A stretch of DNA of 64,000 nt, taken from Nitrospira sp. CR1.1 (GTDB taxonomy: Bacteria; Nitrospirota; Nitrospiria; Nitrospirales; Nitrospiraceae). Made by a program: the position numbers and the translations under genes. Shown in pieces: positions 1-64,000 of this stretch. The stretch is taken from NCBI GenBank assembly GCA_014055465.1, contig WIAF01000011.1, positions 62,001 to 126,000 on the forward strand, given 5' to 3'. Position 1 is the first letter of the stretch, and each line of letters opens with the position of its first letter. The notes under the pieces are model-generated. The model made no database searches and was not told where the DNA came from. It saw nothing but the letters and a program-made list of their open reading frames with translations.

Positions 1-306
1 GCTTCTGTCCGGTGATAATGCCCAGTTCATTCGCGGCGCTCTCTAGCAACTTCACGTTTTGAATTGCCTCTCCCATGCCGACGTTCAGGACAATTCTTTC
101 GAGACGCGGCACCTGCATCAAATTGCCGTAGCCGAATTCCTTCATCAGAGCGGGCACTACCTGATCCCGATAAGTCTCCCTGAGTCGCGGCGCAAATTGA
201 TGTTCACTACCAGCCTCCTGCGAAATTTCAGGGGCTGCGACTTCCTTCTTAGCTGACGACCGCGGAGTTGCCGCCTTGCCGCCCTTACCCTTCTCTACTT
301 TTGCCA
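1..306 (-). CDS. rplE: 50S ribosomal protein L5 (partial, 3' end outside window)
   Basis: This is the first 102 codons of ribosomal protein L5, which binds 5S rRNA in the central protuberance of the large subunit. The recognisable L5 start ([19 protein letters not shown], then [16 protein letters not shown]) begins only near residue 36. Before it is a Lys/Ala/Ser-rich extension ([18 protein letters not shown] onward) that typical L5 proteins lack. The ATG at 304-306 is preceded by a GGAAAG ribosome-binding site, and rplX ends 22 bases upstream, so the extension appears to be translated. It is the last gene of the S10/spc-type run visible here, and the rest lies beyond base 1. Confidence 0.93.
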
Positions 307-327
307 TGAACGTCTTTCCTGTTCCGA

Positions 328-654
328 CTATTCAACAGTTTCTTTTGATTTCTTGCTTAATCTGGCCCGTCGGCCATCTTCCTGGCGCTTGACCCCCAAC
401 CGGGTGGGTTTCTTCGTCACTGGGCACAAAAACATTACATTGGAAATGGCAAGAGGAGCCTCACGCTCAAGAATGCCACCCTGCCGGAGCTTTTGATTGG
501 GCTTGGTGTGGCGCTTAATCATATTGAGCTTTTCGACCAAGACTTTGCCCGTTACGGTATCAACAGACAACACCTTGCCCGACTTACCACGCTCGCGCCC
601 AGTCATCACCACAACAGTGTCGCCCTTCCGAATTTTCGTTTTGATTCGTGACAT
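328..654 (-). CDS. rplX: 50S ribosomal protein L24
   Basis: L24 is an assembly-initiating protein of the large subunit. The 108-residue product begins [19 protein letters not shown], the KOW-type start of the family, and continues with a [10 protein letters not shown] loop. The open frame extends 25 codons further upstream, but those codons overlap the end of rplN and do not resemble L24. I therefore start at the ATG at 652-654, which leaves a 26-base gap to rplN. The C-terminal [15 protein letters not shown] tail is typical of the family. It is co-transcribed between rplN and rplE, as in the canonical spc operon. Confidence 0.95.
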
Positions 655-680
655 CCCTACCAGAACCTTTCTTCCTTCGA

Positions 681-1049
681 CTACAAGACTTCCGGCGCAA
701 GCGAAATAATTTTCATAAACTTCTTCCAACGAAGTTCACGCGCGACTGGGCCGAAAATGCGAGTCCCAACTGGCTCGCCCTGAGCATTGATCAGGACGCA
801 GGCGTTACGGTCAAACTTGATATAGGAACCGTCATCACGCCGCACTTCCTTGGTTGTACGCACAATGACCGCCCGACTCACGTCGCCCTTTTTTACGCCG
901 GCCTGAGGAATTGCCTCCTTAACAGCGACCACGACAATGTCCCCAAGTGAGCCGTACCGACGCCTGGTTCCACCGAGAACGTGAAAACACATGACCTGCT
1001 TCGCGCCGGAATTATCGGCCACATCCATGTATGTGTAATTCTGAATCAT
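681..1049 (-). CDS. rplN: 50S ribosomal protein L14
   Basis: L14 lies at the subunit interface and contacts 16S rRNA through bridge B8. The 122-residue product has the standard length and family signatures: [17 protein letters not shown] at the start, [11 protein letters not shown] in the middle and [16 protein letters not shown] near the end. It lies between rpsQ and rplX, the usual first position of the spc operon, with no terminator-like structure separating it from the S10 genes. This suggests S10 and spc genes are read as one unit here. Confidence 0.97.
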
Positions 1050-1110
1050 ACCCCGCCCTACTCACCGCCAAAAGGATCTGGTCCTTCAGCTCTTCAGGTG
1101 TGTTCCGTAG

Positions 1111-1380
1111 TTACTTTTCAGGTTGCCCTTTGACCATGACGCGTACCACGCGCCAATGCTTATCCTTGCTGATTGGGCGGGTTTCGCTCAACTGAACTCG
1201 GTCCCCGACCTTACATACATTGCCCTCGTCGTGCGCCTTGAGCTTGGTGACCCGCCGAAGGACCTTTTTGTAAATAGGGTGAATAACCGATCGTTCAACG
1301 GCAACGACTACCGTTTTATTCATTTTGTTGCTGACGACGTTGCCATACCACTCGCGTCGATGTTGTTGGCCTTCCTTCAT
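1111..1380 (-). CDS. rpsQ: 30S ribosomal protein S17
   Basis: S17 is a primary 16S rRNA-binding protein of the small subunit. The 89-residue protein has the OB-fold pattern of the family: [19 protein letters not shown] near the N-terminus, then [19 protein letters not shown], then the [20 protein letters not shown] segment. The length is normal. It lies 14 bases after rpmC and 61 bases before rplN, in the conserved L16-L29-S17-L14 order. Confidence 0.97.
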
Positions 1381-1394
1381 ACGCCCCTTCTCTC

Positions 1395-1616
1395 TTACTT
1401 TCCGACCGACGGGTCGGCCTGTGTCTGCAGCAATTCCAATTGACGCCGTACTGTTTTCAGGCGGGCAATATCGCGCTTTGTACTTCTAACCTGCATTGGG
1501 TTTTCCAGGCGACCAATGCCGAGCTGGAATCGGAAATTAAACAGTTCCTGCCGCAACTGTTTTTCTTTTTCGGCCAACTCCTCCAGCGAGAGCCCGCTTA
1601 GATCCTTCACATCCAT
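1395..1616 (-). CDS. rpmC: 50S ribosomal protein L29
   Basis: L29 sits near the polypeptide exit tunnel and takes part in the docking site for trigger factor and SRP. The 73-residue product has the two-helix hairpin signature [18 protein letters not shown] and the conserved RDIARLKTV segment. The frame extends six codons upstream to a GTG. I chose the ATG at 1614-1616 because AAGTGGTG lies just before it and the family starts close to that residue. It carries a short C-terminal tail (QADPSVGK) beyond the core. Confidence 0.93.
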
Positions 1617-1644
1617 CACATCACCACTTAACACGCGCTACAGG

Positions 1645-2061
1645 TTACTGAAACTCGCCGCGGACCACGAACTTCGTGGCAATGGGCAACTTATAGGAAG
1701 CAAGCTTCAACGCCTGCTTGGCAATATCAGGAGCCACACCACCCATTTCATACATGATGCGTCCAGGCTTCACCACGGCCACCCAATACTCTGGATTGCC
1801 CTTACCTTTACCCATGCGGGTTTCGGCCGGTTTCTTGGTAATTGGTTTATCCGGGAAAATTCTCGTCCAAACCTGACCGCCACGTTTCACGAAACGGGTA
1901 ATGGCAATTCGAGCAGCCTCGATTTGCCGGCTGGTGATCCATCCTGGCTCAAGGGCTTTCAAACCGAACTCCCCGAGAGTAATGGCTCCGCCCCGATAGG
2001 CCTTCCCCCGCATCCGGCCCTTCTGCATTTTTCTGAACTTAACTTTCTTTGGCGCTAACAC
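1645..2061 (-). CDS. rplP: 50S ribosomal protein L16
   Basis: L16 organises the A-site region of the large subunit beside 23S rRNA. The 138-residue protein has normal length and carries the family motifs KYRK-like [41 protein letters not shown] and [18 protein letters not shown]. It lies directly between rpsC (28-base gap) and rpmC (28-base gap to the chosen start), as in the canonical S10 operon. Confidence 0.97.
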
Positions 2062-2089
2062 AGACCCACCTTTTCCTTATCGAAGTTCT

Positions 2090-2758
2090 TTACCCAAGTC
2101 GTCCGAGCGTAGAATCAGGCTTTAACTGAAGCGCTGGCAACAACTCACCCTTATAGATCCAGGTTTTCACCCCGATCTGTCCCATGGTCGTGTGGGCCTC
2201 TGCAAAACCATAATCCACTTCGGCCCGCAGAGTATGCAGAGGCACCCGCCCTTCGCGATACCATTCCGTTCGGGCAATTTCAGCGCCACCCAAGCGTCCT
2301 GCCACCATAATTTTGATCCCCTGGGCGCCCAGACGAAGCGCGGACTGCACGCTACGTTTCATCGCGCGCCTGAAGGCAACACGCTTTTCCAACTGGGTAG
2401 CGACATTTTCACTCACCAATTGGGCGTCCAGCTCAGGCTTCTTAATCTCTTTGACGGTAATGTACGCTTGACCCGAATATTCTTTCTCGAGAGCCGCTTT
2501 CAACTTATCGACTTCAGCTCCCTTTCGGCCAATGATAATTCCGGGGCGAGCGGTGTGAATGATCACACGGGTTTGATCTCCGGATCGCTCTATTTCCACC
2601 TTGGCAACACCGGCGTGGTACAGCTTGGCTTTCACCATCTTCCGAATCTTGATGTCTTGATGAAGCAGTCGCGCATAGTCCTTGTCTGCGTACCAGCGCG
2701 AGCTCCAGGTGTAGTTGTAGCCGATGCGATAGCCAATTGGATGTGTCTTCTGACCCAT
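2090..2758 (-). CDS. rpsC: 30S ribosomal protein S3
   Basis: S3 forms part of the mRNA entry channel of the small subunit and contributes to mRNA unwinding. The 222-residue product starts [14 protein letters not shown] and has a KH domain with the GXXG loop in [15 protein letters not shown] (about residues 73-87). The C-terminal S3 domain has [20 protein letters not shown]. The ATG follows a GAGGG site. Length and position between rplV and rplP are standard. Confidence 0.97.
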
Positions 2759-2790
2759 GAAGAATAACCCTCAGTCTAAATGTAAAAGCG

Positions 2791-3144
2791 TTAGCTGCTG
2801 TGAGTGGCGTTGGGAGCAGCAACCGCGATCGTGATATGGCTAGTCCGCTTCTGAATGGAGTTGGCTCGCCCCATCGATCGTGCCCTAAAACGCTTGTAAA
2901 TAGGGCCGCAGTTCACTACGGCCTGCGACACCCACATCTCATCACTGTCGCCTAACTCTTTCTGCTCGGCATTGGCCACCGCAGATCGAAGGAGTTTCTC
3001 AATGACTCGCGCCGCGTGCTTTGGGGTATGCCGGAGCATAGCCAATGCCATGGGCACTTGCTGGCCGCGAATCATATCGATCACCACTCGCGCCTTCCTT
3101 GGCGTGACTCTCACGAAACGTAGATTTGCTTTTGCCTCTGCCAT
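2791..3144 (-). CDS. rplV: 50S ribosomal protein L22
   Basis: L22 lines the nascent peptide exit tunnel and contacts all six 23S rRNA domains. The 117-residue protein has the family core VRVTPRKARVVIDMIRG, the hook-forming loop, and the C-terminal segment KRFRARSMGRANSIQKRTSH. An upstream in-frame GTG would add four residues. I prefer the ATG at 3142-3144 because GGTGGGATC in front of it serves as a ribosome-binding site and MAEAKANLRF is the usual family start. Confidence 0.96.
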   Translation of the reverse strand: MAEAKANLRFVRVTPRKARVVIDMIRGQQVPMALAMLRHTPKHAARVIEKLLRSAVANAEQKELGDSDEMWVSQAVVNCGPIYKRFRARSMGRANSIQKRTSHITIAVAAPNATHSS

Positions 3145-3188
3145 AGCTGATCCCACCCCACGATGCCGGCCAGTTATTAAACCAGCAC

Positions 3189-3476
3189 TTACTTAAGCGC
3201 CACTGCCTTTTCGGTTTTTGCTTGCCCGTGCCCTTTGAAAAAGCGCGTTGGAGCAAATTCTCCCAGCTTATGGCCAACCATATTTTCCGTCACAAAAACA
3301 GGAATGAACTTTTTGCCGTTATGAACCGCAAACGTGTGCCCGATCATGTCAGGAATGACCGTTGATCGGCGAGACCAGGTCTTAATTAACTTTCGGTCTT
3401 TCGTCTGATTCATCTGCTCGACTTTCTTGACCAGATGGTCATCGACGAAGGGGCCCTTGGTAATTGAACGAGGCAT
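3189..3476 (-). CDS. rpsS: 30S ribosomal protein S19
   Basis: S19 pairs with S13 in the head of the small subunit. The 95-residue protein begins [18 protein letters not shown] and contains the strongly conserved [22 protein letters not shown] block, then [14 protein letters not shown]. Size, motifs and position (between rplB and rplV, nine bases after rplB) are all standard. Confidence 0.97.
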
Positions 3477-3485
3477 TATCCTCTC

Positions 3486-4313
3486 CTACTTTTTCCTGCG
3501 CGCGATGATGAATTTATCCGTTGCCTTATTCTTTCGCGTCTTGTAGCCCTTGGCCGGAGTACCCCAGGGAGAGACGGGATGAGGATTACCCTGTCCTGAT
3601 TTTCCCTCGCCGCCGCCATGCGGGTGATCGACAGGATTCATCACCACACCGCGTACGTGAGGACGCTTTCCCTTCCAGCGCGTACGCCCAGCCTTACCCA
3701 CAACAACATTCTCATGATCGACGTTTCCCACTTGACCGACCGTTGCCATACACGTGGATAACACTTTTCGCATTTCACCGGACTTGAGACGAACCTGAAC
3801 ATACGCCCCATCGCGGCCCATCACTTGAGCAGACCCACCGGCACTGCGGATTAATTGCGCACCCTTACCAGGCTTTAGCTCAATGTTGTGAATCGTGGTA
3901 CCCAGAGGCATATTGACGAGCGGGAGAGCATTTCCAGGCCGCACCTCCGCACCCTCCCCGGACTGCACCGTATCGCCCATGGCGAGACCGACCGGCGCCA
4001 AGATATAGCGCTTCTCACCATCGCGGTAATGCAAAAGAGCAATTCTTGATGAGCGATTCGGATCGTATTCAATGGCCGCAACCTTTGCCGGAATACCGGC
4101 TTTGTCACGTCGGAAATCAATTTGGCGATAGAGGCGCTTGTGCCCACCCCCACGGAATCGGATAGTCAGACGCCCGTCATTATTCCGCCCACCCGTGCGG
4201 AGATGAAACCCCGTCAAAGACTTCTCAGGCTTCTTCTTGGTGAGTTTCTCCCCCTGGATTGCAGTCATACCGCGACGGCCCGGGGATGTCGGCTTATAAA
4301 TTTTTAATGCCAT
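3486..4313 (-). CDS. rplB: 50S ribosomal protein L2
   Basis: L2 is one of the oldest large-subunit proteins and is needed for subunit joining and peptidyl transferase activity. The 275-residue product starts [15 protein letters not shown] and ends with the conserved loop [18 protein letters not shown], whose histidine lies near the active centre, followed by [14 protein letters not shown]. An upstream in-frame GTG adds four residues (VRPS). I take the ATG at 4311-4313 because it gives the normal family start and length. Confidence 0.97.
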
Positions 4314-4343
4314 GCTGGGTCTCACTCTATCGAGAACTCGCCC

Positions 4344-4637
4344 CTACACCGTTTCGTACAGCTCGAGCTTCTCGCCTTCCTTCAACGTGACAAATGCCTT
4401 TTTCCAATCGGATCGCTTTCCAACAAAACGCCCCAGTCGCTTAATCTTGCCGCGAATATTGACCACATTGACCCGCGACACCTTGACCTTTAAGAGGCTC
4501 TCGACGGCTTGTTTGATCTGAATTTTATTGGCATCCGGGTGAACCAGAAACCCCACAGTGTTACTCTGCTCACGCAAAGCCGTAATCTTTTCCGTCAACA
4601 ATGGCTGGATCAAGACTTGATGAAGATCGCCTTTCAT
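4344..4637 (-). CDS. rplW: 50S ribosomal protein L23
   Basis: L23 sits at the tunnel exit and is the docking site for trigger factor. The 97-residue product begins MKGDLHQVLIQPLLTEKI, matching the family, and carries the extended loop NIRGKIKRLGRFVGKRSDWKKAFV. The open frame runs 19 codons further upstream into rplD, but that stretch has no family resemblance. The true ATG overlaps the rplD stop as ATGA, which implies translational coupling to L4. Confidence 0.96.
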   Translation of the reverse strand: MKGDLHQVLIQPLLTEKITALREQSNTVGFLVHPDANKIQIKQAVESLLKVKVSRVNVVNIRGKIKRLGRFVGKRSDWKKAFVTLKEGEKLELYETV

Positions 4638-5257
4638 GACCACACCTCTTTGACTCGCCCCAGCTCCTCCTGCGGAATGACGAGGGAATGGCAACGAAGC
4701 ACGTCATAGACGTTCAATTCTTCTGGTCGTAACACGGTAACGCTTGAAAGATTTTTTCCCGCTTGAACCACATGAGAGTTGGGATCGGCAACTATAAGCA
4801 AGGCCGTTCCTGAAATTCCAAGCTGACCCAATAGATTTGCCAACAATTTTGTTTTGGCCTCAGCAATAGACAACTCAGATACCACAAGCACATTGCCCTC
4901 AGACACCTTGGCCGAAAGTACACTCTGAAGAGCCGCGCGATACTTCTTCCTTGGCATCCCGAACGCGTAGCTTCTAGGCTTAGGGCCAAACACTGTGCCG
5001 CCGTGACGCCAAACAGGAGATCGCAAAGATCCGGCGCGAGCACGGCCCGTGTGCTTTTGCTTCCACGGCTTCTTCCCAGATCCGCTCACCTCACCGCGAC
5101 GCAAGGTTGATGCGGTGCCTTGACGGTCACACGCCCGCTGCATCACGACGGCCTCATGAACAAGTGACGCATGCGGTTTGCAGCCGAACACTTCGTCAGG
5201 CAAATCGACGCTACCGACTTTTTTCTTTCTTGAATCGACGACATCAACGATCGGCAT
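4634..5257 (-). CDS. rplD: 50S ribosomal protein L4
   Basis: L4 reaches into the peptide exit tunnel and, in Escherichia coli, represses its own S10 operon; whether it does so here cannot be seen. The 207-residue protein has the L4 core GEVSGSGKKPWKQKHTGRAR and AGSLRSPVWRHGGTVFGPKP, which form the tunnel loop, followed by MPRKKYRAALQSVLSAK. Its stop overlaps the rplW start by four bases, and the rplC stop is three bases upstream of its ATG. Confidence 0.97.
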   Translation of the reverse strand: MPIVDVVDSRKKKVGSVDLPDEVFGCKPHASLVHEAVVMQRACDRQGTASTLRRGEVSGSGKKPWKQKHTGRARAGSLRSPVWRHGGTVFGPKPRSYAFGMPRKKYRAALQSVLSAKVSEGNVLVVSELSIAEAKTKLLANLLGQLGISGTALLIVADPNSHVVQAGKNLSSVTVLRPEELNVYDVLRCHSLVIPQEELGRVKEVWS

Positions 5258-5260
5258 AGC

Positions 5261-5881
5261 TCAACTCTTTTTCGACTTCCGCACAACCAGCAACCCATTC
5301 GCACCACCGGGCACTGCTCCGCGGACAAACAACAGGTTTTCATCTGGACGGGCGTCGATCACCTTCAAGCGTTGAACCGTGACACGCTCATCCCCCATAT
5401 GACCAGGTAAGGCCTTATTTTTCCAAACACGTGACGGATACGAGCTCGCACCGATCGAACCCGGAGCACGATGGAACATAGAACCATGCGTCTCAGGGCC
5501 GCCAGCATAATTGTGGCGCCTCACGACACCCTGAAAACCCTTACCCTTTGAAACACCAACCACATCAACCCAATCACCCTTCTTGAAGATATCGACCTTC
5601 ACAGTCGCGCCAACCGCAACATCCCCCGTTTTCGGGAATTCACGTAACCAACGGCTGGCAGGCGCCTGATGCTTCTTCAAATGTCCAAGTTCGCCGCTCG
5701 AGAGGGCTCGCTCCTTCACCTCACCGAAAGACAGCTGAACGGCCTCATAGCCATCACGCTCTTTGGTCTTGATCGCAACCACGCGACAAGGACCTGCCTC
5801 GATGACCGTTACCGGTTCGAGAATACTTTCATCATAAATTTGGGTCATCCCCAATTTTTTACCTAACAATCCGTTTGTCAT
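5261..5881 (-). CDS. rplC: 50S ribosomal protein L3
   Basis: L3 binds near the 3' end of 23S rRNA and helps to start large-subunit assembly. The 206-residue protein begins [18 protein letters not shown] and has the tip loop [20 protein letters not shown] and the [22 protein letters not shown] block. That block contains the Gln/Met region methylated in some bacteria; this copy reads SSYPSRV. Size is normal, and the gene lies between rpsJ and rplD. Confidence 0.97.
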
Positions 5882-5923
5882 GGCCTTCCTGTCAGCTCAA
5901 ATATGGTCGTGCAACTCCAACCC

Positions 5924-6241
5924 TCAGAGCTTAATCTCCACGTCTACACCAGCCGCCAAATTGAGCTTCATCAGTGAGTCCATAGTCTCTGGCGTAGGCT
6001 CCATGATATCCAGCAGACGCTTGTGCGTACGAATCTCAAATTGCTCGCGTGATTTTTTATCCACGTGAGTCGAACGCTGCACTGTAAATTTTTCAATTCG
6101 AGTCGGCAATGGGATAGGCCCGACAACCCGCGCGCCACTACGCCTGACCGTTTCAACAATCTCCACCACGGACTGATCAAGCACGCGATAATCAAAACCA
6201 CGCAGCCTGATGCGAATTCTTTGATCGACTTTCACGCTCAA
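5924..6241 (-). CDS. rpsJ: 30S ribosomal protein S10
   Basis: S10 (NusE) is a small-subunit protein and also part of antitermination complexes with NusB and NusG. The 105-residue product has [17 protein letters not shown], then [20 protein letters not shown], then [16 protein letters not shown], all diagnostic for the family. It follows tuf copy 1 by 34 bases, so the str and S10 gene groups form one continuous transcription unit here. The S10-leader attenuator known from enterics has no room in this gap. Confidence 0.97.
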
Positions 6242-6275
6242 CTCCTCACATGCCGGCCAGCAGACCAGGACATCC

Positions 6276-7481
<1,206 letters not shown>

Positions 7482-7514
7482 CCCCGATCCTCCCTAGTTC
7501 ACAGAACCCAGACC

Positions 7515-9596
7515 CTATTCACCACGGTGCTTAGCAGTAATCGCTTCAGCGATCTGCCGGGGAACCTGGTCGTACCGGTCAAATTCCATACTATAAGTTG
7601 CACGACCCTGCGTACGGGAACGCAAATCGGTCGCATACCCAAACATTTCCATCAGCGGAACGGTGGCTTCAATTGCCTGAGCGCCGGCACGAACCTTCAT
7701 GCCCTGAACTTTTCCGCGTCGACCATTCAAGTTCCCAATGACGTCTCCCATAAAGTCCTGCGGAACCAGCACTTCCACCTTCATGATCGGCTCTAGCAGG
7801 ACGGGATCTGCCTTCTTGCAGGCGTCAGCAAATCCCATGGAGGCGGCAATCTTGAATGCCATTTCATTGGAGTCCACGTCGTGGTACGACCCATCGATCA
7901 CGGTAACCTTCACATCTCGCAATGGGAATCCTGCAACAACACCCGTCTCCATCCGCTCTTTCACGCCCTTTTCGATAGCAGGAATATATTCTTTCGGGAT
8001 AGAGCCGCCGACTGTCTTATTGATAAACTCCAGCCCCTTACCAGACTCAGATGGCTCAACGGTCAAAACCACATGGCCATATTGACCTCGACCACCGGTC
8101 TGCTTGATATACTTCGATTCAGCTTCGGCCTTGCGGCGAATAGTTTCACGAAAAGCGACTTCAGGCTTCCCAACGTTCGCCTCAACCTTGAATTCACGCA
8201 TCAAACGGTCAACAATAATTTCGAGATGCAACTCCCCCATCCCAGCGATAATCGTCTGAGCCGTCTCTTCATCAGTTCGAACACGAAATGACGGATCTTC
8301 TTGCGCTAATTTCTGCAATGCAAAACCCATCTTTTCCTGATCAGGCTTCGTCTTAGGCTCAATAGCCATAGCAATGACCGGCTCAGGAAACTTCATGATC
8401 TCCAGCAAAACCGGCTGCTTTTCATCAGCCAATGTATCACCGGTCGTGGCGCTCTTGAGACCGACGGCGGCAGCGATATCACCGGCGTACACAATCTCGA
8501 TTTCTTCACGCTTATTCGCATGCATCTTCAAGAGACGACCCACTCGATCCTTCGTCCCTTTAGTAACGTTAAGAACAGGAGTTCCCGTCTTCAACGTACC
8601 CGAATACACTCGAAAGAATGTCAGCTGCCCGGCAAAAGGGTCCGTCATAATCTTGAAGGCCAGCGCAGAAAAAGGCTCAGAGTCTGACGGGCCACGCTCC
8701 ACATCTTTTCCAGTGGCCGGATCCACACCAATAACTGGAGGAATATCGACTGGCGATGGGAGGAAATCCACCACGGCATCCAACAGTTGCTGCACACCCT
8801 TGTTCTTGAAGGCCGACCCACAGAGAACAGGAACAACCTTCATCGCAATAGTTCCCGCACGAACTACCCGGCGAACCTCCTCCTCAGTCAGCGATTGACC
8901 GTTGAGGTACTTCTCCATGACCTGGTCATCGAATTCAGCGACTGCATCGAGCATTTTTTGCCGATAGTCATTGGCCTGATCGACCATATCAGCCGGGATT
9001 TCGCCGATCTTGTACTTGGCTCCGAGCGTCTCGTCGTCGTAAAAATAGCCCTTCATCGAAATCAGATCTACGGAACCACGAAACTCGGACTCTCGGCCAA
9101 TTGGAATCTGAACAGGAACAGGATTAGCGCCAAGCCTGTCGATTATCGATTGGACACTCGCATAAAAATCCGCGCCAATCCGATCCATTTTATTCATGAA
9201 AGCGATGCGGGGGACCTCGTACTTATCCGCCTGACGCCAGACAGTCTCAGACTGCGGCTCGACACCCTGAACAGAATCGAATGCCGCGACCGCGCCATCC
9301 AACACACGAAGGGACCGCTCCACCTCAATCGTAAAATCCACATGCCCAGGCGTATCAATAATATTGATACGGTGGTCACGCCAAAAACAGGTCGTAGCAG
9401 CCGCGGTGATCGTAATACCACGCTCGCGCTCCTGCTCCATCCAGTCCATGGTGGCAGCACCCTCGTGCACTTCCCCCATTTTATGGGTCATGCCCGTATA
9501 GAAGAGAATGCGCTCAGTGGTTGTCGTCTTTCCGGCATCGATGTGGGCCATGATGCCGATATTTCTTGTACGCTCTAACGGTGTCTGCCTAGCCAC
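7515..9596 (-). CDS. fusA: Elongation factor G
   Basis: EF-G drives translocation and, with RRF, ribosome recycling. The product from the chosen start is 693 residues. It has the P-loop [19 protein letters not shown], switch [11 protein letters not shown] and NKMDR, then the domain IV/V segments [10 protein letters not shown] and [14 protein letters not shown]. The frame is open 16 codons further upstream. I chose the GTG at 9594-9596 because GGGGGAG lies just before it and [18 protein letters not shown] is the family start. It is 113 bases downstream of rpsG and 33 bases upstream of tuf copy 1. Confidence 0.97.
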
Positions 9597-9709
9597 AACT
9601 CCCCCAGAAAAAACGAACGTGCCGCCGTCAGAGCCGAAGACCATTCACTGCGACGCCCACCTCCAGCCACAAGCATCGCAGCCCGGCTCAACAGCAGCAC
9701 AACTCAACA

Positions 9710-10183
9710 CTACCAGCGATAATGAGCAAAAGCCTTATTGGCCTCCGCCATACGATGGACATCCTCGCGCTTCTTCACTGACGCACCCGTATTATTGGAC
9801 GCGTCGAGCAGTTCAGCCGCCAGCCTGTCCTGCATACTCTTTCCACCGCGCGACCGCGAATACTCCGTGATCCACCGCAAAGCCAATGAGACTCGACGAG
9901 AAGGCCTGATCTCAACAGGAACCTGATAAGAAGCACCACCAACCCGACGAGACTTAACCTCGACAACCGGCTTCACATTATCGATCGCCGACTTAAAGAT
10001 CTTCATCGGATCTCCGCCGTTCGTCTTCTCCTGAATCAGATCGAAAGCCCCGTAACAGATCCGCTCAGCCGTACTTTTCTTTCCACCACCCATCAAAACA
10101 TTCAGGAATTTCCCGACAAGCTTGTCGCGATACTTCGAATCAGGCTGCGCCTCTCGATGACCGAAAAATTGTCCGCGTGGCAT
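9710..10183 (-). CDS. rpsG: 30S ribosomal protein S7
   Basis: S7 nucleates assembly of the head of the small subunit and contacts tRNA in the E site. The 157-residue protein has the family blocks [38 protein letters not shown] and NKAFAHYRW at the C-terminus. In Escherichia coli S7 represses translation of its own operon; no comparable hairpin was identified here. The gene lies 61 bases after rpsL and before fusA, in the universal str order. Confidence 0.97.
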
Positions 10184-10244
10184 CGTTGTCCTATAAAATA
10201 AAGTCGGTTTTCACTACGCATCCGCGCAATGACAGGATGAACTA

Positions 10245-10616
10245 CTACTTGGGCCGCTTCGCCCCGTATTTGGATCGGGCCTGCTTTCGATCGGCAACTC
10301 CTACCGCATCCAAAGAACCACGCACTATGTGATAACGAACGCCCGGCAAGTCCTTAACACGGCCACCACGAACCAAAACGATCGAGTGCTCCTGGAGATT
10401 GTGCCCCACACCAGGGATATAAGTGGTCACCTCCATCCCATTGGTCAAACGCACACGCGCGACCTTACGAAGCGCAGAGTTAGGCTTCTTCGGAGTCGTG
10501 GTATAGACACGGAGGCAGACGCCACGCTTCTGCGGGCAACGTTTCAAGGCGGGACTTTTCGTCTTCGACTTAACGAGGGTCCGTCCCTTTCGCACTAACT
10601 GATTAATCGTTGGCAT
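10245..10616 (-). CDS. rpsL: 30S ribosomal protein S12
   Basis: S12 lies at the decoding centre and governs accuracy; mutations in it cause streptomycin resistance. The 123-residue protein has [12 protein letters not shown], the decoding loop [19 protein letters not shown] with the wild-type lysines, and the second loop [17 protein letters not shown]. The D88-equivalent aspartate that is methylthiolated in many bacteria is present. It opens the str operon. A perfect promoter lies 64 bases upstream of the start, and rpoC ends 107 bases upstream. Confidence 0.97.
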
Positions 10617-10679
10617 GCACTATACTCTTTCTTGAAAATCAGACAGTTGCTTCAAAATGCTCCTGAGCGAAGCCGTCGG

Positions 10680-10708
10680 ATTATAGAGATGTGTACTACT
10701 TATGTCAA
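10680..10708 (-). promoter_or_regulatory. Consensus sigma-70-type promoter of the str (rpsL) operon
   Basis: On the minus strand TTGACA (10703-10708) is separated by exactly 17 bases from TATAAT (10680-10685). Both hexamers match the bacterial consensus at all six positions. The predicted transcription start is around 10672, giving a leader of about 55 bases before rpsL. The promoter lies in the 107-base gap after rpoC, so the long str/S10/spc run need not depend on read-through from rpoBC. Confidence 0.85.
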
Positions 10709-10723
10709 GAACCTTCTTTTTCT

Positions 10724-13700
10724 TCACGCATTATTTTCTGATTCACTGCCTGTCGCACCGACTGGAGCCTGCCCGACCGCAACCGGTTGAGGCTGGTCAC
10801 CTGCCAACTCTCCAGGCGCCTTGGCGCTGGCAACAAAGGTTTCTCTATACTCCTCGAAACCGCTGCCGGCGGGAATTAATCGCCCAACAATCACGTTTTC
10901 CTTCAATCCAAGGAGGTTGTCTTCCCTGCCGTTGATGGCCGCCTCGGTCAACACCCGAGTCGTCTCCTGGAAGGACGCCGCAGAGATGAAACTGTCGGTA
11001 GTCAACGCTGCCTTCGTAATGCCCAGCAAGACCGGCTTTCCAAGAGCCGGCTTTCCATCCTTTTCGAGGACCCGCTGATTTTCCACATCGAACATCCCCT
11101 TACTCACCTGACTACCCGGCAAGAAGGACGTGTCTCCGGGATCCTCAATCCGTACCTTCCGCAACATTTGGCGCACAATGATTTCGATGTGCTTGTCGTT
11201 GATAGACACTCCCTGCAGCCGATACACATCCTGCACCTCATCAACGAGATATTTTTGGAGCTCCTTCGGCCCCAACACATCCAAAATATCGTGCGGATTC
11301 GCGGACCCGTCCATGAGGGGCTCTCCGGCGCGAACCCAATCTCCTTCATGCACATTGACGTGTTTGCCCTTGGGAATGAAGTATTCCTTCACATCGCCCA
11401 TTTTGTTGTCCACCAATACCTTCCGCATGCCCTTCACAAACCCGCCGTAAGACACTTCGCCGTCGATTTCGCTAATGACGGCCTGCTCTTTTGGCTTGCG
11501 AGCCTCGAACAGTTCGGCCACTCGCGGAAGACCTCCGGTGATGTCCTTGGTTTTCGTGGTTTCACGCGGAATCTTGGCCAACACGTCACCGGGATGCACC
11601 GTTGCTCCCTTTTCGACGAAAATGTGCGCGCCGACCGGCAATAGATACCGGGCCACCGGTGCTCCAGAGCCTGACACTTTGGCCGTCTTCCCGCTGTCAT
11701 CCTTGATTGAAACGCGCGGCCGAAGCGTGGCCCCGCTTTGCTCAATGATGACCTTGCGAGACAAACCAGTGACCTCGTCAAACTCTTCCTTCATCGTGAC
11801 GCCTTCAAGAATGTCGCCATAGGCGACCTTTCCGCCGGTTTCCGTGAGGATGGTCAAGGAGTACGGATCCCATTCGACCAGTTTCTGACCGACTTCAATC
11901 CGATCACCATCCTTCAACTTGATCTTGGCGCCATACACGACCGGATACTTTTCGCGCTCACGACCGCTGTCGTCGACAATCGCGATTTTCGCGTTGCGAT
12001 TCATGACGACCCACTCGCCTTCTTTATTCCGGACGGCAATGCCGGCATTGTGCACATCGGCATTCTTCTTCGCATCCAGGCTCATATACTTCAAGTGACC
12101 GGCGTGCTTGGCCTCCAAGACCGTCTGCTCGACGACCTTACTGGCCGTACCACCGATGTGAAATGTACGCATCGTCAACTGAGTCCCAGGCTCACCGATG
12201 GATTGCGCCGCAATGACTCCGACCGGCTCGCCCTTTTCGACAAGCCGTCCTCGCGACAAGTCACGGCCGTAACAGAGACGACACACTCCGCGTGCCGACT
12301 GGCAAGTTAGCACCGAGCGGATCTTCACGCGATCCACGCCGGCTTCAACCACCGCCTTGGCCTGTTCTTCGTCGATTTCCTCATTGAACGATACGATGAT
12401 CTCGCCCGTCACCGGATCGCGAATATCTTCCCCGGCAAGACGACCCAAAAGGCGCTCTTCTAACGGCTGAATAATTTCGCCGCCTTCAAGCAAGGCACTC
12501 ACCAGAATTCCATCGGTTGTCCCGCAATCCTCCTCGGTCACGATGACGTCTTGCGCGATATCAACCAATCGACGCGTCAGGTAACCGGAGTTTGCTGTCT
12601 TCAACGCCGTGTCCGCCAAACCTTTTCGCGCACCGTGCGTCGAAATGAAGTACTGCAAGACCGTCAGCCCCTCACGGAAGTTGGCCGTGATCGGAGTTTC
12701 GATGATTTCACCGGATGGTTTCGCCATCAGTCCGCGCATACCGCCAAGCTGACGAATTTGCTGCGAACTTCCTCGAGCACCGGAATCCGCCATCATGAAG
12801 ATCGGATTAAACGATTCAGCCTTGGCTGGATCACCGCCGGCGCCCAACTCCTTCATCATCTCATTGGCCACCTGCTCGGTCACATGCGCCCAAATGTCGA
12901 TGACTTTGTTGTAACGTTCGCCGTTGGTAATCAACCCTTCCGAGTACTGCTTCTCGATTTCATTGACCTCATGCTGAGCCTTCCCGATAAGGTCTTCCTT
13001 GCGAGAAGGAATATGCATGTTGTCGATACAGATCGACATGCCCGCCCTGGTCGCATAATGGAAACCCAGGTCCTTGATTTTGTCTAAAAACGTGACTGTT
13101 TCACGATGGCCAGCCTGCCGATAGACCGCATCGATGAGCTTGGACATTTCCTTCTTCGTCATCAACTTATTGGCATCGGCGAACGGCATCATCGGAGGAA
13201 GAATCTCCGACAGAATGACACGCCCAGCCGTCGTCTGCACTAGTGCGCCATTACACCGGACCTTGATCCTGGCATGCTCATCCAGCGCACCGGCATCATA
13301 CGCGATCCGCGCCTCCTCCCGAGACCCGAACAGCTTCCCTTCGCCTTTCGCGCCGACTCGCTCCTTGGTCAACCAGTAGCAGCCAAGAACCATGTCTTGT
13401 GACGGAACGGCGATTGGTTTGCCGTTAGCTGGAGAGAGAATGTTATTGATCGACATCATCAGCACGCGGGCTTCAACCTGCGCTTCCACCGATAACGGAA
13501 CGTGGACCGCCATTTGGTCTCCGTCAAAGTCGGCGTTAAACGCCGCGCAGACGAGCGGGTGGAGACGGATTGCTTTTCCCTCAACCAGGACCGGGTCAAA
13601 GGCCTGAATACCGAGCCTGTGCAACGTCGGGGCGCGGTTGAGCAACACCGGATGCTCACGAATGACTTCATCCAGCACATCCCACACTTCGGGACGCTCT

Positions 13701-14911
13701 TTCTCCACCAGACGCTTTGCACTCTTGATGGTCGTAGCTGCGCCACGCTCTTCCAGCTTATGGAAGATAAACGGCTTGAAGAGCTCCAAGGCCATCTTTT
13801 TGGGCAGACCGCATTGATGCAACCGCAACTCCGGACCGACGACAATAACCGTCCGGCCGGAATAGTCGACGCGCTTTCCAAGCAAATTCTGCCGGAAACG
13901 TCCCTGCTTGCCCTTTAGCATGTCACTCAAGGACTTCAATGGGCGCTTATTTGGCCCACGGATGGCTCGGCCGCGACGACCGTTATCGAACAGCGCGTCC
14001 ACCGCCTCCTGCAACATGCGCATTTCATTGCGAATGATCACGCCGGGAGCCTTGAGCTCAATCAAGCGCTTCAAACGATTGTTCCGGTTGATGACGCGTC
14101 GATACAGGTCGTTGAGGTCCGATGTCGCAAACCGGCCGCCATCCAATGGAACCAGCGGGCGTAATTCCGGCGGCAATACCGGGATGACATCCATGATCAT
14201 CCATTCAGGCTTGTTGCCGGAACGGCGAAATGCCTCCAACACTTTCAGACGCTTGGCATACTTCTTCTTAAGCGCGGCGGATGCGGAGGCCTTCGCCTTC
14301 ACATGCAATTCGTCCCACTGGGTATTGATGTCCACCTTGCGAAGCAACTCCCGAATGGCTTCGGCGCCAATCCCAACCTTGAACGCACCGCTGCCATATT
14401 CGGACTGCAATGAACGCAACTGCTCTTCTGAGACCAGCTCTTGCTCACTCATGCTTGTCGATCCAGGATCGACCATCACGTAGCTCTCGAAGTAGAGGAT
14501 CTTTTCGAGCTGCTTGAGGCTCATATCAAGGAGCGTCCCGATGCGGCTCGGCACACCTTTCAAGAACCAGATATGTGCGACCGGCGCAGCCAACTCAATG
14601 TGGCCCATCCTTTCGCGGCGCACTTTTGATTGAATGACTTCGACTCCGCATTTATCGCAGACGATGCCGCGATGCTTCATGCGTTTGTATTTACCGCAGT
14701 TGCACTCCCAATCCTTAATCGGGCCGAAAATCTTAGCGCAGAACAAGCCGTCCTTTTCAGGCTTGAACGACCGATAGTTGATCGTTTCCGGCTTCTTGAC
14801 TTCGCCATATGACCACGAGCGGATTTTTTCGGGCGACGCAATGCGAATGCGCATCGAGTCGAACGACACCGAATCCCGCGGCTTCTCGAATAATGTGTAT
14901 ACACCTTCCAA
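10724..14911 (-). CDS. rpoC: RNA polymerase beta' subunit
   Basis: The beta' subunit carries the catalytic magnesium site and forms the clamp of RNA polymerase. The 1395-residue product begins [20 protein letters not shown]. It has the N-terminal zinc site at Cys70, Cys72, Cys85 and Cys88, and the catalytic NADFDGDQM loop near residue 460. The second zinc site is around [13 protein letters not shown], and the bridge-helix and trigger-loop region has [20 protein letters not shown]. The last 30 or so residues are an Ala/Pro/Gly/Gln-rich tail with no recognised role. It follows rpoB after 84 bases and is co-transcribed with it. Confidence 0.98.
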
Positions 14912-14995
14912 GGTTGATCCCTCCTTAACGGTCGCCTGAGCGCAGTTCTGAGTGGTGAGCTATCCGATCGTTGCTCTCAAGACTCAGCACTAGAA

Positions 14996-17900
14996 TCAGT
15001 CCTTTGATTTAACCAGCTCGACGTCGAGCCCAAGACTTTGCAGCTCTTTGACCAGCACGTTGAACGACTCCGGCAATCCAGGTTCCAGGAACGGCTCTCC
15101 CTTCACAATCGCTTCGTACATACGCGACCGGCCGGGGACATCATCTGATTTGACCGTCAGGAATTCCTGCAAAATGGAGGCGGCTCCATACGCCTGCAAT
15201 GCCCACACTTCCATTTCTCCCAAACGTTGTCCGCCGAATTGGGCCTTACCCCCCAACGGCTGTTGAGTCACCAACGAATAGGGCCCAATGGAACGTGCAT
15301 GGATCTTGTCATCCACCAAGTGGTGGAGCTTCAACACATACATATATCCGACCGTGACGGGACTGCTGAACGATTCACCAGTTCGGCCGTCCATCAACAC
15401 GGTTTGACCGCTGGGCGACAGCTTCGCTTTCTTGAGAAGCTCCTTAATTTCCTTCTCCGACGCGCCGTCGAACACCGGGCTGGCTACCTTAATTCCCAGC
15501 GCTCGAGCCGCCCAACCAAGATGGGTCTCCAGGATTTGCCCCACGTTCATACGAGAAGGCACGCCCAGCGGATTCAACACGATTTCCACCGGCGTCCCGT
15601 CCGGCAGGTAGGGCATATCCTCTTCCGGCAACACACGCGATACAACGCCCTTATTGCCGTGGCGACCCGCCATCTTGTCGCCGACCTGGATCTTCCGCTT
15701 CATCGCGATGTAGACCTTCACCAGCTTAATCACACCAGGCGGAAGCTCATCCCCTCGTCTCAGCCGACCGACTTTTTCATCGTACAAGGTTTGCAAAATC
15801 TCGATCTGTTCCTTGGCACGTCGCTCGACATCTTCCAATTCCTTCTGCTCATCCGGATCGCTGAGGATGATGTGGCGCACCATATCATCCGGCAAGCGCT
15901 TCAAGATTTCCGCCGTGAGCTTCCCCTTCTTCTTCAGAATGACATCGCCCGTCTCCGGATCCATCAGATCGCGACCGACGACTTTTCCAAGCAAGAGCTT
16001 GCGAACCTTCTTCGTTTTTTCGTCCTCAATGATGCGCAGCTCTTCCTGATGGTCCCGCTGCAGCTTCATGTGGTCTTCGCTCTCGATGCTCTTCGAGCGT
16101 TCATCCTTATCCAAACCTTTGCGGGAGAAAATCTTCACATCAACGACGATCCCTTCCACGCCGGGAGGAACCGTGAGGGATGTATCCTTGACGTCGCCGG
16201 CCTTTTCGCCAAAGATTGCTCGAAGCAACTTCTCTTCTGGCGTCAACTGGGTTTCACCCTTCGGCGTCACTTTTCCGACAAGAATGTCACCCGGCTTCAC
16301 TTCCGCGCCGATGCGAATGATGCCGCTCTCATCCAAATCGCGAAGCGCCTCTTCTCCGACGTTTGGAATGTCCCGCGTAATATCTTCCTTACCCAACTTA
16401 GTGTCGCGAGCCTCCACTTCGAATTCTTCGATGTGGATAGAGGTGAACGCATCTTCCCGCACGAGTTTTTCGCTGAGCAGAATCGCGTCTTCGAAGTTAT
16501 AACCACCCCAAGGCATGAAGGCGACGAGGACGTTTTTGCCGAGCGCCAGCTCGCCGTGGTCAATCGCAGGACCATCCGCCAGTACCTGCCCCCGCTTGAC
16601 CGGCTCACCGATCCGAACCACCGGAGTCTGGGTGATGCAGGTATTTTGGTTCGACCGCTGAAACTTTATCATTTCGTACACATCAAGCCCTGAATCGTTC
16701 CGCTTGCGGCCCTCCTTCGCATCGGCACGCACCACGATACGTGTGGCATCGACACTCTCTACCACACCTTCGCGCTTCGCTTGGACGACATAACCGGAAT
16801 CGCGGGCCACCACAGCCTCCATCCCGGTTCCGACGAGCGGGGATTCAGCCTTGAGCAACGGCACCGCCTGGCGCTGCATGTTCGATCCCATCAACGCACG
16901 GTTCGCGTCGTCGTGCTCAAGGAACGGCACCAGCGCTGTCGCCACGCTGACGACCTGCTTCGGGGACACGTCCATGTATTCAATTTTGTCGGGAGTCGCG
17001 GTAATAAAATCTCCGGCAGAACGTGCGGATACGGTTTCAGACACGAGTTTATTGGAGCCATCCACTTTCGAGTTGGCCTGGGCGATGATGTACTTATCGC
17101 CCTCAATGGCAGAGAGATATTCCAGCTCGTCGCTGACGCGTCCCTTCACGACTTTCCTGTATGGCGCTTCGATAAAGCCGAATTCATTGATGCGCGCATA
17201 GGTGGCCAGCGATGTAATCAATCCGATGTTCGGGCCTTCCGGCGTTTCAATTGGACAGATACGGCTGTAGTGCGACGGATGGACGTCACGCACCTCGAAA
17301 CCGGCACGTTCGCGCGTCAATCCGCCAGGACCCAGGGCCGACAACCGGCGCTTATGCGTAATCTCCGCCAGGGGATTGGTCTGATCCATGAACTGGGAGA
17401 GCTGACTGCTGCTGAAGAACTCTTTCACCGCCGCCACGACAGGCTTCGCGTTGATGAGGTCATGAGGCAACACCGTCTCCATGTCCAGGAGGTTCATGCG
17501 CTCTTTAATACTGCGCTCCATACGCACAAGGCCGAGACGGAATTGATTTTCCAATAGCTCGCCGACGGACCGCACCCGGCGATTACCCAAGTGGTCAATG
17601 TCGTCGATTTCACCACGACCGATTTTGAGATTCACCAGGTATCGAACCACTTCCACGATATCTTGCGCGGTCAAAGTCCGCTGTTCGAGCGCGAAATCGA
17701 GCCCCAGCTTTTTGTTCAGCTTGAGACGTCCCACCGGAGACAGATCGTACCGCTTCGCACTTAAAAACAAATTGTCGAACAATGCTCGAGCAGTCTCGAC
17801 AGACGGAGTCTCTCCCGGCCTGAGGCGGCGATAGATCTCGACCATCGCCTCTTCCTTCGACCCAGTACGCTCCATATCAAGCGTGTCCAGGATGACCAGC

Positions 17901-18955
17901 GTGGCATTGGTCGTATCCAGATAAATGACTTTGAATTCCTCGATATCGCTCTCGAGGATCTTTTCGAGGATCTCCTCGGTCAAACGCTGATTTTTTTCGG
18001 CCAACGACTGTTTCTTGCCGCTATCGACCAATTCTGTCAGCACCGCACGTCCTACCAGTTCGGCAGGCGTCACAGGAATTTCCTTGATTCCCGCAGCTTT
18101 CAACTCGGCAATCTTTGCCTTGGTGAGCTTGGCCCCTTCGCGCACAAGAGGGTTCTTGCCCCCCTTTTCCATCACTTCCGTCGAACACTTCAGGCCGTGA
18201 TGGATTTCAGGATCGAGCTTTCGATAGAGCTTACCTTTGGAAACACGGATCTCTTCCACCGGATAATACATCCGCAGCAAGTCGTCGGTGCTGTAGCCAA
18301 AGGCCTTCAGCAGGATAGTCGCCGGCATCTTCCGACGCCGATCGATGCGCACGTACAAAATATCGCGCGCGTCGAATTCAAAATCCAACCACGATCCGCG
18401 ATACGGAATAATTCTGGCAGAGTAGAGGACTTTCCCGCTGGCGTGCGTCCGCCCCTTGTCATGCGTGAAGGACGCGCCCGGCGAGCGGTGCAACTGACTG
18501 ACCACCACTCGCTCGGTCCCGTTAATCAAAAACGTTCCGCGTTCAGTCATCAGCGGCAGCTCGCCGACATAGACCTCCTGCTCCCGAACGTCCAGCACCT
18601 TTTTCTTGGGGCCCTTGTCCTCTTTATCGAAAACAATCAGCCGCACGCGCAGCTTCAAGGGAACAGCAAACGTCATTCCCTGCTCAAGACATTCCCGCTC
18701 GTCGTACTTCGGAGTTCCCAACGAATAGTTGGAAAATTCCAAGGCGGCAGTGTTGTTATAGTCAGTGATGGGAAAGACGCTGGCTAACGCCGCCTGCAAC
18801 CCCTGATCCTTGCGACGGTCGGGCTCGACTTCCATCTGGAGAAACTCTTCGTAGGATCGTTTCTGGATTTCGATGAGATCGGGAATATCGATACTCGTGC
18901 GAATCCGAGAAAAATCCTTACGTTCGACAAACTCCGAAAGAGTCGATTCCGACAT
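14996..18955 (-). CDS. rpoB: RNA polymerase beta subunit
   Basis: The beta subunit forms the other pincer of RNA polymerase and the rifampicin pocket. The 1319-residue protein has the rifampicin-region sequence [20 protein letters not shown] and [20 protein letters not shown] near residues 515-550, with residues expected for a sensitive enzyme. It then has the catalytic-region blocks [18 protein letters not shown] and [16 protein letters not shown] and the C-terminal [19 protein letters not shown]. It lies 40 bases after rplL. No separate promoter was identified in that gap. Confidence 0.98.
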
Positions 18956-19036
18956 TCGTTAGCCCTCCAAGCTCATAAACAGATGAACGCCTCGCGCCAT
19001 CTCAACGGACAACTCACACTGCACCGCTCGAAACAG

Positions 19037-19438
19037 TTACTTGATCTCGACTTTGGCTCCGCTCTCTTCGAGCTTCTTTTTCATCGTGTCGGCTTCTTCC
19101 TTCGTCGCGCCGGACTTGATGGGCTTCGGAGCGCCCTCGACCAAGTCTTTGGCTTCCTTGAGTCCGAGGCTGGTGAGCTCGCGCACGACCTTGATGACTT
19201 GGATCTTCTTGTCGGCCGGAGCGCTGGCCAAGATCACGTCGAATGAGGTCTTTTCTTCGGCAGGAGCCGCTGCCGCGCCGCCGCCACCTGCTGCCGCCAC
19301 GGCCACGGGCGCCGCCGCTGTGACGCCGAAACGTGTTTCGAGGCCCTTTACCAGGTCGGCCAATTCCAACACGCTCATGCTCTCGATTGCCTTGATCAAT
19401 TCATCTTGTGAGAACTTGGTTCCTGCTGCTGCTGACAT
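19037..19438 (-). CDS. rplL: 50S ribosomal protein L7/L12
   Basis: L7/L12 is the multicopy stalk protein that binds and stimulates EF-Tu, EF-G and other GTPases. The 133-residue product begins [20 protein letters not shown] (dimerisation domain), passes through an Ala/Gly/Pro hinge (about residues 38-62), and ends with the C-terminal domain [20 protein letters not shown] and [17 protein letters not shown]. The ATG at 19436-19438 has its own strong site, GGGGAGGG, five to ten bases upstream. Independent initiation is therefore expected even though the rplJ frame runs into it. Excess L12 over L10 would come from this internal start. Confidence 0.93.
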
Positions 19439-19972
19439 GTCGCCCTCCCCTTTCTTTTTATCCTGAATGGCTGCAATGACTCGCACAAACTTGCTCAAGA
19501 CTCCGCTCAACGCATAGACCACACCGCGTATCGGGCCCTGCATGGCCGATAGCAGCATCGCAATCAACACTTCCTTCTTCGGCAATTGCGCGATAGCTGC
19601 TAGATCCGCAGCCTGCACCAGCTTGCCTTCCAACACGCCGACGGTCACCTTGATCTTTTCAGATCGCTTTTCGGCCTGTATGAAATCCCGCAAGATTTTC
19701 GCCGGCAAAACGGGGTCGTCATATCCGATGACCAGACCGGTCGGGCCCTTGAAATGGTCTTTTGCATCGGCGAGGATCGTACCGGTCGAGGCGCGGACGG
19801 CCAGGGTGTTCTTGATGACACAGTACTCGGCTTTGGCCCCGCGCAACTGCCTTCGCAGCTCGGTCATTTGATTGACGGGCATCCCGGCGCATTCCGTCAA
19901 AATGGCCAAGCGGGCGCGGCCGAATTTTTCCGTCAACTCCGCGATCGCTGTTGCCTTTTCTTCTTTCTTCAT
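19037..19972 (-). CDS. rplJ: Ribosomal protein L10 reading frame, continuous with L7/L12
   Basis: L10 anchors the L7/L12 stalk that recruits translation GTPases. Residues 1-178 are a complete L10: [20 protein letters not shown], then [19 protein letters not shown], ending [16 protein letters not shown]. There is no stop codon. The frame passes straight into the ATG of L7/L12 at 19438 and ends with its stop, giving a 311-residue L10-L12 fusion if read through. A TAA exists at the junction only in a shifted frame. The usual layout is two separate genes. This is either a real translational fusion or the result of a small sequence error or change at the junction. The L10 assignment itself is secure. 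Confidence 0.9.
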
Positions 19973-20003
19973 GCCTCTCCCCTTACTGAGAACCTGTCCG
20001 TTC

Positions 20004-20696
20004 TCAACTCCACAACTTCGACAACGCCACAGGATCCAGCTTCACACCAGGTCCCATCGTGCTCGACATCGTCACACTTTTGAGATACCGGCCCTTGCAG
20101 GATGACGGCTTGGCCTTGACCACCGACTCCAGCACCGCCTGCGCGTTATCGTATAGCTTCTGAACATCGAACGACACCTTGCCGACGGGCACTTGCACGA
20201 TGCCGGCCTTTTCCACCTTAAACTCGACACGGCCCTTGCGAATCTCACTCACAGCCTTGCCCACCTCAAACGTCACGGTACCGGTCTTCGGATTGGGCAT
20301 GAGCCCGCGGGGACCGAGCACCTTTCCAAGCTTACCGACAGAGGCCATCAGATCAGGCGTGGAGATCGCACAATCGAAATCCATCCATCCACCCTTGATT
20401 TTTTCCATCAAGTCATCAGACCCCACATAATCAGCCCCGGCCTGCCGCGCTTCCTGCTCCTTCTCACCCTTGGCGAAGACGAGCACGCGGAGCTTCTTAC
20501 CGGTGCCGTGCGGGAGGGCCGTGGTTCCACGCACCATTTGATCCGACCGCTTTGGATCCACTCCGAGGCGAATCGCCAGGTCGACGGATTCATCATACTT
20601 GGCAAACGCTGCCTGCTTGACGGCCTCGACCGCCTCCTTCAACTCATAAAACCTGGGCTCGATCTTCTCCTGAGCCGCGGTCATCTTCTTTCCCAT
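20004..20696 (-). CDS. rplA: 50S ribosomal protein L1
   Basis: L1 forms the mobile L1 stalk that guides deacylated tRNA out of the E site. In many bacteria it also represses its own mRNA. The 230-residue protein has [60 protein letters not shown] and a C-terminal [20 protein letters not shown], all diagnostic. It lies 44 bases after rplK and 31 bases before rplJ, leaving little room for the long L10 leader known from enterics. Confidence 0.97.
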
Positions 20697-20740
20697 ACTG
20701 CTGCTCCTTCACTTCCGCCGGAGGTTCACTCTGCACACAT

Positions 20741-21163
20741 TTACTGGACGGTGATGCCCATGCTGCGCGCTGTGCCCTGGATAATCTTGATGGCGCCCTC
20801 TAGATCAGCCGCATTCAAGTCCGACAATTTCTTTTGCGCGATTTCTCGAACCTGAGCCTGACTGACCTTGCCCACCTTATCCTTATGCGGGACGCCTGAT
20901 CCCTTGATGATTCCCGCGGCCTTCTTGAGCAAATCCGACGCCGGCGGCGTCTTCATGATGAAGGTAAAGCTCCGGTCCTTGTAGACCGTGATGATCACCG
21001 GGATGATGCTGTCCCCATCCTTCTGGGTCTTCGCATTGAATTGCTTGCAGAACTCCATGATGTTCACACCATGCTGGCCCAGCGAAGGACCCACCGGCGG
21101 AGCAGGATTGGCCTTACCGGCCGGAATCTGCAATTTAATTTGAGCTGATACTTCCTTGGCCAT
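20741..21163 (-). CDS. rplK: 50S ribosomal protein L11
   Basis: L11 forms the base of the GTPase-associated centre with L10 and binds the region targeted by thiostrepton. The 140-residue product has [20 protein letters not shown] and [20 protein letters not shown] in the N-terminal domain, with the [18 protein letters not shown] segment and an RNA-binding C-terminal domain ending [11 protein letters not shown]. Standard length and the nusG-rplK-rplA order confirm it. Confidence 0.97.
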
Positions 21164-21240
21164 GAGTTACTCCCTGAGAACTGCGGACTGCGCGTGATGA
21201 CCGAGAACAGCTCTCAGCTCACGACCACCAATCCAGTGAC

Positions 21241-21783
21241 TCAAATACGTTCGACCTGCAAAAATCCAAGCTCGACCGGAGTAGACCGGCCAAAAATACT
21301 CACAAACACCTTTACGCGACTGTGGTCGGCATCCACATCATCGACGGCGCCGTTGAAGCCCAGGAACGGACCATCCACAATGCGAACATTATCTCCCTTA
21401 ATGAACCGGACTTGCTCGCGGGGCCCAGCAGCCCCAGCATCGACCTGCTTCAGTAACGCATCGACCTCTTCCGAGGAAAGCGGCGTCGGCTGAGCCCCTC
21501 CACCAACAAACCCGGTCACCTTCGGAGTCTCTTTGATCATCTGCAACGTTTCGTCGGCCAACGGCGCTTCCAGCTCGACCAGGACATAACCCGGGAAAAA
21601 CTTCCGCCGGGAGGTCCGCCGCTTTCCGTCCTTGATTTCGATGACATCTTCCGTGGGAACCAAGACCTGCCCAAGTCGCTCGGTGAGCCCCATTTGATTT
21701 GCGCGCTCAAGGAGACTGGTCTTCACGCGACCCTCAAACCCCGCATAGGTATGGATGACGTACCAGTTCTTATTGCTCATCAT
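21241..21783 (-). CDS. nusG: Transcription termination/antitermination factor NusG
   Basis: NusG binds the RNA polymerase clamp and links it to ribosomes, Rho or antitermination complexes. The 180-residue protein has an N-terminal NGN domain (NWYVIHTYAGFEGRVKTSL; RKFFPGYVLVELEAP) and a C-terminal KOW domain (GDNVRIVDGPFLGFNGAVDD, then GRSTPVELGFLQVERI). The length is normal for the short bacterial form. It follows secE by 68 bases. Two adjacent start ATGs are possible, differing by one residue. Confidence 0.97.
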   Translation of the reverse strand: MMSNKNWYVIHTYAGFEGRVKTSLLERANQMGLTERLGQVLVPTEDVIEIKDGKRRTSRRKFFPGYVLVELEAPLADETLQMIKETPKVTGFVGGGAQPTPLSSEEVDALLKQVDAGAAGPREQVRFIKGDNVRIVDGPFLGFNGAVDDVDADHSRVKVFVSIFGRSTPVELGFLQVERI

Positions 21784-21851
21784 CTCCTCTCAGCTGAACA
21801 TCAGCATCGTATTGTCCGGCAATGCCGGACCTGTCCAGCCGCACCACGCAA

Positions 21852-22046
21852 CTAAATAACCTTGCGCATCAGCCAGCCCAACACGGAATCCATCATCGAC
21901 AGATACAGGGACATGAGAATGCAGAATACAATTACGACCGTGGTGGCGCCGATCGTTTCCGTTCTTGTCGGAAAAGACACCTTCCGCAACTCGCCGCGCA
22001 CACCATCGATAAATTCCCGAATAGAGGCGATCAATCGCTGAAACAC
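21852..22046 (-). CDS. secE: Preprotein translocase subunit SecE
   Basis: SecE clamps the two halves of the SecY channel in the inner membrane. The 64-residue product has the amphipathic segment GVRGELRKVSFPTRTETIGA followed by one transmembrane helix (TTVVIVFCILMSLYLSMM), the minimal SecE architecture. It starts with GTG, preceded by GAGAGGATTG. A longer open frame in another register (21790-22101) covers the same DNA and is not real. The gene lies between tRNA-Trp and nusG, the standard context. Confidence 0.93.
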   Translation of the reverse strand: MFQRLIASIREFIDGVRGELRKVSFPTRTETIGATTVVIVFCILMSLYLSMMDSVLGWLMRKVI

Positions 22047-22138
22047 GGTTACAATCCTCTCGTAGAACTTCCCGGCTGCCTGATTGGTGCAAACCGGCCA
22101 ATCACATCACGCACCTACCCACACAGAAGCGCTCGGCT

Positions 22139-22213
22139 TGGCAGGGGCACTAGGATTTGAACCTAGACTCTCGGTTTTGGAGACCGATGTGCTGCCGTTG
22201 ACACCATGCCCCT
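22139..22213 (-). tRNA. tRNA-Trp (anticodon CCA)
   Basis: Read on the minus strand, the acceptor arms AGGGGCA and TGCCCCT pair fully. The anticodon loop reads CTCCAAA with CCA as anticodon, the T loop has the TTCAAAT form, and CCA is encoded at the 3' end. It lies between rpmG and secE, a common position in bacterial genomes. Confidence 0.96.
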
Positions 22214-22272
22214 CCGTTCGGAACATGAGCGCTGCCGAGCCAGGGACAGTGCCCCGGCCGACAGAAAAAGCC

Positions 22273-22422
22273 TTACTTCACTTCCTTATGAGCAATGTGC
22301 TTGCGGCAAAACTTGCAGAACTTGTTTCGCTCCAACCGGTCCGGATCGTTCTTCTTGTTCTTGCGGGTCGTATAATTGCGCTGCTTACAGACCGTACAGG
22401 CCAAGTCAATAATTTCTCGCAT
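22273..22422 (-). CDS. rpmG: 50S ribosomal protein L33
   Basis: L33 is a small protein near the E site of the large subunit. The 49-residue product [20 protein letters not shown]... has four cysteines in two CxxC pairs (CTVC near residue 9 and CKFC near residue 36), the zinc-ribbon form of L33. The middle is rich in Lys/Asn and the protein ends HIAHKEVK. It lies 87 bases after tuf copy 2 and is followed by tRNA-Trp and secE, which is the standard order. Confidence 0.96.
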
Positions 22423-22509
22423 GTCGTATCCTCGTGAAGCGTGTAACGTGAAGCCGGAGAGCGGGACCGCCTCCGCGCTCGAACCGCCTGACGCTTCCGC
22501 CTCCCTCTA

Positions 22510-23715
<1,206 letters not shown>

Positions 23716-23816
23716 GATTCACTCCTTTTCTCAGAACTCTGTTTTCCCAGAACCCTCACCGTACATCCAGGTCACCCGCAGGAACAGACAGGCATCCTGC
23801 CCGGACAAGCTCGCTA

Positions 23817-23892
23817 TGGAGCCCACGACGCGAATCGAACGCGTGACCTCGTCCTTACCAAGGACGTGCTCTGCCAACTGAGCTACGTGGGC
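23817..23892 (-). tRNA. tRNA-Thr (anticodon GGT)
   Basis: On the minus strand the acceptor arms GCCCACG and CGTGGGC pair perfectly. The anticodon stem CGTCC/GGACG encloses TTGGTAA with anticodon GGT, and the T arm has GTTCGATTC. The 3' CCA is encoded. It is the last tRNA of a three-tRNA group that leads into tuf copy 2. Confidence 0.96.
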
Positions 23893-23959
23893 ACTTCATG
23901 CACAGCCTGTATCCGCTCGCGCACCCTCTGTCCGCACCCGTGGTCGAGTACGCTGAATT

Positions 23960-24034
23960 TGGAGCGGGCGATGGGATTTGAACCCACGACAGCCAGCTTG
24001 GAAGGCTGGAACTCTACCACTGAGCTACGCCCGC
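23960..24034 (-). tRNA. tRNA-Gly (anticodon TCC)
   Basis: On the minus strand GCGGGCG and CGCCCGC pair as acceptor stem. The anticodon stem CCAGC/GCTGG encloses CTTCCAA with anticodon TCC, the T arm has GTTCAAATC, and CCA is encoded. It is the middle gene of the Tyr-Gly-Thr tRNA group. Confidence 0.96.
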
Positions 24035-24159
24035 CCACGGCGAACCTACCTATATATCAACACTTTTTCAGCAACGACCGTTCCGGCCCTGAGTCACGCT
24101 CTATGCAGCCATTCTCTTGCCAACCCGCGGGGCACCCCACGGATTGAACCGGCTCAGTT

Positions 24160-24245
24160 TGGTGGGCAGGCAAGGGTTCGAACCTTGGAAGCCATAAGGC
24201 AGCAGATTTACAGTCTGCCCCCTTTGTCCACTTGGGTACCTGCCC
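24160..24245 (-). tRNA. tRNA-Tyr (anticodon GTA)
   Basis: The gene is 86 bases with a long variable arm, as expected for bacterial tRNA-Tyr. The acceptor stem is GGGCAGG with CCTGCCC. The anticodon stem GCAGA/TCTGC encloses CTGTAAA with anticodon GTA. The T arm has GGTTCGAAC and CCA is encoded. It is the first gene of the tRNA-tuf unit. Confidence 0.95.
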
Positions 24246-24263
24246 GCGAGATACCGATTTCCA

Positions 24264-24291
24264 AACATAAGCACGAGACAAATCGATTCAA
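24264..24291 (-). promoter_or_regulatory. Possible promoter of the tRNA-Tyr/Gly/Thr-tuf unit
   Basis: On the minus strand TTGAAT (24286-24291) and TATGTT (24264-24269) are separated by 16 bases. Each hexamer matches the consensus at four of six positions. Transcription would begin near 24256, about ten bases before the mature 5' end of tRNA-Tyr. This is the only reasonable promoter-like pair seen in front of this unit; the support is modest. Confidence 0.35.
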
Positions 24292-24360
24292 ATAACAACA
24301 AACACCAGAGCGTTTCATTTCCTGGATCAGAGAATGAAGTAAGCCCCACCACGCACAGTT

Positions 24361-24385
24361 CTCCAGCCAAATGACAGGGCTGGAG
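24361..24385. repeat. Perfect 8-bp inverted repeat
   Basis: CTCCAGCC at 24361-24368 is the exact inverse complement of GGCTGGAG at 24378-24385, with a 9-base loop. It lies between the HExxH protein gene (which ends at 24483 on the minus strand) and the tRNA-Tyr gene. It could end the former transcript, but no T-run follows on either strand. Confidence 0.35.
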
Positions 24386-24482
24386 CGCTGATAAAATGAG
24401 GATCGATCTGGCTTCGAAAGCAGCCGATTTTATTTGCGACGCGTTCTATTGTCAAGGGGGTATGTTCTATGCAGGAACAAAT

Positions 24483-25409
24483 CTACGGCTCGACGGATGC
24501 CTCGCATGCCCCACGCGAGGTCGGAATGGGCCGTGAACGTTGAAACACCTGGGTGGCCTGACGAATCACGTCCGGTTGACTCCCCAGCACATCTTTCATC
24601 AGCCGCACGAGTTCTTGGCGCGACAGGCGAAACTCAGGGGCTAGAAATCGCTTGCGAGCCATGCGTTTCTCGCTCGGATCCTCAGGCTCATAGTACCCGC
24701 TCAACGCCGCGTCCTGCTCTGCCTGATCGAGCCGCGCCATCCAACCAGACGTAGCGCCAGAGGCCCGGGAATCGCGCCGCGGCTTTTTCTCGACTTCCAG
24801 CTGAGTCCATACAGCCCACCCGATAAACACCGCCCAGGTTTCATTGAGAGCCTCCCACGACTCCGTCTCACTGAGAAATCGCTCCTCCTTGAGCCCCCTC
24901 TTCTGCAGCACCGGCGTGATGAGGACCTGCTGATACCGGCAGCGCTGCTGCTCACGGGCAAACGCCATCAACGAGGCCTGTTCCGCCGAGGGTGCAGACT
25001 CCTGCTCGAGAAAGTCCATATACACATGGAACAGTTCATGGTACAGGGTTTCCAGATCCTTGTGGGTTAATTGTCCCAGCGGGCGCAATGTGCGGCCTGC
25101 CGCATTCAGCGACAGCGATCGATCCAGCACCATGCGGTGCTCCGCCGGGTGATACTCCGCTGCAAAAGCGCGCAGGTCCTCAAATTCGAATGTCACAAAC
25201 TGCGCTGGCACCTCTTCAAGAAATTGAGTGGGCAGCGTGAGGGTCTTCGCTTCTGCCACCAAGGCATGCCATAGGCGTGACGAGTCCTGCATGTTAACCG
25301 AGACTTCAGCTTGGGTCGGCGCGGAACACAGCAGTCCCAGCAGAACCCCTCCTGTCAAGGCTGTAGCCATGCCTCGTAGACGACCGAGAGATGAACGCAC
25401 ACACCGCAT
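24483..25409 (-). CDS. Exported protein with HExxH zincin-like motif
   Basis: The 308-residue protein has an N-terminal signal peptide (basic MRCVRSSLGRLRG, hydrophobic LTGGVLLGLLC, cleavage near TQA-EV). Around residue 125 it has YHELFHVYMDF, an HExxH motif of the kind that binds zinc in metalloproteases (gluzincin/zincin fold). A downstream glutamate, in ETWAVFIGW, could be the third ligand. I cannot assign it to a named peptidase family, and activity is inferred from the motif only. It lies alone between the tRNA group and the helicase gene, which end and start 238 and 59 bases away respectively. Confidence 0.7.
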   Translation of the reverse strand: MRCVRSSLGRLRGMATALTGGVLLGLLCSAPTQAEVSVNMQDSSRLWHALVAEAKTLTLPTQFLEEVPAQFVTFEFEDLRAFAAEYHPAEHRMVLDRSLSLNAAGRTLRPLGQLTHKDLETLYHELFHVYMDFLEQESAPSAEQASLMAFAREQQRCRYQQVLITPVLQKRGLKEERFLSETESWEALNETWAVFIGWAVWTQLEVEKKPRRDSRASGATSGWMARLDQAEQDAALSGYYEPEDPSEKRMARKRFLAPEFRLSRQELVRLMKDVLGSQPDVIRQATQVFQRSRPIPTSRGACEASVEP

Positions 25410-25467
25410 GATTGCCTCGAACGGGAATGGACAGGCGGAAAGCTCTGAGAGTCAGGGAGCAAGGGGC

Positions 25468-27489
25468 CTAAACGTACCGATCACGGTCCCACTCATGCCC
25501 AGGACCTTCCTCGACCAACGCCAGCGATTCGAACAAGCGAGAGGACACATGATCAAGAAACCGAGAAGGTTTTGACAACAACATGCCCGAACTCCTGTCG
25601 TAGACATTGATCGGATAGGTCAAGAAGAGATAGCGCTTCGCCCTCGTCACGGCGACGTACAGCAATCGCCGTTCCTCTTCCAGCTCCTCGTCTGTGTTGA
25701 ACGAAAACACCGAGGGAAACTTCCCGTCCACCACCCACAACAGGAACACGCATTGCCACTCCAGCCCTTTGGCGGAATGAATCGTGGATAGCACCACTTG
25801 CTCGTCGTCCGCCCCCGTCGCTTCCACGCCCACCGCACTGCCATCCGGCGGAGCCAGGGCCAAGTCAGCCAGGAATTCGGTTAAGCCCGGGTAACTTTCG
25901 GCGATCGTATGCAAATGATCGAGATCTCGAATCCGCTTGGGATAGTCGTCATGGTGGTCTTTGAGAATCGGCACGTAATACTCGTACACGCGGTTCACCT
26001 GTTCGGTTGGGCTCAAATCGTCGCTCTTCGAGAGATTCTCCAGCACCACCGCCAGCTCTTTCAGCCCTTTTCCCGACCGTCCGCCACTGTCTCGCAAGAC
26101 CTGATACGGATCGTTCATCCGCACCATAGCAGCCACGAGGTCCTGTGCTTTTTTGGGCCCAACCCCTTCGACCAGCATAAGCACGCGGTGCCAGCTCACC
26201 GCATCGTGCGGATTGACCACCACCCGTAAATGAGCCAACAAATCCTTCACATGCGCCGCCTCGATGAATTTGATGCCGCCACGCTTCACAAACGGCAATC
26301 CGCAGCGCGACAACTCGATTTCCAAATCGAAGGAGTGAAAGCTAGAGCGAAACAGCACCGCGATCTCATTCAGCGGGACGCCTTCCTCCCGCAACTCCAG
26401 AATTTTTTGCGCCACGAATCGCGATTGCGCGTTCTCCCCGGCCGCCTCCACCAGCGCCGGTAGCGGCCCGTCCAGCTTGCGCGTGAACAGATGTTTCGTA
26501 TATTTCTCGGGCGCTTCCTGAATGATCTCGTTGGCCAGGCTGAGGATCGGCTGTGTGCTGCGGTAATTTTCTTCCAGCTTATAGATGGTCGCGCCGGGAA
26601 ACCAAGAAGGGAACTCCATGATGTTGCGGAAGGTCGCGCCGCGAAAGGCATAGATCGATTGCGAATCGTCCCCTACGACCATGACATTGTCGTGAGTCGC
26701 AGCCAGTTTCCGGATGAGTTCCGCCTGCAGCCGGTTCGTATCCTGATACTCATCCACCAGGATGTAGCGGAATTGCCGTGAAATCGCCTGCCGTGTCGGC
26801 TCATCCTTCGTCAACAGGTCTCGCAACAAGACGAGCAAGTCATCGTAGTCGAGCAGTTGGCGCTGCCGTTTTGCCAGCTGATAGGCGCGTTGGAGTTTAC
26901 CCAGCGCGTCGAGATGATCGGCAAAGTGCGAAAATTCATCGAGCACAACTTCGTCGAGCCCTCGCAAGGTGTTCTCACACTTGCTGTAAATCTCCGCAAT
27001 CGTGCCTTTGCGAGGGAATCGCTTATCTTTCTCATTCAGTCCCAGCTGAGCGCGCAAGAGGGCAATGAGATCCTCGGCGTCCCCACGATCCATAATGGTG
27101 AAACTCGGCTCGATTCCGAGCACGCGGCCGTGGCGCCGCAAGAGCATGTTCGCCACCGAATGAAACGTGCCACCGCATACCCGCTGGCTGCGAGAGCCGA
27201 TCAACGCTCCCACCCGCTCAAGCATTTCTTCCGCAGACTTGCGGGTGAAGGTCAGCAGCAGAATGTGCGAGGGATCGATACCGGAATCAATCAGATACGC
27301 GACCCGATGCACGAGGGTCCGCGTCTTGCCGCTGCCCGCACCGGCAATCACAAGCGCGGGGCCATCCGCTGCCGTGACCGCCGCGTACTGCTGCGGATTG
27401 AGCTCCTTGGCATAATCCAACGAAAACTTCCGGACCATGTCCTGATCCGGAGTCCGTTTAAGTATGTAGGGCTTGGTGTCTCGATCCAT
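25468..27489 (-). CDS. UvrD/Rep-family (SF1A) DNA helicase
   Basis: This is an ATP-dependent 3'-5' DNA helicase of the UvrD/PcrA/Rep family. From the chosen ATG (27487-27489) it is 673 residues. It has the Q motif LNPQQYAAVTA, Walker A AGAGSGKTRTL, motif Ia FTRKSAEEM, Walker B VDEYQDTNRLQ, motif III GDDSQSIYAFRGA, motif IV EENYRSTQPIL and motif VI RLLYVAVTRAKR. The open frame continues 25 codons upstream but without family similarity. It ends shortly after motif VI and lacks the C-terminal Tudor-like region of PcrA/UvrD. I do not commit to uvrD, pcrA or rep. Confidence 0.93.
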   Translation of the reverse strand: MDRDTKPYILKRTPDQDMVRKFSLDYAKELNPQQYAAVTAADGPALVIAGAGSGKTRTLVHRVAYLIDSGIDPSHILLLTFTRKSAEEMLERVGALIGSRSQRVCGGTFHSVANMLLRRHGRVLGIEPSFTIMDRGDAEDLIALLRAQLGLNEKDKRFPRKGTIAEIYSKCENTLRGLDEVVLDEFSHFADHLDALGKLQRAYQLAKRQRQLLDYDDLLVLLRDLLTKDEPTRQAISRQFRYILVDEYQDTNRLQAELIRKLAATHDNVMVVGDDSQSIYAFRGATFRNIMEFPSWFPGATIYKLEENYRSTQPILSLANEIIQEAPEKYTKHLFTRKLDGPLPALVEAAGENAQSRFVAQKILELREEGVPLNEIAVLFRSSFHSFDLEIELSRCGLPFVKRGGIKFIEAAHVKDLLAHLRVVVNPHDAVSWHRVLMLVEGVGPKKAQDLVAAMVRMNDPYQVLRDSGGRSGKGLKELAVVLENLSKSDDLSPTEQVNRVYEYYVPILKDHHDDYPKRIRDLDHLHTIAESYPGLTEFLADLALAPPDGSAVGVEATGADDEQVVLSTIHSAKGLEWQCVFLLWVVDGKFPSVFSFNTDEELEEERRLLYVAVTRAKRYLFLTYPINVYDRSSGMLLSKPSRFLDHVSSRLFESLALVEEGPGHEWDRDRYV

Positions 27490-27665
27490 GTTGGCATCCG
27501 GTTGGGCGTGAGGCTCATGACGGGAGCGGTCGCGCTGTATAACATACCACCCGGTGCCTTGCAACGACAGCGCGGCTGCCCACCTGCCATGATCGAGCCG
27601 AACGAGATCAACACTTGGAGCTTCAAAGGGAGTTGTATATAATGCCGGATCAGCAGGGGACCTCT

Positions 27666-28502
27666 ATGACGACCAAATCACATTCGTTCACTCAACAGAT
27701 GCGCACCGTGGCGGAACTCATGCTCGCCGTGTCAGGAGAATCCGTTTCAGTCATCAAACGGGCAGCGCCGGAACAGGCCCTCAAACTCAAGCGCCAGGAC
27801 GAATGGGGAATTTATCTGGAATTTTTACGGGCGATATTCAATCTGACCGATCGGGTGTCGGCACTCCACATCCCGCTCAAGGAACAGCCGCAATTCATGG
27901 ACGAACTGACCGATACGGTCATCGACCAGCTCAAGAAAGCCCTGGAGCCGGCCTTCGGAACCGGTGACGACCAGACGGAAGTCGTCATGACCATCGGAAC
28001 CGCGGTGGCCGAAAGCCGTCAAACATACGAACGCTACCGGTTCCTGGTTACCGAAGACAGTGCCGCGAAGAACGATTTATACCGGGATTTCAGCGACCGG
28101 GTGGCCCGGGCGGTAAGCGCACCGGGAAACCCGAAGGTAACCGCAGCGGCCACCCTTTGTATCGCCGCCGTAATTCCTGCGCTCATTGGAATCTTCGAAG
28201 GACAGACCCCGCCAGTCCCTGCTGACGCAACCGCCAATTCAAACCCAGGCGCCGCAAGCAGCGCCCCGCGGGGTGCCACCGGAGCCGATATTAAGCTCGT
28301 GAGCGTGATGTCCAGTATCAAGGGCGAAGAGGTTGAGACCCGATGGGGACTCCATCCGCGTTTTCGTCAAGACTTGACACAAGAGGAGGCGAAACAACTG
28401 ACGGCCACTATGAATCGCGTCGCCAAAATTCTCGGAGAGCGCTACGCCACCGTCGCTTTTTCTGACCAGTGGGCATCCTGGCATAAGGCCGGACACGCCT
28501 AA
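27666..28502 (+). CDS. Conserved hypothetical protein
   Basis: I do not recognise this 278-residue protein. The N-terminal half is helical (HSFTQQMRTVAELMLAVSGE, then EWGIYLEFLRAIFNLTDRVS). Residues near 160-175 form a single hydrophobic stretch (VTAAATLCIAAVIPALIGIF) that could be a membrane helix. An Ala/Pro/Asn-rich linker and a small C-terminal domain (TQEEAKQLTATMNRVAKILG) follow. Start choice: ATG after AGGGGACCTCT; two upstream in-frame ATGs lack a good site. It is divergent from the helicase gene and 68 bases from the phosphorylase gene. Confidence 0.75.
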   Translation: MTTKSHSFTQQMRTVAELMLAVSGESVSVIKRAAPEQALKLKRQDEWGIYLEFLRAIFNLTDRVSALHIPLKEQPQFMDELTDTVIDQLKKALEPAFGTGDDQTEVVMTIGTAVAESRQTYERYRFLVTEDSAAKNDLYRDFSDRVARAVSAPGNPKVTAAATLCIAAVIPALIGIFEGQTPPVPADATANSNPGAASSAPRGATGADIKLVSVMSSIKGEEVETRWGLHPRFRQDLTQEEAKQLTATMNRVAKILGERYATVAFSDQWASWHKAGHA

Positions 28503-28570
28503 CGCACATTCCGGAAGCGGGACCATACCTTCCCCTTCCTCACCCATCGATCACATTCCACGGAGGCGTC

Positions 28571-30730
28571 GTGCAAGCACCCGACCACATACAGCCCCCT
28601 CAGGACATGGTTCCGCAAAGCCTGCATCGACTTGGCGAGTTAGCCCGCAACTTATGGTGGAGCTGGAACCAACCGGCACGGCAACTCTTCGAGTCCATCG
28701 ATCCGACACTGTGGTTCCTTACTCACCACAATCCCGTCCAACTGCTCGCCGGAGTGAAACCGGAACGATTCGCGACACTGGCCGGTGATCCGACGTTCGT
28801 GCGGCAATACTCCGCTGTTCTGCACAGCTTTGATGAATATATGAGCAGCAAGAACACGTGGGCAGCCACGGAATTCCCGGCGCTCCAGAATTCCCCGATT
28901 GCCTACTTTTCTGCGGAGTTCGGACTCCACATTTCGATTCCGATTTATAGCGGAGGCCTCGGCATCCTGGCCGGAGATCATTGCAAGGAGGCCAGCGACT
29001 TAGGCATTCCTCTCGTAGGTCTCGGCTTCATGTATCCGCAAGGCTACTTCAAACAGCGGATCAACCCCGAGGGATGGCAGGAAGCGACCTATGTGCCGTT
29101 CAATCGGTACGATTCGCCGATTCACCAGGCGCTGACTCCGGCCGGCGCTCCCTGCACCATCAAAGTAGAAATCGGCCATCGTCAGGTCACGGTGCTGGTG
29201 TGGCAGGTCCGTAACGGACGGATGTCGCTCTACCTGATCGATACGGATGTACCCGAAAACACCCCCGAAGATCGGGCCCTTTCGGCGAGGCTCTACGGTG
29301 GTGATCAGGAAACCAGACTCTGCCAGGAGTTTCTTCTTGGCATCGGCGGCGTACGAATCCTGCGCGCCCTGGGCATCACTCCCGCCGTCTGGCACTGCAA
29401 TGAAGGCCACTCTGCCTTCCTGACGGTGGAACGGATCCGGGAGTTCGTTACCAAAGGACACAGCCATGCGGAAGCGAGCGACCTGGTCCGACAAAGCACC
29501 GTGTTCACCACGCATACGCCGGTCCCCGCCGGACACGATATCTTTCCTTTTCACCTGATGGACCGCTATTTCCATAATTATTGGGGCCAGCTCGGACTAT
29601 CCCGGGAGGAATTTTTGCGGCTTGGCGAAACGCCGGAAAGCGCAGGCCACGGCTTTAACATGACCGCTCTTGCCATGCGGCTCGCGGCTCACGTGAACGG
29701 CGTGAGCCGCGAGCACGGGCGCGTCTCCCGCCAAATGTGGCAACACTTGTGGCCAGGTCTGGCGCAAGACCTTGTTCCCATCCGGAGCCTCACCAACGGC
29801 ATTCACGCGCCGACATGGATCTCTCCGGAGTCGAATTCGCTCTATGCCAAATACCTCAGCCCCGACTGGGCGGAGCGAATCGACGACCCCACCATCTGGC
29901 AACGGGTCGCAGATTTGCCCGATGACGCGCTATGGGCCGTCCGGCAAACCACCAGACGCAAGCTCATGCGATTCATTCGCGAGCGCGCGCGGGATGGGTG
30001 GATTCGCGGACATCTTCAACCCATGCAAGCCATCGCGAGGGGCACACTCCTGGACCCGGAGGCTCTCACCATTGGTTTTGCCCGGCGGTTTGCCACGTAT
30101 AAGCGGGCGACCCTCTTGTTCCGCGATCTCGAACGCCTCAAACAATTGCTCCATAACCGGTGGCGGCCCGTCCAAATCGTCTTTGCGGGCAAAGCCCATC
30201 CAGCCGACGAACCAGGCCGGTACTTTATCCACGAAGTCCTGAACTTCTGTAACGATCACAAACTCGGCGGGCATATTGCCTTCCTCGAAGACTATGACAT
30301 GCACATGGCCAAGTATTTGGTCCAAGGCGTCGATGTCTGGCTCAACACGCCTCGCGCACCGCTTGAAGCGAGCGGCACCAGCGGTCAAAAAGCTGCCTTG
30401 AATGGTGTGATTAACCTCAGCGTTTTGGACGGGTGGTGGCAAGAAGGCTATAACGGCGCCAATGGATGGGGCATTCAACCTCTCCCAGAGGGGTCCGACA
30501 CTCAGGCACAAGACGCGCATGATGCCGAACAACTCTTCCGCCTCTTAGAGCAGGAAGTAGTGCCATTGTTCTATCAACGCGATCTCGACGGCATTCCGCG
30601 CGGATGGCTTCATATTGTCAAAGAGAGCATTAAAACGGTTGCCCCCCGTTTCTGCACCAAACGGATGGTCAAAGAATACATGAGACAGTTGTATGCACCG
30701 GCCACCGCGCACGCACCAAACAAATGGTAG
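28571..30730 (+). CDS. glgP: Alpha-glucan phosphorylase (GT35, DUF3417 type)
   Basis: The enzyme releases glucose-1-phosphate from glycogen or maltodextrin. The 719-residue protein starts with GTG after a GGAGG site. It has the N-terminal DUF3417 region (LHRLGELARNLWWSWN), which marks the short bacterial/archaeal glucan phosphorylase branch, then YFSAEFGLHISIPIYSGGLG and NEGHSAFLTVERI. The pyridoxal-phosphate site is EASGTSGQKAALNG with the lysine in GQK. HEAT-repeat gene 30732-32141 begins directly after its stop, so the two may be co-translated. A role in glycogen turnover is inferred from the family. Confidence 0.93.
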   Translation: MQAPDHIQPPQDMVPQSLHRLGELARNLWWSWNQPARQLFESIDPTLWFLTHHNPVQLLAGVKPERFATLAGDPTFVRQYSAVLHSFDEYMSSKNTWAATEFPALQNSPIAYFSAEFGLHISIPIYSGGLGILAGDHCKEASDLGIPLVGLGFMYPQGYFKQRINPEGWQEATYVPFNRYDSPIHQALTPAGAPCTIKVEIGHRQVTVLVWQVRNGRMSLYLIDTDVPENTPEDRALSARLYGGDQETRLCQEFLLGIGGVRILRALGITPAVWHCNEGHSAFLTVERIREFVTKGHSHAEASDLVRQSTVFTTHTPVPAGHDIFPFHLMDRYFHNYWGQLGLSREEFLRLGETPESAGHGFNMTALAMRLAAHVNGVSREHGRVSRQMWQHLWPGLAQDLVPIRSLTNGIHAPTWISPESNSLYAKYLSPDWAERIDDPTIWQRVADLPDDALWAVRQTTRRKLMRFIRERARDGWIRGHLQPMQAIARGTLLDPEALTIGFARRFATYKRATLLFRDLERLKQLLHNRWRPVQIVFAGKAHPADEPGRYFIHEVLNFCNDHKLGGHIAFLEDYDMHMAKYLVQGVDVWLNTPRAPLEASGTSGQKAALNGVINLSVLDGWWQEGYNGANGWGIQPLPEGSDTQAQDAHDAEQLFRLLEQEVVPLFYQRDLDGIPRGWLHIVKESIKTVAPRFCTKRMVKEYMRQLYAPATAHAPNKW

Positions 30731-30731
30731 C

Positions 30732-32141
30732 ATGATCGGAAAGAGGTCTACTGTTTCGCAAAGCCGCCACTTCTCCTCCTGGGCACTCCCCGCGGGGGTC
30801 CTGTTGTTCGTTTCGATATATCCGATGCAGGGGTCGGCAGCCTCGCCCACGTCAAAAACCTCTCCGACGCCGTTTGAGCGAGAAGCCATGGCGCTATATC
30901 GGGCGGCGGAGTACAACCGTGTCATAGAGCTGATTCAACACCCTCCCACAGGCCATGAGCCTAGTCTGGAGGCCATTCGCTACGCCATCCTGAGTTACGT
31001 AAAGCTGGGAAAACCTGAAGAGGCATGGAAACTCTATCCTAAACTCACGGCGGGAGATCGCCCTGATGACCCAGCATTGTTACGGGAAGTCGCCCGCGGG
31101 TTTATCGTTTCCCGGGTCCGTGACCCACAAGAACATATCCGGATCGCGGCCTATACCGCGCTGGCAGAGATGGGTAAAAGCGATACGTTGCCGCTTCTCG
31201 AAGACGGGCTATTGGATTCGTCGGCGCTTGTTCGCGCCAGGGCTGCCGAAGCTATTGGGCGAAGTGGACTGGCTGGCCGTTCGGCCGCTCTCAAACGCGC
31301 GCTTCGAGATGAAGCCCCCGGTGTGCGTATCGCGGCCATCAATGCTCTCAGCGATGCCAAGGTCCCAGGCATCGCCGATCAACTCACCGAAATTGCACGG
31401 ATCGATGAGGGCCCGGAATCGATTTTTGCTTTTGCAGGTCTTTATAAACTGGGCCGGACAGATGTACTGACAGATATTTCCAGTGCGGTGACCCTGCCGG
31501 ATCCCGAAGTACGCATGGCGGCATTGGGCGTGCTGGGACGCCTGCGGCGCCCGGCAAGTCTGTCGATTCTCAGCCAAGCCGTGTACGATCCTCATCCTGC
31601 TGTGCGCGCCTTTGCCGCAGGCGCCTTGGGGGAGTTCGGTAGCGTCGAAGGAATCGCCCCCCTGACCCACGCACTGGGAGATGAAAATCCGCGGGTCCGC
31701 AGCGTTGCCGCCTCGAGCCTCGGGCGCCTGGGCGTCGCGGAATCTCGAAGCGTCGTTCAGCCACTGTTGCGAGACTCAGACGAACATGTGCGCCTCAGCG
31801 CAGTCGAATCACTACTCCGCTTAGGCGATGCCGGCGCCATTTTGAACGCCGCAGCGCTCGCGCGGCATCCCGACCCCTCCATACGTGGCGATACCGCACA
31901 CGCGCTTGCGTTCGCGACCACCTCCAATGCCATCCCCATCCTCGAGAACCTGCTCCGAGATCAGCAACCGCTTCCTCGACTCATGGCTGCCCGCGCACTA
32001 GGAAAATCTTCGCTAACGTCTCTCATCCCCGTAGCCAAAATCGGCCTGCAGGACTCCGATCCCGCCGTGCGTATTACTTCGGCGGGTAGTCTCATCAGCA
32101 TACTATCTCGCCAGGACAAGGGGAGCGCCCGTAGGAGGTAA
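30732..32141 (+). CDS. Exported HEAT-repeat protein
   Basis: The 469-residue protein starts one base after the phosphorylase stop. It has a signal peptide (hydrophobic core WALPAGVLLFVSI, then AS). From about residue 130 it consists of tandem HEAT/PBS-lyase-type repeats with the recurrent pattern VRxxAAxALGxxG, such as PEVRMAALGVLGRLRRP and HPAVRAFAAGALGEFGS. Such repeats form an alpha-solenoid for protein binding. No catalytic motif is visible, so a scaffold role in the periplasm is an inference. The frame extends 13 codons upstream into the phosphorylase gene; that start is unlikely. Confidence 0.85.
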   Translation: MIGKRSTVSQSRHFSSWALPAGVLLFVSIYPMQGSAASPTSKTSPTPFEREAMALYRAAEYNRVIELIQHPPTGHEPSLEAIRYAILSYVKLGKPEEAWKLYPKLTAGDRPDDPALLREVARGFIVSRVRDPQEHIRIAAYTALAEMGKSDTLPLLEDGLLDSSALVRARAAEAIGRSGLAGRSAALKRALRDEAPGVRIAAINALSDAKVPGIADQLTEIARIDEGPESIFAFAGLYKLGRTDVLTDISSAVTLPDPEVRMAALGVLGRLRRPASLSILSQAVYDPHPAVRAFAAGALGEFGSVEGIAPLTHALGDENPRVRSVAASSLGRLGVAESRSVVQPLLRDSDEHVRLSAVESLLRLGDAGAILNAAALARHPDPSIRGDTAHALAFATTSNAIPILENLLRDQQPLPRLMAARALGKSSLTSLIPVAKIGLQDSDPAVRITSAGSLISILSRQDKGSARRR

Positions 32142-32583
32142 GCCAGCGTCCTCAGACTCATCGGCTGGTGATCCTCCTAGCCCTCTCATTTGGCCTTTGA
32201 TATCTGCGTGAACACAACCAACCAAGCCTCTTGTGCGAACGGCACGAGACTGCTCAGACATGTAGCAGGCAACTCGTTGGAATATGAGTGGGATTGACAG
32301 CGGCGCCATAACCTGGGCAGGCCCAAGTCGAGAATGGAAGAGGCGGGGGCTGAAACTTACAACCATCATTCGGCGGACGCCGCGAAAGAATTGGCAGCAG
32401 CTATCACTTCACGTGATACTGTGACGCGTGGAGCAAATCAGAGAGATCCTCAACACGCAATCAAGGGGCTGGCAGGAAAAATCAGGGAGCTACGTTCTGA
32501 GGTCTCGCTCACAGAAAAGTGTCGCGAGTCAAATGGCCGACATTCCGGAAGACCTGGATCTCCGCCCTCGCAAATAATGACGT
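32142..32583. other. Intergenic region without convincing gene
   Basis: This 442-base stretch separates two convergent HEAT-repeat genes. A short open frame (32334-32597, plus strand) has no family resemblance and overlaps the end of the neighbouring gene. I see no terminator with a T-run, no RNA gene and no repeat. Confidence 0.5.
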
Positions 32584-33417
32584 TTATGAAACAGTAGCCG
32601 GCTGCTTTTTCCATTTGGCAAGAATGCGTTCTACCCGCATCTTGACCACCATATCCGTATCTTTCAGCAATGGCTTGATCGCTTCACGACCACGCTCATC
32701 ACCAATCGCTTCGAGCGCCGCTGCCGCCGTTAACCGTGTGAACCAATCTTTATTCTGCAACATCTCGATCAACGGACCAATCGCTTCGGGCGACTTAATA
32801 CGGCCCAACGCAATCACCGCTTGCTTACGTACTAATTCCTCTTTGTCCTTTAACGCCTTGATCAAACCGGGCAAAGCGGGCTCGCCAAGATTCACCAAGG
32901 CATCGGTGGCATCTTCCATGAATTCATCGTTTCGAAGCTGCTGCATCAGGGGATCCAACACGCGTTCATCACGAATCTTTCCCAATGCCATGATCGCAGA
33001 CTTCCGTACATCCCAGTCCCGCAGAAGCTTGAGAAGCACGTCGACGGCCGGAGATCCGATTTGCCCGATTCCCTCAATGGCAACCTCTCGCACCTGCCAG
33101 TCACCGTCACGAAGCGCTGCGGCGAGTGGTTCAACGCAGCGCTCATCTCCCATCTCTCCTAGTGTAATTGCGGCTTCCCGCCTCACCACCCAATCAGGAT
33201 CTTTGAGGAGATCGATCTGGATATCAATTTCATCCTTGACCTTCTCCTCTTCCAGCACCACTTCCTGCATAGGCTCGGAGAGTTCTTGCCCCTCTGCCGA
33301 GGAATCCAAAGACGGTGCAAGTTGGTCCGAGACTTGATCTGTCAAAGCCTCATCTGCGACTTGGCCGACAGGGGAAACAGCCTGTGCCTGTTCTTCTTTT
33401 TCGCCAGCATGTTCCAT
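32584..33417 (-). CDS. Cytoplasmic HEAT-repeat protein
   Basis: The 277-residue protein has an acidic, glutamine-rich N-terminus (about 60 residues, no signal peptide). It then has about six HEAT/PBS-lyase repeats such as WVVRREAAITLGEMGD, WQVREVAIEGIGQIGS and LVRKQAVIALGRIKSP. The ATG follows AAGGATTC at good spacing. The repeats form a binding solenoid; members near phycobilisome genes are lyases, but no such context exists here. Function is unknown beyond likely protein binding. It converges with the exported HEAT-repeat gene but shares no obvious extra domain with it. Confidence 0.85.
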   Translation of the reverse strand: MEHAGEKEEQAQAVSPVGQVADEALTDQVSDQLAPSLDSSAEGQELSEPMQEVVLEEEKVKDEIDIQIDLLKDPDWVVRREAAITLGEMGDERCVEPLAAALRDGDWQVREVAIEGIGQIGSPAVDVLLKLLRDWDVRKSAIMALGKIRDERVLDPLMQQLRNDEFMEDATDALVNLGEPALPGLIKALKDKEELVRKQAVIALGRIKSPEAIGPLIEMLQNKDWFTRLTAAAALEAIGDERGREAIKPLLKDTDMVVKMRVERILAKWKKQPATVS

Positions 33418-33480
33418 ATCAAGAATCCTTATTCCACAGGAGGGTTGGGTTAGAGACAGATGCTTCGATGCCGCACCTCG

Positions 33481-33681
33481 TTAGGATTTAGCTTCAGTCT
33501 GCTTGCCCGCTGCATGCTTCTTCCTTAGTGCAAGCGCCCGTCGCTTACGCTGGGTTCGCTTGAGCCGTTTACGTAAGGAACGCAGTGCGGGATCGTCCGA
33601 CTTGCTCTCATCTTTCGTGCTCGCAACAATTTTCTTCTTCAGTCGGATTTCGTCTGATTCACCAGTCGGTTTCTTTGCCAT
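33481..33681 (-). CDS. Small basic hypothetical protein
   Basis: This gene encodes 66 residues, rich in Lys and Arg (LRKRLKRTQRKRRALALRKK), starting MAKKPTGESDEIRLKKK. A GGAGGGTGAAG site lies in front of the ATG, which argues that it is translated. No family is recognised. Nucleic-acid binding would fit the charge but is a guess. It lies 63 bases upstream of the cytoplasmic HEAT-repeat gene and may be co-transcribed with it. Confidence 0.55.
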   Translation of the reverse strand: MAKKPTGESDEIRLKKKIVASTKDESKSDDPALRSLRKRLKRTQRKRRALALRKKHAAGKQTEAKS

Positions 33682-33812
33682 TCAGCTTCACCCTCCAAAC
33701 GATTAAGACCAACATGAACAAAAGTATCGGCGCGCTCAGCGGCCAATCCAGAACGGGCAGTCTAATCAAGTGCGGGAGGAGGTGTCAACTGACGGAATGT
33801 CGTTCGCTGGAC

Positions 33813-34472
33813 TTAGGAGACGATGAGCACGGGGACGGTATTATGAGCCGAATGATCAGCGGCTAACATACTGCCAATCCGCCGTTCACGGCGGACATAC
33901 AAGGCTTCTTGGGGCATCATTCGAAGAGGCACGGCAGGGATTGCTACGCCTTCTTCCTGCGGCCTATGCCGCGTCACGAGTCTGGTGTCCGTATTCAACA
34001 GCATACCTGCTACAGATGGGACCATTGAGGAGGGCATCGGTGTCACTGGACGATGATTGCCAATGACCTCTATCTGCACAGCGCTGGTACCAGCTTCAAG
34101 CATGCCCAGTTCTCGGGCCGCAGCCTGCGAAAGATCCAACATTCGGCCTGTGACATAGGGGCCGCGATCATTAATCCGGACCTGGACGGATTTTCCATTG
34201 GTCAGGTTGACCACCCTCACGAGACTGCCAAGCGGCAATTTGCGATGAGCAGCAGTATAGGCGGTCATGTCGAAGACTTCCCCATTCGCTGCGAGTTTCC
34301 CATGAAACTCCTTTCCGTACCACGAAGCGACGCCTCGATCCTTGATACCGAGATCCAGGGAGAGTTCACCTTTCGGAAGGGCGGAACAGGCACTGAGGAG
34401 GAGGCAGGACACCAAGGGAACAACAGCATATCCCGTCTTGCAACGAGAACGGTTCCAGGAATTCCTAACCAT
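33813..34472 (-). CDS. rlpA: RlpA-like septal ring lytic transglycosylase lipoprotein
   Basis: RlpA proteins cleave peptidoglycan strands that lack stem peptides. The 219-residue protein is a lipoprotein by its N-terminus (VVPLVSCLLLSAC, lipobox LSAC). It has the double-psi beta-barrel core GVASWYGKEFHGKLAANGE, then PLGSLVRVVNLTNGKSVQVR, INDRGPYVTGRMLDLSQAAA. The histidine and aspartate used for catalysis in the family are present (EFHG and NDRGP). There is no C-terminal SPOR domain. About 90 residues without recognised domain follow the barrel. Confidence 0.88.
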   Translation of the reverse strand: MVRNSWNRSRCKTGYAVVPLVSCLLLSACSALPKGELSLDLGIKDRGVASWYGKEFHGKLAANGEVFDMTAYTAAHRKLPLGSLVRVVNLTNGKSVQVRINDRGPYVTGRMLDLSQAAARELGMLEAGTSAVQIEVIGNHRPVTPMPSSMVPSVAGMLLNTDTRLVTRHRPQEEGVAIPAVPLRMMPQEALYVRRERRIGSMLAADHSAHNTVPVLIVS

Positions 34473-34818
34473 AGAAGTACCTCACATGAAAGCCTGAAAT
34501 CACTGACTGATTGAACACGGTCCCCAAACGTGATTGCAGGTTACGGGAGATTTCCTTTGGCGACAATACCGTCTGGGTAGCACCGCGCCCCCTACAAACG
34601 GACAAAGAATCCACCATCCCCGGATAGACCTCGCACCTTTCCCGCCGGAAAATACGATAAAACAACAGAAATGCCTTCAGACTGACCAGCACGGCACAAC
34701 ACCAGCCCCTCGCTGATTAGACAGTTCATAAATGAACACCCCCTCATGAACCGCGGTGGCGTAAAGCTGGCCAACACAATGGCTCCAACCGCGAGATGAC
34801 CTGGTTGCGGATGGCTTG
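34473..34818. other. Intergenic region, no supported gene
   Basis: This 346-base gap lies between rlpA and the next minus-strand lipoprotein gene. One short frame at 34465-34692 overlaps the rlpA start and has no family resemblance. No tRNA, clear hairpin terminator or repeat is visible. Confidence 0.5.
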
Positions 34819-35478
34819 CTACCGAAACCGGAGGGACCGATCCTCCAACTTCGTGTTCACAACAAACCGTTCAAAATTCTTTTCCAGCACCTCGGCGAGA
34901 AGGTCTTCTCCGTCCTGGGGTTCGAACCAGAACACATTGTCGTGACTGCCGGAGTGCGCATCGGTTCGAACAATCGAGCTGCCATCTTCGCGATTGTTTG
35001 CCTGAATAACCAACTTGCTGCGGGCCTCAATATCGGTCAAGACAACCCCCCGCTTCGCATCAACGGCCAAGTCGAGAATTTTTCCAGACAGTAAGATATT
35101 GGGACCATTTTCCGATTCCGGCGGGGCAACTTTCTGATACTCCACCAGCCAACCCTTGCGTTTAAGATAGTCGGCAAACGCTTGCCCGGCTTCCTCGCCC
35201 GCACTACCGTTCGAGACGCGAAAGTCTGTTTCGCCGCCCCACATCGAGCTTCTGCTTCCAATCTTGGCGTGATCGGTTCGCGCATCTTCAAATGGAATCA
35301 CTACAACCCGGGGCCCTGCCATTGGCTTAACCGCTGAAGAGACGCTGCTCACTTCTTTAGGGACCCTGGGGGTCAAATTCATCGGAATAACGTCGCCTTT
35401 TCCGGAGCAGCCCAATAGGAGCAGCAACCCGACGGCTACCGGCGCAGATATTGCCCGCACCACATGCTGTCGAATCAT
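34819..35478 (-). CDS. Lipoprotein, YajG-like
   Basis: The 219-residue protein has a lipobox (VGLLLLLGC, Cys near residue 24). Its core begins PRVVVIPFEDARTDHAKIGS and continues with a segment ILLSGKILDLAVDAKRGVVL. This pattern (VVVxPFxDxR, then a conserved glycine-leading strand) is typical of YajG-type and similar outer-membrane-associated lipoproteins of unknown role. The ATG is preceded by AAGGAGG at a slightly long distance. It is read in the same direction as rlpA and the small exported protein upstream. Confidence 0.75.
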   Translation of the reverse strand: MIRQHVVRAISAPVAVGLLLLLGCSGKGDVIPMNLTPRVPKEVSSVSSAVKPMAGPRVVVIPFEDARTDHAKIGSRSSMWGGETDFRVSNGSAGEEAGQAFADYLKRKGWLVEYQKVAPPESENGPNILLSGKILDLAVDAKRGVVLTDIEARSKLVIQANNREDGSSIVRTDAHSGSHDNVFWFEPQDGEDLLAEVLEKNFERFVVNTKLEDRSLRFR

Positions 35479-35556
35479 AGAATCTCTCTACCTCCTTGTG
35501 AGTAACACATCCTCAAGAAAACGAATGGTCCAGATAAAATGAAGTAGCGAACCGGA

Positions 35557-35934
35557 TCAATTGCGATGGAGGACTATCGATCGAACCGTCAAACCGTCGC
35601 GAGTCTTCACATATTTCAACGTCACCGTATCTCCGGCATGAATTTGATCGAGTCTAATCTTTTTCTTTCCACGCAGAATAGCGGCGCCTTGCTTAATCAC
35701 CGCTCCGACCACAATCGCTTCATTCAATCCGTGCTGCCCTTTGACCACGATGACAGGCGGATCCTCACCAGCATTGACGTTTTCAACCGTTCCCTTGATT
35801 TCATGAACAGTATGACTGGCTGCATAGACTGACGTCAGGAAGCTTCCAAGTCCGGCGAGGGTCACACACAGCGCGGCGCCAATCACGAGTACACCGAGCA
35901 AACTCGGCCTCGGTTGGGTCAGGTCATTCCTCAT
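35557..35934 (-). CDS. Small exported hypothetical protein
   Basis: The 125-residue protein has an N-terminal signal or anchor segment (LLGVLVIGAALCVTLAGLG; possible cleavage after VYAAS). About 75 residues follow with a beta-rich pattern (HEIKGTVENVNAGEDPPVIV, then KKKIRLDQIHAGDTVTLKYV). The second half resembles small OB-like folds seen in exported metal- or nucleic-acid-binding proteins, but I cannot name a family. It is the first gene of the minus-strand group 33481-35934 and divergent from the ABC transporter operon (244-base gap). Confidence 0.65.
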   Translation of the reverse strand: MRNDLTQPRPSLLGVLVIGAALCVTLAGLGSFLTSVYAASHTVHEIKGTVENVNAGEDPPVIVVKGQHGLNEAIVVGAVIKQGAAILRGKKKIRLDQIHAGDTVTLKYVKTRDGLTVRSIVLHRN

Positions 35935-36178
35935 TCCGGAGAAACCTCTTCATCAGGCCATGAGACATGGCTGCCTGGTTGCTAAAGTCGCGGAACTGTA
36001 GCAGTTACGAATCACGCTGTAAAGACGGGCGCGCAGTTTTTCACTCCTCTCACCAAGCACATATCCTTCTCTTGACTGCATCACAGACGGTCGGTAATAT
36101 CAAAAGCCATTTGCCACACCACGTGCCGTATCAACGAACAGCAGGAATCACACCCAGCCAGCCGTCAATCCCGACTGC

Positions 36179-37147
36179 ATGATCGAAGTTTGCAACATCA
36201 CCAAACGCTACGGCCACCTCACCGCGATTGATCGCGTCACCTTTCGTGTCGAGAAAGGAGAGGTCCTTGCATTCCTCGGCCCCAATGGCGCCGGGAAAAC
36301 CACGACCATGCGCATCCTCACCTCCTTTATTCCCGCGACGGAAGGGACAGCGCACGTGGCCGGGTTCAATTGCGCGGAACAACCTGAAGAGGTGAAGAAG
36401 CGAATCGGATATTTGCCGGAAACCCCGCCGGTCTATCAAGAACTCACGGTGGCCGAGTATTTGGCTTTTGTCGGACGACTTCGCGGGTTGAGTGGAACAA
36501 GTCTGACCCAGGCGTTGGATCGGGTCATGGAACGCCTTTCTTTGGGGACTGTCCGGAAGCGACTTATTGCCAACCTGTCACGCGGCTATCGACAACGGGT
36601 GGGCCTGGCTCAAGCGCTGATTCATGATCCACCCGTCCTCATCCTCGACGAACCCACGGTGGGTCTTGATCCCAAGCAAATAATCGAGATCCGGGAATTA
36701 ATTAAGAGCCTGGCCGGGTCGCATTCTGTCATTCTCAGCACACATATTCTTCCGGAAGCCACTGCAGTCTGTCAGCGCGTCGTGATCATCAACGGGGGGC
36801 GGATCGTCGCCGAAGATACCCCGGACCAACTAGCGGCCCGCCTCCGGAAATCGGAAAAGATCAGCGTCACCCTGAAAGCTCCGCCGGCCAATGTTTTGGA
36901 ACGGCTTCGCGAGGTCTCTGGGGTAGAACACGTCCTGACGACTTCCGACCCACATACAGTGCTGATCGAATGCGCGCTGGGGAAAGACATCCGGGAGGAC
37001 CTGGCGCGTTTCGCAGTTGGACAACACTGGGGACTGCTGGAAATGAAACCCGTCTCCCTGACGCTTGAAGATGTCTTCCTGCGACTCACTCAGCAGGAAG
37101 ACGAATTGCCGAAGCCGAACGAAACCCCCGTGAGCGAGCGACACTAG
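36179..37147 (+). CDS. ABC transporter ATP-binding protein (GldA type)
   Basis: This is the ATPase of an ABC-2-type exporter. The 322-residue protein has Walker A FLGPNGAGKTTTMRIL, the Q-loop region, an ABC signature written LSRGYRQRVGLAQ (Gly-to-Arg variant of LSGGQ), Walker B PVLILDEPTVGLDP and the switch histidine in ILSTHIL. About 90 C-terminal residues form the regulatory extension common in this subfamily. It opens a four-gene operon: three bases to the permease, which overlaps the GldG gene by ten bases, and three bases from that gene to the DUF4340 gene. Confidence 0.93.
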   Translation: MIEVCNITKRYGHLTAIDRVTFRVEKGEVLAFLGPNGAGKTTTMRILTSFIPATEGTAHVAGFNCAEQPEEVKKRIGYLPETPPVYQELTVAEYLAFVGRLRGLSGTSLTQALDRVMERLSLGTVRKRLIANLSRGYRQRVGLAQALIHDPPVLILDEPTVGLDPKQIIEIRELIKSLAGSHSVILSTHILPEATAVCQRVVIINGGRIVAEDTPDQLAARLRKSEKISVTLKAPPANVLERLREVSGVEHVLTTSDPHTVLIECALGKDIREDLARFAVGQHWGLLEMKPVSLTLEDVFLRLTQQEDELPKPNETPVSERH

Positions 37148-37150
37148 CCA

Positions 37151-37921
37151 ATGCCACCCGTCCAAGCGATTATCGCAAAAGAGTTGCGGTCCTATTTCGT
37201 CTCGCCAATTGTGTATGTCGTGGGCGGGGTCTTTCTCCTGACCTTCGGGTTTCTCGCTTATCTGTATATTGTGTTTACCGGAGCTCAAGCCATCCAGCTG
37301 ATGCAAATGCAAGGCGGCACCGCGCAGATCAACTTGAACGATCTGGTATTCCGCAACCTCTTCGCCAGCATGCGGTTCGTGCTGCTGTTGATCCTTCCCA
37401 TCCTCACGATGCGGCTGCTAGCCGAAGAGCGCAAGCTTCGGACCTTTGAGTTTCTGATGACCGCCCCGATACGGGTCAGCGAAATTATTGTCGGAAAATT
37501 CATCAGCGTCTACCTTGTGTTTATAGGAATGCTGCTGTTGACGACGTTGGTTCCACTTACGCTGGCCCTCTTCAGCGATTTCGACTGGTACCCCGTGCTC
37601 ACCGGGTACCTGGGATTGACCCTCCTTGGCGGGTTTTTTCTGGCCGTCGGCCTTTTTGCCTCCGCGATCACCGAAAATCAAATCGTGGCCGCATTCACCA
37701 GCTTCGGCCTGCTCCTGATGTGCTGGCTGCTCGCCGGGCTCGGCTCGCTTCTGGGTGACACACCGGCGGGACAAGTGGTCTCCTACCTCTCGTTCATGGA
37801 ACACTACGATCACCTGGTGCGAGGCCTGGTCGATACGAAAGACCTGACCTATTATGTCAGCGGAACCGTACTGATGTTGTTCCTCGCCCACCGCATTGTG
37901 GATGCCTCACGATGGAAATGA
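37151..37921 (+). CDS. ABC-2 permease (GldF type)
   Basis: The 256-residue protein is the membrane subunit partnered with the upstream ATPase. It has about six transmembrane helices, for example YVVGGVFLLTFGFLAYLYIV, FVLLLILPILTMRLLAEE and YLGLTLLGGFFLAVGLFASA. The segment LPILTMRLLAEERKLRTFEF is highly characteristic of the GldF/ABC-2 permease group, which is widespread and not limited to gliding bacteria. The substrate is unknown. Its end overlaps the next gene by ten bases, which suggests coupled translation. Confidence 0.9.
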   Translation: MPPVQAIIAKELRSYFVSPIVYVVGGVFLLTFGFLAYLYIVFTGAQAIQLMQMQGGTAQINLNDLVFRNLFASMRFVLLLILPILTMRLLAEERKLRTFEFLMTAPIRVSEIIVGKFISVYLVFIGMLLLTTLVPLTLALFSDFDWYPVLTGYLGLTLLGGFFLAVGLFASAITENQIVAAFTSFGLLLMCWLLAGLGSLLGDTPAGQVVSYLSFMEHYDHLVRGLVDTKDLTYYVSGTVLMLFLAHRIVDASRWK

Positions 37922-39441
37922 CGCGCACCCCTCTCCCCATCGGCGCCATTGGCACCGGTCTGGCCATTGCGGGAATCATTGCCTACTCCCTGGTTCCGGA
38001 TAAGCTGTGGCTCGTCACCCTTCTGGAAGGACTGGCCCTGGCCTGCTTTATCTGGGCCCTTGCCACCCATTTTGATCAGGTCAAACGTTTCTCGTCCCAG
38101 CGATCCACGCGAATGGGCGCCAACAGCGCGTTGATGGTCGCATTGTTTCTGGCCATCCTGGCCATCGTGAACTTTTTGGCCGCCCGACATTCAATCCGCT
38201 GGGATTTTTCAGAAAATCAGAATTATACGCTTGCACCGGAGACCTACCGCGTTCTTCGTAATCTCACTCGAGACGTGAATGTGACGGTGTTTACGCGAGA
38301 AAAGGACCCAGGTTACCAGGGGTATAAGGAACGCTTCGACAGCTATCGGCAAGCCAGCCCTAAGCTGACGGTTCAATTTATCGATCCGGAACGCCAGCCA
38401 AAAGTTGCCCAAAATTACGGCGTCACCCGCACCGATGTGGCGATCTTCGAAAGTGGTCCGCAATCGGTGCGCATTACGTCGCCGGCAGAAGTGGAGATCA
38501 CGGGGGCTCTCGTGCGAGTGTCGAAGGACACCAAAAAGCGGATCGTGTTTTTGGAAGGCCACGGCGAACGCAGCTTGGAAGACAAAGACCGTGGCGGGAT
38601 GGCGCTCACCAAGGAAGTGCTGGAAAAGCAGGGCTACGACATCGGTACGGTCACCTTACTGCAAGAACCCGCTGTGCCGAGCAACACGGATGTGCTCATC
38701 ATCGCAGGCCCCCGACGCGCCATTACCAAGGAAGAGAAGGAACGCATTCAGGCCTACGTCGCTACGGGCGGCCACCTCCTCGTCTTGCTCGATCCGGACA
38801 CACAATCGAGCATGGACGACCTCTTGAAGGTCTGGGGCCTCGAACTAGGGCCTGGCGTCCTTGTCGATTTGCAAGACCGGCTTGCGCAGGGCGACCTCAC
38901 AGCGCTGCTGGTCCGCACGTTTACGGATCACGAGATTACCCACGAACTCACGGCTGCCGTCTTGTTTCCGTTGGCCCGCCATCTGATCTTTCACGAAGAA
39001 CAGGGAAAAGATTGGGATTACGTTCCACTGGCGCGCACCTCGCCACGTAGCTGGGCCGAAATGGATATGAAGGGTCGGGTTGTCAGCTACAACGAAAAAG
39101 AGGATGTGCAAGGGCCATTGGCGCTAGCCGCCGCCTTGACGCCCAAACACCCGCCGGAGGAAGGCAAGCCGCGTCCTGCCGTCGTCGTCGTCGGCAATTC
39201 CGCGTTTGCCAGCAACGGGTTCATTAACTTCGTGGGGAATAGCGATTTCTTCCAGCGCACAGTGGGATGGCTCTCCGAAGAACGGGACCTGATTTCGCTC
39301 ACCCCGAAGGATCCGGCACTTCGACCGTTTACGCCCAACCCGCTCCAGGAGCGAATCCTGCTCTACGTTCAGGTCATTTTCCTCCCGGCCATGACCGTGC
39401 TCTGCGGTCTTCTGGTCTGGCGAAAACGGCGTCGTTTGTAA
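37912..39441 (+). CDS. GldG-like ABC-transporter auxiliary protein
   Basis: The 509-residue protein has three N-terminal transmembrane helices (residues about 10-85), a large extracytoplasmic part and a final helix (LLYVQVIFLPAMTVLCGLLVW). The soluble part begins with RWDFSENQNYTLAPETYRVL, the hallmark of the GldG family, and includes VFLEGHGERSLEDKDRGGMA and GHLLVLLDPD. GldG partners GldA/GldF in an exporter of unknown cargo. Overlap with the permease and close spacing to the DUF4340 gene show one operon. Confidence 0.88.
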   Translation: MEMTRTPLPIGAIGTGLAIAGIIAYSLVPDKLWLVTLLEGLALACFIWALATHFDQVKRFSSQRSTRMGANSALMVALFLAILAIVNFLAARHSIRWDFSENQNYTLAPETYRVLRNLTRDVNVTVFTREKDPGYQGYKERFDSYRQASPKLTVQFIDPERQPKVAQNYGVTRTDVAIFESGPQSVRITSPAEVEITGALVRVSKDTKKRIVFLEGHGERSLEDKDRGGMALTKEVLEKQGYDIGTVTLLQEPAVPSNTDVLIIAGPRRAITKEEKERIQAYVATGGHLLVLLDPDTQSSMDDLLKVWGLELGPGVLVDLQDRLAQGDLTALLVRTFTDHEITHELTAAVLFPLARHLIFHEEQGKDWDYVPLARTSPRSWAEMDMKGRVVSYNEKEDVQGPLALAAALTPKHPPEEGKPRPAVVVVGNSAFASNGFINFVGNSDFFQRTVGWLSEERDLISLTPKDPALRPFTPNPLQERILLYVQVIFLPAMTVLCGLLVWRKRRRL

Positions 39442-39444
39442 GCC

Positions 39445-40815
39445 ATGGCGCGCTATTGGCCGACAGTGCTCCTGGCAGGCGTCTTTGCAGGGCTTGGCCT
39501 GTATCTCTACTTCGTCGAACTCCCTGAGCAACGGACTGAACTCGTCACTGCGACCCAGGCCAAGCAAATCCTGCCGTTTGAACAAGCTCAGATCACCGCC
39601 TTACGGGTCCGTAGCCATTCCGGGGAAGTGGTCCTTAATCAGTCACCCGGACGGCCCTGGAATATTACCGCGCCGATTGAAACAGACGCCGATCAACGTC
39701 AGGTCCAGGCCCTTCTCCGAGCACTCATCACAGGGAAAGTCTCACGCCTGGTTGAAACTCATCCGGCGTCACTGACGCCCTTCGGTCTGGATCACCCCTC
39801 CACGGTCGTCACTGTGAGCGCCGGCGATCGCGACGAAACCCTTTCGATCGGGGACGCCGGCCCCCTGTCCTCAACCCTCTATGTGCTCAGAGCATCGGAT
39901 GAGGCGGTGCTCCTGACCGACCTGGCGCCGAAAGACTTTCTGAATCGAACGCTCCTCTCCTTCCGGCGTAAAGAACTATTGCAATTCAACCAACAGGACA
40001 CGGAGCAACTTCGCCTCACCTATCCCTCCACCGAAATCGTACTGTACGGGATTGAGGAGAAGCCGAAGAAAAAATGGAGAATCCGCTACCCCATCGACGC
40101 CGAAGCGGATCGCACAGAAGTCCAAGCCCTCCTCTTTCGTTTGGAAGATCTCAAAGCCCTGGCCATCGTCGATCCCGGACCTGAACGGGAGAAACTCGCG
40201 CCGTCACTGACCAAGCCCAAGGTGAAAGTTACCGTACATGCGGCCGGGACCGACCAGGTCGTTCGCCTCTTTCAGCCAGATCCCGCCAGCGGCGAAGCCT
40301 ACGCGCAAACCGCTCCGGACGGCCCCATCTATAAAATCAATCCCTCCGTCATTAAAGAACTGACGAAAGATCTGTTCGCCTTGCAGGACAAGCGGCTCCT
40401 TGGAGTCGATACGGGCGACATTGCCCTGCTCGCCGTTAAGACACGAGAAGAACAGTACACCCTGGTTCACGACCGCGATGGATGGACGCTTGAGGATCAA
40501 CCGACGGAGAAATTACGGCAGGACGTTGCCGATCTGCTGGTCAGCCGGATCGTGAATCTGCCCGCGGAAGAACGTGTCCTCAAGCAAGCCGGCCCACTGG
40601 CTCCCTACGGACTCGTCGCCCCCGTTGCCGAATTTGTCGCCACCGGAAAAGACGGTCGTGTGGCTGGACGCCTGGCCCTCGGCAATCAATCAGGAGGACT
40701 ACTGTATGCCATTGGCCACCGGATACCAGGCGTATTCCAGGTCCGCCCTGACCTATTGACCCAGATCCCCTCCCGGCTCGCCCTGCTCGCCAGGGGCCCG
40801 GAAACACCGCCCTAA
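39445..40815 (+). CDS. DUF4340 protein of the Gld-type transporter operon
   Basis: The 456-residue protein has one N-terminal membrane anchor (WPTVLLAGVFAGLGLYLYFV). A large periplasmic part follows, built of repeated beta-rich modules (for example PWNITAPIETDADQRQVQAL and KWRIRYPIDAEADRTEVQAL), which are the internal repeats seen in DUF4340. Each module carries an RxI-x-P-I-[DE]-x-[ED]-AD pattern. DUF4340 genes commonly follow gldG homologues. The function is unknown; a role in assembling or gating the exporter is inferred from context. Confidence 0.88.
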   Translation: MARYWPTVLLAGVFAGLGLYLYFVELPEQRTELVTATQAKQILPFEQAQITALRVRSHSGEVVLNQSPGRPWNITAPIETDADQRQVQALLRALITGKVSRLVETHPASLTPFGLDHPSTVVTVSAGDRDETLSIGDAGPLSSTLYVLRASDEAVLLTDLAPKDFLNRTLLSFRRKELLQFNQQDTEQLRLTYPSTEIVLYGIEEKPKKKWRIRYPIDAEADRTEVQALLFRLEDLKALAIVDPGPEREKLAPSLTKPKVKVTVHAAGTDQVVRLFQPDPASGEAYAQTAPDGPIYKINPSVIKELTKDLFALQDKRLLGVDTGDIALLAVKTREEQYTLVHDRDGWTLEDQPTEKLRQDVADLLVSRIVNLPAEERVLKQAGPLAPYGLVAPVAEFVATGKDGRVAGRLALGNQSGGLLYAIGHRIPGVFQVRPDLLTQIPSRLALLARGPETPP

Positions 40816-40895
40816 ACCGCCAGCAGAGGTGTTTCCAGGAAGAGGAGGAGTATGCTACTGTGCGCCCATCGCTCTTGATTAAGGAGGATCCTTCA

Positions 40896-41312
40896 ATGAT
40901 GTACTCGCGATTCCACGGTGCCGCTGTTCTGTCCTTATCTTTGTTCTTGCTCAGTGCCTGCGCGACGGAAGAAACCATGACCAGCAGCGGATCGACGCAA
41001 GCTGCATCGGCGAGTGGGGCGATGAAAGCCGCTCCCCAGGCCTACGACTCGCTTCAGTCCTGCCTGGACCGGATCCCATCCGCGGGCACGGCCGGCAATC
41101 GCATGATCGCTGAAGAAAGCTGTCGACGGGATGAGTCGGTTCGCCAATCCATCGCAGGCAACGCAACCACCAAGAGCGCGAATCGCGCCGCAGCCGGCGC
41201 CGCCGGTGATAGTTTGGAAGCCTGCATGGCTCGCATCCCGAAAGACGGCTCAGTGGGTCAACGAATGCTGGCCGAAGAGAGCTGTCAGCGCGACCAGGCC
41301 AATCGACGGTAA
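40896..41312 (+). CDS. Small lipoprotein with tandem Cys-containing repeats
   Basis: The 138-residue product starts MMYSRF after AAGGAGG. It has a lipobox (LSLFLLSAC). The mature part has two similar units, SLQSCLDRIPSAGTAGNRMI with AEESCRRDESVRQ, and SLEACMARIPKDGSVGQRML with AEESCQRDQANRR. Each unit therefore has two cysteines about 26 residues apart, likely disulphide-bonded. An earlier in-frame GTG (40860) has no ribosome-binding site. I do not know a named family. Confidence 0.75.
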   Translation: MMYSRFHGAAVLSLSLFLLSACATEETMTSSGSTQAASASGAMKAAPQAYDSLQSCLDRIPSAGTAGNRMIAEESCRRDESVRQSIAGNATTKSANRAAAGAAGDSLEACMARIPKDGSVGQRMLAEESCQRDQANRR

Positions 41313-41340
41313 TCCGACATTCCGGTATGATCTATGCCGC

Positions 41341-41370
41341 GCCTCCGAAGGTGACCACGCCTTCGGAGGC
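41341..41370 (+). terminator. Strong hairpin, probable transcription terminator
   Basis: GCCTCCGAAGG (41341-41351) and CCTTCGGAGGC (41360-41370) form an 11-bp perfect stem with an 8-base loop. It lies 28 bases after the lipoprotein stop and before tRNA-Arg. There is no T-run, so it may act as a termination or 3' stabilising element rather than a canonical Rho-independent terminator. Confidence 0.5.
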
Positions 41371-41418
41371 AGGCCTCGTTGTAGACAATCTCTCTGGCTT
41401 TCAGTATCGTACGACGAC

Positions 41419-41495
41419 GCCCCCGTAGCTCAGTTGGATAGAGCAGCGGTTTCCTAAACCGCGGGTCGCACGTTCAATTCGTGTCGGGGGCACCA
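41419..41495 (+). tRNA. tRNA-Arg (anticodon CCT)
   Basis: The gene is 77 bases. Acceptor stem GCCCCCG/CGGGGGC, anticodon stem GCGGT/ACCGC enclosing TTCCTAA with anticodon CCT, T arm with GTTCAATTC, and CCA encoded. The gene is intact. Its 3' half serves as the left attachment site of a genomic island, and the duplicate of that half is at 55738-55785. Confidence 0.96.
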
Positions 41496-41496
41496 A
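41449..41496 (+). repeat. attL: left 48-bp direct repeat of the genomic island
   Basis: This sequence covers the tRNA-Arg gene from the anticodon stem to the CCA end plus one base. It matches 55738-55785 at 47 of 48 positions; the difference is A at 41470 versus G at 55759. A tyrosine recombinase gene begins five bases beyond it. Direct repeats of a tRNA 3' half at both ends of an element are the standard trace of integrase-mediated insertion. Confidence 0.92.
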
Positions 41497-41500
41497 TTTT

Positions 41501-42691
41501 TCAACAAGTTAGCGAAACCTGCTCTAGCCGAATCGCCGCTTGTGCTAAATTTGTGCTAAACGTCCTTCCCGCATCGAAAATCGCCACCCCATCCCGCAAA
41601 CTTTCCGGGTAATGATGCGCATACCGCTGCGTCATCATCGGCGATTTGTGCCCGAGAATCCGCTGGACCTTGTACAAGTCCACACCCGTCTGCACCATGC
41701 GTGTCGCACAGGTATGGCGCAGATCGTGGAACCGGAAATCTGACACCTGTGCGTGCTTGAGCGCCAATCGGAAGCTGCGTCGTAGGTTGGGAGCGTCCAA
41801 GGGTGTGCCTGCCGCGCTCGTAAACACTAACTCCGAATCAATACGCCGGCCACGAGCTTGAAGGGCCTGCACGAGCGTGTGAGTGAGCGGAATTGTCCGC
41901 CGCTCCCCGTTCTTTGATTTAAACACCGTGGCTGTCCGTCGAATGAGGTCCACGCCTGCCCAGGTGAGATTGAGAATTTCTCCACATCGCATCCCCGTAT
42001 GAATCGCGAAGACTATCACGTCCTGTAACCACGGTGCTGCAGCCGCAAGGAGTCGTCGCTCTTCCTCACACGTCAGCCATCGGTCACGCGTATTGTTTTC
42101 TCGCTCCATCGACACCCGGCACACCGGATTGTCCTTGGTCCATTCCCATTCGCGGCACGCCAGATTGAACGCCTTTTTCATGAGCGCCAATTTGACCTGC
42201 CCGCCATGTACCGGGCTCAACTTGAAGTCGCAGCTTTGCCCCTGATCGTGTCTCGTTGACAGGGAGCTTACAGGATCACCTGCAAAGCAAACAAGCGAGG
42301 GAAATGGTGCTATTTCCTGGGCTACTGCGTAGCCAGAAATGTTGCTTCTCTTTTGGGGATAGAGTAATCTCGTGCCCGTTTCCTGGCAGACGTAAATGAT
42401 AGCTTGCACATCCGGAAGGAGCAAGTAGATGCCATTCGGAGTCCAGCTTCGATCCTCAGCGACTCCTTCCTTGGCAGTGCGGCACCTCTCTCCTCCGTTC
42501 CAGAGCCGAACCGTCTCAACTACGACTTGCTTTCTGAGTCGAACCGAATTCTGGAAGTTCCGTTCTCCACTTCTCATCCTAATCGCAAGTCTCTCCTTTA
42601 CTCTCATGCTGAATCCTAAGCGGTCGTCGCAAGGAGGATGCTCATGAAGACTATACCGGTGCGCTTGTTGGCAGCATGCGTCGGCTGGCAA
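41501..42691 (-). CDS. Tyrosine recombinase (integrase), N-terminal part aberrant
   Basis: The C-terminal 225 residues are a complete tyrosine recombinase catalytic domain: AIHTGMRCGEILNLTW (first Arg), a lysine in FKSKNGERRTI, HDLRHTCATRMVQ (His-x-x-Arg), LGHKSPMMTQRYAH (His and Tyr). Before it LMKKAFNLACREWEW is the end of a core-binding domain. The first 170 or so residues of the open frame do not look like an integrase arm or core-binding domain. The gene may therefore be 5'-truncated or rearranged and its start is uncertain. It ends against tRNA-Arg and presumably inserted the island. Confidence 0.8.
   Translation of the reverse strand: MPADACCQQAHRYSLHEHPPCDDRLGFSMRVKERLAIRMRSGERNFQNSVRLRKQVVVETVRLWNGGERCRTAKEGVAEDRSWTPNGIYLLLPDVQAIIYVCQETGTRLLYPQKRSNISGYAVAQEIAPFPSLVCFAGDPVSSLSTRHDQGQSCDFKLSPVHGGQVKLALMKKAFNLACREWEWTKDNPVCRVSMERENNTRDRWLTCEEERRLLAAAAPWLQDVIVFAIHTGMRCGEILNLTWAGVDLIRRTATVFKSKNGERRTIPLTHTLVQALQARGRRIDSELVFTSAAGTPLDAPNLRRSFRLALKHAQVSDFRFHDLRHTCATRMVQTGVDLYKVQRILGHKSPMMTQRYAHHYPESLRDGVAIFDAGRTFSTNLAQAAIRLEQVSLTC
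41541..41560. repeat. 20-bp inner repeat, left copy (possible integrase arm site)
   Basis: The sequence TGTGCTAAATTTGTGCTAAA is made of two near-identical tandem units (TGTGCTAAA) and recurs exactly at 55591-55610. Here it also codes for part of the integrase C-terminus (FSTNLA on the minus strand). Its place near both ends suggests a recombination arm-type site; this is an inference. Confidence 0.55.
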
Positions 42692-43093
42692 ATGCTGTAC
42701 GTATCCGGCTGGGCTTCACCTGCGTATCCTGAGCCGTCCGAACAGGAGATGCGATGGGCGATCGAACAAGCGATGGTTCAACGAGGCGGCAGCCAAACCC
42801 GTCCCGGTGAAATCAGCGTCGATAACCCCATTAATGGTATGACGATGACCCTCAAGGCGTTTACGAAATTAGGCTGTGAGCCGGCGAATCGAGGACCAGG
42901 GTATGTCTGCTCGTATCATGTCAAGACGAAGATGAGCGCTCATTCGAACGAAGGTTCTCGACAGGGAGATAATCATGCTGCGGCGGTCAACCAACTTCTG
43001 GAGGCCATGATGGGGGGACAAGAGGAAGTGGCTGATACCGCTACGCGACGATTCCTACGAATGGGCGATGAATGGGTCATGTCGAGGGAGTAA
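42644..43093 (+). CDS. Secreted hypothetical protein
   Basis: The 149-residue protein starts MKTIPVRLLAACVGWQML with a signal peptide ending near GWASPA. AAGGAGG lies six bases before this ATG; an ATG two codons earlier is too close to that site. The mature part begins SEQEMRWAIEQAMVQRGG and has two cysteines (KLGCEPANRGPGYVCSYHV), probably bridged. No family is recognised. The beta-helix protein starts three bases after its stop, so both belong to one transcript at the left end of the island. Confidence 0.7.
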   Translation: MKTIPVRLLAACVGWQMLYVSGWASPAYPEPSEQEMRWAIEQAMVQRGGSQTRPGEISVDNPINGMTMTLKAFTKLGCEPANRGPGYVCSYHVKTKMSAHSNEGSRQGDNHAAAVNQLLEAMMGGQEEVADTATRRFLRMGDEWVMSRE

Positions 43094-43096
43094 CGA

Positions 43097-45448
43097 ATGA
43101 CCGTCATCGACAGAGGTAATGAGGCAGGCGCGAGGTCGGTACCTGATGTGTTGATTGGTCTTTTGAGTTCAGTGGCAAAAGGAAACACCGCTGTATTTGC
43201 AAAAGATGTTTCTGAGCGAGTTATCAAGGCAGAGTGGATTAAGTGTCTCGCGTTAGGATTGCCTTGGCCCGTTGAGGTCCATGAGCGTTGGAAGGAAATA
43301 GATCCCGCCCACATGATTCCCGAAGGGGGCGGCTCCGTGCCAATCGGTTATTCCGGGTTGCGCATTCGTGGCGCAGAAATTGTTGGCTCTCTCGATCTTT
43401 CGGGGTGCGGTTCGACGCAGTCACCGCTGCCCGCCCTGTCCCTTGAGGAGTGTATCTTCCAAGGCGAGGGACACGAAAAACCCAGTATTGATTTGTCCGA
43501 GGCTTCGCTCTGTGGTCTGAGTCTCAAAAATTCTCGATTTCGGCATTTGCGCGGCGTCGGCATGGCGGTAGCAGGTTCCGTAAAGCTGTCCGGTATTCGC
43601 CCTTCCGATGAGAGTGACCACGCGCGCTGTTGGTGCAAGCTGTCGCTCTGTACGATAGACGGTGACTTGGTCGCGGACAACACGACGATGCGTGCGCCTG
43701 ACATTGGGCAAAGCGGCGAACCTGCATTTCATGACTTCTCCGAATTGAATTGGGCAGTAAATACCTACGGCAGCCGAATCACAGGATCAATCTTGCTTCG
43801 TAAGAGCCCAGTCTTAGAGGGCGGCCTTCTAATGGATCGGGCTCATATCGGCGGAGATGTCTACATTGAAGGCGCCCAGGTAACGGCTATTAGCGGCCGA
43901 CGAGCCGTTGCAATGGAGCGTGCTCGTATAGATGGTAGCTTGACGCTAGTTGGCGCCCACAACTCTGATAAGAAAATGCAATGTGCTGGCTCGATATACT
44001 TAATGCTCTGCGAGGTTGGAGGCTCAGTCGATATCGGAAGGGTAAAGTTCCTCGTCCACACAGGGCACCGTGAAGCGCTGTATGCAATAGGCTTATCCGT
44101 GCGCGGCTGGATTACCCTAGACACGGTCGCTTCGGAAAGACCTATCACACTGAAGGATGCTCAGATAGGCGGAAATTTGCGCGTAGAGGAGGTGCGTATC
44201 CAAACGCTCACGTCTTTGAAGAAAGGGTCATCGAGGGAAATTGAGAGTGGACTGGTTCTTAGCGGCGTGCGGGTGGCCGGGACCCTTGTGCTCAAAGAAA
44301 ATGGTGTTGCCGATGGTATCGATATGACCGATGTGCGCTGCGCGACACTCCACGATAAAAAGTCTGGTTACGGCGATGCTACCAGTATCCTGATTGACGG
44401 ATTCCGTTGTGAACGTATCGATGGGATAAATGATTCTTTCGACGTTGAGGAACGGCTCAAGTGGTGGCTGCCGAAGGGCGAGCACTATCGCCCTCAACCG
44501 TATGTGCAACTTGCTCAGGTGCTCGCCAATCACGGGGAGGATGCGCTCGTCAGAAAGGTGTTATTTCACAAAGCTAAAGAAGACGCCGCTCATACCTGGA
44601 ACGATAAGATAGAGGGGAAAAAAGGACCACTGCTTAAGCGACTGGTTGAGATAACAAAACGGTCTGGCCGCCGCATTTTCTATTGGTTGGTCGTTTGGCC
44701 GTTTGGATTCTTTTTCGAGTTCGGCCTCTCACCAACTAAGGCTGTGTCCACCGTGATCGCGTTCATTGTGTTCGGATGTGCAATGTTTGGGTATGTAGAT
44801 TCAAAGAAAGCCCTAGTGGTTGCGCAGACCCCGGTTACGACCCTGGTACGTGAGGACGATGCGGATCCTCATAAATACAAGTTTGCATCTGCCTTTGTGA
44901 GTAAAGAAGTGCCCAAGAGCGAGTCGGAATCAGTGAATGGCCCCGCGTCGGTACAAAGCTCTGTATCTAGGGACTTGACGACGCCTGTGAAGGACTCCGT
45001 ACCCACGAATAAGTCGACTCCAGTGGAAGGGCGTGTGTCAACGCAAAAGCCGGTAATCGTGAAAGGGGCCCAGCCAGTGATAAAACCGGCACCAGCGAAA
45101 GAAGTGGCGTCTATAGCAGCACTAGAACCAATTCAAAAGCCAGTACCTGCGAACGCGTCGGCAGGAAAGAAGGAACAGCAACACAGTGACTACTCCGATT
45201 CCGATGTTCCCTGCAGAGACAGCATCCGTTTGCTCGTCTATGCAGCTGATGTGTTTATCCCACTGGTTGACCTTCGAGAAGAAGGAAAGTGTGAGATCGA
45301 TAAGGCTAAGGGATCGGAAGTGTCTGACGGGCTGATCACGACCTTTCGTCTCATGAAGGCGCTTTATGCCATCATAGGATGGCTGGTGACCGGCGCGGCG
45401 GTAGTAACTATCTCCGGCGTCATGCGCCACCGTCTGTTGCGTGACTAA
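43097..45448 (+). CDS. Membrane-anchored beta-helix repeat protein
   Basis: The 783-residue protein is predicted from sequence pattern to fold as follows. Residues about 85-430 hold repeated short strands such as GLRIRGAEIVGSLDLSGC, ITGSILLRKSPVLEGGLLM and IGGDVYIEGAQV, as in pentapeptide-like right-handed beta-helices. Then comes YRPQPYVQLAQVLANHGEDA, which is common in membrane-associated proteins of this type. Two hydrophobic segments lie near 530-570, then a Pro/Lys/Val/Ser-rich linker with a recurring KPV motif and a final helix (YAIIGWLVTGAAVVTISG). No enzyme motif is visible. A surface or envelope role next to the peptide operon is an inference. Confidence 0.7.
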   Translation: MTVIDRGNEAGARSVPDVLIGLLSSVAKGNTAVFAKDVSERVIKAEWIKCLALGLPWPVEVHERWKEIDPAHMIPEGGGSVPIGYSGLRIRGAEIVGSLDLSGCGSTQSPLPALSLEECIFQGEGHEKPSIDLSEASLCGLSLKNSRFRHLRGVGMAVAGSVKLSGIRPSDESDHARCWCKLSLCTIDGDLVADNTTMRAPDIGQSGEPAFHDFSELNWAVNTYGSRITGSILLRKSPVLEGGLLMDRAHIGGDVYIEGAQVTAISGRRAVAMERARIDGSLTLVGAHNSDKKMQCAGSIYLMLCEVGGSVDIGRVKFLVHTGHREALYAIGLSVRGWITLDTVASERPITLKDAQIGGNLRVEEVRIQTLTSLKKGSSREIESGLVLSGVRVAGTLVLKENGVADGIDMTDVRCATLHDKKSGYGDATSILIDGFRCERIDGINDSFDVEERLKWWLPKGEHYRPQPYVQLAQVLANHGEDALVRKVLFHKAKEDAAHTWNDKIEGKKGPLLKRLVEITKRSGRRIFYWLVVWPFGFFFEFGLSPTKAVSTVIAFIVFGCAMFGYVDSKKALVVAQTPVTTLVREDDADPHKYKFASAFVSKEVPKSESESVNGPASVQSSVSRDLTTPVKDSVPTNKSTPVEGRVSTQKPVIVKGAQPVIKPAPAKEVASIAALEPIQKPVPANASAGKKEQQHSDYSDSDVPCRDSIRLLVYAADVFIPLVDLREEGKCEIDKAKGSEVSDGLITTFRLMKALYAIIGWLVTGAAVVTISGVMRHRLLRD

Positions 45449-45565
45449 AAGTCATCGAAGAAGAAGGCGAGCCGAGAGGGTGTGGAGACAACAGGGTCAT
45501 GCCGTTGCTGATTGATTCAAGGTTAGTCTGATATGAGTGCTGCCGCTGGGGGGATTCCTAAACCT

Positions 45566-45571
45566 TATAAT
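45566..45571 (+). promoter_or_regulatory. Possible -10 element of the lanthipeptide-like operon
   Basis: TATAAT lies 19 bases before the start chosen for the small peptide gene (45590). No good -35 hexamer is found 16-18 bases upstream. If used, transcription begins near 45578, just before the ribosome-binding site, and the earlier in-frame start at 45533 could not be used. Confidence 0.25.
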
Positions 45572-45589
45572 TCGAGAGGGAGGGAGCTT

Positions 45590-45838
45590 ATGAATCTATC
45601 AAGTGCCGATCTTGTCAGGGCCAAGATTGATGCATTACGGAACACAGCAAAAACCGGAGAGCACCTTCACGAGGAGATGAAAGTGAATCTGACCGGATTT
45701 CTTGTACGATATGGCCTTATAGACAACGACCAAAGCATTGTTCGATCGCGGCCTGAAGCTGACCACAATTCCGGCTCTATCCACCTGTGTCCCTGGCACA
45801 CCTGCGCTGCAACTCGGCACGGTATGCCTCAGTCATAA
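45590..45838 (+). CDS. Candidate lanthipeptide precursor peptide
   Basis: The product has 82 residues from the ATG at 45590, which follows GAGAGGGAGGGAGC. The frame is open from an ATG at 45533, which has no comparable site. The first 60 residues are charged and helix-prone (SSADLVRAKIDALRNTAKTG), like a leader. The last 22 are rich in Ser, Thr and Cys (SGSIHLCPWHTCAATRHGMP, then QS), with three Ser, two Thr and two Cys able to form thioether rings. It ends three bases before the synthetase frame. The role as substrate rests on position and composition; no precursor family is recognised. Confidence 0.5.
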   Translation: MNLSSADLVRAKIDALRNTAKTGEHLHEEMKVNLTGFLVRYGLIDNDQSIVRSRPEADHNSGSIHLCPWHTCAATRHGMPQS

Positions 45839-45841
45839 GAA

Positions 45842-48490
45842 TTGACTTCCTCTCGGCGGCAACGCGTGGCGGAAATCTTTTCCGCCACGCTCGAGAAATT
45901 TTCAGCCAACCTTCCCCCTCACTGGCTCACGTACGATTGGGTTCAAGGGTCTCTTTCCTGGCGCTCATTCTCACTTCCGGGCAGGTCGTTCGCCGCGCAA
46001 GGTTGGAAATTGCACGTATCGGCAGGGGCAGTCGAGGTTGCTGATATGTACTCGTTGGTCATCCCCCTTCTCCTACAATTCGAAGCCACCTTTAAGGTGG
46101 CCCGTAGTCTTAACGATGTTGTCTTCATTAATTCAGGGGATGGGGGCGCGCCCCAACTTGGAAAGGTGATGACCATCTATCCAGAAAGTGATGACCATGC
46201 GAGAGACATTGTGCTGCAGATCGATCGCGTTTGGCCTCGAAGTCGCGGACCCGAAGTGCAAACCGATTTGCACATCCGCCCGGGATCGGCGGTCTCCTTG
46301 CGGTACGGAACGTTTGGTTCTCAGCCGATCATGGTCAACGAATCCGGGATATACGAATATGCGCTCTGTGGGTCAAATGGTACGTTGGTTGCGGACATGC
46401 GGCAGCTGAATGGGGAGCAATCCAGACTTGCGCCGGTTCCGCCAGTTGATTGTTGTCGGCCTCGTCAGCCCCCGATAGAGCTTAATGTCCCCTTTGTCGT
46501 AAACGGGAAGGAGTTTGTTGCCCTAACGTCATTGAGCGTACGTCCTGGAAAGCAGATCTTTTTAGGTCTCGCAATCGACACGCTTCGAAGTGTGATCATA
46601 AAGATCGGCATTCCTGGCGTTGCCGGTGATCACAGAGGTCTGGATGTCAGGGACAACTTGAAAAAAGAGTTTTTCGTTCTTTCCGCACTTTCAGACAAGG
46701 AAGGGCTCGCGCCGAAACCGCTTGAGTGGTTCGAACATGAATGGCCGGTAGGGATTACAGAAGATTTTAGAGGGAGCACCATTGCAGAGCTAGGCCGCGA
46801 GCAGCAGATATCTTGCTTAGTTCTTCTGGCAAATGCCGTGGTTAGGTTGCATGGAGCCGGATTTGTTCACGGCGACATCAAACTTGAGAATGCAATTCTG
46901 CGAGATCGCCGTGTAGGGCTGATCGACTTTGAGTTGTCGGAGCGAGAAGGAGACATCGCTGGTGTAGGGGGGACCAGGGGATATCTGGCACCAGAGGTTA
47001 CGGCCGATGCTATAGCAACTTTTCCCCGTGACATTTATGCCCTAGGGATGTGTGTGGCGCATGCATGCCTCGGAATTCCGCCTGGATTATTGCCGGCCGG
47101 TATTGGGCGGGTTCAGGGCTTCCTAGAGATTGAAGGCTTATACCCGGCCCGCCAACTGATCCATGATTTCTGCCACACCGATCCTGCAGCTCGTCCGAAT
47201 GCAACGGAGGCGGAAGCCGCAATCTCCGCTGGAATCAAGCTACGCTCATGGGAGCCGGTAGCCGATGGTCGGCCGAGTACGGTGGAGGATCTCAACTGGT
47301 GTCGACGAGCAAGTATTGGAGCTGCGTCTTTTGTTGAGCGGTATTGGTGTGCCGAACAGCGAGGCGGCGGTTGGCGTAACGAGCATTTTATGAGCTCTTT
47401 CACTTGTGAGGGAATTAACATTGGCGCGGCAGGAATTGTCATCGGCTTGGCCACAATTGATGCGGCTCTTAATCGGTCGGATTTCAGCGGACACATGGAC
47501 CAAGGCGCCAGGTGGTTGAGTAACCGGCCACCATTGAAAAAAGCTGTTGGAGTCTTCACTGGAAACGCTGGAGTCGCAATTGCTCTGGCTCTTACCGGAC
47601 GAAGACTTAATTCACAGGCATACCTTGTTGCAGCACAGGAACGGTTCGCATCAGCATGCACGAGCCCTCGCGAGACCGACTTGTTTTCAGGGAGTGCAGG
47701 GGTGCTTTGGGCAGGCTGTATCTTGAACGAAATCTTAAAGGAAACATGGCCTTTGGAATTGGCACATCGTGCCGTATGTCATATTAACGCATCGTCGAGT
47801 GATGTAGCAGGAATTCCAGTTTGGACGCTAGAGCCTGGGACGGACACCCCGTATCTTGGTTGCGCGCACGGCTCAGCGGGTGTTGCAATGGCGCTTGGCT
47901 GCTGGGGACGACGAGTCGGAGACCAAGACTGTGTCGAGACAGCAGTGGGGACATTCCAACAGATCGCCAAGCGTGGACGGACCGACAATGGACTGGCTTT
48001 GAAAATGGCCGTGAACTCCAATCGACATCATGCCGTGGGGAATTGGTGCCATGGGGTTGCCGGATATCTTTGGGCTATTCTGCAAGGTCTTGGAGATACA
48101 CCTTCTCTTCGAGCGGAGATCGACTGGGCAGTCGATATTCTCCAAGATGAGCGGTCAGTGGGCACTCCAACTTACTGCCACGGTCTTTCGGGACAGCTTG
48201 AGCTCTGGCGCATGCTCAGGGGAATACCTCGCTTTCAGAGACTTGCCGAAGCCCGTGCCGGGAAGGTGGCTCATGCCCTCCGCTGTGCCCATAGTAAACG
48301 AGGTGGAAACTGTCTATGGGTTTCTGACGATCCTGATGTGATCACTCCCGATCTCTGGGTTGGTTTTCTCGGACCTGCGACAGCGTTGGCGCTGCATGCT
48401 TCAGGGAGTCCTTGGCCTTTGCTATCAGCAGAATGGCTAACGACCTGTTCTAATCCAGACTCTGGTGCTGACGTGCCAGTGAGAGGGTAG
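45842..48490 (+). CDS. Class III/IV-type lanthipeptide synthetase (lyase-kinase-cyclase)
   Basis: The 882-residue protein has the three-domain layout of LanKC/LanL enzymes, which phosphorylate Ser/Thr, eliminate phosphate and close thioether rings. The N-terminal lyase-like region has GWKLHVSA (near residue 55), GKVMTIYPES and PGSAVSLRYGTFG. The kinase has HGDIKLEN (His343) and IDFELSE, the DFE form usual in this group. The LanC-like domain has CAHGSAG (His676), NWCHGVAG (Cys736) and YCHGLSG (Cys779, His780); these are the zinc and catalytic residues, present in class IV and lost in most class III enzymes. The start is TTG at 45842 or a nearby GTG. The first dioxygenase gene follows after five bases. 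Confidence 0.85.
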   Translation: MTSSRRQRVAEIFSATLEKFSANLPPHWLTYDWVQGSLSWRSFSLPGRSFAAQGWKLHVSAGAVEVADMYSLVIPLLLQFEATFKVARSLNDVVFINSGDGGAPQLGKVMTIYPESDDHARDIVLQIDRVWPRSRGPEVQTDLHIRPGSAVSLRYGTFGSQPIMVNESGIYEYALCGSNGTLVADMRQLNGEQSRLAPVPPVDCCRPRQPPIELNVPFVVNGKEFVALTSLSVRPGKQIFLGLAIDTLRSVIIKIGIPGVAGDHRGLDVRDNLKKEFFVLSALSDKEGLAPKPLEWFEHEWPVGITEDFRGSTIAELGREQQISCLVLLANAVVRLHGAGFVHGDIKLENAILRDRRVGLIDFELSEREGDIAGVGGTRGYLAPEVTADAIATFPRDIYALGMCVAHACLGIPPGLLPAGIGRVQGFLEIEGLYPARQLIHDFCHTDPAARPNATEAEAAISAGIKLRSWEPVADGRPSTVEDLNWCRRASIGAASFVERYWCAEQRGGGWRNEHFMSSFTCEGINIGAAGIVIGLATIDAALNRSDFSGHMDQGARWLSNRPPLKKAVGVFTGNAGVAIALALTGRRLNSQAYLVAAQERFASACTSPRETDLFSGSAGVLWAGCILNEILKETWPLELAHRAVCHINASSSDVAGIPVWTLEPGTDTPYLGCAHGSAGVAMALGCWGRRVGDQDCVETAVGTFQQIAKRGRTDNGLALKMAVNSNRHHAVGNWCHGVAGYLWAILQGLGDTPSLRAEIDWAVDILQDERSVGTPTYCHGLSGQLELWRMLRGIPRFQRLAEARAGKVAHALRCAHSKRGGNCLWVSDDPDVITPDLWVGFLGPATALALHASGSPWPLLSAEWLTTCSNPDSGADVPVRG

Positions 48491-48495
48491 CAACA

Positions 48496-49332
48496 ATGGC
48501 GTTAATGGAGGAGCACCAGAACAAGTTTGTTGTTGATGGAGTGGTCTATGTCAATCATGCGCTCGATCAGCGAGGGATTGAGGCTGCTGAAAGTGCGTTT
48601 CGATGGACATTGGACCATCCGGGACCGGGAGCGCGACGCGTGTTGGCAGGCCGACCAGGTGCCTTCTTTCAGGATCATGCCAACCCGAATGCCTTTCCTG
48701 CTTATAGATCCCTTTTGATTGAAACATCTCTCTCTAAGCTGGTGGCGGATGTGCTTGGAACTCACAATCTTTGGTTGCTCTATGAACAGATCTGGCTCAA
48801 GGAAGGTGGTGAAACACTCGCCACACCCTGGCACCAAGATCTTCCATATGTTCCTATGAGCGGAGAGCATCTGGCTACGGTCTGGCTCACCCTGGATTCT
48901 GTCCGTAAAGAAGAGTCTCTTGAATTTGTGTGTGGATCCAATCGGGGACCTCTATTTAACCCCACAGCCTTTGATCCTAATGACTCGACCGCTGCGATGT
49001 TTGAAGATGGAGTGTGGATGCCTTTGCCTGACATTGAGTCAGAGCGTGCGAAATACGATATTGTTTCCTGGGCTATTGAGCCTGGCGATGTGATCATCTT
49101 CCACCCTGCCATACTTCATGGTGGTGCGCCTACTCGTGCAGGAGAGAAACGGCGCACAATTTCGCTCCGGTTTTTTGGCGATCACGCCTACTGCGCTGCA
49201 CGACCAGAAAAGGGGGTGGCGGAGGTGGACCGGCTGCTGATAGAGCAAGATACTGCCGATCCAATGAGGCAGATGGCCAAGCTTCAACCTGGCACGCTGT
49301 TCCGTCACCCTGAATTTCACAAAGTGGTGTAA
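48496..49332 (+). CDS. PhyH-type Fe(II)/2-oxoglutarate dioxygenase
   Basis: The 278-residue protein belongs to the phytanoyl-CoA hydroxylase-like superfamily. The iron-binding facial triad is visible: His and Asp in TPWHQDLPYVPM (near residue 113) and the distal His in HPAILHGGAPT (near 205). An Arg in RRTISLRFFGD follows and would bind 2-oxoglutarate. It starts five bases after the synthetase stop, so it is almost certainly in the same operon. By analogy with the 2-oxoglutarate hydroxylases of cinnamycin/duramycin pathways, peptide hydroxylation is a reasonable inference. The substrate is unproven. Confidence 0.85.
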   Translation: MALMEEHQNKFVVDGVVYVNHALDQRGIEAAESAFRWTLDHPGPGARRVLAGRPGAFFQDHANPNAFPAYRSLLIETSLSKLVADVLGTHNLWLLYEQIWLKEGGETLATPWHQDLPYVPMSGEHLATVWLTLDSVRKEESLEFVCGSNRGPLFNPTAFDPNDSTAAMFEDGVWMPLPDIESERAKYDIVSWAIEPGDVIIFHPAILHGGAPTRAGEKRRTISLRFFGDHAYCAARPEKGVAEVDRLLIEQDTADPMRQMAKLQPGTLFRHPEFHKVV

Positions 49333-49437
49333 TTTCGTAATTCGAATGGCTGATGACGACGTGCCAGGTTTAGCGCGGCCTCTCTCCGTGTTGTCTGAGT
49401 ATGCGCATGAAAACTTAGCAGATGAATGAGGGCAGTG

Positions 49438-50298
49438 ATGCGATTCTGCAAACTTGGCGAAACCCTTGGCGCCGAAGTAACGGGGCTTAACCTTCAGGCG
49501 CCTCATGGTCGACGAGAGATCGACCAATTGATGAAGAAGTGGTCTCGGCACGGTGTGCTGGTATTTCGTGGACAAAGGATCACCGATGAAGAGCAGGTGC
49601 GTTTCGCTCGTCGTTTGGGCCGTCTTGAAACGTTCACCCCGAGGAAGGAAAATGTTCCTTTTATCCCCGAGATCTTTCGTTCATCCAACACGGATGAGTT
49701 AGGGCAGTTACTGCCGTCCCACGACGAACGAATCAAAATGCTGCGGTTGAATTGGCTATGGCACATTGATAGCTCTTATCGCGAATTGCCTATTAAGGGC
49801 GTAGTTCTGCGGGCTCTGCATGTAGCCGAGGAAGGCGGCGATACGATCTTTGCTGACAATGTCACTGCGTTTGAGAAACTACCTAGTGTCATGAAGAGAC
49901 GTATCGAAAGTCTCAGGGCGATCCATAACTTTGCATATCTGGTCCGTCAGCAAGGAGATGATTTGCGCCCGGAGGAGGCGGTGAGTTTGCCGCGTACTGA
50001 GCATCCCCTAGTTCGTCGGCATGCAGATGGACGCCGATCGCTGTACCTGAGTCCGCCCTACATGGAAAAGATCGTGGGCTGGAGCGATGCCGACAGTCAC
50101 ACCTTGATTCACGAGCTTATGGCCTGGGCCACGCAGGAAAATTTCCTTTTCCGCCACCGCTGGCTGCCGCATGATGTCATCATGTGGGATAACGCATGGA
50201 CCATGCATCGCGTCACCCCGTACGATGTCACGCGCCACATACGTGCCGTACACGGGGTAACGATTCTCGGAGAGAAGCCCGTCCTTCCTCAAAAATGA
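49438..50298 (+). CDS. TauD/TfdA-type Fe(II)/2-oxoglutarate dioxygenase
   Basis: The 286-residue protein has the TauD/TfdA fold: GAEVTGLNLQAPHGRREIDQ and GVLVFRGQRITDEEQVRFAR at the N-terminus. The triad is WHIDSSYRELP (His and Asp, near residue 108) and NAWTMHRVTPYD (His). The arginine in RHIRAVHGVTI binds 2-oxoglutarate in the family. TauD/TfdA members oxidise sulfonates, phenoxyacetates or amino acids on carrier proteins. The ATG at 49438 follows GAGGGCAG; an ATG four codons upstream also exists. It lies 105 bases after the PhyH-type gene in the same direction, so it probably belongs to the operon. Confidence 0.85.
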   Translation: MRFCKLGETLGAEVTGLNLQAPHGRREIDQLMKKWSRHGVLVFRGQRITDEEQVRFARRLGRLETFTPRKENVPFIPEIFRSSNTDELGQLLPSHDERIKMLRLNWLWHIDSSYRELPIKGVVLRALHVAEEGGDTIFADNVTAFEKLPSVMKRRIESLRAIHNFAYLVRQQGDDLRPEEAVSLPRTEHPLVRRHADGRRSLYLSPPYMEKIVGWSDADSHTLIHELMAWATQENFLFRHRWLPHDVIMWDNAWTMHRVTPYDVTRHIRAVHGVTILGEKPVLPQK

Positions 50299-50426
50299 GC
50301 CTATTTCACGACTGTAGTATTCCTGCACGAATAACGACTAATACTTGTTGGGAAGCCTGGGATAATCCGTAATCGGTTTCCGATGCTCAACAGCCTCAAG
50401 GATGATCGTCCGTGAATCGTTGTGGG

Positions 50427-52088
50427 TTAGATTGCGTCATCTACCAACTGGGAAGTGAGCAACGCCAGTACCCCCAACACGAATTTATCATGGATGTCCT
50501 GCCGATAGTACGATCCGAGCGCGTTGAAATAGGACGAGACTTGCGAAGCTGGGTCTTGCGTGTCTATGAGGAATTTGGATATCCGGCTTAGTTGTCTGAA
50601 ATAGTCTCTTGGATTGGCAGTATGGTCGCGCTGAAGGTAATGGAGGCATCGCTGGCTTCGTAATTGAAGTGCGGTCTCCCGACAGGCGGACGCCACCTCG
50701 CCGTAATTAAAGAGACCGACAGTGGCTGGGTAGTTATCAGTGATTTCGCTGTCTTCACGGTGGACTTGCAAGAACGCTTTCCCTGAGCTGATCATCAGAC
50801 TCGAGGTGGCTTGACCTTCAAATACCCCCGGAAGCGCACTTCGCGCAAAAAAGGCATTATAAACATCCCCCGGCACCGGACCAAGTAACGCCACAATTAC
50901 ATCATATTGAGCCGCGCGATTCATCGTTGCTTCCAGGGATGATGCGATATCCATATAAGTTCCTTGAACGAAGTCGTAAGTTGACAAACAGACAAGTCTG
51001 GCCCCCTGTTCAATCCATGGCCCTACATGCCTTGCCGTTTCGCACACGAACCGGTCCAACATCTCTTGCGACAGCTCTCCCCTACCCATCACACGAGCGT
51101 ATTCTCGACCAAGAGCATTCTTGAACGCAGTGAGTTCAAAGTCCCGACTCACGAGATCGTCGGCAAAAGGAGACAACAGGGCTTCAAAGTGAGGGATGGC
51201 CGTCGGCTTATTGAAACAGCAGGCCATGATGGGCCGTCCAAGGACTTGTTGCGCGCCGAAAGCTGTGAATATTATGTTCAACGCGATTTCGGAAATCTGA
51301 TCACGAAACTGGTGGAGTCCGTAGAGGGGCCAGAGGCCAAGGCGAGTGTGCTCTTGCGACATTTGATAAACAGCGCGTGCATTCTTCGTGTTAATTCGAA
51401 GGTCTTGATCAAAGTTTTGGGTGGTGGCATACCAATTCCAGATCTCCTCTGACACGTCGGCACATAAGGAAGGTGGAAACGTAAACGGAAGGCTCCGAAA
51501 AGATGAATGGGCATCCACCATATAAAACGACTGCCCCTGGGGTGTTTCAATCCTGGAGCTTGCGTAATAAGGATCAGCTTTCTTAGATGCGTGATCGTCC
51601 CAGAGATATGGCTGGAGCCGAAGAAAATAGATGACTTTGAGCTCTCTAGCCAAGTTGATTGACATCTCATCCGCTCCACCGGTAAACCCCAGGGTCACTT
51701 CGTCCCTGAGTCGGTGACGATCGTTATAGGGAAGAAAGGAGATATGACGACATGGGCCGTAGGTGATCACTGATGCGGCTATTTTTCGCGGATCAACCCC
51801 CGGCAAGAGAACGGCTAGTTTGTGGGCCGTACTGTTCGGCGGCAGACTAGGGTTCTCGGCGAAGATAATGCAGAGTCGTCCCGCATAACCTGTTCGATCG
51901 ATCAGTCGTCTCATGAGGTTTATTGAGGCCGCCTGATGACCAAAATGATGTGCCCCATCTACGAAAAAGCGGATTTCTTTTTGATCTTTGATGAGCGCGA
52001 ACACGTCTTGCAGCACCCGCGTCGTCTCAGGATCGTCCGCCGTTTCCATTAGTAGGAAATTCTCAACAATGTGCCTAAAGTGTTCCAT
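50427..52088 (-). CDS. Large hypothetical protein of unknown function
   Basis: I do not recognise this 553-residue protein. It has no signal peptide or membrane helix. Near residue 40 it has FVDGAHHFGHQAASINLMRR, followed by an alternating strand/helix pattern (GRLCIIFAENPSLPPNS, LGFTGGADEMSINLARELKV) that could be a Rossmann-like or GT-B-type N-terminal domain. A second segment has IMACCFNKPTAIPHFEALLS and VIVALLGPVPGDVYNAFFA. The gene converges with the dioxygenase operon (128-base gap). A glycosyltransferase-like fold is a weak guess from the Gly-His pattern only. Confidence 0.7.
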   Translation of the reverse strand: MEHFRHIVENFLLMETADDPETTRVLQDVFALIKDQKEIRFFVDGAHHFGHQAASINLMRRLIDRTGYAGRLCIIFAENPSLPPNSTAHKLAVLLPGVDPRKIAASVITYGPCRHISFLPYNDRHRLRDEVTLGFTGGADEMSINLARELKVIYFLRLQPYLWDDHASKKADPYYASSRIETPQGQSFYMVDAHSSFRSLPFTFPPSLCADVSEEIWNWYATTQNFDQDLRINTKNARAVYQMSQEHTRLGLWPLYGLHQFRDQISEIALNIIFTAFGAQQVLGRPIMACCFNKPTAIPHFEALLSPFADDLVSRDFELTAFKNALGREYARVMGRGELSQEMLDRFVCETARHVGPWIEQGARLVCLSTYDFVQGTYMDIASSLEATMNRAAQYDVIVALLGPVPGDVYNAFFARSALPGVFEGQATSSLMISSGKAFLQVHREDSEITDNYPATVGLFNYGEVASACRETALQLRSQRCLHYLQRDHTANPRDYFRQLSRISKFLIDTQDPASQVSSYFNALGSYYRQDIHDKFVLGVLALLTSQLVDDAI

Positions 52089-52250
52089 GTGGGATGCACC
52101 AACTTCTCATTTGTGAGCAAAGGTGAGATTCGAGGCCCAACTGGTTATCATAGCGAGGGCGAATGAACAAGAGTGTGGTCGAATGACTGCTTCTCTTTTT
52201 GATCCGAGCCTTATCGGTCGGGTTCTACTCTGATACCACGAAAACCTGAG

Positions 52251-52709
52251 TCAAGAGTTTGGACCTCTCGTGCTGAAACGCCGCTCTCCCCGCTGCCGGG
52301 AATTGTGCCAGCGTTGAGTGTAATCAAGGATATCTTGGTCAACCTGGATATCTGTACCAAGTCTAAGGAGAGTTACCAGCGGTGATGGTGGGGGCGAGGA
52401 GCGGACTCTTTGCAGCCCGCTTGGAAAACTTCTCTGGTTTCCGATGCTGGAGCGCCCGATGACGGCTACGCTCGTGGTAGTCTCGCCGGCGCGCCGCGAT
52501 GCGCGGTGAGGACACGAATCCGCTACCCGGAGCGCGGTGCGCGTGTTCCGATGACTCTGATAGCGACGTGTGGGATATCGCCGTTTCCACCAAGAGAACG
52601 TCTGTTCGGCAATCCCGAGGTGGCAGATCACATCGGCGATCGGGGCACCCAGCTACACCTGCTTCAGCACCGCCACGATTTGTTCCATGCTGAAGCGTTT
52701 CCGTTTCAC
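52251..52709 (-). pseudogene. IS3-family transposase remnant (OrfA with internal stop, OrfB end)
   Basis: Read on the minus strand from the GTG at 52707-52709, after AGGAGAACGCC, the sequence gives VKRKRFSMEQIVAVLKQ and then TAG. In the same frame it continues with GAPIADVICHLGIAEQTFSW, the OrfA helix-turn-helix of IS3-type elements. After a scrambled part, VDQDILDYTQRWHNSRQRGE resembles the end of OrfB. Most of the transposase is missing. No clear inverted terminal repeats were found. It is a decayed copy, not active. Confidence 0.7.
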
Positions 52710-52738
52710 GGCGTTCTCCTTTCCCCTACAGGGCGAGT

Positions 52739-52983
52739 GTGAGTGACGGTGCTGGCGCAACTGCCGTCTACACCTATGAGGCTGTGGACAACCTGCTCTC
52801 GGTCGACCGCCTCACACCCCCTGGCAGCGGCATCGGGATCTATCTCGTTAATCCAGTCGCTGGGCCGGTCATGCAATTTTGCCGAATACAAGGATATGGA
52901 AAGGATATGGATTTGATCCGGTCGCCTCCAACAATGTCGTGAAGTTTAATGGGGTGACCGCCACGGTGTCGCTGGAGTTACGC
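52739..52983 (+). pseudogene. Rhs/YD-repeat and TIG-domain gene fragment
   Basis: One frame gives TAVYTYEAVDNLLSVDRLTP, a YD/RHS repeat. After a frameshift near 52890 another gives GFDPVASNNVVKFNGVTATV, typical of a TIG/IPT domain. It ends at a stop at 52981-52983, overlapping the end of the vapC-type gene on the other strand. Both parts are found together in large RHS/YD-repeat proteins. The piece is far too short to function and begins right beside the IS3 remnant, so it may be a truncated neighbour of that insertion. Confidence 0.55.
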
Positions 52984-53394
52984 TGACCGTTTCCAGCTTT
53001 CGACGATGAGGCCAGGAATGCGCTGGAAGTGCGCGAGGTTGTTCGTAATCAACGGACGCTGCGCGTCCAAGGCGGTAGCGGCAATGAGCAGGTCTGCATC
53101 GGGCAGCAAAGCCCCCTGTCGATGGAGATCGCCGTATAACGTCGCCGCGCGCTCTACGACTTGGTCGGTGATCGGCAGAATGAGACTGGCCTGGCAGAGC
53201 AACGTGAAGGCCGCCTCTTGAGTCCGTGCCTGTTTCGCCTTCAGTCCCCGCAGGAGTTCATAGCGAGTGATAATCGAGAAGGCCAGCCGCTGGTGCTCCG
53301 CCAGATAGTTCCGCACCCGCTGCACGACGAGGGGATGTTGCTTGAGAAGTTCGGAGAGAATATCGGTATCGAGGAGGGCAGCCGGTTGCGGCAT
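52978..53394 (-). CDS. VapC-type PIN-domain toxin
   Basis: PIN-domain toxins are Mg-dependent RNases that cut tRNA or other RNAs. The 138-residue protein has the acidic residues of the fold: Asp in LLDTDILSELLKQHP (residues near 8-10), Glu in TRYELLRGLKAK, Asp in PDADLLIAATALDA. The ending ITNNLAHFQRIPGL carries Asn where many members have Asp, as in some VapC lineages. Its ATG overlaps the antitoxin stop by one base (TAATG), the classical toxin-antitoxin layout. Confidence 0.92.
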   Translation of the reverse strand: MPQPAALLDTDILSELLKQHPLVVQRVRNYLAEHQRLAFSIITRYELLRGLKAKQARTQEAAFTLLCQASLILPITDQVVERAATLYGDLHRQGALLPDADLLIAATALDAQRPLITNNLAHFQRIPGLIVESWKRSA

Positions 53395-53630
53395 TAGGCA
53401 GCCGGCTCACGGAAGAAGTGCTGCCGATCCAACGCAATGGACTCGACCTGCGTGATCTCGTCGGTACTCAGTCCGTGATAGACCTGTGCGGCACGCCGCA
53501 GAATTTCGTCCGCGCCAAGCGCGAGCTCGGTATCGATCGTGACCTGTACTTCCGCATCATCAGTCAACGCAAGAGGTTCCAACGGCTGTAACACTCCGCC
53601 ATGATAGCGGGCTTTGATTGTTTGTCGCAT
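53394..53630 (-). CDS. DUF104-type antitoxin partner of VapC
   Basis: The 78-residue protein begins MRQTIKARYHGGVLQPLEPL, which matches the DUF104 antitoxin family (short AbrB-like proteins next to PIN toxins). A GGAGGAGGG site precedes the ATG at 53628-53630. An earlier frame start lacks a site. The C-terminal half (STDEITQVESIALDRQHFF) would wrap the toxin. It is expected to repress its own operon together with the toxin, as known for the family; the operator is not identified. Confidence 0.85.
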   Translation of the reverse strand: MRQTIKARYHGGVLQPLEPLALTDDAEVQVTIDTELALGADEILRRAAQVYHGLSTDEITQVESIALDRQHFFREPAA

Positions 53631-53831
53631 CGTGGAGCCCTCCTCCGCCCTCACCCATCTGAATTAGTGAGCTAGCCGCTCCCATTCTACTCAAACCGGA
53701 CCCAAATCTCACCACTTGTCGCAAGATCGCCCCTCAGCCTACAAAACTTACTGGTTTGTCGCTGTTCCCAACGAACTGTCTCGCCAGAGGGGCTCACTTC
53801 AGTTTTCACCGACGAAGAAGGTGGGGAGAGG

Positions 53832-55445
53832 TTACCTTGTATCCTTGGTAATTAAGGCACTTGCGACTCCAACCAGAGCAAACGCTTTATGAGAGGGGAA
53901 CTCAGCAGCTGTAATCCACCGAACGACGCCGTCCACATCTCCATGTTTTGTTTGATTAAAGGCAAGCCACTTAAACGTCTCGCCGCTTTCGGTATCGTGC
54001 TCAGGGATCAATAGCGCATAACCAAGGGCTTCCTGCAGCGCGCCATGGTCTGCACGGGAAAGGGCGATCCGGCTTAACGTGTGGGCGGTGGCACGTGAAA
54101 AGGAGTGCAGCTGAGAGAACAATTTCATCGCCCGAGCATCGCCCGTCCTAAGGCTGTCTAACGCCTCTGCTGTTTCGACGAACACTCGTGCTTCCGCAAT
54201 CGCTTGTTGGTGTACCTGGATGAGGGTTAGCGCGTGCGTGATTTTACCCGCTTCCGCAGCGGAGGCTGCAACAGAAGCATACGCGGTAGTTCTTGCCTCA
54301 TCACTCTTAATTTTTGCAATGGTTTCCATCGCTCTATCCAATGTCTCCACTGCCACTTGGCGTTCAGCAATTCGACTCAACGCATAGTCCATCAGCGAGT
54401 CGTCGCCCTTCCCTAGCAACGCGGTCTGTAGTGCCCCCTCATAGTCCTGGGCCTGAGCTTGGACACCTACGATCTCCCGTAGTGCGAAGTTCCGGTGCCC
54501 TTCTAGTTCAATAGTCAGTGCAACCTTCCTCGACTGAGTAATGTCATGAGCACGAGCGTACAGCGTGGCAATGCGCCATTGTAGGTCTGCTCTTGCATAA
54601 ATGTTGTATACGGCGGGCGCCTCCTGCGTTGCTATCGTGAGGCTATCCAGACACCCTTGCACATCCCCCTCAGCGAGCTGGCGGTGCGCAGTGTCTTTGT
54701 AGGTAAGCGCCTTAACACCTCGAACAGGAATTGTGGCGGCGACGTTGAGTTGGCGCATGCGGTTTTTCTCTGCCATGGTCACTGCCCAGAGCAGGTAACT
54801 TTTGAAGCCTTGATCCTCTGTTAGCTCAGTAAGCTGGACCGCCTCGTCTGGCAATCCGGTAGCCAGTTGCAGCTGCATCAATGGAATCAAAGAGTAGGGG
54901 TTCGCCCTCCATACATCCTGTACGGTTCGTAATGCAGCGGGTACGTCTCCATTTTTTGCCTGGATTTCGGCTATGCGATAGAGCGCAGTCCCACGGGCAG
55001 CGTAGTTTTCCGAAATTTCTGCTGAGAGTTGGAGTGCTCTTTGAATATCTCCACCGGCGGCATAGGCGATGGCGATATGAGACAAGGCATTGGCGCGAGC
55101 AATTTGTTCGGAAATACGTGCACGGGTCTGTTCGGCTCCTGTGATATTACCCTTACTTGCCTGGATCTCGACAACAGTCACCCACGCATTGTCTTTGTTT
55201 CCGGGCAACGGCTCCAATTCCGCGGTCTTCATCGCACCAGCCTCGTCACCAATTTTTTGCTGGGCTCTAAGGATGTCGAGAAGAGCACTCCGCTTTACAG
55301 TGTCATCAGCTATGTGTGCCGCGTTGTTACTCGCGTCACGCAGGAGGGTTAGCGCCGAGAGATCTTCGGCCCATCCACTGGATGGATAAGGTGCTCTCAC
55401 GACAATAAGGAGACAGGCGTACACAACAAACGAGCGAGGTTTCAT
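53832..55445 (-). CDS. Exported TPR-like repeat protein
   Basis: The 537-residue protein begins with a signal peptide (MKPRSFVVYACLLIVVRAP, cleavage near GWA-ED). The rest is a chain of about 15 helical-hairpin repeats with the pattern A-x-x-x-I-A-x-x-x-A-x-x-G-[DN]-x-x-x-A-L, for example ALSHIAIAYAAGGDIQRALQ and RGTALYRIAEIQAKNGDVPA. This fits TPR-type solenoids used for protein binding. No catalytic motif is visible. It is the last full gene of the island before the right attachment site. Its function is unknown. Confidence 0.75.
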   Translation of the reverse strand: MKPRSFVVYACLLIVVRAPYPSSGWAEDLSALTLLRDASNNAAHIADDTVKRSALLDILRAQQKIGDEAGAMKTAELEPLPGNKDNAWVTVVEIQASKGNITGAEQTRARISEQIARANALSHIAIAYAAGGDIQRALQLSAEISENYAARGTALYRIAEIQAKNGDVPAALRTVQDVWRANPYSLIPLMQLQLATGLPDEAVQLTELTEDQGFKSYLLWAVTMAEKNRMRQLNVAATIPVRGVKALTYKDTAHRQLAEGDVQGCLDSLTIATQEAPAVYNIYARADLQWRIATLYARAHDITQSRKVALTIELEGHRNFALREIVGVQAQAQDYEGALQTALLGKGDDSLMDYALSRIAERQVAVETLDRAMETIAKIKSDEARTTAYASVAASAAEAGKITHALTLIQVHQQAIAEARVFVETAEALDSLRTGDARAMKLFSQLHSFSRATAHTLSRIALSRADHGALQEALGYALLIPEHDTESGETFKWLAFNQTKHGDVDGVVRWITAAEFPSHKAFALVGVASALITKDTR

Positions 55446-55737
55446 AGGATGTCACATTGAAGACAATGAATTCCTGAATAGACAGTACGCGTGTGGAGGG
55501 CTATCGTCAAAGAAACGGCTATTTTGTGGAGAGTGGACCGACACGAGGAGCAACACTACTGTCTCAATCTAGGGGTGCAGTCCAAAACTCTGTGCTAAAT
55601 TTGTGCTAAAAATTTTCAAAACCCATCTATACTTCTCGAAACAATGGATTCGATGGAATGCACGCAAACAAATGTTTTCGCAGCAAAAAATGGGGAAACC
55701 ATTGATACACCGAGCATTTCAAAAATCGTCCAGGCCT
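55446..55737. other. Non-coding AT-rich end of the island
   Basis: This 292-base stretch before the right attachment site has no supported gene. It holds the right copy of the 20-bp inner repeat (55591-55610), and the 120 bases after it are AT-rich with several A-tracts. This arrangement is common around integrase-binding arms. Confidence 0.5.
55591..55610. repeat. 20-bp inner repeat, right copy
   Basis: The copy is identical to 41541-41560, in the same orientation, with its two tandem TGTGCTAAA units. It lies 127 bases inside the right attachment site, and the left copy lies 44 bases inside the left one. Here it is not coding. Confidence 0.6.
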
Positions 55738-55785
55738 GTTTCCTAAACCGCGGGTCGCGCGTTCAATTCGTGTCGGGGGCACCAA
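55738..55785 (+). repeat. attR: right 48-bp direct repeat (3' half of tRNA-Arg)
   Basis: It equals 41449-41496 with one difference (G at 55759). It includes the anticodon loop region, T arm, acceptor 3' strand and CCA of tRNA-Arg, but the 5' half is missing, so it is not a tRNA gene. It marks the right end of the island. Confidence 0.92.
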
Positions 55786-55869
55786 CCAATCCCGCTGCCA
55801 TTCACCTGTAGAATGAACCGCGGTCGCATTCCGTATCAAATGGCTGTGCTCGATTCGATTTGCCGCCAC

Positions 55870-56037
55870 TCACTCAGAGTCGAGGGTGGCAATCCTCCTC
55901 TTCTCAAAATTCTCAAAATGCTTTCGCACCACTTCTGGAGTTGAAGGAGTGCCTCCTCCTGCTGGCATATCGGATTCGCTTCTCCCCTTTCGCACGATGA
56001 CCCTTAGGTCTTCAGGCTCAGCGCAAATTGTTCTCAT
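55870..56037 (-). CDS. Possible small hypothetical protein
   Basis: This is a 55-residue frame starting MRTICAEPEDLRVIVRKGRS, after GGAGAGAAC. An upstream GTG would make it 69 residues. The composition is plausible for a soluble protein (PSTPEVVRKHFENFEKRRIA), but no family is known and the spacing of the ribosome-binding site is only moderate. It lies just outside the island. It is kept as uncertain. Confidence 0.35.
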   Translation of the reverse strand: MRTICAEPEDLRVIVRKGRSESDMPAGGGTPSTPEVVRKHFENFEKRRIATLDSE

Positions 56038-56189
56038 TGCACAGTTCTCTCCATTAAATCTCAACTCCTCGCCGAACACTCGTGAAGTAAGGCCCTCACA
56101 CCATCACTAGAATCAACAGGTTGCCGAAATACAGGGGAACGGTATTGAGTTTGCAGTGGTGACTCCACATAACAAAAGGAGTCCCCATC

Positions 56190-56321
56190 ATGATTGAGTT
56201 TCCGCTGATCCTCATAGGGTATGCACTTCTGCCGATCATTGCCTTCCAGCTCATGATCATGGCTGACCGTCCTCAACAGAAGGGTGAACAAAACGCCTTT
56301 CCACAGGTCGAAATCCTGTAA
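56190..56321 (+). CDS. Small membrane protein (43 residues)
   Basis: This short gene starts with ATG after AAAAGGAGTCCCCATC, a strong ribosome-binding site. It encodes MIEFPLILIGYALLPIIAFQ and then LMIMADRPQQKGEQNAFPQV, ending EIL. The first 25 residues form one hydrophobic helix; the rest is polar. No family is recognised. The clear site and the single-helix layout support translation. Confidence 0.55.
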   Translation: MIEFPLILIGYALLPIIAFQLMIMADRPQQKGEQNAFPQVEIL

Positions 56322-56662
56322 GCCCGCGGCGGCTTCACAAGCCATGGGTGGAGCCGCCGCCGTTCCAGGCCAGTATCACAAGCTCCCGCCGCGTTATCCG
56401 TTACCAACCGTTGAGCCTCCAGTCTGTCAGTGAGAGTAAGGCCGGACGGCGCTTACCAACTTGGCGTTCCTAAGTAGGTAGGGGTATAGCGAGAGCACAC
56501 CAAGGCTCAATGTACTCGACGAATGCAGCAGACGTAGGTAGAATTGGTCCTGTATACTGTGGCGAGCTCGTCAGGTGTATACCCTACACACAGTAGGAAC
56601 CGTTCTTGATAAAGTTTCATTTCATGACGAGCAGTTACGGTAAATTTTCCCCGAAAGAGTCC
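56322..56662. other. Intergenic region without recognised elements
   Basis: I see no gene, RNA or repeat in this 341-base stretch. The start of the following lipoprotein gene may lie up to 57 bases further upstream than annotated (ATG at 56606), which would shorten the gap. Confidence 0.4.
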
Positions 56663-57346
56663 ATGAAGGCGGCGAATTTAGTCATTCATCTGTTCCTGGT
56701 CCTCCTCGCCACAGCCGGATGCCACGGATATACCCTCCTGGAAACGCCAACGACCGACGGCTTCCATTCCAAACTGCCTGCACCCTATACAAGGGCCGTC
56801 GTCTGGGGCGGACGCTCCGACACAATCCAAAGCGCCAGCACCTGGCTCCTCAAAAAGGGCCTTCTGGTTGTAGATCAAACAAAAGTCCTGCAAGCCGCAG
56901 CCGATCAAAAAGTGAGCCTTTCGGCGTATCAGTATCTCGAAACGGACGTGCTCCGAATGGCTAAACTGGTCGGTGCCCGGCTAGTCGTGTTCAGTAATGC
57001 CGAGGTGGGGTCTTGGGAAGCGCTGGATTGGAGTGGGGGACTACCCCGTAGTCAACGGGTCTACTCAGCCACCATTGCGTTGCGAGCGGTCGATGTGAAC
57101 ACCGGCGAGATCGAATGGAGCGGAAAAGCCCAGTCCACCGAACGATTCAGCAATATCGAGGAAGGGATCAGCCTCCTGACCTGTCATGCCCTAGCCACAG
57201 CCTGGGGCATGCGTAACCCGGGCTCCGTTGCTCCCGAGAACATCTGTCCCCCGGGATCCGGCCTCATGACCACCGAGGGCACCAGACACCCTGCTACCCC
57301 TGCTGCGTCCACAAGAGAGAACCTCACCCCATCGATGAACAACTAG
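56663..57346 (+). CDS. Lipoprotein of unknown function
   Basis: The 227-residue protein starts MKAANLVIHLFLVLLATAGC with a lipobox (TAGC). An upstream in-frame ATG at 56606 would put 19 polar residues before the signal sequence and is less likely. The mature part has a core (RAVVWGGRSDTIQSASTWLL, LVGARLVVFSNAEVGSWEAL, ALRAVDVNTGEIEWSGKAQS) resembling CsgG-like outer-membrane lipoproteins, in particular the RAVDVNTGEI[EL]W strand. The last 45 residues are Pro/Thr/Ser-rich. It is probably envelope-associated; the exact role is unknown. Confidence 0.7.
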   Translation: MKAANLVIHLFLVLLATAGCHGYTLLETPTTDGFHSKLPAPYTRAVVWGGRSDTIQSASTWLLKKGLLVVDQTKVLQAAADQKVSLSAYQYLETDVLRMAKLVGARLVVFSNAEVGSWEALDWSGGLPRSQRVYSATIALRAVDVNTGEIEWSGKAQSTERFSNIEEGISLLTCHALATAWGMRNPGSVAPENICPPGSGLMTTEGTRHPATPAASTRENLTPSMNN

Positions 57347-57498
57347 CCTGCGAATCATTTGGCCGGCGGCTACACCCCCCGCACGTTCGCTCTGCAGACC
57401 ACCTGACGCGCAAACTCTCTCTTTTGTCGATTTTCTTGTTCAGTGCGTTATACTGAGCGAATACCGCTGCTGATAGTTCCCTCACCGGTTTTTTGCCT

Positions 57499-58347
57499 AT
57501 GGTGCAATACGCCCTCATTCTCTTCCTGTGCTGGAGCGCTTTTGCGGCCTCAACCACCGAAGCTGGCGAGAATCACCCATTTTGGACAGAACAAGCCCTG
57601 TTTCATTTCGGTGAAGACGTCTTCTTCACAGGGCGAGCCTCCTGCGCGCCAAATATGGAAGAGGGACGTCAACGCGCCTACCTCGCCGCAGTCCAGGAGG
57701 TCAAGAATTTCACGCGCGCCCAGGAAATAGGCGGATTTCCGCTGGACACACAGATGATTTTTGAGGACAGTCATCCTGCCGACTGCGCCCAGGGATTGGT
57801 CACGGTGTGGCGCTTATTGCGCGCTCCTCGTACCGCCTTGGATGGACTCGCAAGACGGACGAACCCCGGAAAGTCAGCCGACATTTCACCAATTCTCGCG
57901 CAGGTCGCAGCGGTCAGGAATCTCACTCCCCGTGTAGGGATGCTGCGGGACGAGGTGTGGAATCGATACGGCCTGCCTCGATCAATCTGGGCGCGGCCTG
58001 AAAAGGGCGAGTTGATCTGGGACTACGCGCAATTCGGCCTCACCATCGTCTTCAACCAGGAGGACGTCTTGACCCGTTGGCGGTTGACCGGCCCGAACCC
58101 CAGGTCCAGCGAAGATGCCATGCCGGTGCCGCAGCCAGAACTCCTCACCGGTAAGGATCTTCCTGCCATCGACCTCACCGTCCGTCTCCAGCAACTCGAA
58201 GCACAACAGGATCTTGAACGCCGTCAACAGGCGCAGCGCTATTGCTCGTTGCGTTTCGCGGAGGTGCCCGAAACAGTGCGTCCCACCCAAGGCACCTGCG
58301 AGCAACGGGAATACCAACGGCTAAAGGAGCACCATCCCCGATTCTAA
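57499..58347 (+). CDS. Exported hypothetical protein
   Basis: The 282-residue protein has a signal peptide (MVQYALILFLCWSAFAA, cleavage near TEA). Near residues 40-110 is an ETxxxAYLAAVQEV-type region (RQRAYLAAVQEVKNFTRAQE) typical of small exported proteins with a LPP20-like fold. Residues about 140-190 have MLRDEVWNRYGLPRSIWARP and GELIWDYAQFGLTIVFNQED, like SmpA/BamE-type modules (a short helix followed by beta strands). A polar helical C-terminus follows. The ribosome-binding site is weak, so the start is not certain. No function is assigned. Confidence 0.65.
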   Translation: MVQYALILFLCWSAFAASTTEAGENHPFWTEQALFHFGEDVFFTGRASCAPNMEEGRQRAYLAAVQEVKNFTRAQEIGGFPLDTQMIFEDSHPADCAQGLVTVWRLLRAPRTALDGLARRTNPGKSADISPILAQVAAVRNLTPRVGMLRDEVWNRYGLPRSIWARPEKGELIWDYAQFGLTIVFNQEDVLTRWRLTGPNPRSSEDAMPVPQPELLTGKDLPAIDLTVRLQQLEAQQDLERRQQAQRYCSLRFAEVPETVRPTQGTCEQREYQRLKEHHPRF

Positions 58348-58385
58348 TCCGCGGAGATGAACCACCGTCATGAAGGAGGTCCCGC

Positions 58386-58883
58386 ATGACTACCGACGGA
58401 ACACAGCGCGCGACGACCATCCTTGTCGTTGACGACGATCCCACGACGCTTCTGTTGGCGTCAAAACCATTGCAGGATTACGGGTACACCGTCCTCACGG
58501 CGCCGGGAAGCGCCGAAGCACTCAGGCTCTACGCGGAACACCCCACCCCCATTCATCTTGTCGTCACCGACATCTTCCTCCCACCCCCCGGTTTCCAACT
58601 CTCCGTCGAGAAGAATCCCTACCCCCGGATCAATGGGCCCGAGATGGTCGACCGTCTCCTGGAGGGAACGCGAAATATCCGCATCATTCTCATGTCCAGC
58701 ACTCCAGGACCCGACCTGCAACGTCGCGGCCTCATCAGGGAGGGATTGCCCTTCCTAAAAAAGCCCTTTACCAGCGACGTCCTGCTGACGCTCGCCCACC
58801 AGACATTGGCCGGACCTCCAGCCACCCAAGCCCCTGCAAAACCCTCCGCATCCGGCAAGGGCGAGGTAGAGTGGGTCGACTGA
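58386..58883 (+). CDS. Single-domain response regulator
   Basis: The 165-residue protein has one receiver domain: ILVVDDDPTTLLLASKPLQD (acidic pocket), phospho-acceptor Asp in VVTDIFLPPPGF (near residue 61), conserved Ser in ILMSSTPG and Lys in FLKKPFTSD. It has no DNA-binding domain. A stretch after the acceptor Asp (PPGFQLSVEKNPYPRINGPE) is longer than in typical receivers. It starts with ATG after AAGGAGGTCCCGC. The partner kinase is not adjacent; the nearest one in the window lies about 4 kb downstream. Confidence 0.9.
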   Translation: MTTDGTQRATTILVVDDDPTTLLLASKPLQDYGYTVLTAPGSAEALRLYAEHPTPIHLVVTDIFLPPPGFQLSVEKNPYPRINGPEMVDRLLEGTRNIRIILMSSTPGPDLQRRGLIREGLPFLKKPFTSDVLLTLAHQTLAGPPATQAPAKPSASGKGEVEWVD

Positions 58884-58990
58884 CCACCATCACACCCCCA
58901 CGGTACGCTGTCTGCGACGAGTAAAAGCAGGGATTGCTTGTCAGGCCACATCCCCTCGGATAGACTTTTCTCACGAGAGGGATACTTCGC

Positions 58991-60703
58991 ATGGCACGAG
59001 CAAAAGCAAACGAGGCACTACGCAGCAAAACCAAACCGAACGTCGTTGATGAACTCACACGCGGCATCGCCACACTCCGCGAATTGAGCATTCAGATCGA
59101 CGATCTGAGCCGGGACGGATTTCCCTATCGAGAAGCCGTCCGCGCCAGAACCGAACTCTCCTTTCGTGAAACGATCAGACGATTGTTCGGTGAAAAATCT
59201 CCGGAATATCAGACGCACAAACATCACAAACTCAAGGTCGGCAGTCGCGCAGAATCCGTGCAGAGCACCGCGCTCTTGAAGGAATTCATCGCCGCGCTGG
59301 AGATTCAAAAAGCGGAGTTACTCGGCCTCACGCCTGATGAGGTCATCGCCGTGGTCACGGCAGAACCGGATCGTCCGTCGTTACCCGTGGCGCCGCCCGT
59401 CCCCCCCCCTGACTCCCTTGCAGCCCGATCTCCGGTGAGCCCTGCTCCATTGACAGCCGTCTCTATCTCTAGTTCCCCTGCGCCGGCCATTATTGCGACT
59501 GCCACTATCAGCCCACTCCCCTCGTCCCCGTCGCCACCTCCCACAAGCGCACCTGTTGCCATTCCTTCCGTCCCAATGCCGGCCACGGATACCATGCCTC
59601 TCTTACCACGGGAGACGCCAGCGCCTCGCCCGATCCAGTCACCGCCTTCAGACTGTTCAGGACCAGCCGAGGCCACAGTGGCGCCACAGGTCAGCATCAC
59701 ACCGCCTCCGGTCACGCCAGCGCCGATGACCGCAAGTGCTGTCACGACAACCTCGCTACCGGTGAGCAGTTTCACTCCGAGGCTCGCCGCAGATCTCCCC
59801 ATTCCCGCGACCACAATTTCGCCTATCGCGCCGACAATGAGTGCCATTCCTCAGGGAACCATTCCACCGGTTCCTCACACAACGTTGCGCCCGCGACCTG
59901 CGCCACCCGTCACCATCGAATCTCCGGCTCAGGCGACAGCCAACGTCACGACTCCCCCGGACCCCGCATCCATAATCGCTCCTCAGCCACCCCAGCCATC
60001 AGTCCTATCGTTGGCCGCACCCACGGCCGATTCTGCCCCTGTTTCCGCCTCAGAAATTCGAACCGTGCCTCCGATCGTTCAGACCATGCCGCCGACACCT
60101 GCCAGCGCGATGCCCCAGCTGCAGCAGGAGCCACCCGCTCACCCAATCGTAGCGCAGGCCACCGCGCCGCTCCGATCCTCGACGCCCGCATCGACTCAAA
60201 GCCCCATACCCGAGGAGACTCCAGAAGCCAAGGTCCCGTCCGAACAGGGCACGCTGGACATATTGAGGAGAGTGTGCGCCCGATTTCACCTCGTCGCGCG
60301 CCAACTGCGGCTCAGAAAGGAATACCGACCGACGATCGAAATCAACGACGAGTATGATTTGCAGGATCTGTTCTATGCACTCCTCCGATTACAGTTCGAT
60401 GAGGTCGGCACGGAGGAATGGACGCCGGCGTATACGAACGGCGCGCGCCGAACCGGCTATCTCCTCGACTGGGAGAAGACTGTTGTGGTCGTCAAACAGA
60501 CCCGCTCCGGGCTGACAACCAAGGATCTCGCCGAACAGATCGCGGCAGACACAGCCCATTATTCCGCACGCCCGAATGGAGCGGCCTTAGTCTGCTTTGT
60601 CTATGACCCGGATGGCCGTGTGGGAAACCCCCGCGGGTTGGAGGCCGACCTGTCCTCCGCCGGGGGAACGTACAGCATCGAGGTCATCGTGGCACCCAAA
60701 TGA
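58991..60703 (+). CDS. Proline-rich protein with degenerate PD-(D/E)XK-like C-terminal domain
   Basis: The 570-residue protein has three parts. Residues 1-125 are a helical domain (PYREAVRARTELSFRETIRR, LFGEKSPEYQTHKHHKL). Residues about 125-415 are a Pro/Ala/Thr/Ser/Val-rich low-complexity linker. The C-terminal 155 residues match a predicted nuclease module found with this N-terminal domain: LRKEYRPTIEINDEYDLQDL, FDEVGTEEWTPAYTNGARRT, LVCFVYDPDGRVGNPRGLEA. Active relatives have an RxDF...ExK type motif. Here the corresponding segments read RTGYLLDWEK and VVVVKQTR, so the Asp and Glu appear to be missing. The comparison is from memory. Confidence 0.65.
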   Translation: MARAKANEALRSKTKPNVVDELTRGIATLRELSIQIDDLSRDGFPYREAVRARTELSFRETIRRLFGEKSPEYQTHKHHKLKVGSRAESVQSTALLKEFIAALEIQKAELLGLTPDEVIAVVTAEPDRPSLPVAPPVPPPDSLAARSPVSPAPLTAVSISSSPAPAIIATATISPLPSSPSPPPTSAPVAIPSVPMPATDTMPLLPRETPAPRPIQSPPSDCSGPAEATVAPQVSITPPPVTPAPMTASAVTTTSLPVSSFTPRLAADLPIPATTISPIAPTMSAIPQGTIPPVPHTTLRPRPAPPVTIESPAQATANVTTPPDPASIIAPQPPQPSVLSLAAPTADSAPVSASEIRTVPPIVQTMPPTPASAMPQLQQEPPAHPIVAQATAPLRSSTPASTQSPIPEETPEAKVPSEQGTLDILRRVCARFHLVARQLRLRKEYRPTIEINDEYDLQDLFYALLRLQFDEVGTEEWTPAYTNGARRTGYLLDWEKTVVVVKQTRSGLTTKDLAEQIAADTAHYSARPNGAALVCFVYDPDGRVGNPRGLEADLSSAGGTYSIEVIVAPK

Positions 60704-60827
60704 GATGGCGTCACCCGCCAGACTCAGACCGATACGCATCGTGTTGACTTCAGCCGGAATAATCCGATAGGTTTCGATTCGCGCGAGGCCTTAGCGCCGC
60801 CGCGCCATTTCAAGGGAGATTCCCTGC

Positions 60828-61082
60828 ATGCCCGACCGAGCCTACGTGCTGATCAACGTGCATCCCGGTCAAACCGCCGACGTCGTGAAGGCCTTAGCGG
60901 ACATTAAAGAAATCAAACAAATCGACCCTTGCTGGGGCAAACCGGACATCTTCACAATCGTTGAAATTCCCCATCAAGACGCCTTAACCCAGCTTGTGCT
61001 GGCAAAAATTCACGCCATCCCCGGCGTGGAGCAAACAGATACCCATAACGTCTACCGGCTTCAGGAGGCCAAACCCAAATGA
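60828..61082 (+). CDS. AsnC/Lrp-type ligand-binding (RAM) domain protein
   Basis: The 84-residue protein consists of a single RAM domain: RAYVLINVHPGQTADVVKAL, then EIKQIDPCWGKPDIFTIVEI, then LVLAKIHAIPGVEQTDTHNV. It lacks the helix-turn-helix of Lrp regulators. Such stand-alone domains bind amino acids or related effectors and assemble into octamers. It starts after AAGGGAGATTCCCTGC. It overlaps the following lipoprotein gene by four bases (ATGA), so both are translated together. Confidence 0.88.
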   Translation: MPDRAYVLINVHPGQTADVVKALADIKEIKQIDPCWGKPDIFTIVEIPHQDALTQLVLAKIHAIPGVEQTDTHNVYRLQEAKPK

Positions 61083-61516
61083 AGCCCGCTATCGCCAGCC
61101 TCTTGCTCCTGGCCGCATGTGTCGGATGCGCAGGAGGTCCGCCCGCTCCGGAGGCGGATGTAATGGAGGTGACGCTCGAGGCTCCGGCCGACAGGGTCCA
61201 CACTGCGGTGAGTGATGTGCTGACACAAGGAGGCTACAGCGTCGATCAGGATGAAGCCGGCAACGTGACAACGGGTATGAGGCAAGAAGTCAGAGGTCCC
61301 TGGAACGGATTGTTGCGCTGGAGATTCGGAGTCGGAAAGAGCCGGGTGGAAGCACGCATCGTTCCGCAAGACGACAGCACCACCCGTTTACGTTTGCAGG
61401 TATTTTACCGCGGAAAAGACGGGCTATTCGACAGGTGGGAAGATGCGGAGACACCCTTGCCGCAGAGCGCCGCCAACGAAATCCGCTTGATCAAGAACGC
61501 CCTTCGATTGTTGTAA
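61079..61516 (+). CDS. Small lipoprotein of unknown function
   Basis: The 145-residue protein begins MKPAIASLLLLAACVGCAGG; two Cys residues fit a lipobox (LAAC or VGC). The mature part shows an alpha/beta pattern (DVMEVTLEAPADRVHTAVSD, then GGYSVDQDEAGNVTTGMRQE) similar to small envelope lipoproteins with a BamC-like fold. No exact family is recognised. It overlaps the AsnC-type gene by four bases and converges with the NtrC-type regulator, whose stop is seven bases away. Confidence 0.7.
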   Translation: MKPAIASLLLLAACVGCAGGPPAPEADVMEVTLEAPADRVHTAVSDVLTQGGYSVDQDEAGNVTTGMRQEVRGPWNGLLRWRFGVGKSRVEARIVPQDDSTTRLRLQVFYRGKDGLFDRWEDAETPLPQSAANEIRLIKNALRLL

Positions 61517-61523
61517 CACCGGT

Positions 61524-62918
61524 CTATTTATCCTCGCTCTCATCGCCGAAATCCAACCCAAACCGCTCCGCCATCCGGTACAGGGTCCGCCGATCGATTC
61601 CGAGGATCTTCGCCGCCTTCACCTTATTGCCTCTCGTCTCTTTCAACACACGCGACAGATGCCGTTTCTCCACCTCATCCAAGGTCAGCAAAGCATCAGG
61701 ATCTCCCTCGGACAGTTCTCCCGCAGGCTTGTCTGGCGAACCAGGCTCCGTCCTGATCGATTCGGGAAGATCTTCGGGCAACAGCAGCGGACCATGACTC
61801 AGGGAGACCGCTCGCTCGACGGCATTTTCCAACTCGCGCACATTACCCGGCCAGTGATAGCGCTTCAACAATGTCATTGTTTCGGGCGAAAACCCTCTCA
61901 CATGCGAGGATTGCTTGGCATATTTCTGTAAAAAATGATGGGCGAGCATCGGAATGTCTTCCTGTCGATCGGCTAACGACGGAAGTGCGATCCTCACCAC
62001 GTTCAACCGATAGTACAAGTCATCGCGAAATTTCCCCTCTTTGACACGGGCGGCCAGATCCCGATTCGTGGCGGCGATTATGCGCACATCGACTTTCACG
62101 GAGGACGTACTGCCGACCCGCCGCACTTCCTGCTCCTGCATCACGCGCAACAACTTGACCTGGAGCGCCTGGCCGAGATCCCCGATCTCGTCCAAAAACA
62201 ACGTGCCGCCATTGGCTGCCTCAAAGAGCCCGGCCTTCGCGCCGACGGCTCCGGTGAACGCCCCCTTTTCATAGCCGAACATTTCCGATTCGAGCAGATG
62301 ATCGGGAAGGGCGCCGCAGTTGACGGGAATGAACGGTTTCTCGCGGCGCGGACTATTTAAATGGACCGCGCGCGCGATCAGCTCTTTGCCGGTTCCACTT
62401 TCCCCTTCGATGAGGACCGTGCTTCGCCCGTCGGATACCCGGGCTACCAGCTTGTACACTTCCAGCATGGCGGGACTGCTGCCGACCAAATGCGACCAGG
62501 GTTCACGCACGCGGGCATCTTCACGAAAGCGGGCATTTTCCCGAACCAGACGGCAATGCTCCAAGCTGCGCTGGACGACGAGCCGAATCTCGTCCCGCTT
62601 GAACGGTTTCGCCAGATAGTCATAGGCGCCCTGCTTGATGGCTTCAATCGCGCCCTCCAGGGATCCGAACGCCGTCAGCAAGACAATCGACGTATCCGGG
62701 CTGAATCGCTTAAACTCTTTCAACACTAAAAATCCGTCGCCTTGCTCCATACGGATATCGGTGAGGACCACGTCCGGGGGGGCCTGCTTCCCGCGCTCCA
62801 CCGCAGCCTGGCCGCTGGCAAAGGCTTCGACCTCATACCCTTCCTTCGCGAGCGCTTCAGCCAGCAAGGTCCGGGCAGCCTCATCATCGTCGACCACAAA
62901 CAGTTTTGCCTGACTCAT
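61524..62918 (-). CDS. NtrC-family sigma-54-dependent response regulator
   Basis: The 464-residue protein has a receiver domain (FVVDDDEAARTLLAEALAKE, acceptor Asp in VVLTDIRMEQGDGF, Lys in YLAKPFKRDEI). It then has a sigma-54 activator AAA+ domain with Walker A GESGTGKELIAR, the GAFTGA loop in YEKGAFTGAVGAKAGLFEAA, and Walker B GGTLFLDEIGD. It ends in a Fis-type helix-turn-helix (VKAAKILGIDRRTLYRM). It activates transcription at -24/-12 promoters after phosphorylation, by analogy with the family. The histidine kinase gene ends 13 bases upstream of its start, so the two form a two-component pair. Confidence 0.96.
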   Translation of the reverse strand: MSQAKLFVVDDDEAARTLLAEALAKEGYEVEAFASGQAAVERGKQAPPDVVLTDIRMEQGDGFLVLKEFKRFSPDTSIVLLTAFGSLEGAIEAIKQGAYDYLAKPFKRDEIRLVVQRSLEHCRLVRENARFREDARVREPWSHLVGSSPAMLEVYKLVARVSDGRSTVLIEGESGTGKELIARAVHLNSPRREKPFIPVNCGALPDHLLESEMFGYEKGAFTGAVGAKAGLFEAANGGTLFLDEIGDLGQALQVKLLRVMQEQEVRRVGSTSSVKVDVRIIAATNRDLAARVKEGKFRDDLYYRLNVVRIALPSLADRQEDIPMLAHHFLQKYAKQSSHVRGFSPETMTLLKRYHWPGNVRELENAVERAVSLSHGPLLLPEDLPESIRTEPGSPDKPAGELSEGDPDALLTLDEVEKRHLSRVLKETRGNKVKAAKILGIDRRTLYRMAERFGLDFGDESEDK

Positions 62919-62931
62919 TCGCGTTATGCTC

Positions 62932-64000
62932 CTACGATGCCGCGGGATTCGCCGGCAATCCGGGAAGCACCACGGTCGCCGTTGTCCCTCTTCCCACTTC
63001 GCTCTCCAGCGTCAGCTGGCCGCCGTGCGCCAGAACGGCCTCCCGGCTGAGAAACAATCCTAACCCCGTGCCCTTCCCGATCGCCTTGGTCGTAAAAAAC
63101 GGCTGGAAGGCCCGCTCCACATCCTGCCGCGGCATCCCGCAGCCTGAATCAGACACGACGAGCGTGACCGTCGTGTCAAGGTCAGTCCGGCCGGTGCAGG
63201 ATCCGCGTTCCCGCTCTTCCGCCGATGCCGGGCGCGATGCGACCGACACCCTCACCTGCCCTCCCGCTCCGGTCGCTGCCAATGCGTTGCTGAGGAGATT
63301 CACCAAGACCTGGTGAATTTTTTCGGCATCCGCCCAGACCAACAACGACGGCGACACCTCGGCCTGAAGCGCCACGCCTTTCGCATGGTACCCTGGCTCC
63401 ATCAATGCAACTACCGGCTCAATAAGGCGCTCGGCAGGATACCAGGTCGGCTCGGGCTTGCGTTGCCTCGTGGATGAAAGCAGATCTTGAATGATCCGCA
63501 CCACACGATTCAACTGCTCATCGATGATCCCGATCCGTTTTTGCATTTCGGAGGTAAGCCCCGGTTCTTCCGCCAACGCTTCCACATGCCACGCGATGGA
63601 GTGCAGCGGTGTCCCCACTTCATGCGCCACCGATGCCACCAGTTGCCCCACCGCCGCCAGCCGCTCCGATCGCGCGAGTCTATCCTTGAGCTCAACCAAC
63701 TGAGTGTTGGCCAGCAGGAGATGTTCCGTTTGAGTGGCCAATGCCGCCCGCGCCGCTTCCTCCCTGGCCTTCCGCTCCTCCCACGTGACCCCGATATAGG
63801 CGACCCCCGCCAGGACGCATGCCACCATAATGCGATTGAACACGACCGTCGTGAACCGTTCTCTTTTTTTTGCCGGCTGAAAAAGGCCGATGAATGTCAC
63901 CAGCATACACAGGGCCAGGGTTAAGACCATGAGCCGCCGGTTCCGGACGGTGGCCACCAGTAGAATCGGCAGGACAAATCCGAATGCGCCGACCACATTG
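62932..64000 (-). CDS. Membrane histidine kinase (N-terminal part outside window)
   Basis: The visible part (about 355 residues) starts inside a membrane region with two or three helices (FGFVLPILLVATVRNRRLM, LVTFIGL, VFNRIMVACVLAGVAYIGV). A coiled linker, a HisKA domain with the phospho-acceptor in VASVAHEVGTPLHSIAWHVE, and a HATPase domain follow. The HATPase has the N box LVNLLSNALAATGAGGQVRV, G1 VVSDSGCGMP and G2 GKGTGLGLFLSREAV. The reading frame is open to the window edge, so the true start is not seen. It precedes and pairs with the NtrC-type regulator. Confidence 0.93.
   Translation of the reverse strand, partial: NVVGAFGFVLPILLVATVRNRRLMVLTLALCMLVTFIGLFQPAKKRERFTTVVFNRIMVACVLAGVAYIGVTWEERKAREEAARAALATQTEHLLLANTQLVELKDRLARSERLAAVGQLVASVAHEVGTPLHSIAWHVEALAEEPGLTSEMQKRIGIIDEQLNRVVRIIQDLLSSTRQRKPEPTWYPAERLIEPVVALMEPGYHAKGVALQAEVSPSLLVWADAEKIHQVLVNLLSNALAATGAGGQVRVSVASRPASAEERERGSCTGRTDLDTTVTLVVSDSGCGMPRQDVERAFQPFFTTKAIGKGTGLGLFLSREAVLAHGGQLTLESEVGRGTTATVVLPGLPANPAAS

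Follow-up and report, generated by a model that had tools for sequence, protein, structure and literature searches.

Class IV lanthipeptide synthetases (LanL) combine an N-terminal phospho-lyase, a central Ser/Thr kinase with a D-x-E motif and a C-terminal LanC-like cyclase with Cys and Cys-His zinc ligands, and they are served by a single adjacent precursor gene. Their usual hosts are Actinobacteria and Firmicutes, and as of 2020 secondary modification had been reported for no class IV lanthipeptide (PMC7268733). Class III enzymes (LanKC, such as ThurKC and RamC) have the same three-domain layout and the same lyase catalytic residues, with cyclases that lack the zinc ligands (PMC7268733, PMC10604976). 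The locus described here shares all the listed features of LanL systems but is found in Nitrospirota and Betaproteobacteria, and it carries two oxygenases and an extra partner. It differs from class III systems in that the zinc ligands are present and a LELQ-type leader motif is absent.

Here we analyze a 64,000-nucleotide window of the Nitrospira sp. CR1.1 genome and report what is probably, in our assessment of the sequence evidence, a seemingly complete set of biosynthetic genes for a predicted class IV-type lanthipeptide, borne on an integrative island at a tRNA-Arg gene. Four open reading frames, encoding the peptide, the synthetase, a PhyH-type and a TauD-type oxygenase, lie in one direction exactly where the original prediction had placed them. 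The gaps of 3, 5 and 105 bases hold with the TauD start at ATG 49438; the last gap becomes 93 bases if the longest ORF start (49426) is taken. N. defluvii and Azohydromonas australica, a betaproteobacterium, have the same gene set; the comparison covers three loci in all, of which two come from Nitrospira. The prediction would have been undermined by synthetase homologues regularly standing without a peptide or oxygenases; instead the peptide and both oxygenases were present in 3/3 genomes from two phyla. That this gene set travels together with an invariant peptide core indicates a real product and not a chance arrangement.

The predicted precursor gene lanA (45590..45838, forward strand) encodes 82 amino acids, with a leader of about residues 1-62 and a core, SIHLCPWHTCAATRHGMPQS, that contains the invariant CPWHTCAATRHG. 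A ribosome-binding site, AGGGAGGGAG, is recognizable by sequence at 45577..45586 on the same strand, and similar purine-rich sites precede the homologues. The core motif is identical at 12/12 positions in the three precursors, across phyla, while the leaders are divergent and barely alignable; dN/dS is 0.05 for the core versus 0.40 for the leader. The peptide ORF by itself might be due to chance, but its conserved position in the two other genomes, its invariant core and the purifying selection acting on it show that the small gene of the original prediction is real. The motif was absent from the viral contigs and from the plasmids searched. Numbered C1-P-W-H-T5-C6-A-A-T9-R-H-G, the core has only two Thr and two Cys. 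The core region is also rich in invariant His to an unusual degree, these histidines being H65, H70 and H77 in precursor numbering. That these 12 residues do not vary between phyla suggests a target under strong constraint.

The synthetase (45842..48490, forward strand, TTG start) has 882 amino acids, with a lyase at 37-200, a kinase at about 225-460 and a zinc cyclase at about 510-850. It is 73 % identical to its counterpart in N. defluvii and 50 % to that in A. australica. Pfam matches to RamC_N lyase (1.1e-29), LANC_like (6.2e-27) and Pkinase (1.6e-12) all exceed the Pfam cut-offs. Failure to detect the lyase and cyclase parts would have counted against the prediction; both domains were found with their catalytic and zinc-binding residues intact. 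By alignment, lyase residues K56, H58, K85, K108, D142 and R154 correspond to K65, H67, K94, K117, D152 and R163 of ThurKC, the reference residues being taken from PMC10604976. The class III residue K108 of ThurKC itself is Gly in the synthetase described here. Kinase residues K254, E276, D345, N350 and D362-F-E364 are invariant in the three synthetases, as are the cyclase zinc ligands C736, C779 and H780 and the catalytic acid H676. Each of the five further LanL-type proteins in the comparison has the same residue at all of these kinase and cyclase positions except E276 and F363.

With its lyase and kinase residues conserved and the full set of three zinc ligands in its cyclase, the enzyme is assigned to the class IV (LanL) type; a class III (LanKC) assignment is ruled out by the zinc ligands. 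The NCBIfam models score it at 334 bits for class IV versus 197 bits for class III. Both values are below the respective NCBI cut-offs, and since 334 bits falls short of the class IV equivalog cut-off of 650 bits, an annotation threshold for LanL and no biochemical definition, we file the enzyme as class IV-type and divergent. Phylogenetic placement on its own strongly supported branch, together with an identity of about 25 % (about 22-27 %) to the other LanL-type enzymes compared, marks it as a separate lineage. The best PDB match by sequence is 8car, and the structural model, built from a three-sequence alignment, has a pLDDT of 36.5.

The PhyH-type Fe(II)/2-oxoglutarate oxygenase (48496..49332, forward strand; Pfam 2.7e-16) retains its HxD...H site as H113/D115/H208, and the site is likewise intact in the TauD/TfdA-type enzyme (49438..50298, or from 49426 for the longest ORF, forward strand; Pfam 5.9e-61). 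The domain matches, well above cut-off, thus bear out the identities originally proposed for these two enzymes and for the lyase-kinase-cyclase protein. Orthologues of both oxygenases, 49-86 % identical and with HxD...H retained, are present in all three loci. PhyH immediately follows the synthetase in each, and the Azohydromonas TauD is found about 3 kb from the operon, with a P450 and a BT1-family transporter beside it, and may therefore be transcribed separately. Searches of the open-access literature for PhyH in lanthipeptide clusters, and for class IV clusters with a dioxygenase, turned up no account of this cluster.

The extent first proposed for the cluster, 45590-50298, was right for its four genes but too small, since an ORF on the opposite strand and two upstream genes accompany them. 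The former (50427..52088, reverse strand) encodes a 553-aa protein. Of the 366 Nitrospirota genomes examined, only the two synthetase-bearing ones contain its gene, and of 396 Pseudomonadota genomes only one does, the carrier of the cluster; in Azohydromonas the gene adjoins the synthetase operon. Judged by this co-occurrence, the gene belongs to the cluster. Profiles of the protein, also with an Azospirillum homologue added, gave nothing significant in Pfam, NCBIfam or PDB. A fold search with a poor model (pLDDT 48.6, from a three-sequence alignment) returned no match at E <= 0.001, a result given no weight here, and relatives were absent from the viral contigs searched. Motif-based inference makes the protein a candidate GT-B-like glycosyltransferase.

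The two upstream genes probably belong to the set as well (42638-45448). One encodes a 151-aa protein (42638..43093, forward strand) with no Pfam match, conserved beside the cluster in N. defluvii (88 %) under a dN/dS of 0.07. The other encodes a 783-aa protein (43097..45448, forward strand) that by eye is rich in repeats towards its N-terminus and has membrane segments towards its C-terminus. Within the genus it is found only in the two synthetase-bearing genomes, and a shortened homologue lies by the Azohydromonas cluster, next to a transposase-like ORF.

All of these genes lie on what the sequence identifies as a small, mobile, tRNA-integrating genomic island, a claim that had earlier been given without evidence. 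The integration site is a tRNA-Arg (CCT) gene predicted by ARAGORN (41419..41495, forward strand). Repeat search and alignment identified its last 47 nt (41449-41495, forward strand) as the left att repeat and a copy of the tRNA-Arg 3′ end, identical at 46 of 47 positions, as the right att repeat (55738..55784, forward strand). The island thus spans 14.3 kb from the tRNA-Arg gene to its right end at this repeat, and the corresponding site is empty in three relatives. A tyrosine recombinase of the phage integrase type (41501..42691, reverse strand; Pfam Phage_integrase 5.5e-37) is encoded next to the tRNA gene; its longest-ORF start is uncertain because of an overlap with the next gene. The TGTGCTAAA direct repeats near the right end (55591..55610, forward strand), which have a partner pair near the left end (41541-41560), are possible integrase arm sites.

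In the biosynthesis that we propose, the leader would dock onto the synthetase and the kinase would phosphorylate core Thr5 and Thr9. The lyase would then take off the phosphate to leave two dehydrobutyrines, to which the zinc cyclase would add Cys1 and Cys6. The ring pattern is constrained, since for each core Cys the only available partner is a Thr on its C-terminal side, the adjacent Thr-Cys excepted. The N. defluvii precursor has no Ser/Thr between leader residue 55 and Cys67, which leaves Cys67 only a downstream Thr as partner. Two small methyllanthionine rings lying side by side, Cys1-Thr5 and Cys6-Thr9 with the Cys N-terminal in both, are the most likely outcome; the reversed rings and the preference for this over a nested arrangement are deductions. 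PhyH and TauD would subsequently introduce hydroxyl groups or double bonds into core residues, with Pro, Trp, His and Arg as candidates, and the 553-aa protein may attach a group, possibly a sugar, to a newly made hydroxyl or to Trp. As originally noted, the Nitrospira operon contains no dedicated protease or transporter; leader removal would fall to a general protease encoded elsewhere, with cleavage perhaps following the invariant Gly62. The predicted product would carry two methyllanthionines, each with Cys before its Thr partner, and would then be oxidised and perhaps glycosylated.

The three invariant histidines and two Cys of the core also bring to mind noursin, whose synthetase subgroup forms His-to-butyrine crosslinks in a product that binds copper (PMC10206099). 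Attack of His on dehydrobutyrine, instead of or besides thioether formation, would yield a Cys/His-rich and possibly metal-binding peptide. Noursin shares with our system the three-domain synthetase (LanKC-Hbt) and a His-containing core, but the crosslinking subgroup is described as class III with a distinct cyclase domain, whereas the cyclase here probably belongs to another group and retains the thiol-activating zinc ligands (PMC9934072). The core here has two Cys versus one, already balanced two to two with Thr, and no labionin-type Ser pattern. We regard such crosslinks as quite improbable.

Sharing of the island by chance is another way to account for the gene set: the precursor would be dehydrated and cyclised, with one or both oxygenases serving a different small-molecule pathway. 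Both PhyH and TauD belong to large families that act on many small molecules, and the location of the Azohydromonas TauD would fit. The constant position of PhyH directly after the synthetase, and the association of both orthologues with the precursor across two phyla despite differing flanks, make this improbable. Decay of the cluster, suggested by the shortened 783-aa gene copy and its transposase-like neighbor in Azohydromonas, is very unlikely: no reading frame is interrupted, purifying selection acts on every core gene (dN/dS 0.07-0.33) and the catalytic residues examined are all retained. The reading as a lanthipeptide-like, ribosomal-peptide-modifying cluster stands, refined to class IV-type with a fifth gene, probably an upstream pair, and a constraint on the rings.

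Nitrospira are important nitrite oxidisers in wastewater plants, and the product would be a ribosomal natural product from this genus. Searches of the open-access literature for lanthipeptides in Nitrospira or Azohydromonas brought up nothing on this cluster, and the papers covered named no lanthipeptide from Nitrospira; a description elsewhere is possible. Two oxygenases and a third partner associated with one short invariant substrate make the chemistry directly readable. A bolder and rather unlikely reading is a cross-phylum family with both rings "backwards", double oxidation by PhyH and TauD, a new transferase family, and a His/Cys-rich, possibly metal-binding, hypermodified peptide whose exact core is kept constant in two distant phyla by the demands of a target or a metal.

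For the tailoring steps, the nearest described parallel is DurX of the class II lanthipeptide duramycin, likened here by description and not by sequence, which also performs Fe(II)/2-oxoglutarate hydroxylation of a core residue. DurX is a single oxygenase acting on Asp, a residue absent from the present core, versus two enzymes of different families here. The glycosylated class III lanthipeptide NAI-112 offers a possible analogy to the invariant core Trp and candidate glycosyltransferase, although its synthetase class differs from the class IV type found here.

The original prediction placed four reading frames in one operon at 45590-50298. A reading-frame check of the window locates all four where they had been described, with gaps of 3, 5 and 105 bases, the third counted to a TauD start at ATG 49438 (93 bases when the longest TauD ORF is taken). 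The precursor peptide gene (45590-45838, 82 aa), a conserved small ORF beside the synthetase, follows a ribosome-binding site graded good (AGGGAGGGAG, 45577-45586). Three bases after it, the synthetase frame of 882 codons opens with TTG. Above curated cut-offs, Pfam confirms the proposed lyase, kinase and cyclase parts of the 882-aa protein (RamC_N, Pkinase and LANC_like) as well as the PhyH and TauD identities of the two oxygenases.

Alignment with the class III synthetase ThurKC shows that lyase residues K56, H58, K85, K108, D142 and R154 are kept, residues whose counterparts matter in ThurKC by mutation (PMC10604976). The kinase part retains K254, E276, D345, N350 and the D-F-E motif, and the cyclase part the zinc ligands C736, C779 and H780 together with the acid His H676. 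Because zinc ligands set class IV (and I, II) apart from class III (PMC7268733), the enzyme is, judged from its residues, class IV-type. It scores 334 bits for class IV (cut-off 650) and 197 for class III (cut-off 575), is about 22-27% identical to five plasmid-derived LanL-type proteins, and in a tree with these its lineage stands on a separate branch (support 1.0).

Scanning 84,980 species genomes with a method that relies on short exact patterns and detects close relatives only returned two relatives of the synthetase, in N. defluvii (73%) and in the betaproteobacterium Azohydromonas australica DSM 1124 (50%). At E <= 1e-25, 2 of the 366 Nitrospirota genomes and 1 of the 399 Burkholderiales genomes have the enzyme, and with a three-sequence profile (E <= 1e-40) 1 of 398 Pseudomonadota genomes has it; the sole match in each of the latter two samples is A. 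australica itself, and three other Azohydromonas species gave none. Both oxygenases have orthologues at all three loci with intact HxD...H motifs (PhyH 86% and 61%, TauD 81% and 49% identical to those of the window). At every locus PhyH comes directly after the synthetase. TauD is next after PhyH in Nitrospira and lies about 3 kb upstream in Azohydromonas. There (L006 4853-7584), a BT1-family transporter comes after TauD, and a P450 gene, divergent from the precursor gene, stands between TauD and the operon; its nearest named family is pentalenolactone synthase, with a score below cut-off.

Further genes accompany the cluster. On the opposite strand, downstream of the operon, a 553-aa protein (50427-52088) absent from the original gene list has orthologues at both other loci; it occurs among 366 Nitrospirota genomes in exactly the two with the synthetase, and among 396 Pseudomonadota genomes in Azohydromonas only. 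Azospirillum sp. B510 plasmid pAB510d encodes a protein of 4096 aa that carries LysM and Ig-like domains (L010 14914-27204), and its N-terminal module is the only relative of the 553-aa protein found outside the cluster. By eye, this partner shows a D...GHQA...L..R start, a late LPxxxEGQ motif and alternating strands and helices; since profile and fold searches gave this GT-B-like look no support, the protein is no more than a candidate glycosyltransferase. Two upstream genes, encoding 151 and 783 aa, likewise accompany the cluster in Nitrospira, the second in exactly 2 of 29 Nitrospira genomes, both cluster-bearing, and a shortened homologue adjoins the Azohydromonas cluster. The 783-aa protein (43097-45448) has no Pfam match, a repeat-rich N-terminal part and an apparent membrane anchor near its C-terminus; it possibly serves immunity or export.

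The predicted genomic island is borne out by a tRNA-Arg(CCT) gene (41419-41495), an adjoining tyrosine recombinase, a duplicated tRNA end and empty sites in relatives. A second copy of the 3'-terminal 47 nt of the tRNA (41449-41495), differing at one position, lies at 55738-55784, paired TGTGCTAAA repeats lie close to both ends, and G+C is 53.5% within versus 57-59% outside. The integration site is empty in three other Nitrospira (L036, L037, L038), and in N. defluvii and another Nitrospira (L035, L039) it is occupied by different cargo, preceded by a related integrase whose DNA is 88-89% identical. In Nitrospira the tRNA-Arg(CCT) gene serves as an integration hotspot; the cargo behind this integrase family differs in kind and length between species. 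The lanthipeptide genes of N. defluvii are located away from the tRNA-Arg site (about 0.9 Mb versus 1.23 Mb), so the cassette moves independently of the island's integrase. The island also holds a VapBC-like toxin-antitoxin pair, a PIN-domain protein beside an AF2212-like small protein (52978-53654). Elsewhere in the window, a ribosomal-protein region encodes elongation factor Tu twice, identically (6276-7481 and 22510-23715).

A small ORF occupies the equivalent position in both relatives; it encodes 82 aa in N. defluvii and 71 aa in Azohydromonas. In a three-sequence alignment CPWHTCAATRHG is common to all three with zero changes, and the leaders align poorly. The 20-codon core differs between the two Nitrospira by 5 synonymous changes and 1 that alters an amino acid (dN/dS 0.05), and the leader evolves much faster (dN/dS 0.40). 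Such a fast leader with an invariant core is the pattern of a leader-core precursor; a chance ORF is thereby very unlikely.

From the observed gene set, its conservation and the intact active sites, we infer leader-guided phosphorylation and then elimination at Thr71 and Thr75, after which the Cys67 and Cys72 thiols would add with zinc assistance. Because the N. defluvii precursor has no Ser/Thr between residue 55 and Cys67, Cys67 can pair only with a downstream Thr; Thr71 adjoins Cys72, and the simplest predicted pattern is Cys67-Thr71 plus Cys72-Thr75. Noursin-type His-to-butyrine links (PMC10206099) are an attractive alternative given the invariant core His residues, but the noursin-type enzymes form a class III group whose cyclase is distinct, and this core holds Cys and Thr in balance. 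The oxygenases would presumably target Pro, Trp, His or Arg of the core; that they serve another substrate is possible but disfavoured by their cross-phylum linkage with the cluster, and selection on the genes together with the intact sites likewise speaks against a decayed cluster. A C39-type exporter may cut the leader after the invariant Gly62. C39-domain proteins are encoded elsewhere (one in each of the two Nitrospira, three in Azohydromonas), but 8 of 14 control genomes have C39 matches as well, so this step is only a guess.

Lanthipeptide biosynthesis in general is familiar ground, and automated annotation might label the locus class III/IV; the open-access papers searched contained no description of this cluster. 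What is new is the divergent LanL lineage, the invariant core with Cys before Thr, the PhyH and TauD pair alongside a 553-aa partner without family match, and a distribution that is mobile and cross-phylum. The class II enzyme SyncM provides known examples of rings in which Cys lies N-terminal to Ser/Thr (PMC9872173).
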